Source: Pseudovibrio sp. Alg231-02 | Lineage (GTDB): Bacteria > Pseudomonadota > Alphaproteobacteria > Rhizobiales > Stappiaceae | NCBI RefSeq assembly: GCF_900143565.1 | Contig: NZ_FREX01000003.1 | Span: forward strand, 124,001-188,000 | Direction: 5' to 3' | Length of the DNA: 64,000 bases | Shown here: one piece after another, positions 1 to 64,000 of the stretch | Layout: every line of letters starts with the position of its first letter | Position numbering within the stretch: position 1 is the stretch's first letter | Notes under the pieces: model-generated | What the model was told of the DNA's origin: nothing | The model's database searches: none | What the model saw: only the letters and a program-made list of their open reading frames with translations | Made by a program: the position numbers and the translations under genes

Positions 1-127
1 AGAGACAATTTGTGCAGAGCTTCATGCGCGCAGGGATTAAGTAGGGAAATCGTAATTCTTACCCCTCAAATTTAAATGAAATGGGTGACCTTTGAGGAGG
101 TTCACGACAGTTTTTTGAGGGGAATGA

Positions 128-322
128 ATGAAACTTACCGCGATCACAGCCAGTATCTTTGCAGTATTACTCGGAATTTCTGGGTGTGCAGTGGTTTCAG
201 TCGGGGGAGCTGCGGTCTCGGTTGCTACAACTGCAGTAACAACAACTGCAAAGGTTGGAACAAGTGTCGTAGGAGGAGCGGTGGATCTTGCTATTCCGGA
301 CGATAACGAAGACGACGAGTAA
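128..322 (+). CDS. Small lipoprotein, function unknown
   Basis: A 64-residue protein. A Shine-Dalgarno-like GAGGGG lies just upstream of the ATG. Residues 1-19 form a signal peptide ending in ISGC, which fits a lipobox, so Cys20 would be lipidated and the mature protein anchored in a membrane facing the periplasm. The rest is a low-complexity Ala/Val/Thr/Gly stretch followed by a strongly acidic tail (DDNEDDE). This style is common among small alphaproteobacterial envelope lipoproteins (NF-type names only). I recognise no enzymatic motif. Its neighbour downstream is on the opposite strand, so it is probably monocistronic. Confidence 0.7.
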   Translation: MKLTAITASIFAVLLGISGCAVVSVGGAAVSVATTAVTTTAKVGTSVVGGAVDLAIPDDNEDDE

Positions 323-360
323 TAGGCCTGTTACTTCAAATGGATAGCGTAGTGTTTAAA

Positions 361-759
361 TTAATCTACGCTAACGGTTTCAGTGCTCGCCAAAACCACT
401 TCTATTGCGCGGTGCAACTCGGACATTTGGTCTTCGTCGAGGACTTCAACAAGTTCACTGCGCGTTTCTACATCCAGCTGCTCAAGTGTAAATTTCTCTG
501 CAGGAAGCTCTACGAGAGGTTCAGAACTGGCAGAAATCGGCAGAATTGGGCTATCTAGGCGCTCTGCTTTGACGCGAGCATCTTCCAAAATGACATGCAC
601 GAGGCCGCGGCGGTCGTCGGGGAGATTAACCTCGGCAACGATCGCATTGACAGTGTCGCGGTCTCCCAGCAGCAATACTGGCGGCTTGGAAGTCGCAGAA
701 TTAGTCATCGAGAGGGCAGTCAGCAACGCGCCCATAAACACTACTAGAAGATACGGCAT
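361..759 (-). CDS. Hypothetical exported protein
   Basis: A 132-residue protein that I do not recognise. Residues 1-24 resemble a signal peptide or single membrane anchor (hydrophobic LLVVFMGALLTAL followed by small polar residues). The mature part is acidic and rich in Glu, Asp, Val and Leu, with no Cys, and is probably periplasmic. It lies 25 bases downstream of the GDPD-family gene on the same strand, so co-transcription with that gene is plausible. No strong ribosome binding site was seen in front of the ATG. Confidence 0.55.
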   Translation of the reverse strand: MPYLLVVFMGALLTALSMTNSATSKPPVLLLGDRDTVNAIVAEVNLPDDRRGLVHVILEDARVKAERLDSPILPISASSEPLVELPAEKFTLEQLDVETRSELVEVLDEDQMSELHRAIEVVLASTETVSVD

Positions 760-784
760 ATACTAGATTCTTACGGTCTAAGTG

Positions 785-2635
785 TCAGTTCAAGCTCAGA
801 TTATACAGGACAGAAGTATGAAGTAATAACCGCTCGAACTGGTTCATTTCTTTATATTCTTCCAGGGTGTTACGCGCCAGTGCAGGATCATCCGTGATAA
901 TTCCATCTACGCCCATGGAGATGTAGCGCAACATTGTAGACGGATTGTTAACCGTCCAGACAAAAACCTGCTTATTGGTCTCTTGTGTCCTTCTTATGAA
1001 GCTCAAAGAGGCGGAGGCGGAGGAGACGGCTACGAAGTTTCCTTTGAGTTCGGAGAAATTACCGATAGATGTGGCGGTAAGAAGGCCGATGTTCCAATTT
1101 GGTTCTAATTTTCGCATTCTTGAGAGGGCTGATCGCTCTAACGACATGATTGCTATGTCGTTTTCCATGTCAGCCTGCGTGATGATGCGTGCGACCTCAT
1201 TTTCGAGGTGTTCGTTGCGGCTGCGGGGATAATATTTGAGCTCGATGAGGAGAACTGCCTTCCCCCTCACAATCTCAAGCGCCTCGCGAAGCGTTGGGAC
1301 GCGTTCACCCTGAAACTCCATCCCAAACCATCCGCCCACATCGAGAGCCTGGATTTCCTCCAGTGTCAGGTCCCAGACATTGGCTGGCTTGCTGATGAGG
1401 CGCATGAAGTCGCTGTCGTGGGCGATGACCACGGAGCCGTCTGCGGCTTCCTGAACATCGACTTCAATCCAGTCGGCTTTGTCCTCAATTGCTCGCTCCA
1501 GTGCTGCTATGGTGTTTTCCGGCGCGTGGGCGGAGGCCCCGCGGTGGGCGATGATCAGGACGTCTTTTTGCGGCAGATCGGCTGAGACCCAATACGTCCC
1601 TGTCAGCACCACGATGGTTCCGACCACTCCAATGAGAGCGGCAAGGCGCATAGGTGTCAGTGGGTTGGCCCACTTACTCTCCAGCTTTGGCGTATGCGGC
1701 ACCTCAGAGAACGTGTGCCCCTTTCCATCGGCAACGAACAAAGCTGCCTTGAAAAGCAACGCCATAGTGCCAGACATCACGCCACTGATCAGTGTATTGC
1801 CGACCAACAGAAGCACGACGAGACTGCCCAGGATCGCTGCCAATGTCTCGGGGGAGCTCTCCCCAAACGAAATGGCGTAGGAGCCGATCAGTTCCAGCGA
1901 GATCAGGAAGAACGCATGGATGAGGATGTCCAGAAGTAACCACAGCGAGACGGCACCTGCAAAGACAGGACGGAGGCCACGCGAGAGGAACCGGGCCCGC
2001 GAAAAGGCGGAGCCAACAGGATGATCTCTCAGCACCACAAGCGGCAAAGACAGGCCCCAGACGAGGATTGCATAGAGGGGCATAACGATTACCAGCGCCA
2101 CCCCAATTCCAATGAAGAAGGCAGCCATCCAGAACTCAACGGGTTGAAACTGGAGGTAGTAACTGAAGTCATGCTCCTGCAAAAAGATTAGTATACTCAG
2201 TGCGATAATGACAAGACCCGGGATCATTGCCATCACTAACCGCTGTGTCAGCCGCCATGTAAACATACCAAGGCGGGGAAACATGCTGAGCGTTGAGAAC
2301 AGGGCATTCCGTGCAGCAGGGAATGCATTCTCTTGCCTGTCCAGCACCGCGAGCAGAGCAACCTGCTCAAGCAGTGCCATAGCGATGAAGACGACGACAA
2401 AGAAGAAGGCACCGAGCAGCCCAATCGGCGACAGAAAGAAAGACGCGATCTCATAATCGGCCAGCACTGCATTGCCGGAAAGGCCAATAACGAAGTTGCC
2501 GATACCAGCAACAATAGGTGTGATTGCAACTGCACCGAGAAAAACAAAGGCATAGTGAACCAGCAGCAAGCGAAATGCGTTTGCTTTCCAGCCACGAAGT
2601 ATCAATTGAGCAAGCGTGTTTAATCGAGCTGCCAT
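785..2635 (-). CDS. Membrane-anchored glycerophosphodiester phosphodiesterase
   Basis: Predicted to hydrolyse glycerophosphodiesters to glycerol-3-phosphate plus an alcohol. The 616-residue protein has two halves. Residues 1-345 contain multiple hydrophobic segments and match the membrane domain found N-terminal to some GDPDs. From about residue 358 a GDPD catalytic domain begins, with the hallmark IIAHRGAS (His364, Arg365), then PENT, an EVDV metal-binding motif and AHDSDF with the second catalytic His. The C-terminal half ends with the usual W(T)VNN and GVDGIITDDP motifs of the barrel. The domain architecture is complete and the length is usual for the two-domain type. Substrate specificity cannot be read from the sequence. 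Confidence 0.9.
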   Translation of the reverse strand: MAARLNTLAQLILRGWKANAFRLLLVHYAFVFLGAVAITPIVAGIGNFVIGLSGNAVLADYEIASFFLSPIGLLGAFFFVVVFIAMALLEQVALLAVLDRQENAFPAARNALFSTLSMFPRLGMFTWRLTQRLVMAMIPGLVIIALSILIFLQEHDFSYYLQFQPVEFWMAAFFIGIGVALVIVMPLYAILVWGLSLPLVVLRDHPVGSAFSRARFLSRGLRPVFAGAVSLWLLLDILIHAFFLISLELIGSYAISFGESSPETLAAILGSLVVLLLVGNTLISGVMSGTMALLFKAALFVADGKGHTFSEVPHTPKLESKWANPLTPMRLAALIGVVGTIVVLTGTYWVSADLPQKDVLIIAHRGASAHAPENTIAALERAIEDKADWIEVDVQEAADGSVVIAHDSDFMRLISKPANVWDLTLEEIQALDVGGWFGMEFQGERVPTLREALEIVRGKAVLLIELKYYPRSRNEHLENEVARIITQADMENDIAIMSLERSALSRMRKLEPNWNIGLLTATSIGNFSELKGNFVAVSSASASLSFIRRTQETNKQVFVWTVNNPSTMLRYISMGVDGIITDDPALARNTLEEYKEMNQFERLLLHTSVLYNLSLN

Positions 2636-2884
2636 ACCCTGTTCTTATCGTTGTTGGTGCAGACAGACTGGCTGATTGATGCCAATTAAATGCAATGTAC
2701 CTGAAGAAGGTTCCGTAAGAGCGCATAGGTGCTGCGAAGTCAAGATATGCCAAACAAACGGTAACAGTTGAGCGGGGGATTCGCGTATTTTCCCAATATT
2801 ATCCCATTTATTTATGCGAATGATTTGCAACTGCAAAAGTGCGGAAAAGCTTTTAATGACAATAAGTTGCAACTGAAACTCATA

Positions 2885-2901
2885 TTTAGAAATACTCTAA
2901 A
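2885..2901. promoter_or_regulatory. Irr-type iron control element (candidate)
   Basis: The 17-base sequence TTTAGAAATACTCTAAA is an inverted repeat with one imperfect arm position. It matches the ICE/Irr consensus TTTAGAA-N3-TTCTAAA at 13 of 14 arm bases. Irr is the heme-responsive Fur-family regulator of Hyphomicrobiales. It lies 169 bases before the imelysin start, which fits regulation of an iron-acquisition operon. Binding is inferred only from the motif and context. Confidence 0.65.
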
Positions 2902-2927
2902 CTACTGAAAGTGCACGTTTTTAAACT

Positions 2928-2942
2928 TGACAACAATAGTCA
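2928..2942. promoter_or_regulatory. RirA-type IRO box (candidate)
   Basis: TGACAACAATAGTCA fits the TGA-N9-TCA pattern of RirA boxes. The pattern is short and expected by chance about once per 4 kb, so the support comes mainly from its place 27 bases after the Irr-like box and upstream of an iron-linked operon. Confidence 0.45.
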
Positions 2943-3070
2943 GGAATATGAAATAGCCGCAGTTTTCTCACGCTTTAGGGCGTGACAACATTTGGCAAAC
3001 TGAATTCGTGCAGCCCGGATTTTCCGCTCGCAGCGCGAGGCGAATTCACTGCACATTTAAGGGGATTACA

Positions 3071-4339
3071 ATGAGCTTTATCCGTGGCGCTTTGCTCGGC
3101 ACTGTAGCACTCGGCAGCCTTTCTACTGTTGCTGTCGCTGCAACTCCTTCTGACGTTCTTGCAACCTACGGCGACATCGCCCAGGCAGCGTTTGAAGACT
3201 CTCTGACAACTGCGAAGACCCTTCAGGGTGCAGTGGACGCGCTTGTCGCAGAGCCAACTGAAGACAACCTGAAGGCCGCACGCCGCGCATGGATTGCAGC
3301 TCGTAACCCATACCAGCAGACAGAAGTTTACCGCTTTGGTAACGCGATCGTTGATGACTGGGAAGGCAAGGTCAACGCCTGGCCGCTTGACGAGGGTCTG
3401 ATCGACTACGTTGATGGTGCTTACGGCAATGAGTCTGAAGAGAACCCGTTTTACGCAGCAAACATCATTGCAAACACTAAATTGACTGTTGCTGGCGAAG
3501 AAATCGACGCCACTGAAATCACCCCTGCGCTGCTTGCTGAGCAGCTTCAGGAAGCTGGTGAAGTGGAAGCAAACGTTGCGACCGGTTACCACGCAATTGA
3601 ATTTCTGCTGTGGGGACAAGATTTGAACGGAACGGGGAAAGGTGCTGGCAACCGTCCTGCTTCTGACTTCGACGCTGCAAATTGCACTGGCGGCAATTGT
3701 GAGCGCCGTGCAGACTACCTTCAGGCTGCAACGAAGCTGCTTATCACCGATCTGGAAGAGATGGTCGCAGCATGGAAAGCCGACGGCGCAGCACGTAAAG
3801 AGCTGGCTGATAAAGGCGAAGCTGCAGGCATCGCAACCATCCTGACCGGCATGGGTTCCCTGTCTTACGGTGAACTGGCTGGTGAGCGCATGAAGCTCGG
3901 CCTTATGCTGAACGATCCTGAAGAAGAGCATGACTGCTTCTCTGACAACACCCATATGTCCCACTACAACGACGTGGTTGGCATCAACAACGTATTCCAG
4001 GGTAAATACACCCGCGTTGATGGTTCTGTTGTTGAAGGCGCTTCCCTTAAGGACTTGCTTGCAAAGGCAGATTCCGCTGTTTCAACTGAGTTGGAAGGCA
4101 AGCTGAATGCTTCCCTCGGCACTTTCACAGCCATGAAAACCCGCGCTGAAACCACTGAATCCTACGACCAGATGATTGGCGAAGGAAACACAGAAGGTAA
4201 TGCAGTGGTACAGGCTGCTATCGATAGCCTGGTTGACCAGACATCTTCCATTCAGCGTGCTGTTCAGGTGCTGAAGCTTGAAAATATTGCATTCGAAGGC
4301 TCCGACAGCCTCGACAACCCTTCTGCAGTATTCGAATAA
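3071..4339 (+). CDS. Imelysin-family iron-regulated periplasmic protein
   Basis: A 422-residue exported protein of the imelysin (peptidase M75/IrpA/ICMP-like) family, thought to bind iron in the periplasm as part of ferrous or ferric iron uptake. The start at 3071 is preferred over the in-frame ATG at 3008 because AAGGGG stands before it and a clean signal peptide follows, cleaved near the VAVAA motif at about residue 24. The family signature GxHxxE is intact: GYHAIE at residues 172-177. A second typical motif, GTGKGAGNRP, and two later Cys residues are present. It is the first gene of a four-gene unit with DHOR, a second imelysin and a DUF1513 protein; this set recurs in alphaproteobacteria. 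Upstream Irr-like and RirA-like boxes suggest iron control. Confidence 0.9.
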   Translation: MSFIRGALLGTVALGSLSTVAVAATPSDVLATYGDIAQAAFEDSLTTAKTLQGAVDALVAEPTEDNLKAARRAWIAARNPYQQTEVYRFGNAIVDDWEGKVNAWPLDEGLIDYVDGAYGNESEENPFYAANIIANTKLTVAGEEIDATEITPALLAEQLQEAGEVEANVATGYHAIEFLLWGQDLNGTGKGAGNRPASDFDAANCTGGNCERRADYLQAATKLLITDLEEMVAAWKADGAARKELADKGEAAGIATILTGMGSLSYGELAGERMKLGLMLNDPEEEHDCFSDNTHMSHYNDVVGINNVFQGKYTRVDGSVVEGASLKDLLAKADSAVSTELEGKLNASLGTFTAMKTRAETTESYDQMIGEGNTEGNAVVQAAIDSLVDQTSSIQRAVQVLKLENIAFEGSDSLDNPSAVFE

Positions 4340-4347
4340 GATATCCA

Positions 4348-4375
4348 GTCCCGCACGAGACACCTCGTGCGGGAC
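4348..4375 (+). terminator. Strong intercistronic hairpin
   Basis: A perfect 12-base-pair GC-rich stem (GTCCCGCACGAG against its complement) with a four-base loop starts 9 bases after the imelysin stop. It is followed by only a few T residues, so it is more likely a partial terminator or an mRNA-stabilising hairpin than a full stop. It would let the first imelysin be made in excess of the downstream genes. Confidence 0.6.
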
Positions 4376-4468
4376 TTATCCCCCTCGCCTTTTGTTTGCG
4401 TTGTTATGTGCGTTCATTTGCGTGTTTTAGCGTTTTTGCGAAGGCCTATGTAAATACAGGCACCCGTT

Positions 4469-6013
4469 ATGCCAGGAATGGTTCCAGCCACACTTCGCCG
4501 TCGTGCAGGAGTGATAGCCACTACCACCGCTTTTACCAGCTTCCTCATTCCCGCCGCTTCTGCTGTTGATCTGAACCAGCGTACCGATCTCAGTGACGGG
4601 GATAAAGCGAAAGTCAGCCGGGTTTTGAAGGCACCGACTGATTTCTCTAAAGCTGAAAATTTTGAGTTGATGCAAGCGGGAAAAACAACGACCCGGAAGC
4701 CTCTCAATCGCGCTGTCTTTACCTACCCAAGTGCCAACCTCCCTTTCGAGCAGCATCAGGACTTCCGTCTGGGTGAGAGCCTGTTCCAGAAATTCTGGGT
4801 GTCGACCCCGAGTTCTACGCGCGCCTCTGATGGTCTTGGCCCTCTGTTTAATGCCCGCGCCTGCGAAAGCTGTCACCCGAAAGCAGGGCGCGGTCGCCCG
4901 CCGGTTGATGACGAACGCCCAGTTTCCATCTTCATGCGCCTCTCAGTTGCCCCTTCCACGCCGGAAGAGCGGGCTCTGATTGAGAGCGGTGAAGTGCCTC
5001 TCCTTCCCGAGCCGACCTATGGTGGCCAGCTGCAGAACTTTGGCGTGCCGGGCGTGCCCGGAGAAGGTGAGATGAAGATCACCTATGAAGAGATCAAGAT
5101 TGATCTTTCTGAAGGTGAGACTGCCTCTTTACGCAAGCCGACCTACACCATTGAGAATCTGGCTTATGGACCGATGTCTGAACATGCGCTGATTTCGGCT
5201 CGTGTTGCGCCGCCAATGATTGGCCTTGGCCTGCTGGAAGCGATTGCAGACACTGACATCACCTCTCAAGCTGATCCGGAGGATGCTGACGGTGATGGCA
5301 TTTCTGGCCGTGTAAGCTGGGTGAACCCTGCTGACCCTGACACCAAGCAGGTTGGCCGCTTTGGCTGGAAAGCCTTGAACGCGACCGTGCAATCTCAATC
5401 TGCTGGCGCATTTGCAGGCGATATCGGCATTTCGACACCGTATGACCTGCGCAATTATGGAGACTGCACCGAAGCTCAGACTGCGTGCTTTGAGCAAGCA
5501 CATGGCGAGCAGGCGCATCTTGGTGTTTCAGAAGCGCCTGACCCGGTTCTGGACCTTGTGGTGTTCTATTCTCAAAACCTTGCCGTGCCAGCGCGTCGTG
5601 ATGCAAATGACGCCCAAGTACTTGCTGGTAAAAAGGTATTTTACGAGACAGGTTGCGTAAGCTGCCATACGCCCAAATATGTCACCAGCCGCACAGCTGA
5701 AAACCCGGAGCATCAGTTCCAGCTGATCTGGCCTTATACAGACCTGCTGTTGCACGATATGGGCGAAGGTTTGTCTGATGGTCGCCCAACAGGTTCTGCC
5801 AGCGGAAAGGAATGGAAAACACCGCCACTTTGGGGTATTGGATTGACTGAAACTGTCAATAATCACAGGTTCTTCCTGCACGACGGACGTGCCCGCGGCC
5901 TGCTGGAAGCTGTGCTGTGGCATGGTGGCGAAGCGGAAGCCGCCAAAACCCGTGTGGTTGAAATGCCTGCTAAGGATCGAGCCAATCTGATCCGGTTCCT
6001 GGAGTCTCTTTGA
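4469..6013 (+). CDS. Di-heme oxidoreductase (DHOR/DUF1111), c-type cytochrome
   Basis: A 514-residue periplasmic protein of the di-heme oxidoreductase family. An N-terminal Arg-rich segment and hydrophobic stretch ending in PAASA (about residue 34) form the signal peptide. Two CXXCH heme-attachment motifs are present: CESCH at 132-136 and CVSCH at 396-400, as expected for the family. An Asp/Gly-rich loop DPEDADGDGISGR and the C-terminal LHDGRARGLLEAVLWHGGEA are also family hallmarks. Its constant pairing with imelysins suggests a redox role in iron uptake, perhaps oxidising or reducing iron for capture. The stop overlaps the next start (TGATG), so translation is coupled. Confidence 0.9.
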   Translation: MPGMVPATLRRRAGVIATTTAFTSFLIPAASAVDLNQRTDLSDGDKAKVSRVLKAPTDFSKAENFELMQAGKTTTRKPLNRAVFTYPSANLPFEQHQDFRLGESLFQKFWVSTPSSTRASDGLGPLFNARACESCHPKAGRGRPPVDDERPVSIFMRLSVAPSTPEERALIESGEVPLLPEPTYGGQLQNFGVPGVPGEGEMKITYEEIKIDLSEGETASLRKPTYTIENLAYGPMSEHALISARVAPPMIGLGLLEAIADTDITSQADPEDADGDGISGRVSWVNPADPDTKQVGRFGWKALNATVQSQSAGAFAGDIGISTPYDLRNYGDCTEAQTACFEQAHGEQAHLGVSEAPDPVLDLVVFYSQNLAVPARRDANDAQVLAGKKVFYETGCVSCHTPKYVTSRTAENPEHQFQLIWPYTDLLLHDMGEGLSDGRPTGSASGKEWKTPPLWGIGLTETVNNHRFFLHDGRARGLLEAVLWHGGEAEAAKTRVVEMPAKDRANLIRFLESL

Positions 6014-7110
6014 TGCGGTTTAAGCGCGCTGTCACGCTCTCTCTGGCTGTTGCCTCGGCAATCGTTGTCTCTGCGCCCTCTTTTGCGGCAGATACCACTG
6101 ACTATGCTCAGTTCCCACGCTCCAGCGTAGAGCACTATATTCGCCCGGCGACCAAACAGCTTGCCAGCGCGCTGACCGACCTTGAGAAACGGACTGGGGA
6201 TTTGTGCACCAGTTCCACGACTGAAAGCACCACGGCCTTTAACGAGGCTTTCAGCAAATCCGTTGCTGCACTCGCTGGCGTTGACTTTTTACGCTATGGG
6301 CCGATGGCGCAGGACAACCTTGCTCAGCGCCTCGCCTTTTTGCCGGACAGTCGCGGTGTGGTGCGGCGCCAGATCAATAAGGTGGTTGCCAAGCAGGACC
6401 CTACTGTTCGCGACCCCGCTTCCCTTTCTGTCAAAAGCGTTGCCTTGCAAGGGCTGACTGCTCTTGAGCGCATCTCTTACGCCAGCGATGGCACTTTGAC
6501 GCTTGGTTCTGGCAAGGACGCTGTTTACCTTTGCGATTATGCCGAGAGCATCAGCATCAATCTGGTTGGTGCCGGATTGGAACTTGAAGCCGAATGGGCT
6601 GACCCTGACGGTTTTTCCAAAGTGCTTCTGGAGCCAACCAAAGGTGGCGGTGTGGTGCACACCCACAAAGAAGCTGCGGAGATGGTGTTCAATGCCATCA
6701 CTACGGGTCTGATTGTCGACAAAGACCAATATCTGCTTGTTGTGCTTGGCAAGACTGAGAAGAAGGCCAATCCGAAGAAAGCTCCATTTGCCCGCAGCGG
6801 TAATGCTGTCACCTACCTTTCAGCCAGCCTTGCGGGTTTGCAAGGCGCTTTGAATGCAGGTGGCTACGCAAAGGTGCTGGAAGACGAGCAGGACTGGGTG
6901 GAAAGCTCGCTGAACTTTGAATTTTCCAATGCGCAGCGTGTGCTTGCTAACCTGCCAAAACCACTTCAGGACACTGGCAAAGAGCCAGAGGTGCGCGAGC
7001 AACTGCGTTATCTCATCACCATTATCGATGGCATCAAGGTGGTGATGGCAGAAGACCTTGCTGGCTATGTCGGCCTTGCAGGAGGCTTTAATGCGCTTGA
7101 TGGCGACTAA
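6013..7110 (+). CDS. Second imelysin-family protein
   Basis: A 365-residue exported imelysin-domain protein. ATG at 6013 is chosen over a TTG three bases upstream: GGAG at 6001-6004 is well spaced and the ATG overlaps the DHOR stop. The signal peptide is residues 1-24, ending in SFAA. The imelysin fold region is recognisable (the segment beginning VEHYIRPATKQL and the later LTALER), but the signature GxHxxE reads GLTALE at 147-152, so the histidine is replaced by Thr149. This suggests a structural or partner-binding role rather than the same metal site as the first imelysin. It overlaps the next gene by 20 bases. Confidence 0.87.
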   Translation: MRFKRAVTLSLAVASAIVVSAPSFAADTTDYAQFPRSSVEHYIRPATKQLASALTDLEKRTGDLCTSSTTESTTAFNEAFSKSVAALAGVDFLRYGPMAQDNLAQRLAFLPDSRGVVRRQINKVVAKQDPTVRDPASLSVKSVALQGLTALERISYASDGTLTLGSGKDAVYLCDYAESISINLVGAGLELEAEWADPDGFSKVLLEPTKGGGVVHTHKEAAEMVFNAITTGLIVDKDQYLLVVLGKTEKKANPKKAPFARSGNAVTYLSASLAGLQGALNAGGYAKVLEDEQDWVESSLNFEFSNAQRVLANLPKPLQDTGKEPEVREQLRYLITIIDGIKVVMAEDLAGYVGLAGGFNALDGD

Positions 7111-8263
7111 GCCCCTTGCTCTGAGCAGACGGCAGTTTCTAACAGGTCTGGCAGCCTCCGGCATCGCTTTGAGCACAAGCAACACGCTGGCTTTTGCCAA
7201 TGGCCTGCCTTTTGCGGAGGCCGAAGACCTGCAACTGTTCGCCAGCGCACTACGCACACCAACGGGCAGCTACGCTCTGGCGGTGTTCAGCGAAGATGGC
7301 GAAATCCTTTATCAAACGCCCCTGCCAGACCGTGGTCATGCCATTTCCTTTGACCGCAACACCATGCGCCTGCTCTCCTTCGCACGCCGCCCCGAGACCT
7401 TCGCCGTGCTTGCAGACCTGACCGGTGCGCGAGAGCCGGTTGTTTTCACATCTCCTGAAGACCGCCATTTCTATGGCCACGGGGTGTTCTCCCCCGATGG
7501 CCGTCTCGCCTATGCGCCGGAAAATGACTTTGCCAACGTGCGCGGTGTCATCGGCGTCTATGATGTTTCCGGCGACCAGCCAAAGCGGATCGGCGAGTTC
7601 GAGAGCTATGGCGTTGGTCCGCATGATTTGCTGATGTCTCCTGACGGCTCTCAGCTCGTGGTTGCCAATGGCGGGATTGAAACACACCCGGACATGGGCC
7701 GCGAAAAGCTGAATCTGGACACGATGAAGCCGAATGTGACCTTCATTGACACCGCAACAGGTGATTTGCTTGCTAAGCAGGCCCTGGGTTCTGATTTGCA
7801 CCAGCTCTCCCTGCGCCACATGAGCTTTGATGGCAATGGTGATGTGTGGGTTGGCGGGCAGTTTCAGGGTGCGAAGGATGCAACGCCTCCGCTGATGGTG
7901 CATCTGGGGCTTGATAAGGCCGCTACAGCTCTGGAGATGCCTCTGGAGCTTACCAAGGGCCTGCAGAACTATGTTGGCAGCGTGGAGATGAACCGCTCCG
8001 GCGACGTGATTGCAGCCTCCTGCCCGCGTGGCGGTAAAATCCTGTACTGGGATGTGGCGCAGCGGTCCTTCATCGGTTTCCACCAGGTTGCAGATGGCTG
8101 TGGTGTGGCTCCGCTGGACGAGGAAAGCTTTGCGATTACTGACGGAAACGGTGCCATCAGCTTTAGTGGAACCGAGGATGGTGTGGCCCAGATTATCAGC
8201 CAGAGCGCTGGCGTCAGCTGGGATAACCACCTGACACCACTGGGTATCTTGCGGGAGGGTTAG
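7091..8263 (+). CDS. Tat-exported DUF1513 family protein
   Basis: A 390-residue protein of the DUF1513 family, the usual last gene of imelysin-DHOR operons. The start at 7091 has GGAGG at 7081-7085 five bases upstream; an ATG at 7058 would add an Ala-rich extension inside the preceding gene without a binding site. A twin-arginine signal is visible: SRRQFLT at residues 12-18, then a hydrophobic stretch. Mature sequence motifs such as RGHAISFD, FYGHGVFSPDGRLAYAPEN and GVGPHDLLMSPDG show a beta-propeller-like repeat pattern. Export as a folded protein suggests a cofactor or metal bound in the cytoplasm. The exact biochemical role is unknown. Confidence 0.88.
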   Translation: MRLMATKPLALSRRQFLTGLAASGIALSTSNTLAFANGLPFAEAEDLQLFASALRTPTGSYALAVFSEDGEILYQTPLPDRGHAISFDRNTMRLLSFARRPETFAVLADLTGAREPVVFTSPEDRHFYGHGVFSPDGRLAYAPENDFANVRGVIGVYDVSGDQPKRIGEFESYGVGPHDLLMSPDGSQLVVANGGIETHPDMGREKLNLDTMKPNVTFIDTATGDLLAKQALGSDLHQLSLRHMSFDGNGDVWVGGQFQGAKDATPPLMVHLGLDKAATALEMPLELTKGLQNYVGSVEMNRSGDVIAASCPRGGKILYWDVAQRSFIGFHQVADGCGVAPLDEESFAITDGNGAISFSGTEDGVAQIISQSAGVSWDNHLTPLGILREG

Positions 8264-8376
8264 GCTCTCCCCGCGCCTTTCCACATTTTCGAGGGTTGTT
8301 GTAATTGGCGCATTGCAGCGCGGCTTAGGATCGGGTAAAGACTACAACACCTCAAGGGCACCTACGCCCGACACAG

Positions 8377-8453
8377 GCACCCGTAGCTCAGTTGGATAGA
8401 GCGCTGCCCTCCGAAGGCAGAGGCCATAGGTTCGAATCCTATCGGGTGCACCA
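8377..8453 (+). tRNA. tRNA-Arg (anticodon CCG)
   Basis: A 77-nucleotide cloverleaf with encoded CCA. Acceptor GCACCCG (8377-8383) pairs with CGGGTGC (8443-8449), followed by discriminator A and CCA. The D arm is TAGCTCAGTTGGATAGA, the anticodon stem is CTGCC/GGCAG with loop CTCCGAA, giving anticodon CCG. The T arm contains GGTTCGAATCC. Everything from its 3' end to about 16,460 looks like an island with a defence gene and a phage remnant, so this tRNA is a likely integration site. Confidence 0.96.
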
Positions 8454-8573
8454 TATTTTTCAATGATTTAGATAGACTTGCGTGACTGTGGATTTCATCA
8501 AAGGAACCACATAGTAACCACGCACAGGTAGCTCATGTGATTTAGTAACTCACCAAATAGGATCAATCGTCCT

Positions 8574-8816
8574 CTAAATTTTTGGTAGGTTGAGACCAGC
8601 CGCCTTCGGGCGGTTTACGATATTCTTCATCTTGTTGAACTCAGTTCCATAAGATTTTTTTATGCCCACGCTATGAGCAAACTCCTTACCCGTCACATGT
8701 TCTAGCTCTTCAGCATACTTAAGTGACTGAAGATGTATCTCCGCAGCTCTGCCTCCTTCAGGAGCCGCATCAATGGCTTGCCGGATTGTGTTAAAGATCT
8801 TGGATTTATCAGCCAT
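8574..8816 (-). CDS. Small HTH-like regulatory protein
   Basis: An 80-residue protein starting MADKSKIF. This start is chosen because TTGAGG stands 8-10 bases upstream; a longer reading from 8906 adds 30 residues without a binding site. The sequence resembles a family of short HTH-like regulators often found near mobile or defence genes. The C-terminal half holds the recognisable part, with TGKEFAHSVGIKKSYGTEF as a candidate helix-turn-helix region. It is divergent from the large helicase-nuclease gene, separated by 378 bases, so it could repress that promoter. The assignment is from memory of similar sequences; the regulatory link is inference. Confidence 0.6.
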   Translation of the reverse strand: MADKSKIFNTIRQAIDAAPEGGRAAEIHLQSLKYAEELEHVTGKEFAHSVGIKKSYGTEFNKMKNIVNRPKAAGLNLPKI

Positions 8817-9194
8817 ATCTAATGCCTCAACATTCCATTGATGAAAACGAATAGGACACTCTGAAAGAATGATAAATTTCATTCTCAGAGCATCATAACG
8901 TTTCATTTTGCAACTAACTGCAAAATACTCATCCGAATTAAAGCCTAGATTTCTCTACGATGAACCGTTTCAATAAAGCAGAGGCTTATCGGCGCCTCAA
9001 ATCACAAAATTTGCGTATTTATACTCTGGTCTGGACGGTAACAATTAAATCGAAGCTGAGTGGAATTCATTTATATTCAGAATTCATATGTCCCTTGTCC
9101 TGAGAGGCTTCTCAGGATGTTGTAGTGCGCGTCTAATATGTTAATGGAAAGTTAAATCTTGATTTAAAGTCATTTCGTTTATTAGGGGGCAAAC
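8817..9194. other. AT-rich divergent intergenic region before the defence gene
   Basis: A 378-base AT-rich segment between the HTH-like gene and the Hhe-like gene. It contains a small hairpin at 9099-9116 (CCTGAGA and TCTCAGG arms around GGCT) without a T tract, and a strong ribosome binding site AGGGGG at 9184-9189 before the ATG at 9195. GAATTCAT occurs twice, at 9063 and 9080, on either side of TTATATTCA. I see no gene here. It must hold the promoters of both flanking genes. Confidence 0.5.
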
Positions 9195-12100
9195 ATGCTG
9201 GAGATCACTCAAGAGGCACGCGCTGAAGAGACAGATTGCGGCGTTTCATTCCAAGTGACAATCTCTAGCGTCGTAAATTATGCGAGTTGGCAGAACTCGG
9301 TTCCCCTCCTCTCCATGGTTGAACTGCATAACTCAGCAGAACACGCTCAGAACAATCTTACGCTAGAGCTAAGCTTCACTCCGTCATTCGCAAAGGCCAA
9401 GAGCTGGAAGATTGATCGCTTACCTGCAGACGAGACACTCAGCCTTTCAAATCTTGAGGTGACTTTAGACCCAGATTACCTGCAAGGACTGGATGAGGCG
9501 GAAAAAGGTGTCGCAGTTTTCCATCTGCGCAATGCTGAAGGGGAACTTGTCGCCGAGCACAGAAAAGAATTGCGGTTATTAGCTCGCGACGAATGGGGCG
9601 GCTTTGCAGGCATGGCAAGCATTGCAGCTGCGTTTGTCATGCCAAACGATCCTGCTATCGCTCAGGTTCAGCGAGATGCCGGGGAAGTTCTCGTAAAATA
9701 TGGATACTCGCCCGCCCTGGACGGATACCAAAGCAAAGACCCGAAAAGAGTTTACATGCTGGGTGCTGCGCTCTGGTCTGCTGTGGCTGGTATGGGCTTA
9801 ATGTATGCAGAGCCGCCCAAAAGTTTTGAAGTTCACGGACAGAAAGTTCGGCGTCCTTCTACTATTCGAGAACAGGGGCTTGCCACTTGCTTTGACAGCA
9901 CACTCTTTTTTGCATCTGCCTTAGAAGCCATTGGCTTAAATCCTGTCGTTCTCATCATCGAGGGGCATAGTTATTGCGGTTTCTGGCTGAGAGAGACAAC
10001 ACTTCCGTCCCTTATTGAACAAGATCCGACTGAGATCAGAAAAGCGCTTGCTGCACGCGAACTTATTGTGTTCGAAACAACAGGTATTACCCGCCGTCCG
10101 GCAGACCAGTTTGATAAAGCGATTGCGATTGCTAAAAGTTACACGAACGAAGAAAACGAAGCGGGTTTTATTGGCGCGATTGATATAGCACGCGCCAGAG
10201 CTTCTCAAATTCGTCCTATGGCGTCACACCAAGCTGCATCTTCAGAAAACCACGCTGAAGCGCCAGAGTTTGAGGCGACTACTCTACCTCTGCCTAAAGC
10301 ACCTAGCTTTGATGCGCTCCCTACGGATGAAGCTGAAGAATCTCCACGTACTCCAAAGGATCGAATCGCACGCTGGCAGAATAAACTGCTTGATCTGTCG
10401 TTGAGAAACCGGCTTTTGAATTTTAAGTCCACCAAACAAACAGTTCCATTTTTGTGCACAGACGTTCCGCTTCTGGAGGATCGCCTCGCTGAGCGGAAGA
10501 AAATTCGGGTTATTTCGCTGCCAGAAGAGAACCCTCATGGGGAGCGCGATGAAGATCTGCATCTCAAAAAGACCGGGCAAGATCTGGATGAAGAGTTTGC
10601 AGCTCAAGCAATTGCAAGAAACGAGCTTCCTTCCACTTTAGAGAAACGAGAGCTGGATAAGCGGCTGACAGAGCTTTTCAGGCGCGCAAAGAACGATCTG
10701 AACGAGGGCGGCTCCAACACCTTGTTCCTTGCAGTCGGCTTCCTGCGTTGGAAGAAGTCAGCTGATGACGAAAAGGCCTACAAAGCTCCGCTCCTGCTTA
10801 TCCCAGTGAAGCTCACACGTAAGAGCGCTGCATCTCGCTTCAATTTGGAGCACCATGAAGACGAAGTGCGTTTTAACGCAACTCTGATGGAGTTTCTCAA
10901 GAAGGATTACAATCTTTCTCTTCCACCATTCGACGCAAAACTGCCAACTGATGAGAGTGGCATTGACGTTCCTTACGTATTTGAGATGGTTCGAAAAGCG
11001 GTACGTGACGTGCCGGGCTTTGAAGTTGTTGATGAGACGGCCCTCTCAACCTTCTCTTTTGCCAAGTTCCTTATGTGGAAGGACCTCGTTGAGCGTACTG
11101 ATGATCTGCGTAAGAACCGGGTCGTAAGGCACTTAATTGATAACCCAGACAAGGCATTTGAACCGGGTGTTTCAACGGCTTTTCCATCTGAGCGCGATAT
11201 CGATGTAAAATACGACCCGAAAGACATCATCACTCCGCTCCCTGCGGACTCATCTCAACTAAGCGCTGTCATGGCTGCGGTGGAAGGTCAGGATTTCATC
11301 CTTGTCGGCCCTCCCGGTACTGGCAAAAGCCAAACCATCACAAACATGATCGCTCAATGCTTGGCTAACAACAAAAGTGTTTTGTTTGTCGCTGAAAAGA
11401 CTGCTGCACTGGACGTTGTTTATCGTCGCTTGCGAGAACATGGGTTAGGCGAGTTCTGCTTAGAGCTGCATTCAAACAAAGCTGAACGAAAGCAGTTTTT
11501 GGAGCAACTTAAGACTTCGTGGGAGCAAGGTTCAAAGCCAGACACTGGCGAATGGGTGCGCATCAACGAGCAGCTCAAAGTTCGCCGAGATCACCTCAAC
11601 GATTATATTACTGCCCTTCACACGCCTTCAGCATGCGGACTTACTGTATTTGATGCTCTGGGGTTGGCTGTAAAACATGCCAATGAATACGTTCCTAAGC
11701 TCAACTGGGACAACAACAGGACCATTGGAAAGGAAACGCTTGCACAGCTGCAGGACACCGTAAGCGAAATCGCTAGCGTGCACCGCGAAGTGCAACCAAT
11801 CCCTGCTCTTAATCTTATTAAGCACCAAGATTGGTCTGTACGCTGGCAAAATGACTTACTGGATGTAATCTCAGAAACTTCGAATGTGACATCCAAATTT
11901 CTGGAGCAGTTAGACGCCTTCAACCAACTTGTTGATTTCAAGACAACGGCACAACTTAGTCTGCAGGATATAGAAGATATTTGCTCATTTTCAGAGCTCG
12001 TTCTGTCAACTCAGGACACTCAGTTGCGTGTCGTGTTCGAAGAGCATTTTGATGAAATCAAGACATCGGCATCCAAATTTGTCCATCAATTAGATACCTT

Positions 12101-15100
12101 CAACCAACTTGTTGATTTCAAAGCAAGTGACACCCTCATCTTGCAGAAAATTGAAGAAATTTGTTCGCTGGCTGAGCTAATTCAATCTACTCAGAGCATG
12201 AAATTGGATAGGGTATCTGAGGAGCGCTTCGACGAACTCAAAACGTCTGTATCCAGCTTTCTCCATCAATTGATTGCCTTCAATCGTCTTGCTAATTTCA
12301 AAGCAAACGGCACCCACAGCTTGCAGGATATTGAGGAAATTTGCTCGCTGGCTGAGCTAATTCAATCAACTCAGAAAACACAGTTAGGTGTGGTGTTTGA
12401 AGAGCGATTTGATGAGATCAAAGCATCTGTATCCAATTTTCTCCATCAGTTGGATTACTTCAATCAGCTTACTGATTTCAAAGCAAGTGACACTCTCGGG
12501 CTGCAGGATATTGAGGAAATTTGCTCGCTGGCTGAGCTAATTCAGTCAACTCAAGAAACGCAGCTAGGTGTTGTATTTGAAGAGCGATTTGATGACATTA
12601 AATCGTCTGCTCAAAAGTTAGAAAAAGACATAATCCAATTTAAGAAAGCAGAAACACAACTAAATGCGTCGTATGATGAAGCAACAATCCTGCGATTACC
12701 AATGGATTCATTGGATCACAATTGGCGTGAAGCTTGTTCAAAAATGTGGCCGTTTTCTGCCTTTGCAAAAGGCAAAATTAGAAAACTGTTACAGACCTAC
12801 ACGCAAAGTGGCACCGCAAGTCCCGAAACCGAAATTTCTCAGCTGCGAGAGATGCAAGATGCGTTGAACTCGATTCAAGAGCAAACTGATCAGCGCTTTT
12901 ATCCTAAATGGGACGGAACACAGACAGAAACTGAAAAGCTGCGCTCTTACTTTGATTTAGCTGAGAAAGTCAAAGCTGTTCTCGCTCACATCAATCATCA
13001 TAGTAATGCTACGATCTTCAAGAACGAGCAATTCCGATCTTGCTTAGAAAATGGAGAAGTTGGTCATCCATTACGATTGCAATCCCAAAAGCTACTCGAA
13101 GCAAAAGATCATTTTCACGTTAAATTTGCCCAACTCTGCGAGTTTACAAATTCACTCAGAAACCAAGGTGATAGGCGCTCCCTACCTAAATGGGAAGCTG
13201 CACAAGCAGATATCGACCAACTCCGCTCTTACTTAGGCTTGGCTTACGAAAGCACAAAGGCCATCCGACATATCAATCACCTTAGCAACGCAACAGTCTT
13301 CAAAAACGAAGAACTCCGCTCCAGCCTGTCTGAGGGAAGAGCTGATGATCCACTACGCTTGCAGGCAGCAAAGTTGATTGGAGCTGCAAAGCTCTTCCGA
13401 GATGGATTGGGCCGTTTTTGCCGCGCAGCAGGTTCTAGCAAAGATCATTTTGAAGGGACTGCAATCTTACACAGATTGCAGGATGATCTCCAAGTCTTAA
13501 CCGACAATTCAAAGCAACTTCAAGTCTGGACCGAATGGCAGAAAGTCAAAACAACTGCTGAAAATCAAAACCTTACGCCATTCATTGAAGCTGCTGAGAA
13601 CCAACTCATCCCTCATGAGGACTTAGAAAAGCGTTTTACTGTCGCCTTCGCAAACTGGTGGCTTCCTGAAGCGATTGATAACACTCCTGTTCTTCGCAGC
13701 TTCAAGCGCTTCAAGCATGAGGAAATGTTACAGCAATTCCGAAAGCTTGATGATCAAGTGCGGGCTACTGCGGCATACAAAGTGCAATCTGCCCTAAACC
13801 ATAAGCTGCCTTCACAGCATGCCGTTCCAAAAAGCTCCGAACTTGGAACGCTTCGCCACCAAATGAACCTGAAGCGGCCAAGCAAGTCTATTCGTGACGT
13901 TATTTCGGCAATGCCTGGAACATTTAGTAAGCTGGCTCCCTGCCTTCTAATGTCTCCTCTGTCAATTTCGCAGTATCTTCCTGCGGGCCAATCACAGTTT
14001 GATGTGGTAATTTTCGATGAGGCTTCCCAGATCACGACTTGGGATGCTGTTGGAGCAATCGCACGTGGTACGCAAACTATCATTGTGGGTGACCCTAAGC
14101 AGCTGCCTCCAACCAATTTCTTTGGCCGCTCAGAACAAGATGATGATGAAGAGCTAGAAGCCTACGAGAAGGATCTGGAAAGCATCCTTGAAGAGGCGAA
14201 AGCCTCTGGTTTGCCTAACTTACAGCTGAATTGGCACTACCGCAGTCGTCACGAGTCTCTCATCGCATTCTCCAACTGGCACTACTACGATAACAGGTTG
14301 ATTACATTCCCATCACCTGTCGTGGCAGACCGTGCTGTGAAACTCGTTCACACGCCAGATGCAATCTATGACCGAGGCAAGAGCAGAACTAATAAGCTAG
14401 AAGCCCAAAACATCGTCAAAGAAGCTGTTAAACGCCTGCGTAAGTGGATTGATCTGCCGGAAGAAGATCGTCCTACACTTGGTGTAATAACCTTCAACCA
14501 ACAGCAACAAAGTTTGATTCAGGACTTGTTTGACGCTGAGTTGCGTAATCATCCTGACTTGGAATGGTTCTTTGCTGACGAACGCATTGAACCTGTCATC
14601 GTTCGCAACCTTGAAAACGTTCAAGGTGATGAACGCGATGTTATGATGTTCTCGATTACGTTTGCCCCCGACATTGCAGGCAAAATGTCCATGTCGTTTG
14701 GTGCGATCAACAAAGATGGCGGTGAACGCAGACTAAACGTTGCAGTAACCCGCGCACGCGAAGAACTACTCATTTTCAGTACAGTTACGGCAGATGCTAT
14801 TGATACATCTCGGACAAAAGCCCTTGGCGTAAAGCATCTTAAGGAGTTTCTGAGCTTTGCTGAAAAAGGCACAATTGCGCTAGCAGCTTCAGACGATGGT
14901 TCTGTGGGAGGCTATGATAGCCCATTCGAAGAAGCTGTCTCCGAAGCACTCCAGATGCGAGGCTGGACAATTGTTCCGCAAGTCGGGGTGTCAGGCTTCA
15001 GAGTCGATTTAGGCATTGTACACCCAGATAAACCGGGAGCGTTTATTGCCGGTGTAGAATGCGATGGAGCAACATACCATAGTTCAGCAACCGCACGGGA

Positions 15101-15962
15101 TCGCGATAAAGTACGCGAGCAGGTACTGCGCAATCTCGGTTGGGAAATCCTTCGTATTTGGTCTCCTGATTGGTGGTACGACTCTCAACATGTAGCAGAC
15201 GAGATTCACCACAAACTGCGAGATCTGTTAGTCGATAGCCGCGCCGCAGATAAATTGAAGGCAGAGCAAGCAGCAGAGGCTGAAAAGCTTGAAGAAGAGC
15301 GCTTGGCTTTTGAAGCTCAACTTGATGAAAGCATTCCGGACACCTCTCTTGAAGAGGTCAAGGAAACGACACAGGTTGATAGGATTGAGCCACTACAGAG
15401 CACTCCATTGCACGGCAATCACTCTGTAACTTCAGCATCAAATGCACCTTCACCAACATCAAAGCCGTATGAGTGGACAGACCTTTCTGGCCTTGCGCCG
15501 GATCCAGACAAATTTCATGACGCTGACTATGCTCCAACACTGTTGGAGATGATCAGAAAAATTGTATCGGATGAAGGACCAATCAAAGATACAGCATTGG
15601 CGCAGCGCATTACCAAAGCACATGGTTGGAGTAGAACTGGTGCTGTGTTGCGGCGTGAAATTGAGAAGCACTTTGCGAACTTTGACCTTCACGAGGAAAC
15701 ATCAGGTACCTTCGTTTGGGAAAAAGATAGCAAAACGCAACTCATCGGCTTCAGGCCAGCAGTGAACAAAGATTACAGGCGTTCTGTAACGGATATTCCA
15801 ATTGCTGAAATCGCTGGTCTCATTGATGAGCAGCCGCACTTGCTTAGCGAAGAGGACCCAGTTAATGCCATCGCCCGAACAATGGGTTATGACCGCGTCG
15901 CTGCAGCCATTAGGGCAAGAGTAGCCGAAGCAATCGAGTACTTTCGAGCACACTCTGGGTAA
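9195..15962 (+). CDS. Hhe-type DUF4011 helicase-nuclease, putative antiphage defence protein
   Basis: A single 2255-residue protein, to my recollection of the type catalogued as the antiviral gene Hhe (DUF4011-helicase-Vsr). In order: residues 140-330 resemble a transglutaminase-like fold with Cys232 and His258 (EGHSYCGFWL); about 390-640 is DUF4011 (RIARWQNKLLDLSLRNRLLNF); Walker A GPPGTGKS at 705-712; a long helical insert to about 1480 with two repeat sets; superfamily 1 motif II FDEAS at about 1607-1611 followed by GDPKQLPP; YRSRHESLI; motif V ENVQGDERD; motif VI NVAVTRAREELL near 1850. A Vsr/DUF559-like nuclease follows, with Asp1938, Glu1955 and Asp1957 (VECDG), then an acidic linker and a C-terminal DUF3320 (about 2110-2165). 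All motifs are intact. It sits between a tRNA and a phage remnant and has no partner gene. Confidence 0.88.
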   Translation: MLEITQEARAEETDCGVSFQVTISSVVNYASWQNSVPLLSMVELHNSAEHAQNNLTLELSFTPSFAKAKSWKIDRLPADETLSLSNLEVTLDPDYLQGLDEAEKGVAVFHLRNAEGELVAEHRKELRLLARDEWGGFAGMASIAAAFVMPNDPAIAQVQRDAGEVLVKYGYSPALDGYQSKDPKRVYMLGAALWSAVAGMGLMYAEPPKSFEVHGQKVRRPSTIREQGLATCFDSTLFFASALEAIGLNPVVLIIEGHSYCGFWLRETTLPSLIEQDPTEIRKALAARELIVFETTGITRRPADQFDKAIAIAKSYTNEENEAGFIGAIDIARARASQIRPMASHQAASSENHAEAPEFEATTLPLPKAPSFDALPTDEAEESPRTPKDRIARWQNKLLDLSLRNRLLNFKSTKQTVPFLCTDVPLLEDRLAERKKIRVISLPEENPHGERDEDLHLKKTGQDLDEEFAAQAIARNELPSTLEKRELDKRLTELFRRAKNDLNEGGSNTLFLAVGFLRWKKSADDEKAYKAPLLLIPVKLTRKSAASRFNLEHHEDEVRFNATLMEFLKKDYNLSLPPFDAKLPTDESGIDVPYVFEMVRKAVRDVPGFEVVDETALSTFSFAKFLMWKDLVERTDDLRKNRVVRHLIDNPDKAFEPGVSTAFPSERDIDVKYDPKDIITPLPADSSQLSAVMAAVEGQDFILVGPPGTGKSQTITNMIAQCLANNKSVLFVAEKTAALDVVYRRLREHGLGEFCLELHSNKAERKQFLEQLKTSWEQGSKPDTGEWVRINEQLKVRRDHLNDYITALHTPSACGLTVFDALGLAVKHANEYVPKLNWDNNRTIGKETLAQLQDTVSEIASVHREVQPIPALNLIKHQDWSVRWQNDLLDVISETSNVTSKFLEQLDAFNQLVDFKTTAQLSLQDIEDICSFSELVLSTQDTQLRVVFEEHFDEIKTSASKFVHQLDTFNQLVDFKASDTLILQKIEEICSLAELIQSTQSMKLDRVSEERFDELKTSVSSFLHQLIAFNRLANFKANGTHSLQDIEEICSLAELIQSTQKTQLGVVFEERFDEIKASVSNFLHQLDYFNQLTDFKASDTLGLQDIEEICSLAELIQSTQETQLGVVFEERFDDIKSSAQKLEKDIIQFKKAETQLNASYDEATILRLPMDSLDHNWREACSKMWPFSAFAKGKIRKLLQTYTQSGTASPETEISQLREMQDALNSIQEQTDQRFYPKWDGTQTETEKLRSYFDLAEKVKAVLAHINHHSNATIFKNEQFRSCLENGEVGHPLRLQSQKLLEAKDHFHVKFAQLCEFTNSLRNQGDRRSLPKWEAAQADIDQLRSYLGLAYESTKAIRHINHLSNATVFKNEELRSSLSEGRADDPLRLQAAKLIGAAKLFRDGLGRFCRAAGSSKDHFEGTAILHRLQDDLQVLTDNSKQLQVWTEWQKVKTTAENQNLTPFIEAAENQLIPHEDLEKRFTVAFANWWLPEAIDNTPVLRSFKRFKHEEMLQQFRKLDDQVRATAAYKVQSALNHKLPSQHAVPKSSELGTLRHQMNLKRPSKSIRDVISAMPGTFSKLAPCLLMSPLSISQYLPAGQSQFDVVIFDEASQITTWDAVGAIARGTQTIIVGDPKQLPPTNFFGRSEQDDDEELEAYEKDLESILEEAKASGLPNLQLNWHYRSRHESLIAFSNWHYYDNRLITFPSPVVADRAVKLVHTPDAIYDRGKSRTNKLEAQNIVKEAVKRLRKWIDLPEEDRPTLGVITFNQQQQSLIQDLFDAELRNHPDLEWFFADERIEPVIVRNLENVQGDERDVMMFSITFAPDIAGKMSMSFGAINKDGGERRLNVAVTRAREELLIFSTVTADAIDTSRTKALGVKHLKEFLSFAEKGTIALAASDDGSVGGYDSPFEEAVSEALQMRGWTIVPQVGVSGFRVDLGIVHPDKPGAFIAGVECDGATYHSSATARDRDKVREQVLRNLGWEILRIWSPDWWYDSQHVADEIHHKLRDLLVDSRAADKLKAEQAAEAEKLEEERLAFEAQLDESIPDTSLEEVKETTQVDRIEPLQSTPLHGNHSVTSASNAPSPTSKPYEWTDLSGLAPDPDKFHDADYAPTLLEMIRKIVSDEGPIKDTALAQRITKAHGWSRTGAVLRREIEKHFANFDLHEETSGTFVWEKDSKTQLIGFRPAVNKDYRRSVTDIPIAEIAGLIDEQPHLLSEEDPVNAIARTMGYDRVAAAIRARVAEAIEYFRAHSG
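11891..12610 (+). repeat. Four 180-bp tandem repeats inside the helicase gene (60-aa units)
   Basis: Four consecutive units of exactly 180 bases begin near 11891, 12071, 12251 and 12431, each with the anchor ATCCA(A/G)(A/C)TTT. In protein they cover residues about 899-1138. Recurrent elements are FNQLVDFKASDT, LQDIEEICSLAELIQSTQ and VVFEERFDEIK. Units 3 and 4 are the most alike in DNA and unit 1 the most diverged. The predicted structure is helical. The period is in frame, so copy number can change without breaking the gene. Confidence 0.93.
12894..13457 (+). repeat. Tandem duplication of a 94-aa segment inside the helicase gene
   Basis: A second repeat set with a 282-base period. The first copy contains PKWDGTQTETEKLRSYFDLA and later INHHSNATIFKNEQFRSCL; the second has PKWEAAQADIDQLRSYLGLA and INHLSNATVFKNEELRSSL. 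Anchors PKW begin at 12903 and 13185. The copies are diverged (roughly half identical by eye), so this duplication is older than the 180-base repeats directly upstream. Confidence 0.88.
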
Positions 15963-16019
15963 CTAAGCACAAGAGATCAAATCAATGGGCGGATCTATTC
16001 CTGCCCATTGAAAACCAAA

Positions 16020-16106
16020 CTACGTTTGATTTGATTGCCAATTATGTGCTTGCGCGCCTTTTTGCAAAAGGAATGCAACACGACGCGCAATTTCAAGCTC
16101 TGACAT
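16020..16106 (-). pseudogene. Fragment of a small phage-like ORF
   Basis: A 28-codon ATG reading frame starting MSELEIARRVAFLLQKG, lying just downstream of the terminase remnant on the same strand. Short frames of this style (Ser-Asp/Glu-Leu-Glu-x-Ala-Arg-Arg) occur near phage terminase genes. It ends abruptly and the helicase gene begins on the other strand, so it is probably a leftover of the same prophage. The family link is a weak impression. Confidence 0.3.
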
Positions 16107-16136
16107 CTTCTTTCCATGAATATCAAGCCCGGTTAC

Positions 16137-16464
16137 TTATGCTTGCAGGACACCCCCGTCCTTGCCAGTGACTTCGCTTTTTATCTTTTGACCATAGCGA
16201 GAAGGGAAATGCTTCTCTGCAATCCACTGCGCGTTTGTATGCGCAAGCGCGAACGTTGAACGTTTTCTGCATTGAAAACCGCTGTGGTTTCACTTCGATT
16301 GATGCGCTCCATCCAGTCATTGCGAGCATCATCCGCAATCTCCAACATCTCATCAACAAGGCTGTTAGCAGCAAAACGGCGAGCTGCCTCATAGGCCTGC
16401 CTAAATTCTGGATAGCTTTTAAGGCAAATATATCTCCTAATTCCGCTCTACAAAGTTTGTTAAG
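16137..16464 (-). pseudogene. 5'-truncated phage terminase small subunit remnant
   Basis: Reading right to left from directly after the amidohydrolase stop, an open frame without a start encodes LGDIFALKSYPEFRQAYEAA, then DEMLEIADDARNDWMERIN, ENVQRSRLRIQTRQWIAEKH and PSRYGQKI before a stop at 16137. These are the conserved C-terminal two thirds of Sf6-type terminase small subunits, which recognise phage DNA for packaging. The N-terminal DNA-binding part is missing, so this is a dead fragment marking an old prophage or island boundary. No large terminase subunit, portal or integrase is present in the window. Confidence 0.75.
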
Positions 16465-17334
16465 TCAAACCGGCTGCTGGATTTTTTGTTTTGTGAACTC
16501 GGAGAGGCGATTCACGAAGGTTCCCAGGTCTTGTTGGAGAGTGATGAAGTTTGGGTATTTTTCGAGTGTTACTTCGCTCATGTAGAGGCCGCGGCTGACT
16601 TCGATCTGGAGGGAGTGCCAGCCTTGTTGGGGGCGGCCTGTGTGAATGACCAGTTCTGCGCCTTTGTAGGGATCATTGATCTTCACTTCATAGCCAAGGT
16701 TTGTGAGGATTTCCCAAGCTGTGTAGATGTATTCGCGGTCGCAGGTAGTGCCATCCCGATCGCTGAGGGTGATATCTGGCCGCTTTTCGCCTGCTCCAGT
16801 TTCGTGCATGACGGTGGAGACCGCCTGCATGCTGTGGCAGTCCAGATGATAGGCCACACCGAAGCGGGCGTGGGCATGTTCCATGAGGCGGGTGAGTGCA
16901 TCGTAGTAGGGCGCGTAATAGGCATCTATGCGGTTCTCGATCTCCGCAACGCTCAGTTCACGGTCATAAAGCGGACCGCTGGTGGGTGGGGCTTCTGTCC
17001 AGATGAGGCCTTTGCCGAGGTCACTGCGGAAATCGGGCTTTGCTGCTCGTGTCCAGCCTTTGATAGTGGCCGGATCAATGTTGTCTGCGCGGCGGTTTGG
17101 GTCGATGTAGATGCGAGGAAAGAGCGCCTCGAGGTAGGTTCCGCCAGTTTCAGCCGCCTTTTCAAAGAGTTCGTGGACGTATCTGTCCTCTGCACATTTG
17201 TAGCGGCTGGCGGGTACGCAAGGGCGGAAGTCCGCCGGGTAGATCTCTCCTGAATGAGGAGAGTCCACCACCAGCGGGTTGGTCAGTTCTGCGGGTCGAT
17301 GGATGTTCAGCACGTTTTCGATGGATTGGGGCAA
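16465..17334 (-). CDS. N-formylglutamate amidohydrolase-family enzyme
   Basis: A 289-residue protein of the N-formylglutamate amidohydrolase (FGase) family, zinc enzymes that release formate or another acyl group from N-acyl amino acids. Visible motifs are SPHSG near the N-terminus, IDPNRRADN, and YHLDCHSM in the middle, which supply metal-binding and catalytic residues; the length is normal. The frame starts with TTG preceded by GAGAG; a GTG eight codons later is an alternative. It is the last gene of a peptide ABC transporter operon (29-base gap) and is not among other histidine-degradation genes, so its substrate is probably an imported N-acyl amino acid or peptide rather than the Hut intermediate. 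Confidence 0.85.
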   Translation of the reverse strand: MPQSIENVLNIHRPAELTNPLVVDSPHSGEIYPADFRPCVPASRYKCAEDRYVHELFEKAAETGGTYLEALFPRIYIDPNRRADNIDPATIKGWTRAAKPDFRSDLGKGLIWTEAPPTSGPLYDRELSVAEIENRIDAYYAPYYDALTRLMEHAHARFGVAYHLDCHSMQAVSTVMHETGAGEKRPDITLSDRDGTTCDREYIYTAWEILTNLGYEVKINDPYKGAELVIHTGRPQQGWHSLQIEVSRGLYMSEVTLEKYPNFITLQQDLGTFVNRLSEFTKQKIQQPV

Positions 17335-17363
17335 TGTGTTTCTCTCAAATATTTTTGGTTTAA

Positions 17364-18368
17364 CTAGGCATCATTGAGGTGACAGGCAGAGACATGACCG
17401 GGAGCAATTTCCCTCAGGGTTGGCTGCTGCTCTGTGCACCGTTTGGTGGCAAATGGACATCGCGGATGGAAATGACATCCGCTTGGTGGGGCCAGTGGTG
17501 ACGGGATTTCGCCTTTGATCGGCTCATACACCTGCTTGCGGGCATCAATACGCGGGACTTCGCGCAGTAAGGCCTGTGTGTAGGGGTGGTTTGGTCTGGC
17601 AAATAACTCATCAGTTTTCGCGATCTCAACTACGCGGCCCAGATACATGATCACCACACGGTCGGAGAGGTGCTCCACCACGCCAAGGTCATGACTGATG
17701 AACAGATAGGTGAGGCCGAGTTGTGCCCGCAAGTCCATGAAAAGATTGATGACCTGCGCCTGAATGGACACATCAAGCGCTGCAATGGACTCATCACAGA
17801 CAAGAAATTCCGGGTTAACTGCTAAAGCGCGGGCGATGCCGATACGTTGGCGCTGTCCGCCGGAGAATTGATGCGGATAACGGGTTTTGAAATCCGGATC
17901 CAAGCCGACGCGGAGAAGCATCTGGTCTACATAGTCTGAGAGGTCTGCCTTTGAAACTAGGCCATGGACACGGGGCGCTTCGCCGATGATATCACTCACC
18001 CGTTTGCGTGGATTGAGGGAGGACATAGGGTCCTGAAAGATCATCTGCACCTTCAGTTGAGCATTTTTAGCATCCGCACCGGAGAGCTGTTTGACGTTGT
18101 CTCCATGGAACTGAACGGTGCCGTTGCTGGCCTCATGGATGCCTGCCACGACGCGGCCCAACGTGGATTTTCCGCAGCCGCTTTCGCCAACAAGACCAAC
18201 CACTTCGCCCGGTGCAATGCTGAGCGAGACGTCATCAACGGCGTGGACCACCTGCTCTTTGAGGTTGGAGCCGAAGAAGCGGAGTGTTTTTTCAGCAAGG
18301 TCCAGTTTTTTGGTGAAGCGCTTGGAAACGCCTTGCAGCTCAATGACCGGAGTTTCCAGAAGTGTCAT
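17364..18368 (-). CDS. Peptide ABC transporter ATP-binding protein (DppF/OppF-like)
   Basis: A 334-residue ATPase. The start at 18368 is chosen because AGGAGG precedes it and it overlaps the upstream stop as ATGA; upstream in-frame codons lie inside the previous gene. It contains Walker A GESGCGKS, the signature FSGGQRQRIGIARAL, Walker B FLVCDESIAALD and a switch His (FISHDL). The C-terminal oligopeptide/dipeptide extension carries the Cys-rich CHFHPRCPFATKRC motif, which in this family can bind an iron-sulfur cluster. It pairs with the DppD-like ATPase to drive the importer. Confidence 0.93.
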   Translation of the reverse strand: MTLLETPVIELQGVSKRFTKKLDLAEKTLRFFGSNLKEQVVHAVDDVSLSIAPGEVVGLVGESGCGKSTLGRVVAGIHEASNGTVQFHGDNVKQLSGADAKNAQLKVQMIFQDPMSSLNPRKRVSDIIGEAPRVHGLVSKADLSDYVDQMLLRVGLDPDFKTRYPHQFSGGQRQRIGIARALAVNPEFLVCDESIAALDVSIQAQVINLFMDLRAQLGLTYLFISHDLGVVEHLSDRVVIMYLGRVVEIAKTDELFARPNHPYTQALLREVPRIDARKQVYEPIKGEIPSPLAPPSGCHFHPRCPFATKRCTEQQPTLREIAPGHVSACHLNDA

Positions 18369-19351
18369 GCCATTTCCTCCTGCTTTACAGGATGGAAGCA
18401 ACGGACTTGCCTTTCCTCTCCTAACTGCGTGATTTCTGGCGTAGCAACCAGACAGTCACTCTGCTTTGCCGAGCAACGACTTGAAAAGGCGCAGCCAGCG
18501 GGAAGGTTGAGCAAAGATGGTGTCATACCTGGAATCTGGTAGAGCTTGGCGCCGCGTTTGTTGCGGCTTGGGACGGATTCAATGAGGCCCTTGGTGTAGG
18601 GGTGCAGTGGTGCGTCCAGTACTTCATCAATGCTGCCCTGCTCTACAATGCGCCCAGCATACATCACCGCGATCCTATCTGCCAAACCGCTGATGACAGC
18701 CAGATCATGCGTGATCCAGATGAGGGACATGCCGGTCTCTGAGCACAGCTTGCGGACCTCGTAGAGGATCTGTGCCTGAATGGTGACGTCCAGCGCTGTT
18801 GTTGGTTCATCTGCAATGATCAAGTCCGGCTCGTGCAACAATGCGATGGCAATGGCAACACGTTGGCGCATGCCGCCTGAGAACTGGTGCGGGTAGGACG
18901 CGAGGCGTTCATCCGGAGAAGCGATACCAACGCGGACCAGTGCTTCACGGCAACGCTGTCGTGCGGATTGTTTTGAGATGTCCTCGTGGGCCTGAATGGC
19001 CTCAATCATCTGCGTATCGATGCGCAGAACAGGGTTGAGGGTCATCATGGGGTCCTGAAAGATCATGGCGATCTTCTTGCCCCGCAGCTCGCGCCACTGC
19101 TTTTCGTTTTTTCTGGCGAGATCATCCCCATTGAGGAGGATTGAGCCGCCGACCACTCTGCCCGGCTCATCCACCAGACCGATCAACGAGAAGCCCGTCA
19201 CGGTTTTGCCGGAGCCACTCTCACCAACGAGACCCAGGATTTCACCGGGTTTGACGGAGAAGCTGACATCATCAACGGCTTTGACAACACCTGCCTTGGT
19301 GAAGAAGTGGGTTTTGAGGTTTTTGACTGTGAGTGTGTTTGGCGTGTTCAT
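18365..19351 (-). CDS. Peptide ABC transporter ATP-binding protein (DppD/OppD-like)
   Basis: A 328-residue ATPase with Walker A GESGSGKT, signature [16 protein letters not shown], Walker [13 protein letters not shown] and WITHDL. The C-terminal oligopeptide-transporter extension has [14 protein letters not shown], matching the Cys motif of the family. A TGAGGA ribosome binding site precedes the ATG. It begins 7 bases after the permease gene ends and overlaps the next ATPase by four bases, so the five transporter genes are one translationally coupled unit. Confidence 0.93.
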
Positions 19352-19358
19352 ATTGTCC

Positions 19359-20279
19359 TCACTTCCTCAGGCGCGGGTTGAGGACATCACGCAGCTGATC
19401 GCCCACCAGATTGATTGAAACCACAGTGATGAGCAGGGCTATGCCGGGGAAGATTGAGATCCAGTATTTGCCACTGATCACATACTCAAAGCCATTGGCG
19501 ATGAGCAGGCCGAGGGAAGGCTCTGTTTGTGGCAGGCCAACGCCGAGGAACGACAGGGTTGCTTCCAGCGCAATGGCGTGGGCGGTCTGAACCGTTCCAA
19601 CCACAATGAGTGGCGGCAGGCAATTTGGCATGATGTGTAGGAAGAGCACGCGGGCATGACTGAGGCCAAGGCAGGTGACGGCTTCCACGTACTCCTTCCC
19701 ACGTTCAACAAGGGCTGTTCCCCTCACTGTTCGGGCGTAGTAGGCCCATTGCGCTACGACGAGGGCGAGGATGATTTTGTCGACGCCTTTGCCCATCAGC
19801 GCCAGCAACATCAAGGCAACCAGAGAGGCTGGGAAGGAGAGCTGCAGGTCCACAATGCGCATGATGAAGGTTTCTGTGCGACCTCCAACATAAGCTGCGA
19901 TCAGGCCGACGGACATGCCGATGACAAGAGCGATGATGCCACTTGTCACCCCGACGGAGAGCGAGATGCGCAGGCCGTAGAGGATTGCAGAGAACAGATC
20001 GCGCCCTGCCCCATCTGTGCCAAGCCAGAAGGTGTATCCGTCAAAGCTTTGCTCCCCCGGCTCCATGCGGGCATCCAGCACGCTGACTTGCGCCAGGTCG
20101 TAAGGGTTTTGCGGGGTGATCCATGGGGCGAACAGTGCTGCCATGATGATTGTGAACAGCAGGAGCGCAGCGGCGACAGCGACTTTGCTCTCCACAAACT
20201 CCGAGAGAAAGCGGCTCATAGGAGTATCGCCAGAGAAAAGCTGCTTTCGCGGTGGTTTGAGGCTTGTTTCGATGGTCAT
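19359..20279 (-). CDS. Peptide ABC transporter permease (DppC-like)
   Basis: A 306-residue inner-membrane permease. ATG at 20279 (MTIETSLKPPRKQ) with AAGGGG upstream is preferred to an in-frame start at 20351. It has an N-terminal cytoplasmic segment, one membrane helix followed by the OppC N-terminal region (APWITPQNPYDL), then LGTDGAGRDLFSAILYGLR, and the EAA loop with EAVTCLGLSHARVLFLHIMPN that contacts the ATPase. The C-terminus ends with NLVGDQLRDVLNPRLRK, typical for DppC. It overlaps DppB's last codons closely. Confidence 0.92.
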   Translation of the reverse strand: MTIETSLKPPRKQLFSGDTPMSRFLSEFVESKVAVAAALLLFTIIMAALFAPWITPQNPYDLAQVSVLDARMEPGEQSFDGYTFWLGTDGAGRDLFSAILYGLRISLSVGVTSGIIALVIGMSVGLIAAYVGGRTETFIMRIVDLQLSFPASLVALMLLALMGKGVDKIILALVVAQWAYYARTVRGTALVERGKEYVEAVTCLGLSHARVLFLHIMPNCLPPLIVVGTVQTAHAIALEATLSFLGVGLPQTEPSLGLLIANGFEYVISGKYWISIFPGIALLITVVSINLVGDQLRDVLNPRLRK

Positions 20280-20289
20280 GAGATGCCCC

Positions 20290-21267
20290 TTAGTTCGCCG
20301 CATCCTGAAGCCGCACGCGCGGGTCCAAAATGGAATAAAGGATGTCAACAATCAGGTTGATGACGACGAAGAGCACCACGATAATCATCAGGTAGGCCAC
20401 GATGATCGGGCGATCGAGCTGCTGAATGGCATCAATGAGCAGTTTGCCCATGCCGGGCCATGCGAAGATTGTTTCCGTCACGACTGAAAAGGCGATGAGT
20501 GAACCAAACTCCAAGCCGAGGACCGTGACCACGGGGATCATGATGTTCTTGAACAGGTGCACCATGACAATACGGCTGGAGGACAGGCCTTTGGCGCGGG
20601 CGAACTTGATGAAGTCCATATGCATGACCTCCCTCACCCCTGCCCTTGTCAGGCGGATCACCAGCGAGATTTTTAAGAGCGCGAGATTGAGTGCCGGGAG
20701 AACAATGTGAGAGAAGCCATCTGCGGTGAGGAACGAGACCTGCATGCCGAGCACCGAGACGGTGTCTCCACGCCCTGTGGCGGGCACCCAGTCGAGCATC
20801 ACGGCGAAGAGCATAATCATCATGATGCCAACCCAAAATGTGGGCAGTGAAAAGCCCAGAATCGAGCCGCTCATGATGAGACGCGAGGAGATGGCGTTGG
20901 GGCGCAGACCCGCGTAAAGACCTAGCGGAATGCCAATGACAATCGCCATGAGGAGCGCCATGAAGGCGAGTTCCAGCGTGGCAGGCATCCGCTCCACAAT
21001 GAGCTTGAGCGCTGACTCACCAAAGATAAAGGAGGTGCCCAGATCTCCTTTGAAGGCGTTGCTGACGAAGACCGTATATTGCTGCCACACAGGCTTATCG
21101 AGGCCGAAGTCGCGGATGACGCGCTCAATTTCGGCCTGATCCGCATCCGGTGCGACCAGCATATCGATGGGATCTCCCACCACATTCACGCCAAAGAACA
21201 CAATGACGGACATAGCAATCATGACTATGCCACTTTGCATCAGGCGTCTGAGAACGAAGACAGACAT
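20290..21267 (-). CDS. Peptide ABC transporter permease (DppB-like)
   Basis: A 325-residue permease with six predicted membrane helices. The N-terminal VLRRLMQSGIVMIAMSVIVF helix, the GDPID segment and the FGLDKPVWQQY loop are typical of DppB. The EAA-type loop DFIKFARAKGLSSSRIVMVH contacts the ATPases. The C-terminus is DILYSILDPRVRL. A strong hairpin lies between the binding-protein gene and this gene, which probably lowers expression of the membrane parts relative to the binding protein. Confidence 0.92.
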   Translation of the reverse strand: MSVFVLRRLMQSGIVMIAMSVIVFFGVNVVGDPIDMLVAPDADQAEIERVIRDFGLDKPVWQQYTVFVSNAFKGDLGTSFIFGESALKLIVERMPATLELAFMALLMAIVIGIPLGLYAGLRPNAISSRLIMSGSILGFSLPTFWVGIMMIMLFAVMLDWVPATGRGDTVSVLGMQVSFLTADGFSHIVLPALNLALLKISLVIRLTRAGVREVMHMDFIKFARAKGLSSSRIVMVHLFKNIMIPVVTVLGLEFGSLIAFSVVTETIFAWPGMGKLLIDAIQQLDRPIIVAYLMIIVVLFVVINLIVDILYSILDPRVRLQDAAN

Positions 21268-21337
21268 GTCTTTAAATCTTTCGCAGGTAAAGCCAACCCA
21301 TTGAAATAATTGAGGTGAGTTTTGGCCTTAGAAAAGA

Positions 21338-21370
21338 AAAAGACCGGCATAAGCGCTATGCCGGTCTTTT
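21338..21370 (-). terminator. Intercistronic hairpin after the binding-protein gene
   Basis: A perfect 14-base-pair stem (AAAAGACCGGCATA with its complement) and a five-base loop, followed on the minus strand by a T-rich run. It has the form of an intrinsic terminator placed between the substrate-binding protein gene and the permease gene. Read-through would supply the transporter genes, as in other binding-protein operons. Confidence 0.8.
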
Positions 21371-21382
21371 GTTTGCATGCGA

Positions 21383-22966
21383 TTACTCAGCGGATACGCC
21401 CCAGGACAGGGTGTATTCATCCGTGCGAGGCAGGTACTCAAGGCCCTTGCGGGTCGCCCACGTATTCACCTGATAATGCAGCGGAATGATCGCCTGATCG
21501 TTGATGGCGATCTCGGTTGCTTTTGCGAGCAGATCCTGACGCTTTTCATCATCGACAGTTGCCAGAGCTTCTTCAATCATGGCGTCCACTTCAGCATTGG
21601 AGTAGCGGCCACGGTTGGAAGAGCCGAACCCCTGGCTCTTGTCGTAGGTATGGATGAGAGAGCGCAGTGGTGAGGATGCTTCGCCAGAACCAGCGCCCCA
21701 CCCCACGAGAACCATTGAGAACTCAGGCGTGTTGTTTGGACCACCACGAGATGCGCGTTTGAAGTAGACAGACCGCGGCATGGTCTCCACATCGGTTTTG
21801 ATTCCAACGCGGTTGAGCATCTGTGCGATGGCTTCCACGATCTTTGCATCGTTGATGTAACGGTCATTCGGACCGTGGATCCGCAGCTCGAAGCCATCAC
21901 CAACACCGGCAGCTGCCAGCAGCTCTTTCGCGCCCTTTGCGTCGTATTCAACCGGCTTCAGGTTTTCGCTGACCCCAAAGAAGCCATCTGGCAGAAGCTG
22001 GCCTGCTTTGACGGCGACACCTTCCATCACACGTTCAACAATCAGATCGCGGCTGATGGCCTTGGAGATCGCTTCACGAACACGCTGATCCTTCAGCGGG
22101 TTTTTGATGGCCCCGCCGCCCATGGCTTTCACGAATGGGCTGTCATCGCGGTCATGATCCAGATGCAAGTAGATGACGCGGTTGGATGGGCCCTGCCACA
22201 AGGAGACTTTGTCGTTGCTGCTCAGCACTTCAATGTCTGTTGTTGGGACGCCGTTAATCAGATCAACATCACCCGCCAACAAAGCAGCCACACGAGATGG
22301 GCCGGATTTGATTGGCTTGAAGGTTACCTTGTCCCATTTCGGCTTTGCGCCCCAGTAATCAGGGTTTGCTTCCAAAACAATGCGATCACCCGGCACGTAC
22401 TCAGCATATTTGTATGGGCCGGAGCCAACGGTTGCTTTGCCGGAGTTGTACATCTCGGTTGTTGCATCCGTTCCGGCTTCTACAGAGATGATACTGACGG
22501 TTGAAATGTCATTAGGAACAAGCGGATAAGGCTTTTCAGTCACGATATGGACTGTGTAGTCATCAATCTTTTTGACCGTTTTGCCTTTGGTGTATGTGGC
22601 AAAGCTGGATGGTGAGTTTGGCACATTTGGTGCGCGCTCAAATGAGAACACCACATCATCCGCATTAAACGGATTACCATCATGGAACACCACGCCCTCA
22701 CGCAGTTTCAGTTCCCATGTGGTGGCGTTAATTGGCTTCCAGCTGGTTGCGAGGCCAGGCTGCAGCTGTTGTTTTTCGTTTTGGTGAATAAGCCGGTCAA
22801 ACATATGATAGGCAATCATATTGTTCGGACCCAGATTATGGTAGTGCGGGTCAATGGCGCTTGGCTCTGAAGACAAGCCGATTGTCAGGTCTTCAGCAGA
22901 CGCTATTCCACCCATAAGCAACATGGCACTTGCTGTTCCAGCAAGCCATTTGTGCAGCTTAATCAT
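21383..22966 (-). CDS. Peptide ABC transporter substrate-binding protein (SBP_bac_5)
   Basis: A 527-residue periplasmic binding protein of the dipeptide/oligopeptide family 5. Signal peptide residues 1-24 end in GIASA. Family motifs include the EPSAIDPHYHN start, TWELKLREGVVFHDGNPF and the AEYVPGDRIVLEANPDYWG segment. GGGGGG stands before the ATG. It is the first gene of the operon, which continues with two permeases, two ATPases and the FGase-like enzyme. The ligand is unknown; the neighbouring deacylases suggest an N-acylated amino acid or small peptide. Confidence 0.93.
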   Translation of the reverse strand: MIKLHKWLAGTASAMLLMGGIASAEDLTIGLSSEPSAIDPHYHNLGPNNMIAYHMFDRLIHQNEKQQLQPGLATSWKPINATTWELKLREGVVFHDGNPFNADDVVFSFERAPNVPNSPSSFATYTKGKTVKKIDDYTVHIVTEKPYPLVPNDISTVSIISVEAGTDATTEMYNSGKATVGSGPYKYAEYVPGDRIVLEANPDYWGAKPKWDKVTFKPIKSGPSRVAALLAGDVDLINGVPTTDIEVLSSNDKVSLWQGPSNRVIYLHLDHDRDDSPFVKAMGGGAIKNPLKDQRVREAISKAISRDLIVERVMEGVAVKAGQLLPDGFFGVSENLKPVEYDAKGAKELLAAAGVGDGFELRIHGPNDRYINDAKIVEAIAQMLNRVGIKTDVETMPRSVYFKRASRGGPNNTPEFSMVLVGWGAGSGEASSPLRSLIHTYDKSQGFGSSNRGRYSNAEVDAMIEEALATVDDEKRQDLLAKATEIAINDQAIIPLHYQVNTWATRKGLEYLPRTDEYTLSWGVSAE

Positions 22967-23164
22967 TGCTGCTCCCCCCTCAAAATTTTCGTTCCCTCTG
23001 GCGATTAAAATTCATTCGCCCAGTAACAATGCCGCTGCTTCTTTATATGAGTGTGCTTCTGCCAAAACGGGCAAATCACCGGTAGAGCTTCGCGGTTGAC
23101 TTAAACCGTAGTATGTGTTTTCAACATTGTCATTCAAAATTTTATAATCAAAACGCATAGAACT

Positions 23165-24091
23165 ATGTCAGATACCCCTACACGCCCCCGTCTCAGCCTT
23201 CGAGAGTTTGAAGTTTTACGCGCTGTCATCAGCGTTCGGAAAACAACTGCCGCCGCTGCACGCCTTGGTATTTCGCAGCCTGCGGTGAGCCGCGCGATCA
23301 AGCACCTTGAGGAACGTCTTGGTAAAACGCTGTTTAATCGGGAAAGTGGTCGGCTTGTGCCAACCTCTGATGCTTTGGCACTGAATGAGAAGCTTGAGCC
23401 GGTTTTCGAGATGCTGGCGGGGATTGAGAACGAGACATTCGTTTCTCAGCACAGCAGCAAGCCGCTGCGCCTTGCAGCGCCGCCAACAATCTCACACCGC
23501 TTTTTGCTGGGCGTGATGGCGGCGTTCATCAAGGCTTATCCAGGGCAAAAGGTTGAACTGGAGATTGGTACATCCTCTGACGTTCGCAATCATGTAGCGG
23601 AAGGGCATGCCGATCTGGGGATCACTGACGGGCTTTCCAAGCACGCTGGATTAACGCTGGAACCGCTGCGTTCTGCCATTGCGCATGCGGTTTTGCATCG
23701 GGACCATCCCCTTGCCAGCAAAGCGTTTATTGAGCCCGAAGACTTCGACGGGCAGGACTTCGTCGCCCTCACCCGCCGGTTTCCCGTGCGGGCGATTTTG
23801 GAGCGCATGTTTGCGGAACGGGGAATTCGGCCTAATATTGTTGCCGAATCTTCTACCGCCGTCTCCGTGAGTGAGCTGGTGCATGCAGGTGTTGGTGTCA
23901 GCGTCCTCAACCCGTTTCCCGTGGCGCGAAACCATCCAGAAACGCTGGTTTTTCTGCCGTTTAAGCCGCGTATCTCCTACCTCAACGCCTTCATATTGCC
24001 TGCAACGACACCGAGCACTCCGATCGCCAGAAAATTCATTGAATTTACGCGCGCCTTTGAGATTGAGGACCCATATTCAACACCAGCCTAG
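23165..24091 (+). CDS. LysR-family transcriptional regulator
   Basis: A 308-residue LysR regulator. The winged HTH spans about residues 10-68 (LREFEVLRAVI then AAARLGISQPAVSRAIKHLE), and the effector-binding domain follows from about 90. It is divergent from the peptide transporter operon, 198 bases apart, and is followed by the aspartoacylase-like gene on its own strand. This is the classic place for a regulator that activates the divergent operon when its substrate is present; no T-N11-A site was singled out. Confidence 0.92.
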   Translation: MSDTPTRPRLSLREFEVLRAVISVRKTTAAAARLGISQPAVSRAIKHLEERLGKTLFNRESGRLVPTSDALALNEKLEPVFEMLAGIENETFVSQHSSKPLRLAAPPTISHRFLLGVMAAFIKAYPGQKVELEIGTSSDVRNHVAEGHADLGITDGLSKHAGLTLEPLRSAIAHAVLHRDHPLASKAFIEPEDFDGQDFVALTRRFPVRAILERMFAERGIRPNIVAESSTAVSVSELVHAGVGVSVLNPFPVARNHPETLVFLPFKPRISYLNAFILPATTPSTPIARKFIEFTRAFEIEDPYSTPA

Positions 24092-24138
24092 ATGCGTTTT
24101 GAGGCTGGTGTGACCTATACTTTTCAAGGACCATTGCC

Positions 24139-25101
24139 ATGATTATTGAAAGTACAGCTTACCCTATCGAAATCGATTTTCCCGATATCCTGCCCTATAA
24201 AGTCGGCAATACCGGAGTGGATTGGATCACTACGTTCGATTCCGGCACTGCTGGCCCGCATGTGATGATTTCTGCGCTGGTGCATGGCAATGAGCCGTGC
24301 GGCGCTGTTGCTTTGGACTGGCTGTTTAAGCAGGAAGTTCGCCCTGTGCGCGGCAAGCTGAGCTTCGCTTTTATGAATGTGGCGGCTTACAACTCGTTTG
24401 ACCGGAATGACCCAACCGCTTCGCGTTATCTGGATCAGGATTTCAATCGTGTTTGGCAAAATTGTTCGCTGAATGGCCCGGAAGTGACGCGCGAGCTGGA
24501 ACGAGCTCGCGAAGTGCGGCCTGTTGTCGATACAGTAGATTACCTGCTGGATTTGCATAGCATGCAGCACAAGAACCCGCCGCTTATGCTGGCTGGGGAT
24601 CAGGAGAAAGGCCGTGCGTTAGCCAAGCAAGTGGCTGATCCTGAGTGGATTATCTGCGATTCCGGCCATGAAGAAGGCAAGCGGCTGCGTGATTATGATG
24701 GGTTTGGCGAGCCGGCCAGTCCAAAGGCCGCTCTTTTGCTGGAAGCCGGGCAACATTGGGAAGCTGCGGCTGGGCCTCGTGCTATAGCGGCGTGTATTCG
24801 TTTCCTGCGTGCAACAGAGTGTGTGCCTGCTGATTTTAGTGAGGTGTTTCTTGCAGAGCAGCCGCCGCTGGTTCCACAAAAAACAATAGAAATCGTGGCA
24901 CCTGTTACGGTTCAGCATAAAGATTTCCGTTTCAGCGATGATTACCTTGGGATGGAGGTCATTGCCGAGAAAGGAACTGTGATTGCGACGGATGGAGACA
25001 CGCCAGTCACAACACCGCATGACAACTGCGTGCTGATTATGCCAAGTCGTCGATTGCTGGTTGGGAAGACTGCCGTACGACTTGGGAAGCTGTTGGATTA
25101 A
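24139..25101 (+). CDS. Aspartoacylase/succinylglutamate desuccinylase-family deacylase
   Basis: A 320-residue zinc-dependent deacylase of the AstE/aspartoacylase family, related to M14 carboxypeptidases. The zinc ligands are visible: HGNE gives His49 and Glu52, and DLHS gives His140. FNRVW at about residue 95 supplies the usual Asn-Arg substrate contacts. AAGGACC precedes the ATG. It follows the LysR gene by 47 bases. Members remove acyl groups from N-acyl amino acids, so with the FGase-like enzyme and the ABC importer it suggests uptake and stepwise deacylation. The exact acyl group and amino acid cannot be told. Confidence 0.87.
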   Translation: MIIESTAYPIEIDFPDILPYKVGNTGVDWITTFDSGTAGPHVMISALVHGNEPCGAVALDWLFKQEVRPVRGKLSFAFMNVAAYNSFDRNDPTASRYLDQDFNRVWQNCSLNGPEVTRELERAREVRPVVDTVDYLLDLHSMQHKNPPLMLAGDQEKGRALAKQVADPEWIICDSGHEEGKRLRDYDGFGEPASPKAALLLEAGQHWEAAAGPRAIAACIRFLRATECVPADFSEVFLAEQPPLVPQKTIEIVAPVTVQHKDFRFSDDYLGMEVIAEKGTVIATDGDTPVTTPHDNCVLIMPSRRLLVGKTAVRLGKLLD

Positions 25102-25112
25102 GAGCGCTTTGG

Positions 25113-25135
25113 GGCTGGGAATCTGGTTCCCAGCC
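25113..25135. terminator. Bidirectional terminator
   Basis: A 9-base-pair perfect stem (GGCTGGGAA/TTCCCAGCC) with a five-base loop lies between the stop codons of the convergent deacylase and M48 protease genes. There is no long T run on either side, so the strength is uncertain. Confidence 0.5.
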
Positions 25136-25142
25136 ACGCAAT

Positions 25143-26261
25143 TTAAGCGCTTAACTCTGCGGTTTCAGAGCAGATATTCTTCAAGCTTTCCCATTGCCAT
25201 TCACTGAGAACGGGCGTTTTCTTTGCCTCTGGGTCGGCAAGCTCATTCAGCGTATCCACGCGCTCTTGTGTTGGCGGATGGCTGGAGAGGAAGCCCAGAG
25301 CCTGTGTGAGAGCATTGGCTTCACTGTGCTCTGCTGCGATCTTTTCAAGGAAGCTCGCGAGCCCGGTAGAATCTACGCCTGCGTTTTCCAGCATCTGAAC
25401 AGCGAAAAGGTCGGCTTCACGCTCCATGTCTCTGGAGTAAGAGCTGTCGAGCATAGACTCCCCAACACTGGCAACGATACTGCCGCCGGTGAAGTCTCCG
25501 ATGAACATGGAAAAGACAATACCCGTGCCCGCCACGTTGATGAGCTGTTGCATGGAGTGGCGGTGTTTGACATGGCCAAGCTCATGCGCCAGCACGGCGG
25601 CCAGTTCATCAGGACTGTCAACCACTTCCAGTGTTTTGGAGAGAATGGTGATCCTACCGCCGGGAAGGGCGAAAGCGTTGGGTATTTTGCTTTCAACCAC
25701 TGTCATCACCGGGTCAAACGGCAAGTCCATGCCCTTTGTGAGGCGCTTTGCCATCTGCTCCAAGGCAGCCTGACCCGTTGAGGCCTTACAGATTTTCTCT
25801 TCACTCAAAGCCGGGATCAGTGTTTCTTCAACGCTCTTGCCAAGTTCCGCTTCCCAGGACTTCGGCACGTTGTGAACCGCGTATTTGGAGAACGCAGGTA
25901 AAAAGTAAATCAGCGCAAGCGCAATCAGGGCGATGGATGCCAAGCTGCCAAACACGATTTTCTTTGTGTTTTCGCGCTTTGGAAGGCCCGCTACCAAACG
26001 AATTTTGCGCTCAACGGATTGCGCGGTCTCTGTATTCGTAATTTTGACGTAAGCGGTGCTTGTTGGCTTGTTCAGCTCTACCACCATGGCGGTTTGAGAT
26101 GTCCAATCACAGAGCAGCTTTGCCGCGGACCAGCGCGCATATTCCTGATCGCCTGCCAGATCTGTCAGGACCATCTCATCATAGTCAAACCAGATCTGAC
26201 AGTTGCGTACAGCTGCAGACGTGCCATCAAAGAACTCAGCGTTTCCAAGCAGTAACTTCAT
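25143..26261 (-). CDS. M48-family metalloprotease, membrane anchored
   Basis: A 372-residue protein with an unrecognised N-terminal domain of about 90 residues, a membrane helix at about 102-120 (IVFGSLASIALIALALIYFL), and an M48 peptidase domain. The zinc motif HELGH is at 226-230 with HRHS following, and the third-ligand region is DREADLFAVQML. Such enzymes act on envelope proteins. The start codon lies two bases after the DUF898 gene stop, so the two are translationally coupled; this pairing recurs in proteobacteria in my recollection, and suggests the membrane protein is a partner or substrate. Confidence 0.87.
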   Translation of the reverse strand: MKLLLGNAEFFDGTSAAVRNCQIWFDYDEMVLTDLAGDQEYARWSAAKLLCDWTSQTAMVVELNKPTSTAYVKITNTETAQSVERKIRLVAGLPKRENTKKIVFGSLASIALIALALIYFLPAFSKYAVHNVPKSWEAELGKSVEETLIPALSEEKICKASTGQAALEQMAKRLTKGMDLPFDPVMTVVESKIPNAFALPGGRITILSKTLEVVDSPDELAAVLAHELGHVKHRHSMQQLINVAGTGIVFSMFIGDFTGGSIVASVGESMLDSSYSRDMEREADLFAVQMLENAGVDSTGLASFLEKIAAEHSEANALTQALGFLSSHPPTQERVDTLNELADPEAKKTPVLSEWQWESLKNICSETAELSA

Positions 26262-26263
26262 GG

Positions 26264-27424
26264 TCAGATAACTTCAAACCCTGCGTCAAGCGTATCAGCA
26301 AGCCCCATGCCAACTGCATTCTCCAAATCACCAGCAGCAATTGCATCCTTTACGCTGTGGGCGTTGATGACCACCATGCTGCTCATCTTCCACTCAAACA
26401 ACATGACTTGAAGGACCATCATATTGGCAAACAGGAGCACACCGTAATAAAGAGCAAAAACTGGCAGGAAAGCCAGACTGAAAAAGCCACTCTGTGGCTC
26501 TAGTTGGACTCCAACTGTTACAGCCAGAAGAGTACCAACTGCACCTACAATTGAGATACCCACGCCAACAATCACACCATGAATAATATAGGCGCCGTAG
26601 AACTTGGAAGCTCCGATATAACTCTCGAAGCCGGTATCACCAATCTTTGTGGAGTTGGCCTGAAGACGGAAGATTCTCGCCATGGCAAGAGGCCAGAGGA
26701 CCATAGACAACAGAACTACGAGCGGTAGGAAGGCGAGGGCTTTACCTTGTGTATACACCGCCGCAATCAAGATAAATGCGACGGGCAATAACGTGATCGC
26801 ATAAACAGGTATCAACGCATCAAAATAGTTCTTCGCTTTTGCTGAATAACTGAACCGCTGGTTCCCAAAGTAGCTGGCTTCTGCCAGCATTCTGTCCAGT
26901 TTTGCCATGCGCCATGGCAGAGCAATGCCGAGGGTGAGGACTGAGAGGATGGTCCAGAAGAGCCATGCGCCCACATAACGCCATGCAGAGCTTTGCATGT
27001 GGAAGCGAACTCCGCGCCAGCTTGTGCGGGTTAGCAGGTATCTGCGGCGGCGGAACAAGGCGTAGGGTGTCAGCAGAAAACCAACAACAAACATGATACC
27101 GAAACCAACGATTGTTGCAATCGGCCCCATAAACTGGAGGCCAAAACCAAGCGCGTAGAATGGAATTAGGATTGCCAGAGCAATCAGGAAACCAATGAAA
27201 AGCTCTTTGCCCGTGCCATGGTAGCGAAGATGATCGCCTTCCAGATGGGTCGCGGACCAAAGAGATCTACGCAGGCCCGTCATGGCCCAGAAACGGTAGA
27301 TACCCAATGTAGCAACCGTCAAAGTGACCCATGTCATAATGCGTCCGAAGAACGAACCGCCAGAAAAGAGGATATAACTCCGCTTTGGTGAACCCGGATT
27401 TTCCTGAGCAATGTCAATAGTCAT
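26264..27424 (-). CDS. DUF898 (YjgN-family) membrane protein
   Basis: A 386-residue polytopic membrane protein of the DUF898/YjgN family. The N-terminus has the typical YILFSGGSFFGRIMTWVTLT opening, followed by RFWAMTGLRRSLWSATHLEG. Several hydrophobic helices follow in pairs, and the family's ARIFRLQANSTKIG segment is present. ATG at 27424 is preferred over a TTG four codons upstream. It is first in a two-gene unit with the M48 protease. The molecular function of the family is unknown. Confidence 0.83.
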   Translation of the reverse strand: MTIDIAQENPGSPKRSYILFSGGSFFGRIMTWVTLTVATLGIYRFWAMTGLRRSLWSATHLEGDHLRYHGTGKELFIGFLIALAILIPFYALGFGLQFMGPIATIVGFGIMFVVGFLLTPYALFRRRRYLLTRTSWRGVRFHMQSSAWRYVGAWLFWTILSVLTLGIALPWRMAKLDRMLAEASYFGNQRFSYSAKAKNYFDALIPVYAITLLPVAFILIAAVYTQGKALAFLPLVVLLSMVLWPLAMARIFRLQANSTKIGDTGFESYIGASKFYGAYIIHGVIVGVGISIVGAVGTLLAVTVGVQLEPQSGFFSLAFLPVFALYYGVLLFANMMVLQVMLFEWKMSSMVVINAHSVKDAIAAGDLENAVGMGLADTLDAGFEVI

Positions 27425-27572
27425 GGCACGATCCAAAATTTTTAAATAAAAACGTCTTTCTCTGTAATTCTACTCGTCAAATTATGCAAACACTCGAAAG
27501 CTGAGTGAGCATTATTCTTCTATAGCAACTCTTCGGCCGTGAATGCCTGAGGATTTCTTAGGTTAACAAAAA

Positions 27573-27600
27573 ACAGGCGCATCTTTGCAGATGCGCCTGT
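27573..27600 (-). terminator. Terminator of the choXWV operon
   Basis: A perfect 12-base-pair stem (ACAGGCGCATCT/AGATGCGCCTGT) with loop TTGC, followed on the minus strand by TTTTTTGTT. It stands 25 bases after the choV stop and is a standard intrinsic terminator. Confidence 0.88.
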
Positions 27601-27625
27601 GTAGAATCGATGAATGTTCTGCGTC

Positions 27626-28669
27626 CTAAACGAAGCAGTCCATGATTTCCTGTTCGCGAATGATACCGACCGGGCGGTCTCCGCGATAAACTGCGATTGG
27701 ACCAGCGTTGTGGCGCTTCATCTCAATCACTTCGCGGATCATTTGCTTCGCTGCACACTTTGGCATCTCTTCAACGCTCACGATCACATCAGCGCTCATC
27801 TGAGAGAGGTCCGTCATGATGTCTTCAGCGTGCAGAACGTTGAGTGGGTTCATGTGCGCGACAAAGGATTCAACGTACTCATCCGCTGGTTTCTTCACGA
27901 TTTCCTGCGGAGTGCCGATCTGCACCACATGACCACCTTCCATAATGGCGATGCGGTTGCCGATTTTGGCGGCCTCATCAAGATCGTGGCTCACGAACAC
28001 GATGGTTCTGTGTAGTCTTTCCTGCAGCTCCAGCAGCTCATCCTGCAAACGGCTGCGAATGAGAGGATCGAGCGCAGAGAACGGTTCATCCATCAGCAGG
28101 ATTGGTGCATCTGTTGCGAAGGCGCGTGCCAGACCAACACGCTGCTGCATACCACCGGAAAGCTCATGCACGTATTTGTCGCCCCAGCCGCCAAGACCAA
28201 CAAGTTCCAGCTGCTCTTCGACACGTTCCAGACGCTGGGTCTTAGGAATGCCGGAGAGTTCCAGACCGAAGCCAACATTATCTCGCACAGTGCGCCAAGG
28301 CAGCAGGCCGAACTGCTGGAATACCATGGCAACACGTTCGCGGCGCAGTTTACGCAGGCGCGAGGTAGAGCAGGTGGTTGGGTTGACCTGCTCGCCATCG
28401 TCAGCAACGAGCACTTCGCCACGGCAGACCTTGTTAAGTCCATTGATGGCGCGGAGCAGGGTGGACTTGCCAGAACCGGACAGGCCCATGAGAACAAGAA
28501 GTTCGCCCTGCTGGATGTCGAAGGTCGCGTTGGCAACGCCAACCAACTGGCCGGTTTGGTCCTGAATTTCAGCGCGGCTTTTGCCGGCATCAATTAAGGG
28601 CAGGGCAGCGTCGGGCTGATCGCCGAAAACAATGGAAAGGTTTTTGAAGGAAACAACAGGATTGGTCAT
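27626..28669 (-). CDS. choV: Choline ABC transporter ATP-binding protein
   Basis: A 347-residue ATPase of the ProV/ChoV type. Walker A is GLSGSGKS, the signature ELSGGMQQRVGLARA, Walker B LLMDEPFSALD and the switch FVSHDLDEA. A C-terminal extension of about 80 residues carries regulatory CBS-like sequence (HNAGPIAVYRGDRPVGIIRE). The ATG overlaps the choW stop as ATGA. Together with ChoW and ChoX it imports choline for betaine synthesis; the neighbouring betIBA genes support choline rather than glycine betaine as substrate. Confidence 0.93.
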   Translation of the reverse strand: MTNPVVSFKNLSIVFGDQPDAALPLIDAGKSRAEIQDQTGQLVGVANATFDIQQGELLVLMGLSGSGKSTLLRAINGLNKVCRGEVLVADDGEQVNPTTCSTSRLRKLRRERVAMVFQQFGLLPWRTVRDNVGFGLELSGIPKTQRLERVEEQLELVGLGGWGDKYVHELSGGMQQRVGLARAFATDAPILLMDEPFSALDPLIRSRLQDELLELQERLHRTIVFVSHDLDEAAKIGNRIAIMEGGHVVQIGTPQEIVKKPADEYVESFVAHMNPLNVLHAEDIMTDLSQMSADVIVSVEEMPKCAAKQMIREVIEMKRHNAGPIAVYRGDRPVGIIREQEIMDCFV

Positions 28670-29514
28670 TTTTTGCTGCCCTTTTCTTCTGAGCTTTTGA
28701 AGAAACGGTCAAGCACAATAGCAATCAGCACGATTGCAATACCAACCTCAAATCCTTTTGCGATGTTCACTGTGTTCAACGCACGAAGTGTTGGAACACC
28801 AAGGCCATCCGCGCCAACAAGGGCAGCGATCACAACCATGGACAGTGACAACATGATGGTTTGCGTCAGGCCAGCCATAATATTTGGCAGCGCATATGGC
28901 AGCTCAATCTTAAAGAGCTTCTGCCAATAGGTCGCGCCAAAAGCTTCACCAGCTTCCAGCAGATGTTGCGGCGTGGAGGCAACACCAATCTGGGTTAGGC
29001 GAATGGATGCGGGCAGGGCGAAGACGACAGTTGAAATCAGACCTGGAACGACACCCAGTCCGAACAGGATCAGGGCGGGGATCAGGTACACAAACGTTGG
29101 AATTGTCTGCATCAAATCCAGCACAGGCCGTACCCATGAGAAGAACTTAGGGTGATGCGCGGAGTAAACGCCGACAGGAATACCAATCAACATACAGATA
29201 AAGGTGGAGCTGAGGATCAGCGCCAGCGTTTCTGTGGTTTCATCCCAATAGCCCTGGTTGATGATGAGCAGCAGGCTCACTGCAACAAAGGCTGAAAAGA
29301 CGAAGGATCTTCTGACCACAAAGGCCAAAGCTGTGGCAATGACGACAATGCCGAGCGGGTGAGGGGCTTGTAGAACCCATAGTACACTGTCGATGAGCCA
29401 TTCGATTGCAACGGAAATCGCATCGAAAAAGCCACTTGCATTGTCGGTGAGCCAGTCAACTCCCCACTTGGCCCATTTGCCGATGGGTAGTTTGTGCTCT
29501 GTTAGCCACTCCAC
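28666..29514 (-). CDS. choW: Choline ABC transporter permease
   Basis: A 282-residue permease of the ProW/ChoW type. An N-terminal amphipathic segment (GKWAKWGVDWLTDNASGFFD) precedes about six membrane helices. The typical LDLMQTIPTFVYLIPALILFG helix and the EAA loop EAGEAFGATYWQKLFKIELP are present. It follows choX after 206 bases containing a hairpin, and overlaps choV by four bases. Acts in the inner membrane. Confidence 0.93.
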   Translation of the reverse strand: MEWLTEHKLPIGKWAKWGVDWLTDNASGFFDAISVAIEWLIDSVLWVLQAPHPLGIVVIATALAFVVRRSFVFSAFVAVSLLLIINQGYWDETTETLALILSSTFICMLIGIPVGVYSAHHPKFFSWVRPVLDLMQTIPTFVYLIPALILFGLGVVPGLISTVVFALPASIRLTQIGVASTPQHLLEAGEAFGATYWQKLFKIELPYALPNIMAGLTQTIMLSLSMVVIAALVGADGLGVPTLRALNTVNIAKGFEVGIAIVLIAIVLDRFFKSSEEKGSKK

Positions 29515-29663
29515 GGGAAACCTCAGATTTTGTTATTGTGTGTCAACGCGTTAACGTCATTTCATTTATAGGGCAGGATACAGAATTATTGGTACCGACA
29601 AGCAGCTTGCCCCAGTGCGCAATGGTTATTCCAGGTGCCGGAGTGTTCTGGAATAATGCGCTA

Positions 29664-29697
29664 AGAGGCGGACTGCGAGTGTATCGCATCCGCCTCT
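29664..29697 (-). terminator. Hairpin between choX and choW
   Basis: An imperfect inverted repeat (GAGGCGGA with TCCGCCTC, extended by GCGA/TCGC) stands 24 bases after the choX stop. It probably acts as attenuator or transcript-stabilising end, favouring the binding protein over the membrane components. Confidence 0.55.
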
Positions 29698-29720
29698 CAA
29701 TTCATGCTCGGTAATGACCC

Positions 29721-30677
29721 TTAGAGGCCGAATGCAGTCTTTGCAGCAGCAAGACCGTCTTTACCGTCAAAAGTAGTTACGCCAGCAAGCCATTTATCAA
29801 GAGCCTCAGGGTTCTTCTTGATCCATGCTTTTGCTGCGTCTGTTGGCTCTTCACCGTCGTTCAGAATACCGTTCATGATCTCGTTCTCCATCTGCAGGGA
29901 GAAGGTGAGGTTCTGAAGGAATTTGCCCATGTTTGCGCACTCAGCAGAGTAACCTGCGCGGGTGTTGGTCAGAACGTCAGCGCCGCCGAAGTTTGGACCG
30001 AAGAACTCGTCACCACCGGTGAGGTACTTCAACTCAAAATTGGAGTTCATTGGGTGCGGTGCCCAACCGAGGAAGACGATGTCCTGGTTCTTGCGGGTTT
30101 TACGCGCGACCTGGGACAGCATGCCAGCTTCAGATGATTCGACGAGGTCGAATTTGTCGAGACCGAACGCGTTTTTCTCGATCATATCGAGGATCAGACG
30201 GTTACCGTCGTTGCCCGCTTCAATGCCGTAGATCTCGCCATCAAGGTCTCCAGAGAATTTTGCGATGTCCGCAAAGTCCTTCAAACCCTTGTCATAGGTA
30301 TACTTAGGAACAGCCAAAGTATACTTGGCGCCAGTCAGGTTGGTTTGAACAGTATCAACGGTGCCAGCTTCACGATATTTCGCGATATCAGCTTCCATTG
30401 TCGGCATCCAATTGCCGAGGAATACATCAATATCGTTGTTTGCGAGAGACGCATAAGTGACTGGAACGGAAAGTACTTTTACGTCTGTTTCGTAACCGAT
30501 CGCGTCCAGCACAGACGTTGCTGTGGCGGTGGTTGCGGTGATGTCTGTCCAGCCCACGTCGGAGAAGCGTACAGTTTTACAGGCTTCCGCTTCTGCGGCG
30601 AGAGCTGACCCAGTGATTAGTAATAGTACTGAAGCAGAAGTAGAAAGTTTCTTTATCAGGCCACTAGCAACACTCAT
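29721..30677 (-). CDS. choX: Choline ABC transporter substrate-binding protein
   Basis: A 318-residue periplasmic binding protein of the ChoX type. The signal peptide covers residues 1-27, ending in ALA. The mature start CKTVRFSDVGWTDITATT and the LGNWMPTMEADI segment supply aromatic residues of the kind that form a cage around the trimethylammonium group. GVTTFDGKDGLAAAKTAFGL is the C-terminus. First gene of the choXWV unit, divergent from betI with a BetI-type operator in between, so choline induction through BetI is likely. Confidence 0.93.
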   Translation of the reverse strand: MSVASGLIKKLSTSASVLLLITGSALAAEAEACKTVRFSDVGWTDITATTATATSVLDAIGYETDVKVLSVPVTYASLANNDIDVFLGNWMPTMEADIAKYREAGTVDTVQTNLTGAKYTLAVPKYTYDKGLKDFADIAKFSGDLDGEIYGIEAGNDGNRLILDMIEKNAFGLDKFDLVESSEAGMLSQVARKTRKNQDIVFLGWAPHPMNSNFELKYLTGGDEFFGPNFGGADVLTNTRAGYSAECANMGKFLQNLTFSLQMENEIMNGILNDGEEPTDAAKAWIKKNPEALDKWLAGVTTFDGKDGLAAAKTAFGL

Positions 30678-30905
30678 GTAAATCTCCCCAATTTCGATAT
30701 TTATTTAATAGAGCCGTAGAATTGTGTAGAAAACATGTCCCAAACACTATCATGGCGACAATTAAATTTTCAAATTCCTTCGTTCACTAAAGCTAATAAA
30801 CACCCGATGGACTAAAGGCAACCTCTCCGTCAGATATTAATTACGATAAATCTGAGTGCAATACTTTTCAAAAGCTCCGAAATGTTCTAAGAACTATTTT
30901 TATTG

Positions 30906-30919
30906 ATTGAACGTTCAAT
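30906..30919. promoter_or_regulatory. BetI operator (candidate)
   Basis: The perfect 14-base palindrome ATTGAACGTTCAAT closely resembles known BetI sites. It lies 31 bases before the betI ATG and in the divergent region shared with choX, where a bound repressor could control both units. Choline would release BetI. Confidence 0.8.
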
Positions 30920-30949
30920 AAAAATAATCTTGGAGTGAGTTCGGCGCAA

Positions 30950-31552
30950 ATGCCTAAGGTCGGAATGGAAGAGGAACGCAAAACCTCGATAATTATGGCA
31001 ACGATCAAAGCGATCCATGAAAAAGGATACGCAGCGACGACAATGGCAGATATTGCCAAGAATGCCGGCGTTTCGACGGGTCTGCCACATCACTACTTTG
31101 GCTCGAAGGCAGCTGTCTTCAACGCGACCATGAGCTTTTTGCTGACGGACTTGAGCAAGCAATCCCGCAAGCGCTTGCTCAAGACGAAAACCCCTATGGA
31201 GCGGATCGATGCGATCATCCATACCAACTTCAGCGATGAGCAGTTTCAGCCCTCTGTTATCTCGGCGTGGTTTGCGTTTTATGTGGTTGCACGAACGGAA
31301 CCGGGAACACGCCGGTTGCTTCAGATCTACCACCGACGGCTGATCTCGAACCTCACTGCGGAATACCACCGCGTCACAGATCGTGAGACGGCAATTACAG
31401 CGGCAGAAGGTACAGCTGCGATGATTGACGGGCTCTGGCTGCAATGCGTGCTAACGACAAACCGGCCTGACGGGTCACCGGCAACAATGCTGGTTCAGGA
31501 CTACGTGAAGAAGTGCTTCGACAGCTTTGAAACGACAGAAACTACACAATAA
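30950..31552 (+). CDS. betI: TetR-family repressor of choline/betaine genes
   Basis: A 200-residue TetR-type regulator. ATG at 30950 is preferred over an in-frame GTG at 30935 because BetI proteins begin MPKVGM and GGAG lies upstream. The HTH is at about residues 27-47 ([22 protein letters not shown]); SAWFAFY in the C-terminal ligand domain is typical of BetI. It is the first gene of betI-betA-betB and sits beside a perfect BetI-type palindrome, so autorepression is likely. Confidence 0.93.
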
Positions 31553-31587
31553 TAACTGGAATACGGCTTCAAGCCCAAGAGAATACA

Positions 31588-33237
31588 ATGACTGCAGATT
31601 TCATTATTGTAGGCGCCGGCTCTGCTGGATGCGCCCTGGCAAACCGTCTTTCTGAAGATCCCCAAAACAAGGTGGTTTTGCTGGAGTTTGGTGGTACGGA
31701 TATCGGTCCGTTTATCCAAATGCCCGCTGCCTTGTCCTATCCCATGAACATGTCCCGCTACGATTGGGGCTATGAGAGCGCGCCCGAGCCGCATCTGGAT
31801 GGGCGTAAGCTTGCTTTGCCACGTGGTAAGGTGATTGGCGGCTCTTCCTCCATCAACGGCATGGTCTATGTGCGCGGCAATGCCTGCGACTTTGACAGCT
31901 GGGAGGAGATGGGGGCGAAAGGCTGGGGTTACCAGAACGTTTTGCCTTACTTCCAGCGCCTTGAGAATACCGAGATCGACGGAGACTGGCGCGGAAAGTC
32001 CGGCCCACTCTACGTCTCTCGCGGTACACGCTGGAGCCCGCTTTACGATGCCTTTGTGCAGGCTGGTGAAGAGGCTGGTTATGCCAAAACTGACGACTAC
32101 AACGGTTATCGTCAGGAAGGCTTTGGCGATATGGAGATGACGGTGCACAATGGCCGTCGCTGGTCCGCCTCCAATGCCTACCTCTGGCCCATCAAAGGCC
32201 GCGAGAATCTGGAGATTATCTCTGGTGCGCACGTTAATCGCATTCTCATGGAAGGCAAACGTGCTGTTGGCGTTGAGTATGTACGTGGCGGGCAAGTACA
32301 TCAGGTCAAATGCTCCCGCGAAGTTGTCGTTTCTGCGTCTTCCATCAACTCTCCAAAGCTTCTGATGCATTCCGGCATTGGTGATGCAGCTGCTCTGTCC
32401 GCTCTGGGCATTGATGTGATTGCAGATCGCAAGGGTGTTGGTGCGAACCTTCAGGATCATCTGGAACTCTATATTCAGCAGGCGTGTACTCAGCCGATTA
32501 CGCTCTACAAGCACTGGAATCTGATCTCCAAAGGCGTGATCGGAGCTCAGTGGCAGCTGGCGAAATCTGGTCTGGGCACCACCAACCACTTTGAGACCTG
32601 CGGCTTTATTCGCTCCAAAGCGGGCGTGATGTACCCTGACATTCAGTTCCACTTCCTGCCGTTTGCGGTTCGTTATGACGGGCAGGCGGCGGCTGAAGGC
32701 CATGGCTATCAGGTTCATGTTGGTCCGATGCGCTCCAAGTCTCGCGGTGCGGTGACGCTGCAGTCTGCGGACCCAATGGACAAGCCGAATGTGCTGTTCA
32801 ACTACATGAGCCATGAAGACGATTGGGAAGATTTCCGCCAGTGCATTCGCCTGACACGTGAGCTATTTGCTCAGCAGGCGTTTGATCCATTCCGTGGCAA
32901 GGAAATTCAACCAGGCAAAGACGTTGAAAGCGACGATCAACTGAATGCTTTCATCAAAGAACATGTCGAGAGCGCCTTCCATCCGTGTGGCACCTGTAAG
33001 ATGGGTGACACGAATGACGAGAGTGCTGTGGTTGACAGCGAATGTCGTGTGATTGGTGTTGACGGTTTGCGCGTTGCGGATAGCTCCATCTTCCCGCAGA
33101 TTACGAACGGAAACCTCAATGCACCTTCCATCATGGTTGGTGAGAAGGCTGCAGACCATATTCTCGGAAAAGGTATGCTTCCTGCCAGTGATAAGCAGGC
33201 GTGGGTTCACCCGAACTGGCAGAACGAACAACGGTAA
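31588..33237 (+). CDS. betA: Choline dehydrogenase
   Basis: A 549-residue FAD-dependent GMC oxidoreductase that oxidises choline to betaine aldehyde. The dinucleotide-binding motif GAGSAG is at residues 9-14, followed by [20 protein letters not shown] (GMC signature 1) and [15 protein letters not shown] (signature 2). [10 protein letters not shown] contains the active-site His, and [20 protein letters not shown] ends the FAD fold. Length is normal. It starts 35 bases after betI; betC (choline sulfatase), found in many rhizobial loci, is absent here. Confidence 0.95.
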
Positions 33238-33252
33238 GTGTTGGATTAAGAA

Positions 33253-34749
33253 ATGACGAAAACAGATAACCTGACAAATGCATCCCTGCGTGCGCAGCCT
33301 GGTGGCTCTCACTTTATTGGCGGCACTTACGTTGAAGACACGATGGGTGAGGAGATCCTCAGCCTTTACCCTGCAACACAGGAAGTGATTGCGCGGGTTC
33401 ACTCCGCAACACCGGCAATCATCACCAAAGCTGTTGCATCCGCACGGACGGGCTTTGCAATCTGGCGTTCCATGGCACCTGCTGAGCGCTCCCGCGTTCT
33501 GCGTAAGGCTGCTGACCTGATGCGCGAGCGTAACCGTGAGCTTTCCGAGCTGGAAACGCTTGATACGGGTAAGCCGCTGCAGGAAACTCTGGTGGCTGAT
33601 GCTGCTTCCGGTGCTGAAGCGCTGGAATACTTTGCAAGCGTTGCGGCTACCTCTAACGGCGAACACATCGATCTGGGTGGCTCTTATGCCTTGACCAAGC
33701 GCGAGCCACTGGGCATTTGCCTTGGCATTGGCGCCTGGAACTATCCGATTCAGATTGCTGCATGGAAAGCTGCTCCGGCGCTGGCTGCTGGTAATGCAAT
33801 GATCTTCAAACCATCTGAAGTGACTTGCCTTTCTGCGCTCAAGCTGGCTGAGATTTTCCGTGAAGCGGGCTTGCCGGATGGTGTGTTCAACGTAGTGCAG
33901 GCAAACCGTGAAGCAGCTGCTTCTCTGGTTTCCCATCCTGAAATTGCCAAGGTTTCCCTGACGGGTTCCGTGCCAACCGGTATGAAGGTTGCTGAAAAAG
34001 CAGCTTCTCAGCTGAAGCACATGAGCCTTGAGCTGGGCGGCAAATCTCCGGTGGTGATCTTTGAAGACAGTGACATCGACAATGCCGTTGCTGCAGCGAT
34101 GAACGCGAACTTCTATTCCACCGGTCAGATTTGCTCCAACGGCACACGCGTGTTCGTGCACTCTTCCATCAAGGATGAGTTCCTGAAGCGTCTGAAAGAG
34201 CGGACCGAGAAGATCCTTATTGGTGACCCGCTCAATGAAGACACACAGCTTGGCCCGCTTGTCTCCAAAGCTCAGCTTGAGAAAGTGATGGACTACATCG
34301 CGATTGGACAGAGCGAAGGTGCGGTTCTCTATGCTGGTGGTGGACGTCCGCAGGTGGCAGGCCTTGGTCGTGGACTGTTTGTTGAGCCAACCATCTTCAC
34401 TGAGGTCAAAGACGACATGCGCATTGCTTGCGAAGAGATCTTTGGTCCTGTGATGTGTGTGCTGGACTTTGATGATGAAGCTGATGTGATCCGCCGCGCC
34501 AACAACACCGAGTTTGGTTTGGCTGCTGCTGTGTTCACCAAAGACATTCAGCGTGCTTACCGTGTGATTGATCAGTTGGAAGCTGGCACTTGCTGGATCA
34601 ACAACTACAACCTGACCCCGGTCGAGATGCCATTTGGTGGCTTCAAGAACTCCGGTATTGGACGTGAGAATGGTCAGTGGGCGCTGGATCAGTACTCTCA
34701 GGTCAAGAGCATCTATGTAGAGATGGGTGATGTTGAGGCTGGCTGGTAA
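33253..34749 (+). CDS. betB: Betaine aldehyde dehydrogenase
   Basis: A 498-residue NAD(P)-dependent aldehyde dehydrogenase converting betaine aldehyde to glycine betaine, the osmoprotectant. Catalytic Glu260 is in LELGGKSP and catalytic Cys294 in GQICSNGTR. The Rossmann GSVPTG and the C-terminal [15 protein letters not shown] motif are present. It begins 15 bases after betA. With ChoXWV the locus forms a complete path from external choline to betaine. Confidence 0.95.
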
Positions 34750-34808
34750 GCAGCCTCAACCATCATTTTGAATGAGCAGAGTAGGGGCTTTTGTTCGCGT
34801 ATCTTTAT

Positions 34809-34833
34809 CCGAAAACCGGTTTCCACTTTTCGG
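34809..34833. repeat. CCGAAAA-type palindromic intergenic element
   Basis: CCGAAAA and TTTTCGG arms flank an 11-base spacer between the convergent betB and HlyD-type genes. Very similar short elements are dispersed in Hyphomicrobiales genomes. A related copy is at 54371-54394 in this window. It could also act as a terminator for either gene. Confidence 0.55.
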
Positions 34834-34848
34834 CGATACACGGCGTCC

Positions 34849-36162
34849 CTACTCACGCATTGCGTGGGCGATCTGATCGACCATTGGCTTCATGATGTAT
34901 GAGATCACCGTGCGGTTTTCTGTTTGAATGAACGCCTCGACCGGCATACCCGGCACCAGATTTTTACCACCCAGCTTGTCCAGCTGATCTTCTGAGATTG
35001 TCAGCTCAGCCATATAGAAACTGAGACCGGTTTTGGGGTCTTCCAAAAGATCAGGTGAGATCGTCTTCACCTGAGCTGTCAGCTCGGGTGTTGTGCGTTG
35101 ATCAAAGCTTGGCAGGCGGATCGTTGCTTCCTGATTGGGCGTCAACTGATCCACATCGATTGGCTGCACCTGCGCTTCAATCACCAGAACGTCTTCACGT
35201 GGCACAACTTGCATCAACACCTCTCCGGGAGCGATAACACCGCCGATGGTGTGAATGGTCAGGTCGTGCACTGTGCCAGACTGGGGTGATTTGATTTCCA
35301 TGCGCATCAGCTGGTCCTGTGCAGCGATCTTCTTTTCTTCAAGTTGAGCAACCTCTGCCCGGACTTGCTGAAGCTGTTCCAGTGTCTTTGTCAGCACATC
35401 TTCTTCGATCTGCATGATCTGAATATTGCGCTCCGCGATGGCTTCTTCTGTCTTAGCGACCTGAGCTATGAAGTCCCCATATTCACCCTGAAGCTTGGTT
35501 TTTTCGCGCTTGAGGGCTGTGACACGGGACTCTGTAACCAGTCTTTTGGCCAGTAGTTTGTTGAGGTCTTCCAACTCGCCATCGATCAGGCTGATCTCGA
35601 TTTCTTTGGCATCTCTTTGTTGAGACAGTCCATCAATTTGCTTTCTATACTGCTGAATCTGAGCACGCATCTGGTCCTGTCGGCCACGCAGGTTCTTGGT
35701 CTTCGCAACCATCATCCGGCGTTGCCCTTCCTGAATGGTGTTCAGGACCTGAGAATGTGCATCATCTGTGGCTCGTGTTGAGAAGAGTATTTCTTCTTCT
35801 CCATCACGTTCTGCGATCAAACGGGCTTCCTGCGAGTAAAGATTGTCGAGCTGTTTGGTCACGACAGCAAGGTTGGCGCGGGTCACTGTGTCATCAAGGC
35901 GGAGTAGGGTGTCTCCGACTTCGACAGTGTCCCCGTCAGTTACCATGATGGAGCGGACAATTCCGCCTTCCATGTGCTGCACATTCTTGGTGTTGGTTTC
36001 AACGACAATGGTACCTGGAGCGATGATCGCGCCGCGGATTTCCATCAGGCCGCCCCAGAGGCCTACGCCTCCAACAAGGATAACAACCAGAAGACCAGCG
36101 CAGATCAGATGGAATCTAATGCTACCCTTGATCTGCTTGTCACTTTCAGAATGATTATACAT
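34849..36162 (-). CDS. Type I secretion periplasmic adaptor (HlyD family)
   Basis: A 437-residue membrane fusion protein. One N-terminal membrane helix (about 20-42), then a split lipoyl/barrel-sandwich half (GTIVVETNTKNVQHMEGGIV), a long coiled-coil hairpin from about 95 to 280 rich in Glu, Gln and Arg, and the second lipoyl half with IKSPQSGTV. The C-terminal GMPVEAFIQTENRTVISYIM is the HlyD/PrtE ending. It bridges the inner-membrane ABC transporter to a TolC-like outer-membrane channel, which is not encoded here. Its ATG overlaps the ABC gene stop (TAATG). Confidence 0.92.
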   Translation of the reverse strand: MYNHSESDKQIKGSIRFHLICAGLLVVILVGGVGLWGGLMEIRGAIIAPGTIVVETNTKNVQHMEGGIVRSIMVTDGDTVEVGDTLLRLDDTVTRANLAVVTKQLDNLYSQEARLIAERDGEEEILFSTRATDDAHSQVLNTIQEGQRRMMVAKTKNLRGRQDQMRAQIQQYRKQIDGLSQQRDAKEIEISLIDGELEDLNKLLAKRLVTESRVTALKREKTKLQGEYGDFIAQVAKTEEAIAERNIQIMQIEEDVLTKTLEQLQQVRAEVAQLEEKKIAAQDQLMRMEIKSPQSGTVHDLTIHTIGGVIAPGEVLMQVVPREDVLVIEAQVQPIDVDQLTPNQEATIRLPSFDQRTTPELTAQVKTISPDLLEDPKTGLSFYMAELTISEDQLDKLGGKNLVPGMPVEAFIQTENRTVISYIMKPMVDQIAHAMRE

Positions 36163-37916
36163 TATGCTGCTCCTCGTTTGGCAGGAGCTTTAATTGCTGC
36201 TTTTTGCGGGACTTGCTGAGTTTGAACCGGGGTTACAAGTTGCTTCATAACCTCATCTCGCGGACCAAAGGCAGCTTGTCGGCCATCATTGAGCACAAGC
36301 ACCTTATTAACCGCCGCAATCGCACTTGGGCGGTGGGCAATGACAATGACGATCTTACCCCGGCCCCGCATCAGTTTGATCGCATGGGTCAGGCAGGCTT
36401 CACCTTCAGAATCCAGGTTGGAGTTAGGCTCATCCAGAACGATGAGGAAAGGCTCACCATACATGGCACGGGCGAGGGCGATGCGCTGACGTTGGCCGCC
36501 AGATAAGGCATAACCACCACTACCGATAATCGTGTTGTAACCATCCGGCAGGCCCGTGATGAACTCATGGATACTGGCAATTTTCGCAGCTTCGATGACA
36601 TCATCAGGGTTTACGTCTTCCTTGAACCGGGAAATATTCTCCGCAACCGTGCCATCAAACAATTGAATGTCCTGCGGCAAGAAGCCCACAAATTCACCGA
36701 TACGCTCCGACGTCCATTGATCAAGCTCTGAGCCATCAAACCGGATTGATCCTGTCAGCGCATTGGTGATGCCGACAATCGAGCGGGACAGTGTTGACTT
36801 GCCAGAACCGGACTTGCCAATCACGCCAAGGCCTTCGCCAGCTGCAAGACTAAATGAGATGCCTTGCACGATTGGCTGGCGGATACCGACCGGGCCACAT
36901 GCCACACTGTCCAGATCAACTTTCTGATGCGGAAGGGGCAGCTCCATCACGTTGTTGGTGTCATCTTTATTTTCGACGACCTTGCGCAAACGGGCGAGGC
37001 CCTGTCGTGCAGCCAGAAAACCTTTCCATTGGGAAACTGCTTGCTCAACAGGGGCCAAGGCACGGGAAGACATGATTGAAGAGGCGATCATGACACCAGA
37101 GGTGACCTCCTGCTGGATAACCAGCCATGCACCCATGCCAAGCATGGCGGACTGCAAGATGAAGCGGAAGGTTTTGACGGCTGTTGAGAAAAAGGCAGCT
37201 CGGTCGCCCGCTTTGCGCTGCTTGACCAAGTAGGCATCATTGCCCTTGTGCCATCTGTTCTTCATCGTTTCCATCATGCCCATTGCCTGAATGACTTCAG
37301 CATTGGAACGACTGGCTTCAACGATGGCAGAGCGGCGGTTTGTTTCGGCTGCAGCCTCGCTTGAAGGTCTGCGGGAGGTAAGTTCATTTACTCCAACGAG
37401 CGCACAGATGATCAATGCCCCACCGATTGCCATCATGCCAAGATAGGGATGGAAGAGGTACACGATACCGAAATAGAGTGGCATCCACGGCAAGTCGAAG
37501 ATGGCAGCAGGGCCTGGGCCTGAAAGGAAACTGCGCACCTGATCCAGATCCTGAACCGGGCGCATCTTTGCACCTTTGGGGCCGAGAATAAGCGGTAGGC
37601 TCGTTGAGATTTCGTAGGAAACACCAGAGAGCTGGGCATCTACACGTTGCCCAAGACGGGACAAAACACGACTGCGAAGTGTTTCCAGAATTCCATAGAA
37701 AAGGAAAAGGACGCCAACAAGGGTTGCTAAAACGACAAGCGTTGGGACCGACCCACTCGCCAGCACGCGGTCATAGACCTGCAGCATAAAGAGTGGTCCT
37801 GTCAGCATCAAAATATTCAACAGCATGCTGACGCCACCAATTCCAACCAGTGCGGACCTTAGAGATCTGAATGCACTGGTGATTACAGATTCTTTCTGTC
37901 GTTGGCTGCCGGGCAT
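36162..37916 (-). CDS. Type I secretion ABC transporter (PrtD/HlyB-like)
   Basis: A 584-residue half transporter. ATG at 37916 is preferred over a TTG five codons upstream. The N-terminal half is the exporter membrane domain, starting SAFRSLRSALVGIGGVSMLL and with no C39 peptidase-like domain; the C-terminal half is the ATPase with GKSGSGKS, LSGGQRQRIALARAM and LIVLDEPNSNLD. This matches PrtD-type exporters for substrates with C-terminal secretion signals. It lies just after the large repeat protein gene, its probable substrate. Confidence 0.92.
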   Translation of the reverse strand: MPGSQRQKESVITSAFRSLRSALVGIGGVSMLLNILMLTGPLFMLQVYDRVLASGSVPTLVVLATLVGVLFLFYGILETLRSRVLSRLGQRVDAQLSGVSYEISTSLPLILGPKGAKMRPVQDLDQVRSFLSGPGPAAIFDLPWMPLYFGIVYLFHPYLGMMAIGGALIICALVGVNELTSRRPSSEAAAETNRRSAIVEASRSNAEVIQAMGMMETMKNRWHKGNDAYLVKQRKAGDRAAFFSTAVKTFRFILQSAMLGMGAWLVIQQEVTSGVMIASSIMSSRALAPVEQAVSQWKGFLAARQGLARLRKVVENKDDTNNVMELPLPHQKVDLDSVACGPVGIRQPIVQGISFSLAAGEGLGVIGKSGSGKSTLSRSIVGITNALTGSIRFDGSELDQWTSERIGEFVGFLPQDIQLFDGTVAENISRFKEDVNPDDVIEAAKIASIHEFITGLPDGYNTIIGSGGYALSGGQRQRIALARAMYGEPFLIVLDEPNSNLDSEGEACLTHAIKLMRGRGKIVIVIAHRPSAIAAVNKVLVLNDGRQAAFGPRDEVMKQLVTPVQTQQVPQKAAIKAPAKRGAA

Positions 37917-37958
37917 AAGCTTTTCTCTCAATTGCTTCGGGAATTAAAGCAAGAAACC

Positions 37959-37982
37959 CCCTCCCGGTAATGACCGGGAGGG
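37959..37982 (-). terminator. Hairpin between secreted-protein gene and its exporter
   Basis: A perfect 10-base-pair stem (CCCTCCCGGT/ACCGGGAGGG) with loop AATG, followed on the minus strand by TTTCTTGCTTT. It sits 26 bases after the substrate gene stop. It probably terminates most transcripts, so the exporter is made in smaller amounts than the substrate. Confidence 0.7.
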
Positions 37983-38008
37983 AGCAGTTCTTTTCGTTAG
38001 CTCATCGA

Positions 38009-41000
38009 TCAGATCAAGTTATCGTCCTGATTGACCGAATGCATCTGATCTACAACACCGCCTTCTTCAGTTACGATGGTGTTGAAGTCGTCAGCTTCGA
38101 AGTTCTCCGCAGAGAGGTCTTCTACGCTGATGCCGTTCAAGGTGTAGGTGTGACCACCGTTATCCAGAACCTCGATCACAACACTGTTGTTCTCTTCCGT
38201 GATCTGAACCTGTGATGCATTCAGATTACCGAAATCAATGGTGTCGGTAGCAGGGTCGAAGTTTGTGATGACTTCTTCTGATGCCCAATCCCAATTGATC
38301 TGAACGGTATCGCCTCCGATTGCTCCATTGCCATTGGCCGCAGCTGCAAGAGCTGGTTCAGGAGCATTCTGAGCTTCACGAGGTCCAGTTTCCTGTTCAG
38401 CTTCCTGAGCAGAAGCGGCAACCGCATCATCGTCTCTGTCATTGGAAGCAGCTGCTTCCTGTGCAGTGGTTGATGCTTCAGGAGCCTCTGGAATGTAGGT
38501 AGAGTCTACACTTTCAGCTTCGGACTGAGTTCCCACATCTGCCAGATTGTCAGCATTTGACAGGAAGTCATCAATCTTAGCCTGAGCAGCTGCATCATTT
38601 GCGATGATGCTGTTTGCTGTCAGATCAGCTACGACAATGCCAACCAGCAGAAGTGACCGACCACCGTTACCCGGCAGAGTGAACAACACACCATTGTCGG
38701 TCTGTTCCACTTCGAACTGGCCGCCGCCAATCCAACCGATGTTCACGGTATCCTGTTCCGGATTGAAGTTTGCGACTTCTTCCTGCTTGCCCCACTGCCA
38801 ATCCAGTGTGAACTCACGAGGTGAACCATCGCCCGGATCAACTGGGTCAACCGGATCCACTGGATCTACAGGATCGACCGGGTCAGGATCTGGGGTTGGG
38901 TCTGGGTCCGGAGTTGGATCTGGATCCGGAGTTGGGTCGACAGGTGGCTGTGAACCTTCACCGCTGAGCAGATCAAGGATTTCCTGCAATGTAGATGGAT
39001 CTTTAATGTCGAAGTTATCGGCATTCAGATCCTCAAGGAACACACCTTCCAGCAGGAGGGTTTGTCCACCATTTGAAGGCAGGGAGATCACGAGACCGTC
39101 TTCAGATTCTGTGAAGCTGATCTGGTCTGCACTGATCCAACCAATACTGATCTTATGTTCCGCTGGGTTGAAGTCGGTGATAACGCTGTTTTCACCCCAA
39201 GCCCATGTGAACACGACCACACCATCACCAGGAACCTGACCTGGAGTGCCTGTACCCGGATCAACTGGGTCAACCGGATCGACTGGATCAACTGGATCAA
39301 CTGGGTCCGGATCTGGATCAGTTGGGTCGACTGGGTCAACCGGATCGGTTGGGCCGAAGTCACCCGGTCTGGTCTGGTGGCCATCCGTTGTGTCGCCAGC
39401 TGGCGCTTCCGGAGTCAACAGGCCTTCACGGCTAACGAGGGTCACGTCACCCTGATCAAATCCGAATGGAACTTCAAGGTTATCTTCCATAACCTGATCG
39501 AAGTGGAATTCCAGCTGACCTGGAACCAGATCATCAAGAGAAATGCCTTCGAACAGGAAGCTCTGACCACTTGGCAGAGTAGAGATCAGCAGGCCGTCGT
39601 CGGTTTCTTCAACGCTCAGACGCTCACGTGTACCGTAGTACAGGAAGCTGATCTTCATGGATGATGGGTCAAAGTCAGAGATAACTTCGTGTACGCCGTA
39701 CTCATGAGACCGGATGTAGACTGTGTCGTCTTCGCGAGGGCCCACGCCTTGTTCCCAAGAGACCACGCCACCAAGATCTTGACGGAGGTGTTCATTACCG
39801 ACCACTCCGAAGTCTGAGATGTCGACATCCTGGAAGGTGACGCCCTGCACGATTTGTGCAGAAGAGCTCCACGGGCTGTCGAGAACAATTTCACCAGCAG
39901 GAGACTTGGTCACGATGAGGCCGTGAACAGATGTTCCGCCGAAGTCCAGCTCGTCCCGATCAGGGTCAAAGCCAACGATATCGTCTGCGTTTACGTCAGC
40001 GCGGAACTTGGAACCACCTTCATCGGTCGTGCCGGTGACTGTTGGTGGGTTTGAACCGTCGTTGTCGTAAACAAGCTCGTATCCGCCGCCCTGACTTGGG
40101 TCTGGCACTTCAACGGTCTCACCAATGGCAGAGACAACTTCGTTGAACGCAGACTGGTCTGCGACAGAGAAGTTTGCCAAAGACAGATCGGAGAGTGTCA
40201 CACCCTGGAAGATGGTGGTGGACATGATGTTACCGAACTGATCAGTGATCACGATGCGGACTGTTTGTCCGAGTGCGTCGCCGCTTTCCTCGAAGATTTC
40301 AAACTGTTCGCCAGTCACACCTTCCAGAATATGGATCATGTCAGAGGATGGATCGAAGTCTGCGATGACCTGAGACTCACTGTCCAGACCGAGCATATAC
40401 ATGTCGCCAGTATGGCCACCATGCCCATCATCGCCATCGCCTGGATCAACCGGGTCGACAGGATCTACCGGGTCAACGGGATCAACCGGATCCACAGGGT
40501 CTACCGGATCAACAGGATCTGTTGGTTCTTCAGGCTGAGTGTTTCCGCCAACAAGGTCTCTGATCAATTCAGCTGCTGATGCATCCTGAATGGAGAAGTT
40601 TGCCAGTGTCAGGTCAGCAAGTGCAACCCCGGCCAGGAGCAGCGTCTGCCCGCCATTGGACGGAATAGAGAAGAGCACACCGTCTGGTGTCTCGGTTACT
40701 TCGAGCTGGTCAGCACTGATCCAGTCAACGAAGATCACGCCATCTTCTGTATCGAAGTCGTTGACGACTTCCTGTTCACCATAGGACCATGTGACAACCA
40801 CATCGGCATCTTCTTTTGGAACACCAACGCCTGGCAGAGTGCCGTTCAGGCCTTCTTCGCCAGTCAGACGATCCTGGAAGTAGTCGATTGCTTCATCAAC
40901 AGTTGGGCTTTCAAAGCCGCCAAACTGCTCAACATACTGCAGAATTGAGGTGCCGTATTCATCCTGAGAAACGTTGCCGCCCTGCAGGAGAGCAAGTGTA

Positions 41001-41572
41001 CCGTATGCGCCACGCAAGTGGGCAGCAGCCAAAATACCCGTCAGTGTGAGGGTTACGCTGACTTCCTGACCGTTCTGCTCGTAGGTAAAGTCCTGTCCAA
41101 TAAAGTCGTCCAGTGACTGGCCGCTGTTGGACAATCCGTTTTCGATAATCTGGAGATTGAAGCCAAATGCTTCCTGAATGGCAACTTCCTGTGCTTCAGG
41201 AGTCATAAACTCTTCTAGTGAGTCGACGCCGTTTTTACCGGTCCAGGTACCATCCCAAGTGTTAGTGGATGCGCCGTTGCCGTAAAAGACATCATCATCA
41301 TAGTAGCCCAGATCGATAAGCAGAGCTTCACCGAACTGGTAGCCGACGAACCCAAGTGAGTTGGTGGAGCGATAAGACATCGCACTCCATTGGTCGTCGT
41401 TCAGATCCCCCCAACTGTCATACTCTGGAAAGAAGTCTTGCACCGGACCGCCTGCCCATTCAGTGAGCTGCCAATCCTGAATTCTGCCGTCGTTGTATCT
41501 TTCGCGATCCCAACCGGATTCGAAAGCCCGCAATGCGTCACGGAATTCGTCATATGTGCCACGATAGTCCAT
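38009..41572 (-). CDS. Large cysteine-free modular protein, probable type I secretion substrate
   Basis: A 1187-residue acidic protein with no Cys and no N-terminal signal peptide. Residues 1-110 contain RAFESGWDRERYN and later NSLGFVGYQFGEALLIDLGYY, resembling a lysozyme or transglycosylase-like fold with Glu in FESG as candidate catalytic residue. Then seven related beta modules of roughly 75-95 residues recur (for example VVNDFDTEDGVIFVDWISAD and LLLEGVFLEDLNADNF), separated by Val-Asp-Pro or Asp-Pro-Thr linkers. RTX nonapeptides (GGxGxDxUx) are absent. The C-terminus (about 50 residues, ending NQDDNLI) would carry the secretion signal. The adjacent ABC exporter and adaptor support secretion; the role may be in adhesion or wall hydrolysis. 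It is not a close match to any family I can name. Confidence 0.82.
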   Translation of the reverse strand: MDYRGTYDEFRDALRAFESGWDRERYNDGRIQDWQLTEWAGGPVQDFFPEYDSWGDLNDDQWSAMSYRSTNSLGFVGYQFGEALLIDLGYYDDDVFYGNGASTNTWDGTWTGKNGVDSLEEFMTPEAQEVAIQEAFGFNLQIIENGLSNSGQSLDDFIGQDFTYEQNGQEVSVTLTLTGILAAAHLRGAYGTLALLQGGNVSQDEYGTSILQYVEQFGGFESPTVDEAIDYFQDRLTGEEGLNGTLPGVGVPKEDADVVVTWSYGEQEVVNDFDTEDGVIFVDWISADQLEVTETPDGVLFSIPSNGGQTLLLAGVALADLTLANFSIQDASAAELIRDLVGGNTQPEEPTDPVDPVDPVDPVDPVDPVDPVDPVDPGDGDDGHGGHTGDMYMLGLDSESQVIADFDPSSDMIHILEGVTGEQFEIFEESGDALGQTVRIVITDQFGNIMSTTIFQGVTLSDLSLANFSVADQSAFNEVVSAIGETVEVPDPSQGGGYELVYDNDGSNPPTVTGTTDEGGSKFRADVNADDIVGFDPDRDELDFGGTSVHGLIVTKSPAGEIVLDSPWSSSAQIVQGVTFQDVDISDFGVVGNEHLRQDLGGVVSWEQGVGPREDDTVYIRSHEYGVHEVISDFDPSSMKISFLYYGTRERLSVEETDDGLLISTLPSGQSFLFEGISLDDLVPGQLEFHFDQVMEDNLEVPFGFDQGDVTLVSREGLLTPEAPAGDTTDGHQTRPGDFGPTDPVDPVDPTDPDPDPVDPVDPVDPVDPVDPGTGTPGQVPGDGVVVFTWAWGENSVITDFNPAEHKISIGWISADQISFTESEDGLVISLPSNGGQTLLLEGVFLEDLNADNFDIKDPSTLQEILDLLSGEGSQPPVDPTPDPDPTPDPDPTPDPDPVDPVDPVDPVDPVDPGDGSPREFTLDWQWGKQEEVANFNPEQDTVNIGWIGGGQFEVEQTDNGVLFTLPGNGGRSLLLVGIVVADLTANSIIANDAAAQAKIDDFLSNADNLADVGTQSEAESVDSTYIPEAPEASTTAQEAAASNDRDDDAVAASAQEAEQETGPREAQNAPEPALAAAANGNGAIGGDTVQINWDWASEEVITNFDPATDTIDFGNLNASQVQITEENNSVVIEVLDNGGHTYTLNGISVEDLSAENFEADDFNTIVTEEGGVVDQMHSVNQDDNLI
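38828..38943. repeat. Asp-Pro linker repeat, block 1
   Basis: In-frame short repeats of the form GGATCNACNGG(G/A)TC encode a (Val-Asp-Pro)n and (Asp-Pro-Thr-Pro)n linker between modules 5 and 6 of the large secreted protein. Near-identical 9- and 18-base units make it prone to replication slippage. Confidence 0.85.
39253..39352. repeat. Asp-Pro linker repeat, block 2
   Basis: A second block of 9-base units (encoding Val-Asp-Pro, with one Asp-Pro-Asp stretch) forms the linker between modules 4 and 5 of the large secreted protein. The protein reading is PTDPVDPVDPTDPD and onwards. Confidence 0.85.
40437..40528. repeat. Asp-Pro linker repeat, block 3
   Basis: The longest uninterrupted Val-Asp-Pro run, seven units after Thr-Asp-Pro, lies between modules 1 and 2 of the large secreted protein. 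Units differ at third codon positions but keep the 9-base period. Confidence 0.87.
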
Positions 41573-42197
41573 TGTATTCCCTCAGTTTTTATTGAGAGGT
41601 CCCAGACAACTCCGAAATTAAAGGAGCAAGCCGAATTGCTAAGGTCCGGAAGGCTCACCGAGCCGCTCTCGTTAAAAACGAACGTTGATGCGATCTGACT
41701 GCAATTTTGATCTTTGCGTTTCCAACAGCGCATTGTTTGCAGTGCATCTGATCGCTTCCGCGTTCGACGAGGCTGATTTTTCTGGAAATTGGGGCCAAAT
41801 TTCGAAAGAAAAATGGAGTATTTATTACAGACGAATTTAAAAAAATCTCTGCGATTCAATGTTTTACATCACAGAATACCGTTTTTAGAATCTAACGATT
41901 CTGTTTTCTCTCAGTATTTCCGCGGCTTAACGATTCTATTGATTTAGAAAGATCTTTGGTATTTTATTGGCGTTTAAGGTGCCTTATTTGCCTTATTTGG
42001 CTTGTATTACTTTAGGATATGTACCTACACATTCTTGTGAATTATGCGGATATCACAGGTGCTGAACGCACTATCAGGCTTCCGACTCAAAGTGCCTAAA
42101 CAATCCCTAAAATTCTACCCGCATACATTGCTGATTTTAGTGATCGGCATTTGCCCCCAAAATGAGAATGGTGACTAGTTCATTCTGGGAGGAAGCT
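41573..42197. other. Long AT-rich intergenic region
   Basis: 625 bases upstream of both the large secreted protein gene (left) and a small membrane protein gene (right). I see no gene. TAACGATTCT occurs twice (about 41895 and 41928), and a 10-base unit related to GCCTTATTTG is tandem near 41980. It probably holds an elaborate promoter for the secreted protein. Confidence 0.45.
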
Positions 42198-42413
42198 ATG
42201 GCCACGATCGCTATAAGCATGGCTTTGGCTCTGTGCTTTACGTCCATTGCCCTTTTGTTTCTTGCCGTAAAAAACAGGTGGTCTGCCCGCTACAGGGTTC
42301 TCAGGCGCAAAGTACCGATCAAAGGTGAGTTTTCCCTCCACCCGCTTAATCTCATTCGTGAAGAAGAAGAGAAGATCGAGAAAGAGCGCCTTAAGCGGCG
42401 GGACGATCTTTAA
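42198..42413 (+). CDS. Small single-span membrane protein
   Basis: A 71-residue protein. ATG at 42198 is chosen because GGGAGG stands 6 bases upstream; an ATG at 42162 would add 12 residues without a site. Residues 2-23 (ATIAISMALALCFTSIALLF) form one membrane helix, followed by a basic and then Glu/Lys-rich tail (REEEEKIEKERLKRRDD). It has no recognisable family. It is convergent with hmuV. Confidence 0.6.
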   Translation: MATIAISMALALCFTSIALLFLAVKNRWSARYRVLRRKVPIKGEFSLHPLNLIREEEEKIEKERLKRRDDL

Positions 42414-42505
42414 GGGCGCTTACGCTGCTTCTGTATAGTCAGAACAGCAAACGACCTGGGTTGCCCATCCAGGAACGCAGGCCGCAACGCGTGATTATGC
42501 TGTAC

Positions 42506-43318
42506 TTAGGACGGACGTAGCTCTGACCAGGATTTGCCGAGGTTCTGACCTTTTGCCAGATGGCCCCACTTGGTTTCCAGCATGCGGTCATCAAGGTGGT
42601 AGACCGAGCGGAGCAGGTCGGTTGTTACAACATCCTGCGGCGTGCCGTGCGCAACCAGATTGCCGTGGTTCAGCACAAAGATCTTGTCGGCATAGACGCA
42701 GGCCAGATCGATATCATGAAGGACTGCGATAACACCGCCGCCTTCATTCGCGTATTTGCGGCCTGTCTCCAGTACGTCGATCTGGTGCTTTAGATCCAAA
42801 CTCGCAGTCGGCTCATCCAGAAACAGATAGTTGGCACGGCCATTTTGTCTTGGTTCCCAAACCTGACAAAGCACACGAGCCAAATGAACACGCTGTTTTT
42901 CGCCGCCAGACAGTTCCTGATAGTACCTGTTCAGGTAGGACGTGAGGCCGACACGATCCAGAGCTTCCAGAACGCGTGGACGTAGTTGCTTTGCGCTTAG
43001 GCCATGACTGCCGGAGACCAGACCCAGCATAACAACCTCTTCAACAGAGAACGGAAAGGACAGCTGCGAGCTTTGAGGCAACACCGCACGGCGGCTTGCA
43101 AGCTCGACTGCGGGGACTGACCAGATAGACGTTCCATCCAGCATTACGTCGCCTTCTGATGGCGACAAATCACCCGTCAGGCATTTGAGAAGCGTCGACT
43201 TGCCGGCGCCATTGGGGCCGATGATTACTGTCAGTTCTCCCGGACAACTGCGGAAGTAGATGTCTCGGAGAAGTTTTTTTGTGCCAACGCTAACCGTGAT
43301 GTTTATTGCCTCAAGCAT
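42506..43318 (-). CDS. hmuV: Heme ABC transporter ATP-binding protein
   Basis: A 270-residue ATPase of the HmuV/BtuD-like class. Walker A is GPNGAGKS, the signature LSGGEKQRVHLARVL, Walker B YLFLDEPTASLD and the switch VLHDIDLA. It lies 9 bases after hmuU and ends the heme-import operon. Energises transfer of heme across the inner membrane with HmuU. Confidence 0.93.
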   Translation of the reverse strand: MLEAINITVSVGTKKLLRDIYFRSCPGELTVIIGPNGAGKSTLLKCLTGDLSPSEGDVMLDGTSIWSVPAVELASRRAVLPQSSQLSFPFSVEEVVMLGLVSGSHGLSAKQLRPRVLEALDRVGLTSYLNRYYQELSGGEKQRVHLARVLCQVWEPRQNGRANYLFLDEPTASLDLKHQIDVLETGRKYANEGGGVIAVLHDIDLACVYADKIFVLNHGNLVAHGTPQDVVTTDLLRSVYHLDDRMLETKWGHLAKGQNLGKSWSELRPS

Positions 43319-43327
43319 CTGGAATCC

Positions 43328-44431
43328 TCACAATTGGACTTGGTTTTTGCGGCCAAGCAGGATGGAAAGGAACACAGGTGCGCCAATAATTGCCGTGATG
43401 ATGCCGATTGGCAGTTCAGCAGGCGCGACCACCGTTCTGGCAACAACATCAGCGGCAACCAGTAAGGATGCACCGAGCAATGCACAGGATGGCAGGAGGA
43501 AGCGGTGGTCTGGTCCAATGAGCAGTCTCAAGACGTGGGGCACAACAATCCCGACAAAGCCAATTGCACCAGCCGCCGCAACAGAGGCTCCGGTTGCACC
43601 CGCAACCAGAATAATAATCAAACGTTTGAGGTGTTGTGTGTTGAACCCCAGATGAAAGGCTTCAGCTTCACCCAACAGAAATGCATTCAAACCCTTTGCA
43701 ATGAATGGGAGAGAAACGAGCACAGCCAGAGCAAAAGGAAGTGTGGACCAGACTCTTGGCCATGTGGAACTTCCCAGTCCGCCCATGCCCCAGAATGTCA
43801 GGTCTCTGAGTTCTTCGTCTGTGCTACCGAAAACGAGAAACCCTGTGACAGCACCAGATAATGCGCCAAGCGCAATGCCTGCCAGCAACATGGTCGCGAT
43901 GGAGGTTTGACCTCGACGGGTTGCGACTTTGTAGAGCAGGGCGGTTGTTGCAGCACCGCCGACAAAAGCGCCCCATGGGAGGAGGTAGACCGAATAGTCA
44001 TCCAAAATCCATGCAGGCAGACCGGAAGACAGAGTGATCACGCAGACTGCGGCGAGGGCAGCACCTGATGAAACTCCCACCAAACCCGGATCAGCAAGGG
44101 GGTTTCGGAACAAGCCTTGCATCATCGCACCGGAGGCAGCAAGAGAGGCGCCGACAAGACATCCAAGTACCGTTCTTGGCATACGAATATCCATCAGAAC
44201 GACTTTGTCTCGGAGCGTGAGTGCGGTTTCATCACCGAAGAGCCAGTAGTTAATTGCACCGAGGATATGTGAGACCGATACCTCAGTTGGCCCAACAGCC
44301 AGCGATACGAAGCAGACCACCAAAAGCAACAGGGTTAGTGCCTTAACGGCGTACTGCTGGCAGATTTCTCTGCTTGTTCTTGCATGGGTTACTGGTGACT
44401 TGAACGCCTCAGACAGTGTCATCTCACTCAT
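43328..44431 (-). CDS. hmuU: Heme ABC transporter permease
   Basis: A 367-residue FecCD-family permease with about ten membrane helices. Typical motifs are DIRMPRTVLGCLVGASLAASG, the Gly-rich QGLFRNPLADPGLVGVSSGA, and the C-terminal GFVGIVVPHVLRLLIGPDHR and RTVVAPAELPIGIITAIIGAP. The first 38 residues are a longer cytoplasmic extension than usual. The gene starts 12 bases after hmuT. Confidence 0.93.
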   Translation of the reverse strand: MSEMTLSEAFKSPVTHARTSREICQQYAVKALTLLLLVVCFVSLAVGPTEVSVSHILGAINYWLFGDETALTLRDKVVLMDIRMPRTVLGCLVGASLAASGAMMQGLFRNPLADPGLVGVSSGAALAAVCVITLSSGLPAWILDDYSVYLLPWGAFVGGAATTALLYKVATRRGQTSIATMLLAGIALGALSGAVTGFLVFGSTDEELRDLTFWGMGGLGSSTWPRVWSTLPFALAVLVSLPFIAKGLNAFLLGEAEAFHLGFNTQHLKRLIIILVAGATGASVAAAGAIGFVGIVVPHVLRLLIGPDHRFLLPSCALLGASLLVAADVVARTVVAPAELPIGIITAIIGAPVFLSILLGRKNQVQL

Positions 44432-44443
44432 GGCCGCCTGACC

Positions 44444-45370
44444 TCACGATTTTACGTCAGATTTAGCTGTGATTTTCACAAAGCGATCGCTCAGGTCGCG
44501 AAGGGCTTGCGCTGTGCGAGGGCCGAAGCCGAGGAGATAGACGCCGTCCATGACGATGAGGTTGCCGTTTAGGCCTGCAGGGGTGAGGTTGAAACCCTGT
44601 TCTTTGAGAATTTCTGATTGGTCGCTTGAGCCCGGACGAGACATCATCATCACAACATCAGGAGCCGCTGCAATCAGCGCTTCTTTAGAGACCGGTTTGT
44701 AGCCGCGCAGGTTTGCAAACACGTTGGTTGCACCAGCCAGTCCGATTACGGCATGAGCCCCTGTTTCGCGGCCTGCGACCAGCGGTTTTCCGCCTCCTTC
44801 AGAGATGACAAAGACAACTTTGAGCGGTTTTGCTTGCTGATGTGCGTAGGCTATTGCCTCATCAAGATCTGCTTTGACCTTTGCTTTCAGCGCTTTTGTT
44901 TCCTCTGGAAGCTGCAATGCGGTTCCGACCACATCAATCTTCTCAAGAATGCCTTCCGGGGAATAAACCTCTTTCACTTCCGTCAGCTTGATAGAAGCAG
45001 CTTTGAGGACATCAACCGCTGTTGATGGGCCAGAACCTTCCATCATGAGGATATGATCCGGATTGGTTGCGAGCACGCCTTCTGCGCTGAGAGCTCTCAT
45101 GTAGCCCACGTTGGGAAGCTTTGTTGCCTCCTCGGGATAGAGACTTGTGGTGTCGACAGCGGCCAACCGATCCTGAGCTTCCAGTGCGTAGACAATTTCT
45201 GTCAGAGATGAGCCAATTGAGATAATGCGCTGATCATTTTGTGTGCCCTCAGCCTGGACCTGACCGATGAACATTCCAAAGAACAAGCTCAGGAGCGCTG
45301 CGGCCACATAAGGAAGCATGAGAGAAAATGAATCGAGGGCTCTGGTTAGAACACGCATGGTAGCACCCAT
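44444..45370 (-). CDS. hmuT: Periplasmic heme-binding protein
   Basis: A 308-residue periplasmic binding protein of the HmuT type (class III). A signal peptide or anchor covers residues 1-41 (LMLPYVAAALLSLFFGMFIG then VQAEG). RIISIGSSLTEIVYALEAQD and DTTSLYPEEATKLPNVGYMR are family hallmarks; the Tyr in the latter is the expected heme ligand region. No strong ribosome binding site precedes either ATG (45370 or 45358), so the start is uncertain. First gene of hmuTUV; upstream RirA-like boxes suggest induction by iron limitation. No TonB-dependent receptor is in the window. Confidence 0.92.
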   Translation of the reverse strand: MGATMRVLTRALDSFSLMLPYVAAALLSLFFGMFIGQVQAEGTQNDQRIISIGSSLTEIVYALEAQDRLAAVDTTSLYPEEATKLPNVGYMRALSAEGVLATNPDHILMMEGSGPSTAVDVLKAASIKLTEVKEVYSPEGILEKIDVVGTALQLPEETKALKAKVKADLDEAIAYAHQQAKPLKVVFVISEGGGKPLVAGRETGAHAVIGLAGATNVFANLRGYKPVSKEALIAAAPDVVMMMSRPGSSDQSEILKEQGFNLTPAGLNGNLIVMDGVYLLGFGPRTAQALRDLSDRFVKITAKSDVKS

Positions 45371-45460
45371 TTGAGAGGAGGTATTTCATTCCTTCGGGCA
45401 TGAGTGGCTTCTGGCTTCCCAAATTCGCCCAGTTTGTAAAACGCTATCTTTCAAAATAAC

Positions 45461-45477
45461 ATGAGTGAAATACTCAT
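45461..45477. promoter_or_regulatory. RirA-type IRO box 1 (candidate)
   Basis: ATGAGTGAAATACTCAT is a 17-base inverted repeat with perfect six-base arms and fits TGA-N9-TCA. It is 91 bases upstream of the hmuT start and well placed to control hmuTUV. Confidence 0.6.
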
Positions 45478-45545
45478 ATTTATATATCGGGTCAATCTCT
45501 AAATTGAGCTGGGAAGGAAGACAGGCAAATATAAGAAATAATACT

Positions 45546-45560
45546 TGACTATTAAATTCA
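45546..45560. promoter_or_regulatory. RirA-type IRO box 2 (candidate)
   Basis: TGACTATTAAATTCA fits TGA-N9-TCA and lies 70 bases beyond the first box toward the monooxygenase gene. It is less symmetric; the pattern is short enough to occur by chance, so support is moderate. Confidence 0.45.
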
Positions 45561-45770
45561 TATTTTTCTACATACGCGGATCGAGAGCCTTTAACTGGCG
45601 TATCGTTAAGACCATTTTGCCAGCCAAGCGGTTTAAATCGCTAGCCAGCCTCCGCATACCCCTCCCATTCCTATTGTGGTATGTGTTTTGAGAGTGGCTC
45701 TGAAGACCTGAAACTTTGCTGAGCTTTTGACTGGAAAGGCTCATGTACTAATTGGCTAAGGAGTTCCGGC

Positions 45771-46094
45771 GTGTACATCGCAATGAACCGTTTCCGCGTG
45801 GTGCGGGGCAAAGAAGAAGAGTTTGAAACCGTTTGGAAAAATCGTGAGCGTCACCTGAGCTCCGTTCCCGGCTACATCGAATTTCGTATGCTCAAAGGCG
45901 AGACAGCTGAAGACCATACCCTTTATGCATCCCATACCACCTGGGATACCTATGAGAATTTTGTCGGCTGGACGAAGTCTGAAGCGTTTGCATCTGCTCA
46001 TAAAGGCGCTGGCACCCGCATGAACTTCTATCTGGGCGGCCCACACTTTGAAGGCTTTGAAGTCATCCTGACCGAGACCCGCGAAGTCGCTTAA
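45771..46094 (+). CDS. IsdG/HmuQ-type heme-degrading monooxygenase
   Basis: A 107-residue ABM-fold protein, predicted to cleave heme taken up by HmuTUV and release iron. GTG start with AAGGAG upstream. The IsdG/IsdI catalytic triad appears conserved: Asn6 (MYIAMNRF), Trp67 (VGWTKS) and His77 (SAHKG), close to Asn7/Trp67/His77 of the known enzymes. The GYIEFRMLKG strand is also typical. It is divergent from hmuT with shared RirA-like boxes, and a terminator follows. HmuQ/HmuD of Bradyrhizobium are the likely relatives. Confidence 0.85.
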   Translation: MYIAMNRFRVVRGKEEEFETVWKNRERHLSSVPGYIEFRMLKGETAEDHTLYASHTTWDTYENFVGWTKSEAFASAHKGAGTRMNFYLGGPHFEGFEVILTETREVA

Positions 46095-46107
46095 AGCCTT
46101 CCTGACT

Positions 46108-46133
46108 GGAAGCTACAACTTGCTGTAGCTTCC
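46108..46133 (+). terminator. Terminator after the heme monooxygenase gene
   Basis: A perfect 10-base-pair stem (GGAAGCTACA/TGTAGCTTCC) with a six-base loop, followed by TTTCTCC, 13 bases after the stop. Confidence 0.72.
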
Positions 46134-46171
46134 TTTCTCCCCCGTCCAAAGTATCAATTGCGCCGCTATAC

Positions 46172-46198
46172 TTTGCATGCAAATTATTTGCATGCAAA
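46172..46198. promoter_or_regulatory. Tandem palindromic operator of the MarR gene (candidate)
   Basis: Two perfect copies of the 12-base palindrome TTTGCATGCAAA at 46172-46183 and 46187-46198, separated by TTA (15-base period). They stand 18 bases before the MarR start and just after a TATACT that could serve as -10. Two MarR dimers could bind side by side and autorepress. Confidence 0.72.
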
Positions 46199-46216
46199 AT
46201 TTATGGAGTGTCTGTG

Positions 46217-46621
46217 ATGCGCTTAGATAATTGCATTTTTTATCTGCTTTCCCGCAGCGCCAGAAGTGGTGCGCGGTTTTACAAGAAGCAACTGGAAGAG
46301 CTGGGACTCACACCGGTGCAATCCATTGTGTTGCAAGCCCTTGCTGTTCAGGACGGATGCACAACGTCTCAACTGGGCAAGGCTGCCGAATTGGACAATG
46401 CAACACTTACCGGTGTGCTGGACCGGCTATGCCCCGCCGGGTATCTGGAGCGCAAAGCAAGCCCGGAAGACCGACGGACCCAGCATATTTTCCTCACCAA
46501 GCAAGGTCAGGAAGTTTCCGAAATTCTTGACAGTTTAACCGAAGACGCGAACACCAGATTTCTTGCGGAGCTGAGTGATCGTGAGAGGGACGATCTCAAG
46601 GCACTTCTCACCCGACTTTAG
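46217..46621 (+). CDS. MarR-family transcriptional regulator
   Basis: A 134-residue winged-helix regulator. ATG at 46217 is chosen over an upstream GTG (46208) because TGGAG lies at 46204-46208. The HTH (TSQLGKAAELDNATLTGVLD) and wing with the DRR motif (ASPEDRRTQHIFLT) are clear. Tandem perfect palindromes in the promoter suggest autoregulation. The next gene is a thioesterase 118 bases downstream after a small hairpin (46629-46646); a role in sensing an aromatic or acyl-CoA-derived ligand is possible but not shown. Confidence 0.92.
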   Translation: MRLDNCIFYLLSRSARSGARFYKKQLEELGLTPVQSIVLQALAVQDGCTTSQLGKAAELDNATLTGVLDRLCPAGYLERKASPEDRRTQHIFLTKQGQEVSEILDSLTEDANTRFLAELSDRERDDLKALLTRL

Positions 46622-46739
46622 GCTGGGCGCTCAAATTCATTTGAGCATTATTTTCATTGCGTAATCTGATTGAACACCAGCAATCACTTGCAGGATTACG
46701 CCTTTATCTCAAAGATTTTCAATAGGACGGATTGAAAAG

Positions 46740-47177
46740 ATGGACGTAAAAGTGATGTCAGGACTGGAGTTCCTGAAAGCCATGCAGAAAGCGGGCAATC
46801 GTCCGCCAATGGCGGAAACCATGAATGTAGACCTTGATCGCATCGAGGATGGTCTGGTTCGTTTTAAATGCATGCCAACGAATGATCATCTCAATCCGGG
46901 CGGCACAGTGCATGGCGGCTATGCTGCGACAGCGCTGGATTCCGTTCTTACTCTTGCGGTTCAGACCAAGCTCAAAGACGCCTTCAATTTTCGCGGCACC
47001 TCAGAACTCAACGTCAAGTACATACGTCCCATTAAGGTAGGGCAGGTTCTTTACGCTGAAGGCCGCGTGGTCAGCATGACGCGCCAGACCGGGATCTCTG
47101 CCGGAGAAATCGTCGACGAAGAAGGTAAAATTTACGCCTACGCTTCTGGAACTGTGATGATCAAACCAGAATCCTGA
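46740..47177 (+). CDS. PaaI-family hotdog thioesterase
   Basis: A 145-residue single-domain hotdog protein hydrolysing acyl-CoA or aroyl-CoA thioesters. The family motif NPGGTVHGGYAATALDS contains the catalytic Gly/His region; LNVKYIRPIKVGQVLYAEGRV is the conserved second strand pair and YAYASGTVMI the end. The substrate is unknown. Its neighbour upstream is the MarR regulator on the same strand. Confidence 0.88.
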   Translation: MDVKVMSGLEFLKAMQKAGNRPPMAETMNVDLDRIEDGLVRFKCMPTNDHLNPGGTVHGGYAATALDSVLTLAVQTKLKDAFNFRGTSELNVKYIRPIKVGQVLYAEGRVVSMTRQTGISAGEIVDEEGKIYAYASGTVMIKPES

Positions 47178-47543
47178 TCGCATAGTTTTGGATAGGAGCA
47201 CATAATCGCCTCTATGTGCTCCTTCTTTTGTGGACAAATTAGCTGGCTAAATTAATTTATTTTTGTCTGCTATATTTTCTGTTCCGTTGGTTGAAACTCT
47301 TCAAAACTGCCAATTAATTAGAATTTATAGCCTTGAAATTGTGTCTTTTTATTCGATTAAATAATAGTTACAATGAAGGGCGCAACAATACGCCCTACCC
47401 CTAAGGAACTATATTTTACAATTGCACGTAACATAGTTTACACGCTATACGTGCTTATGGTGTTCCTGTGATGAGAAATCCGAAGCTATTTAGTGTAATG
47501 TGCTCTCGGATTCGTCTCTATCCAAAAAAAAGCGCTTTCTGTC
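47178..47543. other. Intergenic region before the GntR gene
   Basis: 366 bases, AT-rich. Besides the thioesterase terminator, it holds an inverted repeat with arms GCACGTA (47424-47430) and TACGTGC (47448-47454), about 90 bases before the GntR start, which could be an operator or part of a hairpin. No gene is visible. Confidence 0.45.
47194..47223 (+). terminator. Terminator after the thioesterase gene
   Basis: A perfect 11-base-pair stem (AGGAGCACATA/TATGTGCTCCT) with an eight-base loop, followed by TCTTTTG. Confidence 0.7.
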
Positions 47544-48260
47544 ATGCTGCACTCGATCTCGGACCGCTCGCTCGTTTCTCGCTTTGGAATTTCTCCCTGG
47601 TCATCCACCAGCAATCGTAAAAGTGACGCTGTCTATCTTTATTTAGAAGAACAGATCATCGTTGGTGCTCTTAAGCCTGGTGAAGCAATTGCCGAACAGA
47701 CGGTAGCTGATGCGTGTGATTGCGCGCAGGGAACTGTACGTGAGGCCTTGCTTAAACTTCAGCAGTCCGGCCTAGTGGTACGGCACGATTACAAAGGCAC
47801 TCGCGTTGCGGGTATCAGCCGCGCTGAAGCTGTCGAGATTGTCAAAATCCGCATGCAGCTGGAAGAGCAAGCCGGACGAATGATTGCCTCTAACATTTCA
47901 GGCGAGACGCGCGACCGGCTCTTTGAAATTCTGGATGCTATGTGTCAGGCAGCCGATGACAACGAGGTGTTTCTTTGCAGTGCTTATGACCGCCTCTTCC
48001 ATGCAACTCTGTTCCGTCAGGCAAACTTGCGCGGATTAGAGCCTATTCTGGAACGTTGTGCACTCCATATGCATCGTGTGACGCTGTCTCACCGAGACAT
48101 TCCACTCAATGGTACTGACATTCATGAAAAGCATATTGCGATCATCGAAACGCATTGCAATGGCACGCCTGAAGAAGCTGCAAACGCTGCGCGTGGGCAT
48201 GTGAGCTTTCTGTTTGACCGCTGGATGTCAGAGCACACCTTCCTCAGTCTTTCCATTTAG
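47544..48260 (+). CDS. GntR-family regulator with FCD domain
   Basis: A 238-residue FadR-subfamily regulator. The winged HTH is at about 33-95 (VYLYLEEQIIVGALKPGEAI and CDCAQGTVREALLKLQQSGL). The all-helical FCD ligand domain follows, with metal-site histidines (DRLFHATLF, HMHRVTL and HEKHIAIIE). It stands alone, facing gyrB across a bidirectional terminator, so its target genes are not visible in the window. Confidence 0.9.
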   Translation: MLHSISDRSLVSRFGISPWSSTSNRKSDAVYLYLEEQIIVGALKPGEAIAEQTVADACDCAQGTVREALLKLQQSGLVVRHDYKGTRVAGISRAEAVEIVKIRMQLEEQAGRMIASNISGETRDRLFEILDAMCQAADDNEVFLCSAYDRLFHATLFRQANLRGLEPILERCALHMHRVTLSHRDIPLNGTDIHEKHIAIIETHCNGTPEEAANAARGHVSFLFDRWMSEHTFLSLSI

Positions 48261-48296
48261 ACCGTCGCCAGCCTTATGCTGGAGCAAGGCATAAAA

Positions 48297-48327
48297 AAAA
48301 GCCGGAGTGCAGAAGCATCCGGCTTTT
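48297..48327. terminator. Bidirectional terminator between gntR and gyrB
   Basis: A 10-base-pair stem (AAAAGCCGGA/TCCGGCTTTT) with an 11-base loop and A/T runs on both sides, so it can stop transcription from either convergent gene. Confidence 0.85.
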
Positions 48328-48352
48328 GTTGTTTTTTACGCTTGTGCGTTGC

Positions 48353-50830
<2,478 letters not shown>

Positions 50831-51050
50831 TCATTAGGGTTCATGTTATAATTGGTTGGGCAAATGGTTCAAGCAATCTGGGAGTTTAAGCGCTCGTAAA
50901 CCAAGGGAAATATTGCATAAACACTATTTTTAAGGGGGGATAATTTCCTTAGCGTGCATCCCATGGATTTGCTTGCACGATTAGCACCCCAAGTTTTCAT
51001 TTTTGTGCCTGGCATTTTCTGAAAATTGAAACGACTTATCGGTGCTATTG

Positions 51051-51674
51051 CTACCGTGTAATCATCAGGACTGCGATGCCGAGAAGTCCCAGAGAAGCCA
51101 TTCGATTAATCAAGTACATCGTCTTTTCTGACCACAAGAACTGGCAAAGTTTGACTGCCAGAAATGAATAGGCACCGTTGATGATCAGTAAGATGGCTGA
51201 CAGCACAGCGGCGAGTTCAACAAAGCCCAGCAGGCTCATTTCCTCAACGCTGACCAAATTGGGCATGAGCGCGAGGTAGAACATGATTGCCTTGGGGTTT
51301 GACAGGTTGAACAATAGCCCAGCAAACAAGGATGTCTTCGCAGAAGATTGTGGTGGGATTGAGTTGCTGTAATCCTCGGAAGGAGCTGCATTTGCGCTCT
51401 TCCAGATGCCCCAGGCTAAATAGGTTAGATACGCAGCACCTAACCACTGCAAAGCCACGAAGGCTCCTGAAAAACTGCTGGCAATTGCTGCTAATCCCAG
51501 TGCAGCCATGGAGAACCAGAGCAGGTCACCACTCAACAGCCCCAAACAGAACAGCACTGCACCGCTGCTGCCAAAGCTCACCGCACGGGCAATGATTGCA
51601 AAAACGGCAGGGCCGGGAATAATTGCTAGTGTGAAAAGCGTGCCGCCAAACAGGGCAAGGCTGGTTACATCCAT
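51051..51674 (-). CDS. LysE-family exporter 1
   Basis: A 207-residue membrane transporter of the LysE/RhtB family with about six hydrophobic helices and the typical opening LAIIPGPAVFAIIARAVSFG. NLSNPKAIMFYLALMPNLVS is the conserved middle motif. ATG at 51674 is preferred over an upstream in-frame start that lies outside the normal family length. Exports small amino acids or related compounds. It is the third of three paralogues lying between recF and gyrB. Confidence 0.85.
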   Translation of the reverse strand: MDVTSLALFGGTLFTLAIIPGPAVFAIIARAVSFGSSGAVLFCLGLLSGDLLWFSMAALGLAAIASSFSGAFVALQWLGAAYLTYLAWGIWKSANAAPSEDYSNSIPPQSSAKTSLFAGLLFNLSNPKAIMFYLALMPNLVSVEEMSLLGFVELAAVLSAILLIINGAYSFLAVKLCQFLWSEKTMYLINRMASLGLLGIAVLMITR

Positions 51675-51763
51675 AAAACTGCAGCGGTTCTTTCGTGGTG
51701 ACAAGCACTTTCAGTTTACGGCGCCGCAGTCTTCCGCAAGCGCCGTCTCAAAGAGCAGATTGC

Positions 51764-52384
51764 TCAGCGGGTCACCATGGTTGCTGCCACGCCGACCATT
51801 ACCACGCTGGAACTTCTGTTAAGGCGCTGGAATGCTTTTTGCGACGAAATCAGCTTCTTTGCAGAGACCGCCAGATAAGCATAGATGCCGAAGACGATGA
51901 ACAACACACTGGCCATGGTTGCTGCCAGTTCCCAATAAGCCAGCAGGTTGATCTTATCCATGGGTACGATGTTCGGCATCAGCGCCATATAAAAGATCAC
52001 GACCTTTGGGTTGGACAGGTTCATGGATAGACCAGCGAGCAAGGCTGTAAAACGTGAGGACGCCTCTACAGCTGCATCCCCATCTTGCGTTGGGGATACG
52101 CCTTTTGAGTTCCACATCCCCCAGGCGACGTATAGCAGATAAGCGGCTCCAACCCATTTGAGCACCATAAAAATAATCGCGTAGTTGGTTGCGATGGCTG
52201 CCAGCCCCATGATTGCGAGCGTAAACCAAAACAGATCACCACAGATCATACCGACAACGAACATAGGTGTGCCGCGCATGCCTTGTCCGAAAATTCGGGC
52301 AAGCAAAGCGGCGATACCGGGACCCGGTGTGATGGCTGCAGCGAACAAGGTTCCTGCAAAAAACAAAAGAACTGCCAATTCCAT
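51764..52384 (-). CDS. LysE-family exporter 2
   Basis: A 206-residue LysE/RhtB-family exporter; start MELAVLLFF at 52384. AAITPGPGIAALLARIFGQG and NLSNPKVVIFYMALMPNIVP are the two conserved motifs. Six helices. It begins 13 bases after the stop of the third paralogue, so the two share an operon. The substrate is unknown. Confidence 0.86.
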   Translation of the reverse strand: MELAVLLFFAGTLFAAAITPGPGIAALLARIFGQGMRGTPMFVVGMICGDLFWFTLAIMGLAAIATNYAIIFMVLKWVGAAYLLYVAWGMWNSKGVSPTQDGDAAVEASSRFTALLAGLSMNLSNPKVVIFYMALMPNIVPMDKINLLAYWELAATMASVLFIVFGIYAYLAVSAKKLISSQKAFQRLNRSSSVVMVGVAATMVTR

Positions 52385-52397
52385 TTTATTGCTCTTC

Positions 52398-53030
52398 TTA
52401 TCGCGCCACGATTGCGGCAGCGGTGCCAAACATTGCAACACTCGCGCTCTTATTCAATCGAGTCACGGCTTTTTCTGAGGTCAGGAGGCTTCGTGCCCGT
52501 ACGGTCACACCAATATAGATTGCAAAGACCAGTGACAACACGGCAAGCGTAACAAACATCAACTCAACCAAGCCAATGGTCGTGATGGTTTCCATAGGCA
52601 CCACGCTTGGCATCAAAGCCGCATAGAACAGCAAGCCTTTAGGATTGGAAAGCGTGATCAGCATGCCGGAGACAAGTGTTTTGGCACTGCTTTTGGTGTT
52701 TTGCGTTATGGCGGCGGTGCCTTCAGTTGCCTGCGCTGTCTGCAGACCACTGGCACGCCAGAGCTTCCAAGCCAGAAACAGCAAATAGGCAGCACCTGCA
52801 TATTTAACGATGGTGAACGCCAGTACATAAGTACTCGCCAGTTTTGCGAGGCCCAGGATTGCCAGAATAAACAGACACATGCTGCCAATCAGCATGCCAG
52901 AGACAAATGTGAGTGTACCTTGCAACCCAAAACCGAGTGTGCGCGAAACCAGTGCCGTAATCGCAGGGCCAGGTGTGATGGCAACAACAAACAGAGTTGC
53001 CCCAAATACGAGGAGAATTTGCAAGTCCAT
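52398..53030 (-). CDS. LysE-family exporter 3
   Basis: A 210-residue LysE/RhtB-family exporter; start MDLQILLVFG at 53030. VAITPGPAITALVSRTLGFG and TLSNPKGLLFYAALMPSVVP are conserved. First of the three tandem paralogues in transcription order. It is about half as similar to paralogue 2 as a recent duplicate would be, so the duplications look old. Confidence 0.86.
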   Translation of the reverse strand: MDLQILLVFGATLFVVAITPGPAITALVSRTLGFGLQGTLTFVSGMLIGSMCLFILAILGLAKLASTYVLAFTIVKYAGAAYLLFLAWKLWRASGLQTAQATEGTAAITQNTKSSAKTLVSGMLITLSNPKGLLFYAALMPSVVPMETITTIGLVELMFVTLAVLSLVFAIYIGVTVRARSLLTSEKAVTRLNKSASVAMFGTAAAIVAR

Positions 53031-53197
53031 GGGGATCACTTAGGTCAGAGATAAGGCGCTTAACGCAGTTCGCGTATTCTCATCGGAAAGCTTGTCTCTG
53101 CTTTTCTAGAATACCGCCCAAGACTAATCACAAGGATATTTCTCTGACAAGCGAGATAAAAGCGGCTTGCCTTCAAGCCAGCTCAATGATGACACTT

Positions 53198-54328
53198 TCA
53201 GCTTAGCGCAATACCACCGTTTGCAACCTCGAAAATCTGTGCCGCACTTGGCAGGTCTTTGAAGAGGTTTTCGTCGGTGCCAGTCATGAAAACCTGACCG
53301 CCCAGAACTTCCAGCCGTGTAAAGAGTGCTTCGCGGCGGCCAGGATCCAGATGGGCGGCGACTTCATCCAGCAGCAGGATCGGGGTCATGCCGGAAATCG
53401 ATGAGGTGAGGTCTGCATGTGCCAAAACCAAGCCAATCAACAGCGCTTTTTGCTCTCCAGTTGAAGCTTGCGCGGCGGGCATTTGCTTTTCGCTATGAAC
53501 CACGTAAAGGTCAGAGCGGTGCGGGCCATCCAGAGTACGCCCTGCGGCACGGTCGCGGAAGCGGCCTTCCACCAGCAAATCGCGATAGCAATCTTCCCGA
53601 TCTGATGCGCTCATGCCGATGGTTGCGGTTTCAAACGCGCCTTGCAGGTGGATTTCTGCGGACGGGAAGGGGAGGCCGAGCTGCTTTTGTGCTTCCAGTG
53701 TTTTGGCCAGCAAACTCACGGTTTCACTGCGCGCCAGAGCAACAGCGGTGCCCAGTTCAGCAACCTGCGCTTCGATGGCATCCAGATATTCGGGTGTTCC
53801 GCCCTCAGACAACAGGCGATTTCGCTGGCGCAATGCTTTTTCAAAGCTTGCAACCATTCTGCCATGAGACGGATTGAGGGAGAGGACCAGACGATCGAGA
53901 AATTTGCGTCGATCAGAGGCTGAGCCCGTAAACAGGCCATCCATGGACGGGACCAGCCACAAAACACGAAGGTATTCCAGGAGAGCTTCGGAAGAACGAG
54001 CTTCTTCGCCGTCAATGCGGACGCGGCGTCCCGGTTCTCCGGCAGTTAAACCTGTACCGATGCGGGTCTCGCCAAATTCTCCATTCAAGATCGCGCTGAC
54101 AGCCCAGCCGCCAGATCCATCGGCCCGGGCGATATCACCAAGGGTTGCGCGGCGGAGACCTCGACCAGCGGAGAGAAAGGAGATTGCTTCGAGAATATTG
54201 GTTTTGCCTGCGCCGTTATCGCCAACAAAAGCGACCATTCGGCTGTTCAACTCAACGCTTGTTGCGTTGTAGTTTCGAAAATCCGTTAGCGCGAGGCGAG
54301 TAAGCGCCACAGGCACTGGATCCGACAT
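53198..54328 (-). CDS. recF: DNA replication and repair protein RecF
   Basis: A 376-residue SMC-like ATPase that loads RecA at gaps with RecO and RecR. TRLALTDFRNYNATSVELN is the N-terminus, the Walker A GDNGAGKTN is at about 35-43, the signature is ASTGEQKALLIGL, and Walker B/D-loop ILLLDEVAAHLD follows. Normal length. It lies between dnaN (118 bases upstream) and the LysE cluster, as in the common dnaA-dnaN-recF order. Confidence 0.96.
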   Translation of the reverse strand: MSDPVPVALTRLALTDFRNYNATSVELNSRMVAFVGDNGAGKTNILEAISFLSAGRGLRRATLGDIARADGSGGWAVSAILNGEFGETRIGTGLTAGEPGRRVRIDGEEARSSEALLEYLRVLWLVPSMDGLFTGSASDRRKFLDRLVLSLNPSHGRMVASFEKALRQRNRLLSEGGTPEYLDAIEAQVAELGTAVALARSETVSLLAKTLEAQKQLGLPFPSAEIHLQGAFETATIGMSASDREDCYRDLLVEGRFRDRAAGRTLDGPHRSDLYVVHSEKQMPAAQASTGEQKALLIGLVLAHADLTSSISGMTPILLLDEVAAHLDPGRREALFTRLEVLGGQVFMTGTDENLFKDLPSAAQIFEVANGGIALS

Positions 54329-54370
54329 TCAGGCTCTCTTTGGTTACATGAATTTTGAGCATATTCTCAT

Positions 54371-54394
54371 CCGAAAATTGGCTGCTATTTTCGG
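54371..54394. repeat. CCGAAAA-type palindromic element, second copy
   Basis: CCGAAAAT and ATTTTCGG arms, extended by ATATTC...GAATAT, in the gap between recF and dnaN. It is related to the element at 34809-34833 and to dispersed intergenic elements of Hyphomicrobiales. Confidence 0.5.
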
Positions 54395-54446
54395 GAATAT
54401 GTAGCAGAAGAAAAATGCCCCCGGCTTAGGACCGAGGGCAAAACAT

Positions 54447-55565
54447 TTAAACGCGCATTGGCATCAGCACATAAAGCGCTTCATCACTACCTTCATCGCG
54501 AACGAGGGTCGGAGAACCGGAATCCGCAAGTGTAAAGAGAGCAGAATCTGCTTCCAACTGAGCTGCGATATCCAACAGGTACTTGGAGTTGAAGCCGATC
54601 TCGAATTCTTCGTTGTCGTACTCAACTGCAACTTCTTCAGTCGCAGAACCAGAGTCCGGGTTGGTGACCGTCAGAACGATCTTACCTTCGCTCAGGGACA
54701 TTTTGACTGCACGGCCACGATCAGATGCGATGGTGGATACGCGATCAACGGCTTCCTTGAAGGCATCACGATCAACGCGCAGTTCCTTGTCGTTTCCTTT
54801 TGGAATGACGCGCTCATAATCCGGGAAGGTTCCGTCGATGAGTTTTGAGGTCAGGATGATGTCACCAATGGTGAAACGGATCTTGGTTTCAGAGATCTCA
54901 ACTTTGATCTCAACTTCCGGATCATCCAGCAGCTTCTGAATTTCGCCAACGGTTTTACGCGGTACGATGATACCAGGCATACCCTCGGAGCCTTCCGGCG
55001 CCTCAAGCTCAGCCTGAGCGAGGCGGTGTCCGTCCGTTGCGACAGCGCGGAAACGCAGGCCTTCTCCGATATCCAGAGAGTGCATGTAGATACCATTGAG
55101 GTAGTAGCGGGTTTCTTCCGTAGAGATCGCAAACTGAGTGCTGTTGATCAACTTGCGGATACCGCCTGCGGTCATGGTGAAGCTGTGAGTGAACTCACCT
55201 GCAGTCAGGTCAGGAAAGTCGGTGACTGGCAGGATTTGCAGCGCGAAGCGGGAGCGCCCGGCGCGAATTTCCATAGTGCTGTCATCACCAGACGTTTCCA
55301 AAACAACCTGAGAACCATCTGGCAGCTTGCGCACGATCTCGTAGATCATGTGAGCTGGCACTGTGGTTCCACCTGGCGTTTCGACCATTGCCGCGATGCT
55401 TTCCACGACCTCAAGATCCAAATCTGTTGCCTTGAGCTTGAGGTTGCCACCTTCAGCCTGCAGCATCACGTTGGAGAGGATCGGAATGGTGTTCCGCCGT
55501 TCCACCACACGGTGTACGTGGGTCAGAGACTTCAAAAGCTCGGTCCGCTCAAGTGTCACTTTCAT
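54447..55565 (-). CDS. dnaN: DNA polymerase III beta sliding clamp
   Basis: A 372-residue sliding clamp. ATG at 55565 (MKVTLERTELL) is the conserved N-terminus; a longer reading would add 32 unrelated residues. Three clamp domains are recognisable, with RRNTIPILSNVMLQAEGG in the first and the C-terminal ALYVLMPMRV. It forms the ring that holds DNA polymerase III on the template. It follows dnaA after 347 bases of hairpin-rich sequence, so it probably has a promoter of its own. Confidence 0.97.
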   Translation of the reverse strand: MKVTLERTELLKSLTHVHRVVERRNTIPILSNVMLQAEGGNLKLKATDLDLEVVESIAAMVETPGGTTVPAHMIYEIVRKLPDGSQVVLETSGDDSTMEIRAGRSRFALQILPVTDFPDLTAGEFTHSFTMTAGGIRKLINSTQFAISTEETRYYLNGIYMHSLDIGEGLRFRAVATDGHRLAQAELEAPEGSEGMPGIIVPRKTVGEIQKLLDDPEVEIKVEISETKIRFTIGDIILTSKLIDGTFPDYERVIPKGNDKELRVDRDAFKEAVDRVSTIASDRGRAVKMSLSEGKIVLTVTNPDSGSATEEVAVEYDNEEFEIGFNSKYLLDIAAQLEADSALFTLADSGSPTLVRDEGSDEALYVLMPMRV

Positions 55566-55743
55566 GCGAAACGTCCATTCTTCTGGGCGGAGCATCGCGC
55601 CGGTGCAGCGAACTCCGCGAATTACTAATACAAATTGCCCAGTTTCAGTGCAGAGGCCCACTTGGTCTGCACTTGCCCACTATGCCGAGTTTAACCTCGT
55701 GCAGGGTCGTTCAAACTGCACGTTTAGCTCGCAAAATGCAAGA

Positions 55744-55765
55744 GGGGCGCTGCAAGCAGCGCCCC
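55744..55765 (-). terminator. GC-rich hairpin upstream of dnaN
   Basis: GGGGCGCTGC and GCAGCGCCCC arms around AA, followed on the minus strand by TCTTGCATTTT. Terminator-like but with a weak T tract. Confidence 0.5.
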
Positions 55766-55820
55766 AATAATCACCAAATTCCTGCAAGGAGTCCAGATGG
55801 CTCCGTGTAAAGGACGCTTA

Positions 55821-55903
55821 TTAGAGCACGTTGCATTCACGCATCGTGCTCTAAGTTCTTTCCTTGAGCTCATTCAGATCATTTGATTGAAGCCAATCAA
55901 ATG
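55821..55903. repeat. Paired palindromic intergenic element
   Basis: Two perfect 10-base inverted repeats in a row (TTAGAGCACG and CATTTGATTG arms). The outer phrases AGAGCA and GCTCTA are typical of dispersed palindromes in this bacterial order. Only one copy is seen in the window. Confidence 0.45.
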
Positions 55904-55912
55904 GAATGCGCT

Positions 55913-57379
55913 CTAGGCGTCCAGCATACGCTTCAGCAGCTCCAGCTCCTGCGCAAGACCGTTATCTGCCTTGGAGAGCTCTTCGATTTTACGAACTGCA
56001 TGAAGTACTGTTGTGTGGTCACGATTGCCGAAGCGACGACCGATCTCTGGCAGAGAACGTGGGGTCATCATCTTAGCGAGATACATAGCGATTTGACGAG
56101 GACGCACGATGGTGCGTGTCCGGCGTGCAGAAAGCAGATCTGCTTTTGTGACGTTATAATGTTTTGACACAACGCGCTGAATGTCTTCGATTTTAACGCG
56201 GCGTGGTTCAGCTGCACGGATGAGATCACGCAGAGTGATTTCAGCCATTTCCAGAGTTACCGGAGAGTTTGTCAGCTGATTATGCGCAACGAGACGGTTC
56301 AGAGCACCTTCCAGATCGCGACCTGAAGAGGTTACGTTGCGAGCAACGTAGTCCAGAACGGCCTCTGGCACAGTGAAGTTCGGGTATGAGCGCTGCTGAG
56401 CACGCATACGATCTTCAATGATAGCGCGACGAAGCTGGAAATCTGGTTCGGAGATATTTACGACCAGACCACCTGCCAGGCGGGAGCGAACGCGATCATC
56501 CAGGCTTTCCAATTCAGCCGGAGCGCGGTCAGCTGCAACAACAACCTGACGAGCACCATCAATCAATGCATTAAGAGTGTGGCAGAACTCCTGCTGCACC
56601 TGCTTGCCGTGAAGGAACTGCATGTCATCGATCAGAAGAAGATCGATAGAACGCAGAGTTTCCTTGAAGGACATTGCAGACTGCGCCTGAAGCGCGGCAA
56701 CGAAGCGGTACATGAAATGCTCTGCGGTGAGGTACAGAACACGGCGACCAGCCATACGGGCCTGATTTGCAATCGCCTGCATCAAGTGGGTCTTACCAAG
56801 ACCTACAGAAGCATGGAGGTAAAGTGGGTTAAAGGTTACGACACCGCCGCCTGCAACTTGCTTTGCTGCTGCAAGAGCCAGAACGTTGGATTCACCTTCA
56901 ACAAAACTTTCGAAGACGTATTTCGGATCGAGGGATGCCCCCTCGAGTACGTCTTTAGAGGAAAGGTCGGAACGACCACCTCGACCGCCCATCATAGATG
57001 GCATTGGGGACGTTGCGCGCAGACCAACAGGATCATTTACCTGAATTGGGCGCATATCAGTCTTGCCACCCAGCGCTGGGCGTGCAGCTGGCTTAGCAGC
57101 TGCAGGACGGGGACGAACGGCACCGCGAACGGTGAGCTCGATCTTATGAATGTCATCACATTCATTTTTCCAAAGTCCCATCAGACGCTCTGAATAATGA
57201 GACTGAATCCATTGCTTCAAAAACCGTGTAGGAACAGACAAACGAACGGTGCCGTTGGTGTGCCCTTCCATGTCTACACGTGCAAACCAGCTGGAGAATA
57301 CATCTTCACCCAACTCAACACGTAGACGTTTCTTAACGCGATCCCATTGCTCCGGCCCTGGAGCTTCCTGAACGTGCAT
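55913..57379 (-). CDS. dnaA: Chromosomal replication initiator DnaA
   Basis: A 488-residue initiator. ATG at 57379 ([12 protein letters not shown]) has GGAGG upstream; a longer frame would add 15 residues before it. Domain I is residues 1-90, a Pro/Ala-rich linker follows, then the AAA+ domain with SVGLGKT (Lys196) and the Walker B LLIDDMQF, and the domain IV DNA-binding part with [11 protein letters not shown] and [12 protein letters not shown]. The first Gly of the classical P-loop is Ala, which I believe is common in this order. The length and domain order are normal. Confidence 0.97.
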
Positions 57380-57555
57380 GCTCGCCTCCTTGCAGCCGTT
57401 GAGTATTCCGCCACAGATACTCAACCATCAAATCTATTGCGCTCATTTCGAGCTTTGTTGAACCAGACGCTTTTTTATTTCGTTGCCATTAGACAAAAAC
57501 ATCACATCGGTGTGGCGCCCACACACCGTTGCTAAATTCTAATATTTCTTGGGAG

Positions 57556-58002
57556 CTATCCTTGGCTCCACGGAAGACCTTGAGCCTTCCACCCAGAAAC
57601 CGAGCCTCGATGACCTTCAGCATCATGACCGCCTTCAAAGCCGTCTGCCACGTTGTAGCAGTTTTTATAGCCAAGGGCTGTCATCGCGATCGCTGCTGCC
57701 TTACTCCGAACTCCAGAGCGGCACAAAAAGAAGATTGCAGCGTTTTGGTCAAGTCCTTTTTGCGTCAATGCGTCAGAAAGTTGACTCGCAAAGCCCTCAT
57801 GAGGGCCATTGGATGGGAAACCCTGCCATTCAGCAAGGATGACTTCCTTCTCCAATTTGGAAAGATCCGGAATGCCTACGAAGGTCCATTCAGCGTTGGT
57901 TCTTACATCTACAAGAATTGCAGAACCATCAGCTTTAAGGCTCTCGAAAACTTCCGTTACGCTTCGATCACCTGCATAGGACTCATGCATAGATACTTCC
58001 AT
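57556..58002 (-). CDS. Rhodanese-like domain protein
   Basis: A 148-residue single rhodanese domain. The active-site loop LCRSGVRS carries Cys94 and the basic/Ser residues of a sulfurtransferase; LVDVRTNAEWTFVGIP and YNVADGFEGGHDAEGHRG are the other family motifs. An ATG four codons downstream (57990) has a better placed GGAAG, so the true start may be there. It is alone, between dnaA and the rpsT region. The sulfur acceptor is unknown. Confidence 0.88.
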   Translation of the reverse strand: MEVSMHESYAGDRSVTEVFESLKADGSAILVDVRTNAEWTFVGIPDLSKLEKEVILAEWQGFPSNGPHEGFASQLSDALTQKGLDQNAAIFFLCRSGVRSKAAAIAMTALGYKNCYNVADGFEGGHDAEGHRGSVSGWKAQGLPWSQG

Positions 58003-58669
58003 TTACTAACCTAGACGCATTACGTTTGCTCACCCAAATGAGTAAGCCACTATAAAAAGACTCAAAATCGAAATTCAAGAAAAATCAGAAGGAAAAGCAA
58101 CAATAGCAGCAAAATGACGCAACAACTCTAGTAGTCTAAATTGCAATTACTATAAAATGCAACGCCTAGACTTTACGCCATCTAACCAGCTTTGCCCGAC
58201 CCTGGTTCGATTCTTCTAACTTGTATGCTGGGATCGGGTAGCAACCCGACTTCTTCTTGACCATACACAGCCGATTTTGGTCCCGCAATAGCGGAAAGTT
58301 TACAAAACGCAAATGCCCTTTCTGTGACGCAAGGTCAAGCTCATATGTCGTCAACGGCTAAGTTCGGCAAAAAGCAGTGAACTCAACAACTTTCTCGATA
58401 TGCGCTTGGTTAATGGTGGGCCCGGGAAGCGAATAAAAAAAATTTATCCGGCCATCTCTTGACTCACCAAGAATCTGCTCATTTCAACTGTGACAATTTT
58501 AACCTAGAGCCAATCCATTGTTTTTTAAGGATTTTCCTTGACAGGCTCCGAGACTAGTCCACAGGCTATCCGCCGTGAAAATGCCCCAGTTTTATCCTAG
58601 GGTAAGCTTATCCAGCTAACAAAAAAGCCCGGCCATACGACCGGGCTTTTTTAGTCCAAAAAAATTGGA
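58003..58669. other. Long intergenic region between dnaA side and rpsT
   Basis: 667 bases, AT-rich, with a weak 62-codon frame at 58166-58354 (TTG start) that I do not accept as a gene. TTATCC-type sequences occur at 58444, 58592 and 58608, plus a CTATCC at 58566, none of them a full TTATCCACA DnaA box. The rpsT terminator closes the region. An origin function is possible but not supported by perfect boxes. Confidence 0.4.
58621..58652 (-). terminator. Terminator of rpsT
   Basis: A perfect 12-base-pair stem (AAAAAAGCCCGG/CCGGGCTTTTTT) with an eight-base loop, 18 bases after the rpsT stop, with a run of six T on the minus strand. Confidence 0.92.
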
Positions 58670-58936
58670 TTAGGCGCCGAGTGCCTTAATGCGGGCATTC
58701 ATGCGGGATACTTTGCGAGACGCAGTGTTCGCATGCATAACGCCTTTAGTAGATGCACGCATGATTTCAGGCTGTGCAACTTTGAATGCTTCGTTAGCAG
58801 CTGTCTGGTCACCCGCGACAATTGCTTCTTCCACTTTACGAACGTATGTACGTACGCGGCTACGGCGAGCCTTATTAGTGGCCGTCTGGCGAGCAATTTT
58901 ACGTGCCGCCTTCTTGGCCGAAGGAGTGTTGGCCAT
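58670..58936 (-). CDS. rpsT: 30S ribosomal protein S20
   Basis: An 88-residue basic protein, [20 protein letters not shown] onward, ending with the typical [19 protein letters not shown]. It binds 16S rRNA in early 30S assembly. The order dnaA then rpsT is a usual alphaproteobacterial arrangement. A strong terminator follows. Confidence 0.97.
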
Positions 58937-59114
58937 GGGCTCTGTCCTGATCTGTCAGTAAGAACTGTTTTCAAATCGCGAACGAGACCGCCCAAAGCCG
59001 CCCCGATCAAACGAATTCAGTGACGAACAAAATCCGCCTCTGGTTGTGGAGCGCTTATAGTTGGGAGTCTGAGCCTCGTCAACGAAAAAAGGTGTAGACC
59101 TGCCTAAAAACGGC

Positions 59115-59888
59115 TTATCCGTCTTCGAATTCAGGTTTTCTCTTTTCAATGAATGCCTTCATACCTTCTTTTTGATCGCTGGTTGCAAACATAGAATGGA
59201 ACAAACGACGCTCAAAACGAATGCCTTCAGCAAGTGTTACTTCGTAAGAACGGTTTACACTTTCCTTCGTCATCATAACAATTGGAGTCGAGAAACTTGC
59301 AATCTTTTCAGCAGCTTTGATTGCTTCAGCAACCAAATCTTCATTTGCGATAACACGAGAAACCAGGCCAGCGCGCTCAGCCTCTGATGCATCCATCATA
59401 CGGCCTGTCAAGCACATTTCCATTGCTTTTGACTTGCCAACAAGCCTTGTTAATCTCTGTGTACCACCTGCACCTGGCATAACGCCAAGTTTGATCTCTG
59501 GCTGACCGAATTGCGCAGATTCTGCTGCCAGAATGAAATCACACATCATGGCAAGCTCACATCCGCCGCCCAGAGCAAAGCCTGCGACCGCTGCGATGAT
59601 TGGTTTACGCTTTTGCGCGATCTGATCCCAGCTGGTGATGAAGTCCATCAGATAGGTCTGCGGATAGTCGTATTCTGCCATCACTTTAATGTCAGCGCCC
59701 GCCGCGAAGGCTTTCTCGGAGCCGGTGATGACTGTCGCGCCAATTTCAGGGTCACGATCAAATACGTTCAGTGCTTCATCAAGCTCAGCGATCAGGTCGC
59801 TGTTCAATGCATTCAATACTTTCGGGCGATTTAGCGTAATCAGGCCAATCTTGCCGCGTGTCTCAACCAGAATATTCTCGTAGGACAT
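59115..59888 (-). CDS. Enoyl-CoA hydratase
   Basis: A 257-residue crotonase-family enzyme. The oxyanion-hole motifs [17 protein letters not shown] and [17 protein letters not shown] and the catalytic-Glu segment [21 protein letters not shown] fit a true enoyl-CoA hydratase rather than an isomerase. The gene is 178 bases upstream of rpsT on the same strand, the usual neighbour in this order. Hydrates trans-2-enoyl-CoA in beta-oxidation. Confidence 0.93.
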
Positions 59889-59978
59889 ATGTCCCTCCCA
59901 ATAAAATCAACTTGGATTTCTGCCCTAACATTGAAGAGTGATGGCTTAGCGGCAAGGTATCCGTTTGTCTTAGTTCTA

Positions 59979-61085
59979 TCAGGCGTCTGTGTTTGCCCGC
60001 TCTGGAAACAGCGCTGCGAGCCCTTCTTTGCTTGCTGCACAGGCACCGCGTTCAGTGATCAGGGCGGTGACGTATTTTGATGGCGTCACGTCAAACGCGA
60101 AGTTGGACAAAGGGGTCTCTGGCGGGCAAATGCGCACCTTCTCGACCTTGCCCTCCGCGTTTTCGCCCGAGATCCACGCGACCTCTTCGCCGCCGCGCTC
60201 TTCAATTGGAATTTCCTTCAGGCCATCAGCGACGGTCCAGTCGATGGTTGAGGAAGGCAGAGCCACGTAGAATGGGACGCCATTGTCATGGGCTGCCAGC
60301 GCTTTGAGGTAGGTGCCGATTTTGTTGCAAACATCGCCGTGTGCAGTGGTTCTATCCGTTCCCACGATGCAAAGATCCACCATGCCATGTTGCATGAGGT
60401 GGCCACCTGCATTGTCGACAAGCAACGTATGAGGCACGCCGTGCTCTCCCAGCTCCCATGCAGTCAGGCCAGCGCCCTGATTGCGCGGGCGGGTTTCGTC
60501 GACCCAGACATGGACCTTGATGCCTTTATTGTGGGCCTGATAGATCGGAGAGGTAGCTGTCCCCCAGTCCACAGTCGCCAGCCAGCCCGCATTGCAGTGG
60601 GTCAGGATATTGATGGTCTCGCCCGGGCTCTTTTGCGCAGCGATCTCCTCAATCAGCTTGAGGCCGTGCTTGCCGATGGATTCGTTGCAGGCCACGTCTT
60701 CATCAGAAATCTCGACGGCCCGCTTCCATGCAGCTGCCGCTCTTTGCTCCAATGGCAGCTCTGAGAGCAGGCTTTGCATGTCATTCAACGCCCAGCGCAG
60801 GTTGATTGCGGTGGGGCGGGTTGCATGGAGCACCTGCCACGCATTGCTTAGTGCTGCATCGCTTGGGTCTCGCGCCATTTCCAACGCAACACCAAAGGCG
60901 GCTGTTGCGCCAATCAGTGGGGCGCCTCGAACCCACATGTCCTTGATGGAAACTGCTGCATCTTCCAGATTACGCAGTTCAACCTCGACAAAACGATGGG
61001 GGAGGCAGGTCTGGTCGATGATCCCGACAGATTTTCCAGCTTCCAGCGGCCAAATGGAACGGTATGCTTTACCATGAACCTTCAT
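59979..61085 (-). CDS. mtnA: S-methyl-5-thioribose-1-phosphate isomerase
   Basis: A 368-residue isomerase of the methionine salvage pathway, converting methylthioribose-1-phosphate to methylthioribulose-1-phosphate. Family motifs are [36 protein letters not shown] with the catalytic Cys, [18 protein letters not shown] and [20 protein letters not shown], with the catalytic Asp. Relatedness to eIF2B subunits is known for the family, but the length and Cys/Asp pair fit MtnA. No other salvage gene is adjacent in the window. Confidence 0.93.
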
Positions 61086-61322
61086 CGCGACGTCTCCTAC
61101 CCATGTATGTGGTTTGTGCGTCAGATTATCGGATTTTTCCGTGGCTCCATCTGCATTTTATCGCGTCCGGTTTCTTTTCCTCATAAAGTTCTGCAGTCCG
61201 CAGTTTCTGCATGGTCCAATTAGATGAAAGCCTTTCATCTCCTCTTTAACCATACTGCGCTACGCTGACTCTCTTACGTTAGTTTACACATAACTTTGCC
61301 GGGTTGATGAAAGAGGCTTCCG

Positions 61323-62177
61323 ATGGCTCCGCTGGACACTGAAATTCGCGTTATGGATGAAGATGGCATTCTGACCATGCTTGATTGGGCTGCCCAAGAG
61401 GGGTGGAATCCAGGTGAAGATGATGCTCCATCCTATTATGCAGCGGATCCCGGTGGTTTTCTTGGCTGCTATCTAAACAATCAGCTGGTTTCTATGGTGT
61501 CTGCCGTTCAATACGGTGAGGCCTATGGCTTTCTCGGCTTTTACATCTGTCATCCAGAGTTTCGCAGGCAAGGCCTTGGGGCCGTTATATGGAATGCCGC
61601 CATGAAACGGCTGGAAGGGCGGACGATTGGCCTTGATGGCGTGGTGGAAGAGCAAGACAATTACGCGAAGTCCGGCTTCAGGCTCGTTCACCAGAATATG
61701 CGTTACAGCGGCTTGTCTGATGTCACCATGCCTATGGATCAGCGTATTTCCATCATTGGCAAGGGCATTTTGCCAAGCATTATAGAATATGATCGCAACT
61801 ATTTTCCCGCAGAACGCTCCGCTTTTCTGGAACGCTGGATGGAGCCAATGAACCCTATGCGACGGGGCCTCTATCTGGTTGAAGAGGGTATTGTTCGCGG
61901 TTACGGCGTTATCCGTGCGGCCCGTGATGGGTATCGCATTGGCCCAATGGCCGCTGAAACTCCAGAAGGGGCTGACCTGCTGTTCCGCGCCCTTGCTGGC
62001 AGCGCCAAAGGGCAGATGATCAACATTGACCTGCCTTTGCCTAATGAGCAAGCCGTGGAGCTGGCAGAGCGCTATGACCTATCACCCGTGTTCGCTACCG
62101 CCAGAATGTATAAGGGCCAAGACCCCAACCTCCCCCTCGACAAGATTTATAGCTTTGCGAGTTATGAGCTGGGGTAG
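61323..62177 (+). CDS. GNAT-family N-acetyltransferase, two-domain
   Basis: A 284-residue protein with an N-terminal GNAT domain (about 1-130). GFYICHPEFRRQGLGAVIWN contains the acetyl-CoA-binding R/Q-x-x-G-x-G/A pattern (RRQGLG). A second part of 130-284, with SIIEYDRNYFPAERSAFLERW, resembles the YitH/DUF-type GNAT C-terminal domain. A near paralogue is at 63471 on the same strand. The substrate is unknown. Confidence 0.87.
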   Translation: MAPLDTEIRVMDEDGILTMLDWAAQEGWNPGEDDAPSYYAADPGGFLGCYLNNQLVSMVSAVQYGEAYGFLGFYICHPEFRRQGLGAVIWNAAMKRLEGRTIGLDGVVEEQDNYAKSGFRLVHQNMRYSGLSDVTMPMDQRISIIGKGILPSIIEYDRNYFPAERSAFLERWMEPMNPMRRGLYLVEEGIVRGYGVIRAARDGYRIGPMAAETPEGADLLFRALAGSAKGQMINIDLPLPNEQAVELAERYDLSPVFATARMYKGQDPNLPLDKIYSFASYELG

Positions 62178-62185
62178 AGCATAAG

Positions 62186-62521
62186 TTACCAGACACAGAT
62201 TTTTGTGTTTGTTTCATCATTCACCCAGCATGCTTTGTCTGCATCATCACGCAGATATTTACCTGGCAAAAAAACGTTACGACCAGTGCCAAAGTTAGCC
62301 CAACCATAGGCAACGCCGGGAGGATCAATCACTAAAATCATAGTGGGTTTACCCGCTGCAGATACCTCAAAGCTACCTTTGTTATCAGTGATTTTGAACT
62401 CACATTCATACTCGCCATCATCAGATGTAAAGCAACGAGCTTGCTTCGCTGAGGCAGGTTGGGCCGCAACAAACCAAGCGATAAAAAATAAGGATATTCC
62501 TGATCTCATAATGATGCTCAT
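62186..62521 (-). CDS. Small secreted protein with four cysteines
   Basis: A 111-residue protein beginning MSIIMRSGIS at 62521, with a GGGAAGAA upstream; an upstream in-frame start adds 17 residues and is less likely. Signal peptide residues 1-25 end in PASA. The mature protein has four Cys residues (ARCF, YECEF, KACW and KICVW), probably two disulfides, and no recognisable family. It is convergent with the acetyltransferase gene, 8 bases apart. Confidence 0.6.
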   Translation of the reverse strand: MSIIMRSGISLFFIAWFVAAQPASAKQARCFTSDDGEYECEFKITDNKGSFEVSAAGKPTMILVIDPPGVAYGWANFGTGRNVFLPGKYLRDDADKACWVNDETNTKICVW

Positions 62522-62646
62522 GTTTCTTCCCAACTCTTGAGAAAATGGACAGCAACTTTTATGATGTGACATTATCCTATTGAAATAAAAGTATAATTTA
62601 TGGGTATCTGCGGCTATTATTAAAATGTCTCACGAACTTCGATCTT

Positions 62647-63285
62647 TCAGATGCACTCAAGCAAATCTAGTAGGTGTTCAATTTCATGGTCTGCGTTCAT
62701 CGATCGCAAATAGTCGAAGTTATGGAAGAGGTTGTTCGATATTGGTGCAAACAGGCATGTACGACAGCCTAGAGCTTTACCTGCCAAAATATCTACATGA
62801 GAGTCGCCAATGACCAATGTCCTACTGGCATCTGCTCCCATGCGATCCAACGCTTCTTCAAAGGGGCGGGTATCTGGCTTGTGTCCGTAACCGTCATCTC
62901 CCGCAACCGTCGTCTGGAAAAAGTCCGAGAGGCCATGCACTTCAGTTCCACTCGAGAGAAGACGGCGTGAGCTTGAGCTAACAAGGCTTGTTGGAACCTT
63001 TTCATCCTTCAGCGTTGAAAGGGTCTCGATTGCTCCTTCATAAAGCTCAACTTCTTGCAATGCCTGCAGAACGTACTTCCGCGTTTCCTCGGCGATCTCG
63101 TGAAACCCTATATGAGGATGCTTGTCTGGCACTTTGTGGTGATCATGAAAGAATTCTGCCACGATTTCTTTAGGTTGGAAGGTGAAGTTACGTTGCTCCA
63201 AAGCGCGTTGATATCCGTCGAGCCACACATCCATAGTTCTGGCTAAGGTGCCATCCCAATCAAAAATAACGTTTTGAATATTCAA
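62647..63285 (-). CDS. HAD-superfamily phosphatase (phosphoglycolate phosphatase-like)
   Basis: A 212-residue haloacid dehalogenase-type hydrolase. Motif I FDWDGTLA (Asp9 and Asp11) supplies the nucleophile, the Ser-rich VSSSSRR is motif II, GHKPDTRPF holds the motif III Lys, and VIGDSHVDILAGKALG is motif IV. The helical cap follows motif I. The substrate is not clear; it could be phosphoglycolate or another small phosphate ester. It is convergent with nothing; the paralogous acetyltransferase starts 185 bases away on the other strand. Confidence 0.85.
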   Translation of the reverse strand: MNIQNVIFDWDGTLARTMDVWLDGYQRALEQRNFTFQPKEIVAEFFHDHHKVPDKHPHIGFHEIAEETRKYVLQALQEVELYEGAIETLSTLKDEKVPTSLVSSSSRRLLSSGTEVHGLSDFFQTTVAGDDGYGHKPDTRPFEEALDRMGADASRTLVIGDSHVDILAGKALGCRTCLFAPISNNLFHNFDYLRSMNADHEIEHLLDLLECI

Positions 63286-63470
63286 TTTTGCAGCTTTCTA
63301 AAAATAGGCACGATCAAATTATGCCTCATGCTTTGATCTATCAATGATGGGCGGAGCTACTCACGAATAAGTCAAAGCTCGGTCAATCCACCAAGGGGGC
63401 ATAGATTTAAACCATCACTTAATACGCCGACCCTAGGGTATAATTTGTGTTCCGAAAAGTGAGGTTGGTT

Positions 63471-64000
63471 TTGCAGAATCTCAGAATAAAACAACTTGAT
63501 AAACGCGATCTTGGCACCATCCTGAAGTGGGCAGCCAATGAAGGATGGAACCCTGGCTCTGATGATGCTGAGGCTTTTTACTCAGCAGATACTTCCGGCT
63601 TCTTCGGGTGCTTTGATGGAGATCGTCCAATCTCATTCATTTCCGGGGTCAAGTATGGCAAGGATTTCGGTTTTGTAGGACTTTACATTTGCGATCCGGA
63701 ACTGCGGGGCAAGGGATACGGAAAGTTGGTGTGGGACCACTGCATCAAGTCCTTACATGGGCGTACGATGGGGCTGGACGGGGTTATTGAGCAGCAGGAC
63801 AATTATGCGCGCTCCGGCTTTGAAACTGCCTACAGACATATCCGATATGCTGGCATTTCTGCTGTGACATCAACCGATGACAAACGCATCAAGCGCATCG
63901 ATGAAAGCACGTTACCCAGTCTCATCGAGTATGATCATAAGTTTTTCCCGCCTCAGCGTACCTCTTTCCTTACTAAGTGGCTGGATCCTGCATCTCAGCA
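63471..64000 (+). CDS. GNAT-family N-acetyltransferase paralogue, cut by window end
   Basis: An open frame of at least 176 residues running off the window. The start is TTG at 63471 with GAGG at 63461-63464; an in-frame GTG at 63459 is the alternative, and no ATG is available, so a strict ATG search would miss it. The translation parallels the gene at 61323: WAANEGWNPGSDDAEAFYSA, YICDPELRGKGYGKLVWDHC and SLIEYDHKFFPPQRTSFLTK. It is thus a tandem-region paralogue, with the second domain only partly included. Confidence 0.85.
   Translation, partial: MQNLRIKQLDKRDLGTILKWAANEGWNPGSDDAEAFYSADTSGFFGCFDGDRPISFISGVKYGKDFGFVGLYICDPELRGKGYGKLVWDHCIKSLHGRTMGLDGVIEQQDNYARSGFETAYRHIRYAGISAVTSTDDKRIKRIDESTLPSLIEYDHKFFPPQRTSFLTKWLDPASQ

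What the first reader, a model, noticed from the sequence alone, without database searches (positions are those of the whole stretch)
11891..12610. Exact 180-bp tandem repeat array inside the helicase insert
Four in-frame copies at exactly 180-base spacing give 60-residue repeats of helical sequence between helicase motif I and motif II. Units 3 and 4 are far more alike than units 1 and 2, so the array is probably still changing. Variable repeat number could tune spacing or target sensing in a defence protein, in the way other immunity proteins diversify.
Basis: seen in the sequence. Interest (0 to 1): 0.78.

Follow-up and report, generated by a model that had tools for sequence, protein, structure and literature searches.

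The report
Four-repeat helical arm in defence helicase
A marine Pseudovibrio carries a very large, probably anti-phage, helicase-nuclease whose helical insert was lengthened by in-frame tandem duplication: this gene and two relatives have four copies of a 60-residue repeat where other close relatives have one.

Summary
The array is real: four in-frame 60-residue repeats (window 11891-12609) between helicase motifs I and II of a 2255-residue DUF4011/Upf1-like helicase/MTES_1575 nuclease/DUF3320 protein matching PADLOC's PDC-S37. A second tandem duplication (~94 residues) lies downstream in the same insert. Three Pseudovibrio gene copies have exactly four units plus that duplication; two others, and two Cohaesibacter relatives, have one unit and no duplication. 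Insert length is nearly fixed around this lineage (615-623 aa in 17 of 22 proteins of the clade), so 895 aa is a jump of +274 = 3x60 + 94. Same-position units group across the three copies (U4 weakly), no unit has an indel, and dN/dS is about 0.15: the expansion is old and maintained, with no sign of ongoing change, though no strain panel was available. The greater likeness of units 3 and 4 is absent in the two relatives and fits their faster-evolving lineage. The unit is predicted to be a helical hairpin. The insert sits where Upf1-like helicases carry the 'prong' (subdomain 1C), so I read it as an extended arm. Repeat state of this insert changed at least four times among 58 relatives. Arm reach as a functional dial is inferred.

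The parts
9195..15962 (+). PDC-S37/Hhe-like gene, 2255 aa: N-terminal region, DUF4011, Upf1-like SF1 helicase, MTES_1575 nuclease, DUF3320
11307..11330 (+). helicase motif I GPPGTGKS (aa 705-712)
11895..12074 (+). unit 1 (aa 901-960)
12075..12254 (+). unit 2 (aa 961-1020)
12255..12434 (+). unit 3 (aa 1021-1080)
12435..12614 (+). unit 4 (aa 1081-1140)
12840..13436 (+). second tandem duplication, ~94-residue period (aa ~1216-1414); one copy only in L029
14016..14030 (+). helicase motif II DEASQ (aa 1608-1612); the insert ends here
14925..15218 (+). MTES_1575 nuclease domain (aa 1911-2008), with ECDG at aa 1955
15507..15653 (+). DUF3320 domain (aa 2105-2153)

Best explanation
The array is a tandemly duplicated helical-hairpin module that lengthens an arm of a Upf1-like helicase-nuclease of the PADLOC family PDC-S37. 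The arm would rise from RecA1 between motifs I and II, at the position of the Upf1/Sen1 'prong' (subdomain 1C). The ancestor of the gene in Pseudovibrio most likely had one unit and an insert of 621 residues. On the stem of one gene lineage, three units and one ~94-residue segment were added in frame (+274 residues). That architecture has since been kept under purifying selection, and the gene appears to have moved between species. Most likely mechanism: the motor translocates on invading DNA, the arm sets how far ahead of or beside the motor the protein contacts the duplex or a partner, and the longer arm changes that reach or leverage before the C-terminal nuclease cuts. Shown: sequence, copy numbers, order of events, selection, helicase kinship. 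Predicted: hairpin structure. Inferred: arm position and function.
For: Four exact 60-codon units. One unit in L029 and L030, four in window, L002 and L003. Insert 895 vs 621 aa, a difference of 274 = 3x60 + 94; 11 of 58 proteins are at exactly 621. The window's group is nested among relatives with 615-623-aa inserts. Same-position units group across the three copies. dN/dS is 0.14-0.17 in the array against 0.00-0.02 in the two helicase segments. The AlphaFold model of the one-unit protein has mean pLDDT 78, with hairpin helices 218-249 and 259-274 in ten-residue blocks of 79-94. The core aligns best with Upf1-like helicases: IGHMBP2 Z 20.8 (rmsd 7.3, 295 aligned), Upf1, Sen1, Dna2. In Sen1 the prong is needed for unwinding (PMC5452015, passages read). 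PDC-S37 match 1248 bits. Site without the gene in the close relatives G013 and G022.
Against: The four-unit model is poor (mean pLDDT 59.7; units 2-3 mostly 26-35), so the array's three-dimensional shape is unknown. The one-unit model has pTM 0.51, the Upf1-like matches have rmsd near 7-10 and low Foldseek TM-scores (0.13-0.17 for Upf1, IGHMBP2, Sen1 and Dna2), and UvrD/Rep-type helicases reach Z 15.7; they too carry an insertion in this part of RecA1 (recalled). The array and its flank have no sequence match in the PDB, so 'prong' rests on position. That PDC-S37 is a defence family is PADLOC's label, not tested here. The high dN/dS is shared by nearby non-repeated linker (0.10-0.11 at aa 1141-1264), so the rates do not mark the repeats as special. 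dS itself varies from 0.23 to 1.05 along the gene, which hints at mosaic ancestry and weakens simple rate arguments.
Confidence: 0.6

Rival explanations
1. Neutral elongation: the arm tolerates extra hairpins, and the duplications are a frozen accident with no functional effect.
For: The insert evolves many times faster in protein sequence than the helicase core (dN 0.10-0.11 in the array vs 0.003-0.008). The one-unit L029 gene has an intact frame. Only one Pseudovibrio gene lineage has the expansion.
Against: Insert length is otherwise tightly kept (17 of 22 in the clade within 615-623 aa). No indels in 12 units, and dN/dS well under 1. Eleven of 60 positions are invariant across 14 units.
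Confidence: 0.3
2. Actively variable array: repeat number changes by slippage or recombination between strains and diversifies the target range of the defence protein.
For: Copy number differs 1 vs 4 within the genus. The window's units 2-4 are more alike than those of its orthologues.
Against: 3 of 3 expanded genes have exactly four units, with same-position orthology. The asymmetry is in line with the longer L002/L003 branch. Paralogous units are only 67-81% identical in the window's DNA. Indirect and weak: no length change beyond one base in 19 of 19 near-complete copies of a related plasmid gene that has no known array.
Confidence: 0.07
3. Not a defence protein but a housekeeping DNA or RNA-processing helicase-nuclease, in which the arm binds a cellular partner.
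For: Kin to Upf1, Sen1 and Dna2. A large DUF4011 gene is found in every P. aeruginosa isolate of one study, flanking a defence hot spot (PMC10250203, passages read).
Against: Patchy: 5 of 16 Pseudovibrio genomes hold an orthologue. Site without the gene in close relatives. Transfer involving G016 judged against RpoB. Frame broken in 2 of 5 genus copies, unless these are assembly errors.
Confidence: 0.15

Closest known systems
PDC-S37 (PADLOC model)
   Same: Best PADLOC match at 1248 bits. The one-unit relative L029 matches in one continuous stretch, profile 7-1533 of 1550.
   Different: In the window protein the match falls into 3 stretches, the best starting at aa 1332, and in L003 into 2. 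Array and 94-aa duplication are extra.
Hhe (PADLOC helicase-type defence protein)
   Same: Second-best PADLOC match (559 bits).
   Different: Much weaker than PDC-S37; best stretch starts at aa 1440, after the repeats.
Upf1-like SF1B helicases (IGHMBP2, Sen1, Upf1, Dna2)
   Same: Best sequence and fold matches of the helicase core; a helical insertion in RecA1 as in subdomain 1C.
   Different: Sen1's subdomain 1C is about 120 residues; here motifs I and II are 895 residues apart, with tandem repeats. DUF4011, MTES_1575 nuclease and DUF3320 domains are added.
EcoR124I/II HsdS TAEL repeats and Rpn four-residue repeats
   Same: Defence proteins in which in-frame repeat number alters a helix and thereby specificity or pairing (PMC3874165; PMC10327210; passages read).
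   Different: Those are 4-residue helix spacers; these are 60-residue hairpins, four in each of the three genomes that have the array, effect untested.

Membership tests
PDC-S37 | PDC-S37 is the best-scoring PADLOC model, over nearly the full profile | tested here: met
   window 1248 bits, E 0, 3 stretches, best one profile 675-1532 of 1550 (extents of the other two not shown); full-profile coverage seen directly in L029, 7-1533
PDC-S37 | DUF4011 + SF1 helicase + MTES_1575 nuclease + DUF3320 | tested here: met
   Pfam hits over their cut-offs; helicase motif strings and ECDG present; taking this domain list as the definition is my own reading, PADLOC gives no description
PDC-S37 | protects against phage | not testable with these tools
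   needs plaque assays; no paper in the held library has the name
Hhe | Hhe is the best-scoring PADLOC model | tested here: not met
   559 bits vs 1248 for PDC-S37
Upf1-like SF1B helicase | core most similar to Upf1/IGHMBP2/Sen1/Dna2 | tested here: met
   18 of 19 profile matches in the PDB are SMUBP-2 (IGHMBP2), Sen1, Dna2, Upf1, NAM7 (yeast Upf1, recalled) or '5'-3' RNA helicase-like' chains, the weakest being a 'putative deoxyribonuclease'; top Z 20.8 vs 15.7 for the best UvrD chain
Upf1-like SF1B helicase | 1B stalk and barrel before motif I | tested here: inconclusive
   the model starts 40 residues before motif I
Upf1-like SF1B helicase | helical insertion (1C, prong) between motifs I and II | tested here: inconclusive
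   an insertion predicted helical is at that position; homology to 1C is not shown
Upf1-like SF1B helicase | 5'-3' unwinding | not testable with these tools
   biochemistry needed
Actively variable repeat protein | repeat number differs between closely related copies | tested here: inconclusive
   3 of 3 expanded genes have four units, including a pair 95.1% identical in DNA; the difference exists only between older gene lineages; no strain panel was available

The most novel reading that the evidence does not exclude
The insert of PDC-S37/Hhe-like helicase-nucleases is an evolvable arm. Its length is held to within a few residues in most of a clade and is reset in jumps by in-frame duplication of helical modules (60x4 and 94x2 in Pseudovibrio, 80 in a planctomycete, 76 in Pseudomonas/Comamonas plasmid copies, 117-118 and 146-147 in another branch). 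Each jump would change the distance between motor and sensed DNA or partner, and so which phages are restricted.
Probability: 0.2. Interest if true: 0.65.

Novelty: new variant of a known kind. Interest (0 to 1): 0.42.

Why it matters
I found no paper under the name PDC-S37 in the library searched. Natural one-unit genes that are 90-92% identical to the four-unit gene over residues 1 to about 950 give a ready-made test of what the giant helicase insert does, and the recurrent, stepwise growth of this insert suggests that its length may matter.

Tried and rejected
Gene conversion in the window: units 2-4 share more sites in the window than in L002/L003 (for U3/U4, 39 sites same only in the window vs 17 same only in L002; U2/U3 33 vs 14; U2/U4 31 vs 16; but U1/U2 20 vs 21). 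The sites do not form one tract. With L029 as outgroup the L002 branch has more changes in 6 of 7 stretches compared (sum 324 vs 203), most clearly in aa 1-664 (163 vs 78) and U4 (23 vs 10); aa 1141-1264 goes the other way (17 vs 30), and 1359-1452 is nearly even (14 vs 12). In the per-unit counts unit 2 also goes the other way (11 vs 15). Partial conversion is therefore not excluded, only not needed.

A fixed defence hot spot between DUF1513 and the amidohydrolase gene: where both neighbours are found the interval ranges from about 0.3 to 29 kb. Of 45 ORFs of 160 aa or more in five longer intervals I scanned 9 from four of them: 5 were ordinary transport, oxidoreductase or glycosyltransferase genes, 1 had no family, and 3 from G024 were a thymidylate synthase, an aGPT-Pplase/ADDT protein and an M78 peptidase. 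I do not claim a hot spot.

Sequence search of window 11820-13000 against the PDB: no hit at E 10. BLASTP self-comparison listed no repeats even for the window, so it was replaced by a diagonal scan. AlphaFold of the four-unit region gave a poor model and was not fold-searched. No known fold for the arm was singled out in the fold searches, which were dominated by the helicase core; that is no evidence of a new fold.
Full report
What is there. The window gene 9195-15962 (+) encodes 2255 residues with DUF4011, an AAA_11/AAA_12 SF1 helicase, an MTES_1575 nuclease and DUF3320. PADLOC's best model is PDC-S37 (1248 bits), with Hhe second (559 bits). The nearest named records are Pseudovibrio, whose contigs are the same as those of G024 and G025 of the window's genus. 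TRF finds 11891-12609 as period 180, 4.0 copies. Each unit is exactly 60 codons.

Orthologues. Of 87 family genomes searched, 14 matched at E 0.001, including the window's own; several of the other matches are weak. In the genus, 5 of 16 genomes hold an orthologue. G000, G015 (L002) and G016 (L003) have four units plus the 94-residue duplication. G025 (L029) and G024 (L030) have one unit and no duplication, as do the Cohaesibacter proteins L031 and L032. L002 has an in-frame stop near codon 2060, before DUF3320, and L030 is frameshifted just after its unit, so 2 of 5 copies look broken, unless these are assembly errors.

Wider survey and its selection. Matches were found in 64 of 397 genomes of the order (E 1e-30), 27 of 385 of the class (E 1e-60, query L029; no region was fetched from this call), 14 loci in genome contigs, 8 in viral contigs and 462 plasmid records. 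I fetched 40 regions by hand, favouring strong matches with both halves, and 9 plasmid copies out of the 30 listed. Fragments (L038, L040, L042, L084, L085) and the frameshifted L030 were not used in the measurement below.

Insert length. I measured from motif I to motif II in 60 distinct homologues: 48 distinct rows and 12. Rows without usable frame or motifs were dropped (L076, L078, L083, L090, L092, L095). L043 and L044 repeat L031 and L032 and were counted once. In the 58 rows of the tree (L057 and L061 fell out by a stricter motif filter), 39 inserts are 606-637 aa, 11 are exactly 621, and 19 are longer (745-930). In the starred clade of 22 that holds the window, 17 lie within 615-623, the window and two sisters are at 895, and two planctomycete proteins are at 770-774. 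The step is 274 = 3x60 + 94. Internal repeats above the best of 40 shuffles by more than 10 score units occur in 9 of 60: window, L002, L003 (60 and 94), L041 (80), L066, L067, L075 (117-118, 146-147), L093, L094 (76). L035, sister of L041, has a long insert but its repeat score (47 vs 45) does not pass. On the tree this trait changes at least four times; the count cannot tell gain from loss, the tree is of the 'quick' kind and has long branches, so it is approximate. Ten of the 19 long inserts show no significant repeat, so duplication is not the only way this insert becomes long, or old repeats have faded.

Timing. Units in the same position group across the three copies: U1 99, U2 98, U3 90, U4 43. 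The expansion thus most likely predates their split. The gene of G016 is 95.1% identical in DNA to that of G015 (6177 bases), although G016 is the lowest-scoring of 16 genomes by RpoB (89% identity to G000, G015 98%; G015 against G016 was not measured). This points to horizontal transfer. G022, with RpoB 100% identical to G000, has about 1.0 kb, and G013 about 0.3 kb, between the two neighbour genes where the window has 8.2 kb, with no ORF of 160 aa in either: the gene is absent there.

Is it still changing? In L002 both pairs are at 68%. The L002 branch carries more changes (324 vs 203 summed over seven stretches), with exceptions listed under Tried and rejected. No unit has gained or lost a codon in 12 units of three genomes. 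Eleven positions are invariant in 14 units. dN/dS in the array is 0.14-0.17, similar to other parts of the insert (0.09-0.17), except the conserved stretch at aa 1453-1560 (0.02-0.03), and far above the two helicase segments (0.00-0.02). In a related Klebsiella/Raoultella plasmid gene, 19 of 22 records cover at least 80% of the gene; all 19 are covered in full, 17 in one piece and 2 split by an IS21 element, one differing by a single base in length. That gene is not known to carry an array and its copies are nearly identical, so this is weak evidence.

Structure. The 924-residue model of the one-unit protein (14 rows, mean pLDDT 78, pTM 0.51) shows the unit as a 32-residue helix (218-249) and a 16-residue helix (259-274) followed by another long helix (288-311). 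The four-unit model repeats the pattern (helices 218-249, 259-273, 281-308, 318-333, 347-368, 379-396, 399-429, 439-453) but has block pLDDT of mostly 26-35 over units 2-3. The core aligns with IGHMBP2 (Z 20.8), Upf1, Sen1 and Dna2; UvrD-type helicases follow at up to Z 15.7. Foldseek's two top rows were spliceosome chains with rmsd above 30. In Sen1, subdomain 1C ('prong', ~120 residues, including 1461-1554) lies in the same interval of RecA1, judged from the aligned ranges; removing its exposed part abolishes unwinding, while removing only its upper part enhances it (PMC5452015, passages). On that ground I place the insert at the prong position; homology of the inserts is not shown.

Mechanism, with status. 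Shown: old, selected, in-frame growth of a helicase insert in a patchily distributed gene. Predicted: hairpin repeats. Inferred: the units lengthen an arm that contacts the duplex or a partner ahead of the motor and so sets reach or leverage before the nuclease acts. The closest precedents for repeat number acting on defence proteins are TAEL repeats in EcoR124 HsdS (PMC3874165, passages) and Rpn repeats (PMC10327210, passages); these are analogies only. The odds given to the best reading and its rivals overlap, since the arm reading does not depend on the gene being a defence gene.

Novelty. Searches of the held library for DUF4011/DUF3320, Hhe with anti-phage, helicase and PADLOC, tandem repeat with copy number, anti-phage defense and helicase, PDC-S37 and Vsr/DUF4011/Hhe/UG15 listed no paper that appears, from its title and start of abstract or the passages I read, to describe this array or insert; I opened only passages of two of the listed papers, and subscription journals are largely not held. 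I file it as a new variant of a known kind.

Noticed in passing
38009-41572 (-): A 1187-residue ORF with short-period (9/18/27/36-bp) tandem repeat arrays at 38833-38938, 39256-39346 and 40443-40520 and no Pfam (E 0.001) or PADLOC (E 1e-5) match.
   Followed up: partly
L063 (G016:C1:2826143-2831296): G016 carries a second, distant homologue (54-70% identity in the conserved halves, insert 621 aa, so probably one unit) besides its four-unit copy.
   Followed up: partly
L093 2944-9609 and L094 459-7097: Pseudomonas aeruginosa and Comamonas plasmid homologues have 842-residue inserts with a 76-residue internal duplication.
   Followed up: partly
L105 313-3576 (G024): Between DUF1513 and the one-unit gene in G024 lie a thymidylate-synthase-like gene and an aGPT-Pplase3/ADDT gene, a family named for thymine hypermodification, plus an M78 peptidase gene.
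   Followed up: no
L108 5926-13037: In Sinorhizobium the homologue is followed after 2 bp by a 'DNA repair exonuclease' gene, also next to it in Bosea (L098); in Rhizobium beringeri (L096) a YhaN-family gene precedes it. Not seen beside the Thioclava copy.
   Followed up: partly
8574-8906 (-): Small HTH_73 protein gene just upstream, divergent from the helicase gene; a possible regulator.
   Followed up: no
9882-9986: N-terminal region has an ATCFDS...EGHSYCGFW pattern that recalls transglutaminase-like Cys/His enzymes (recalled); no such Pfam family among the 25 of 26 families shown.
   Followed up: no
9195-15344: Synonymous divergence between the window gene and L002/L003 is very uneven along the gene (dS 0.23 at aa 1901-2050 to 1.05 at aa 665-805), which hints at mosaic ancestry by recombination.
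   Followed up: no
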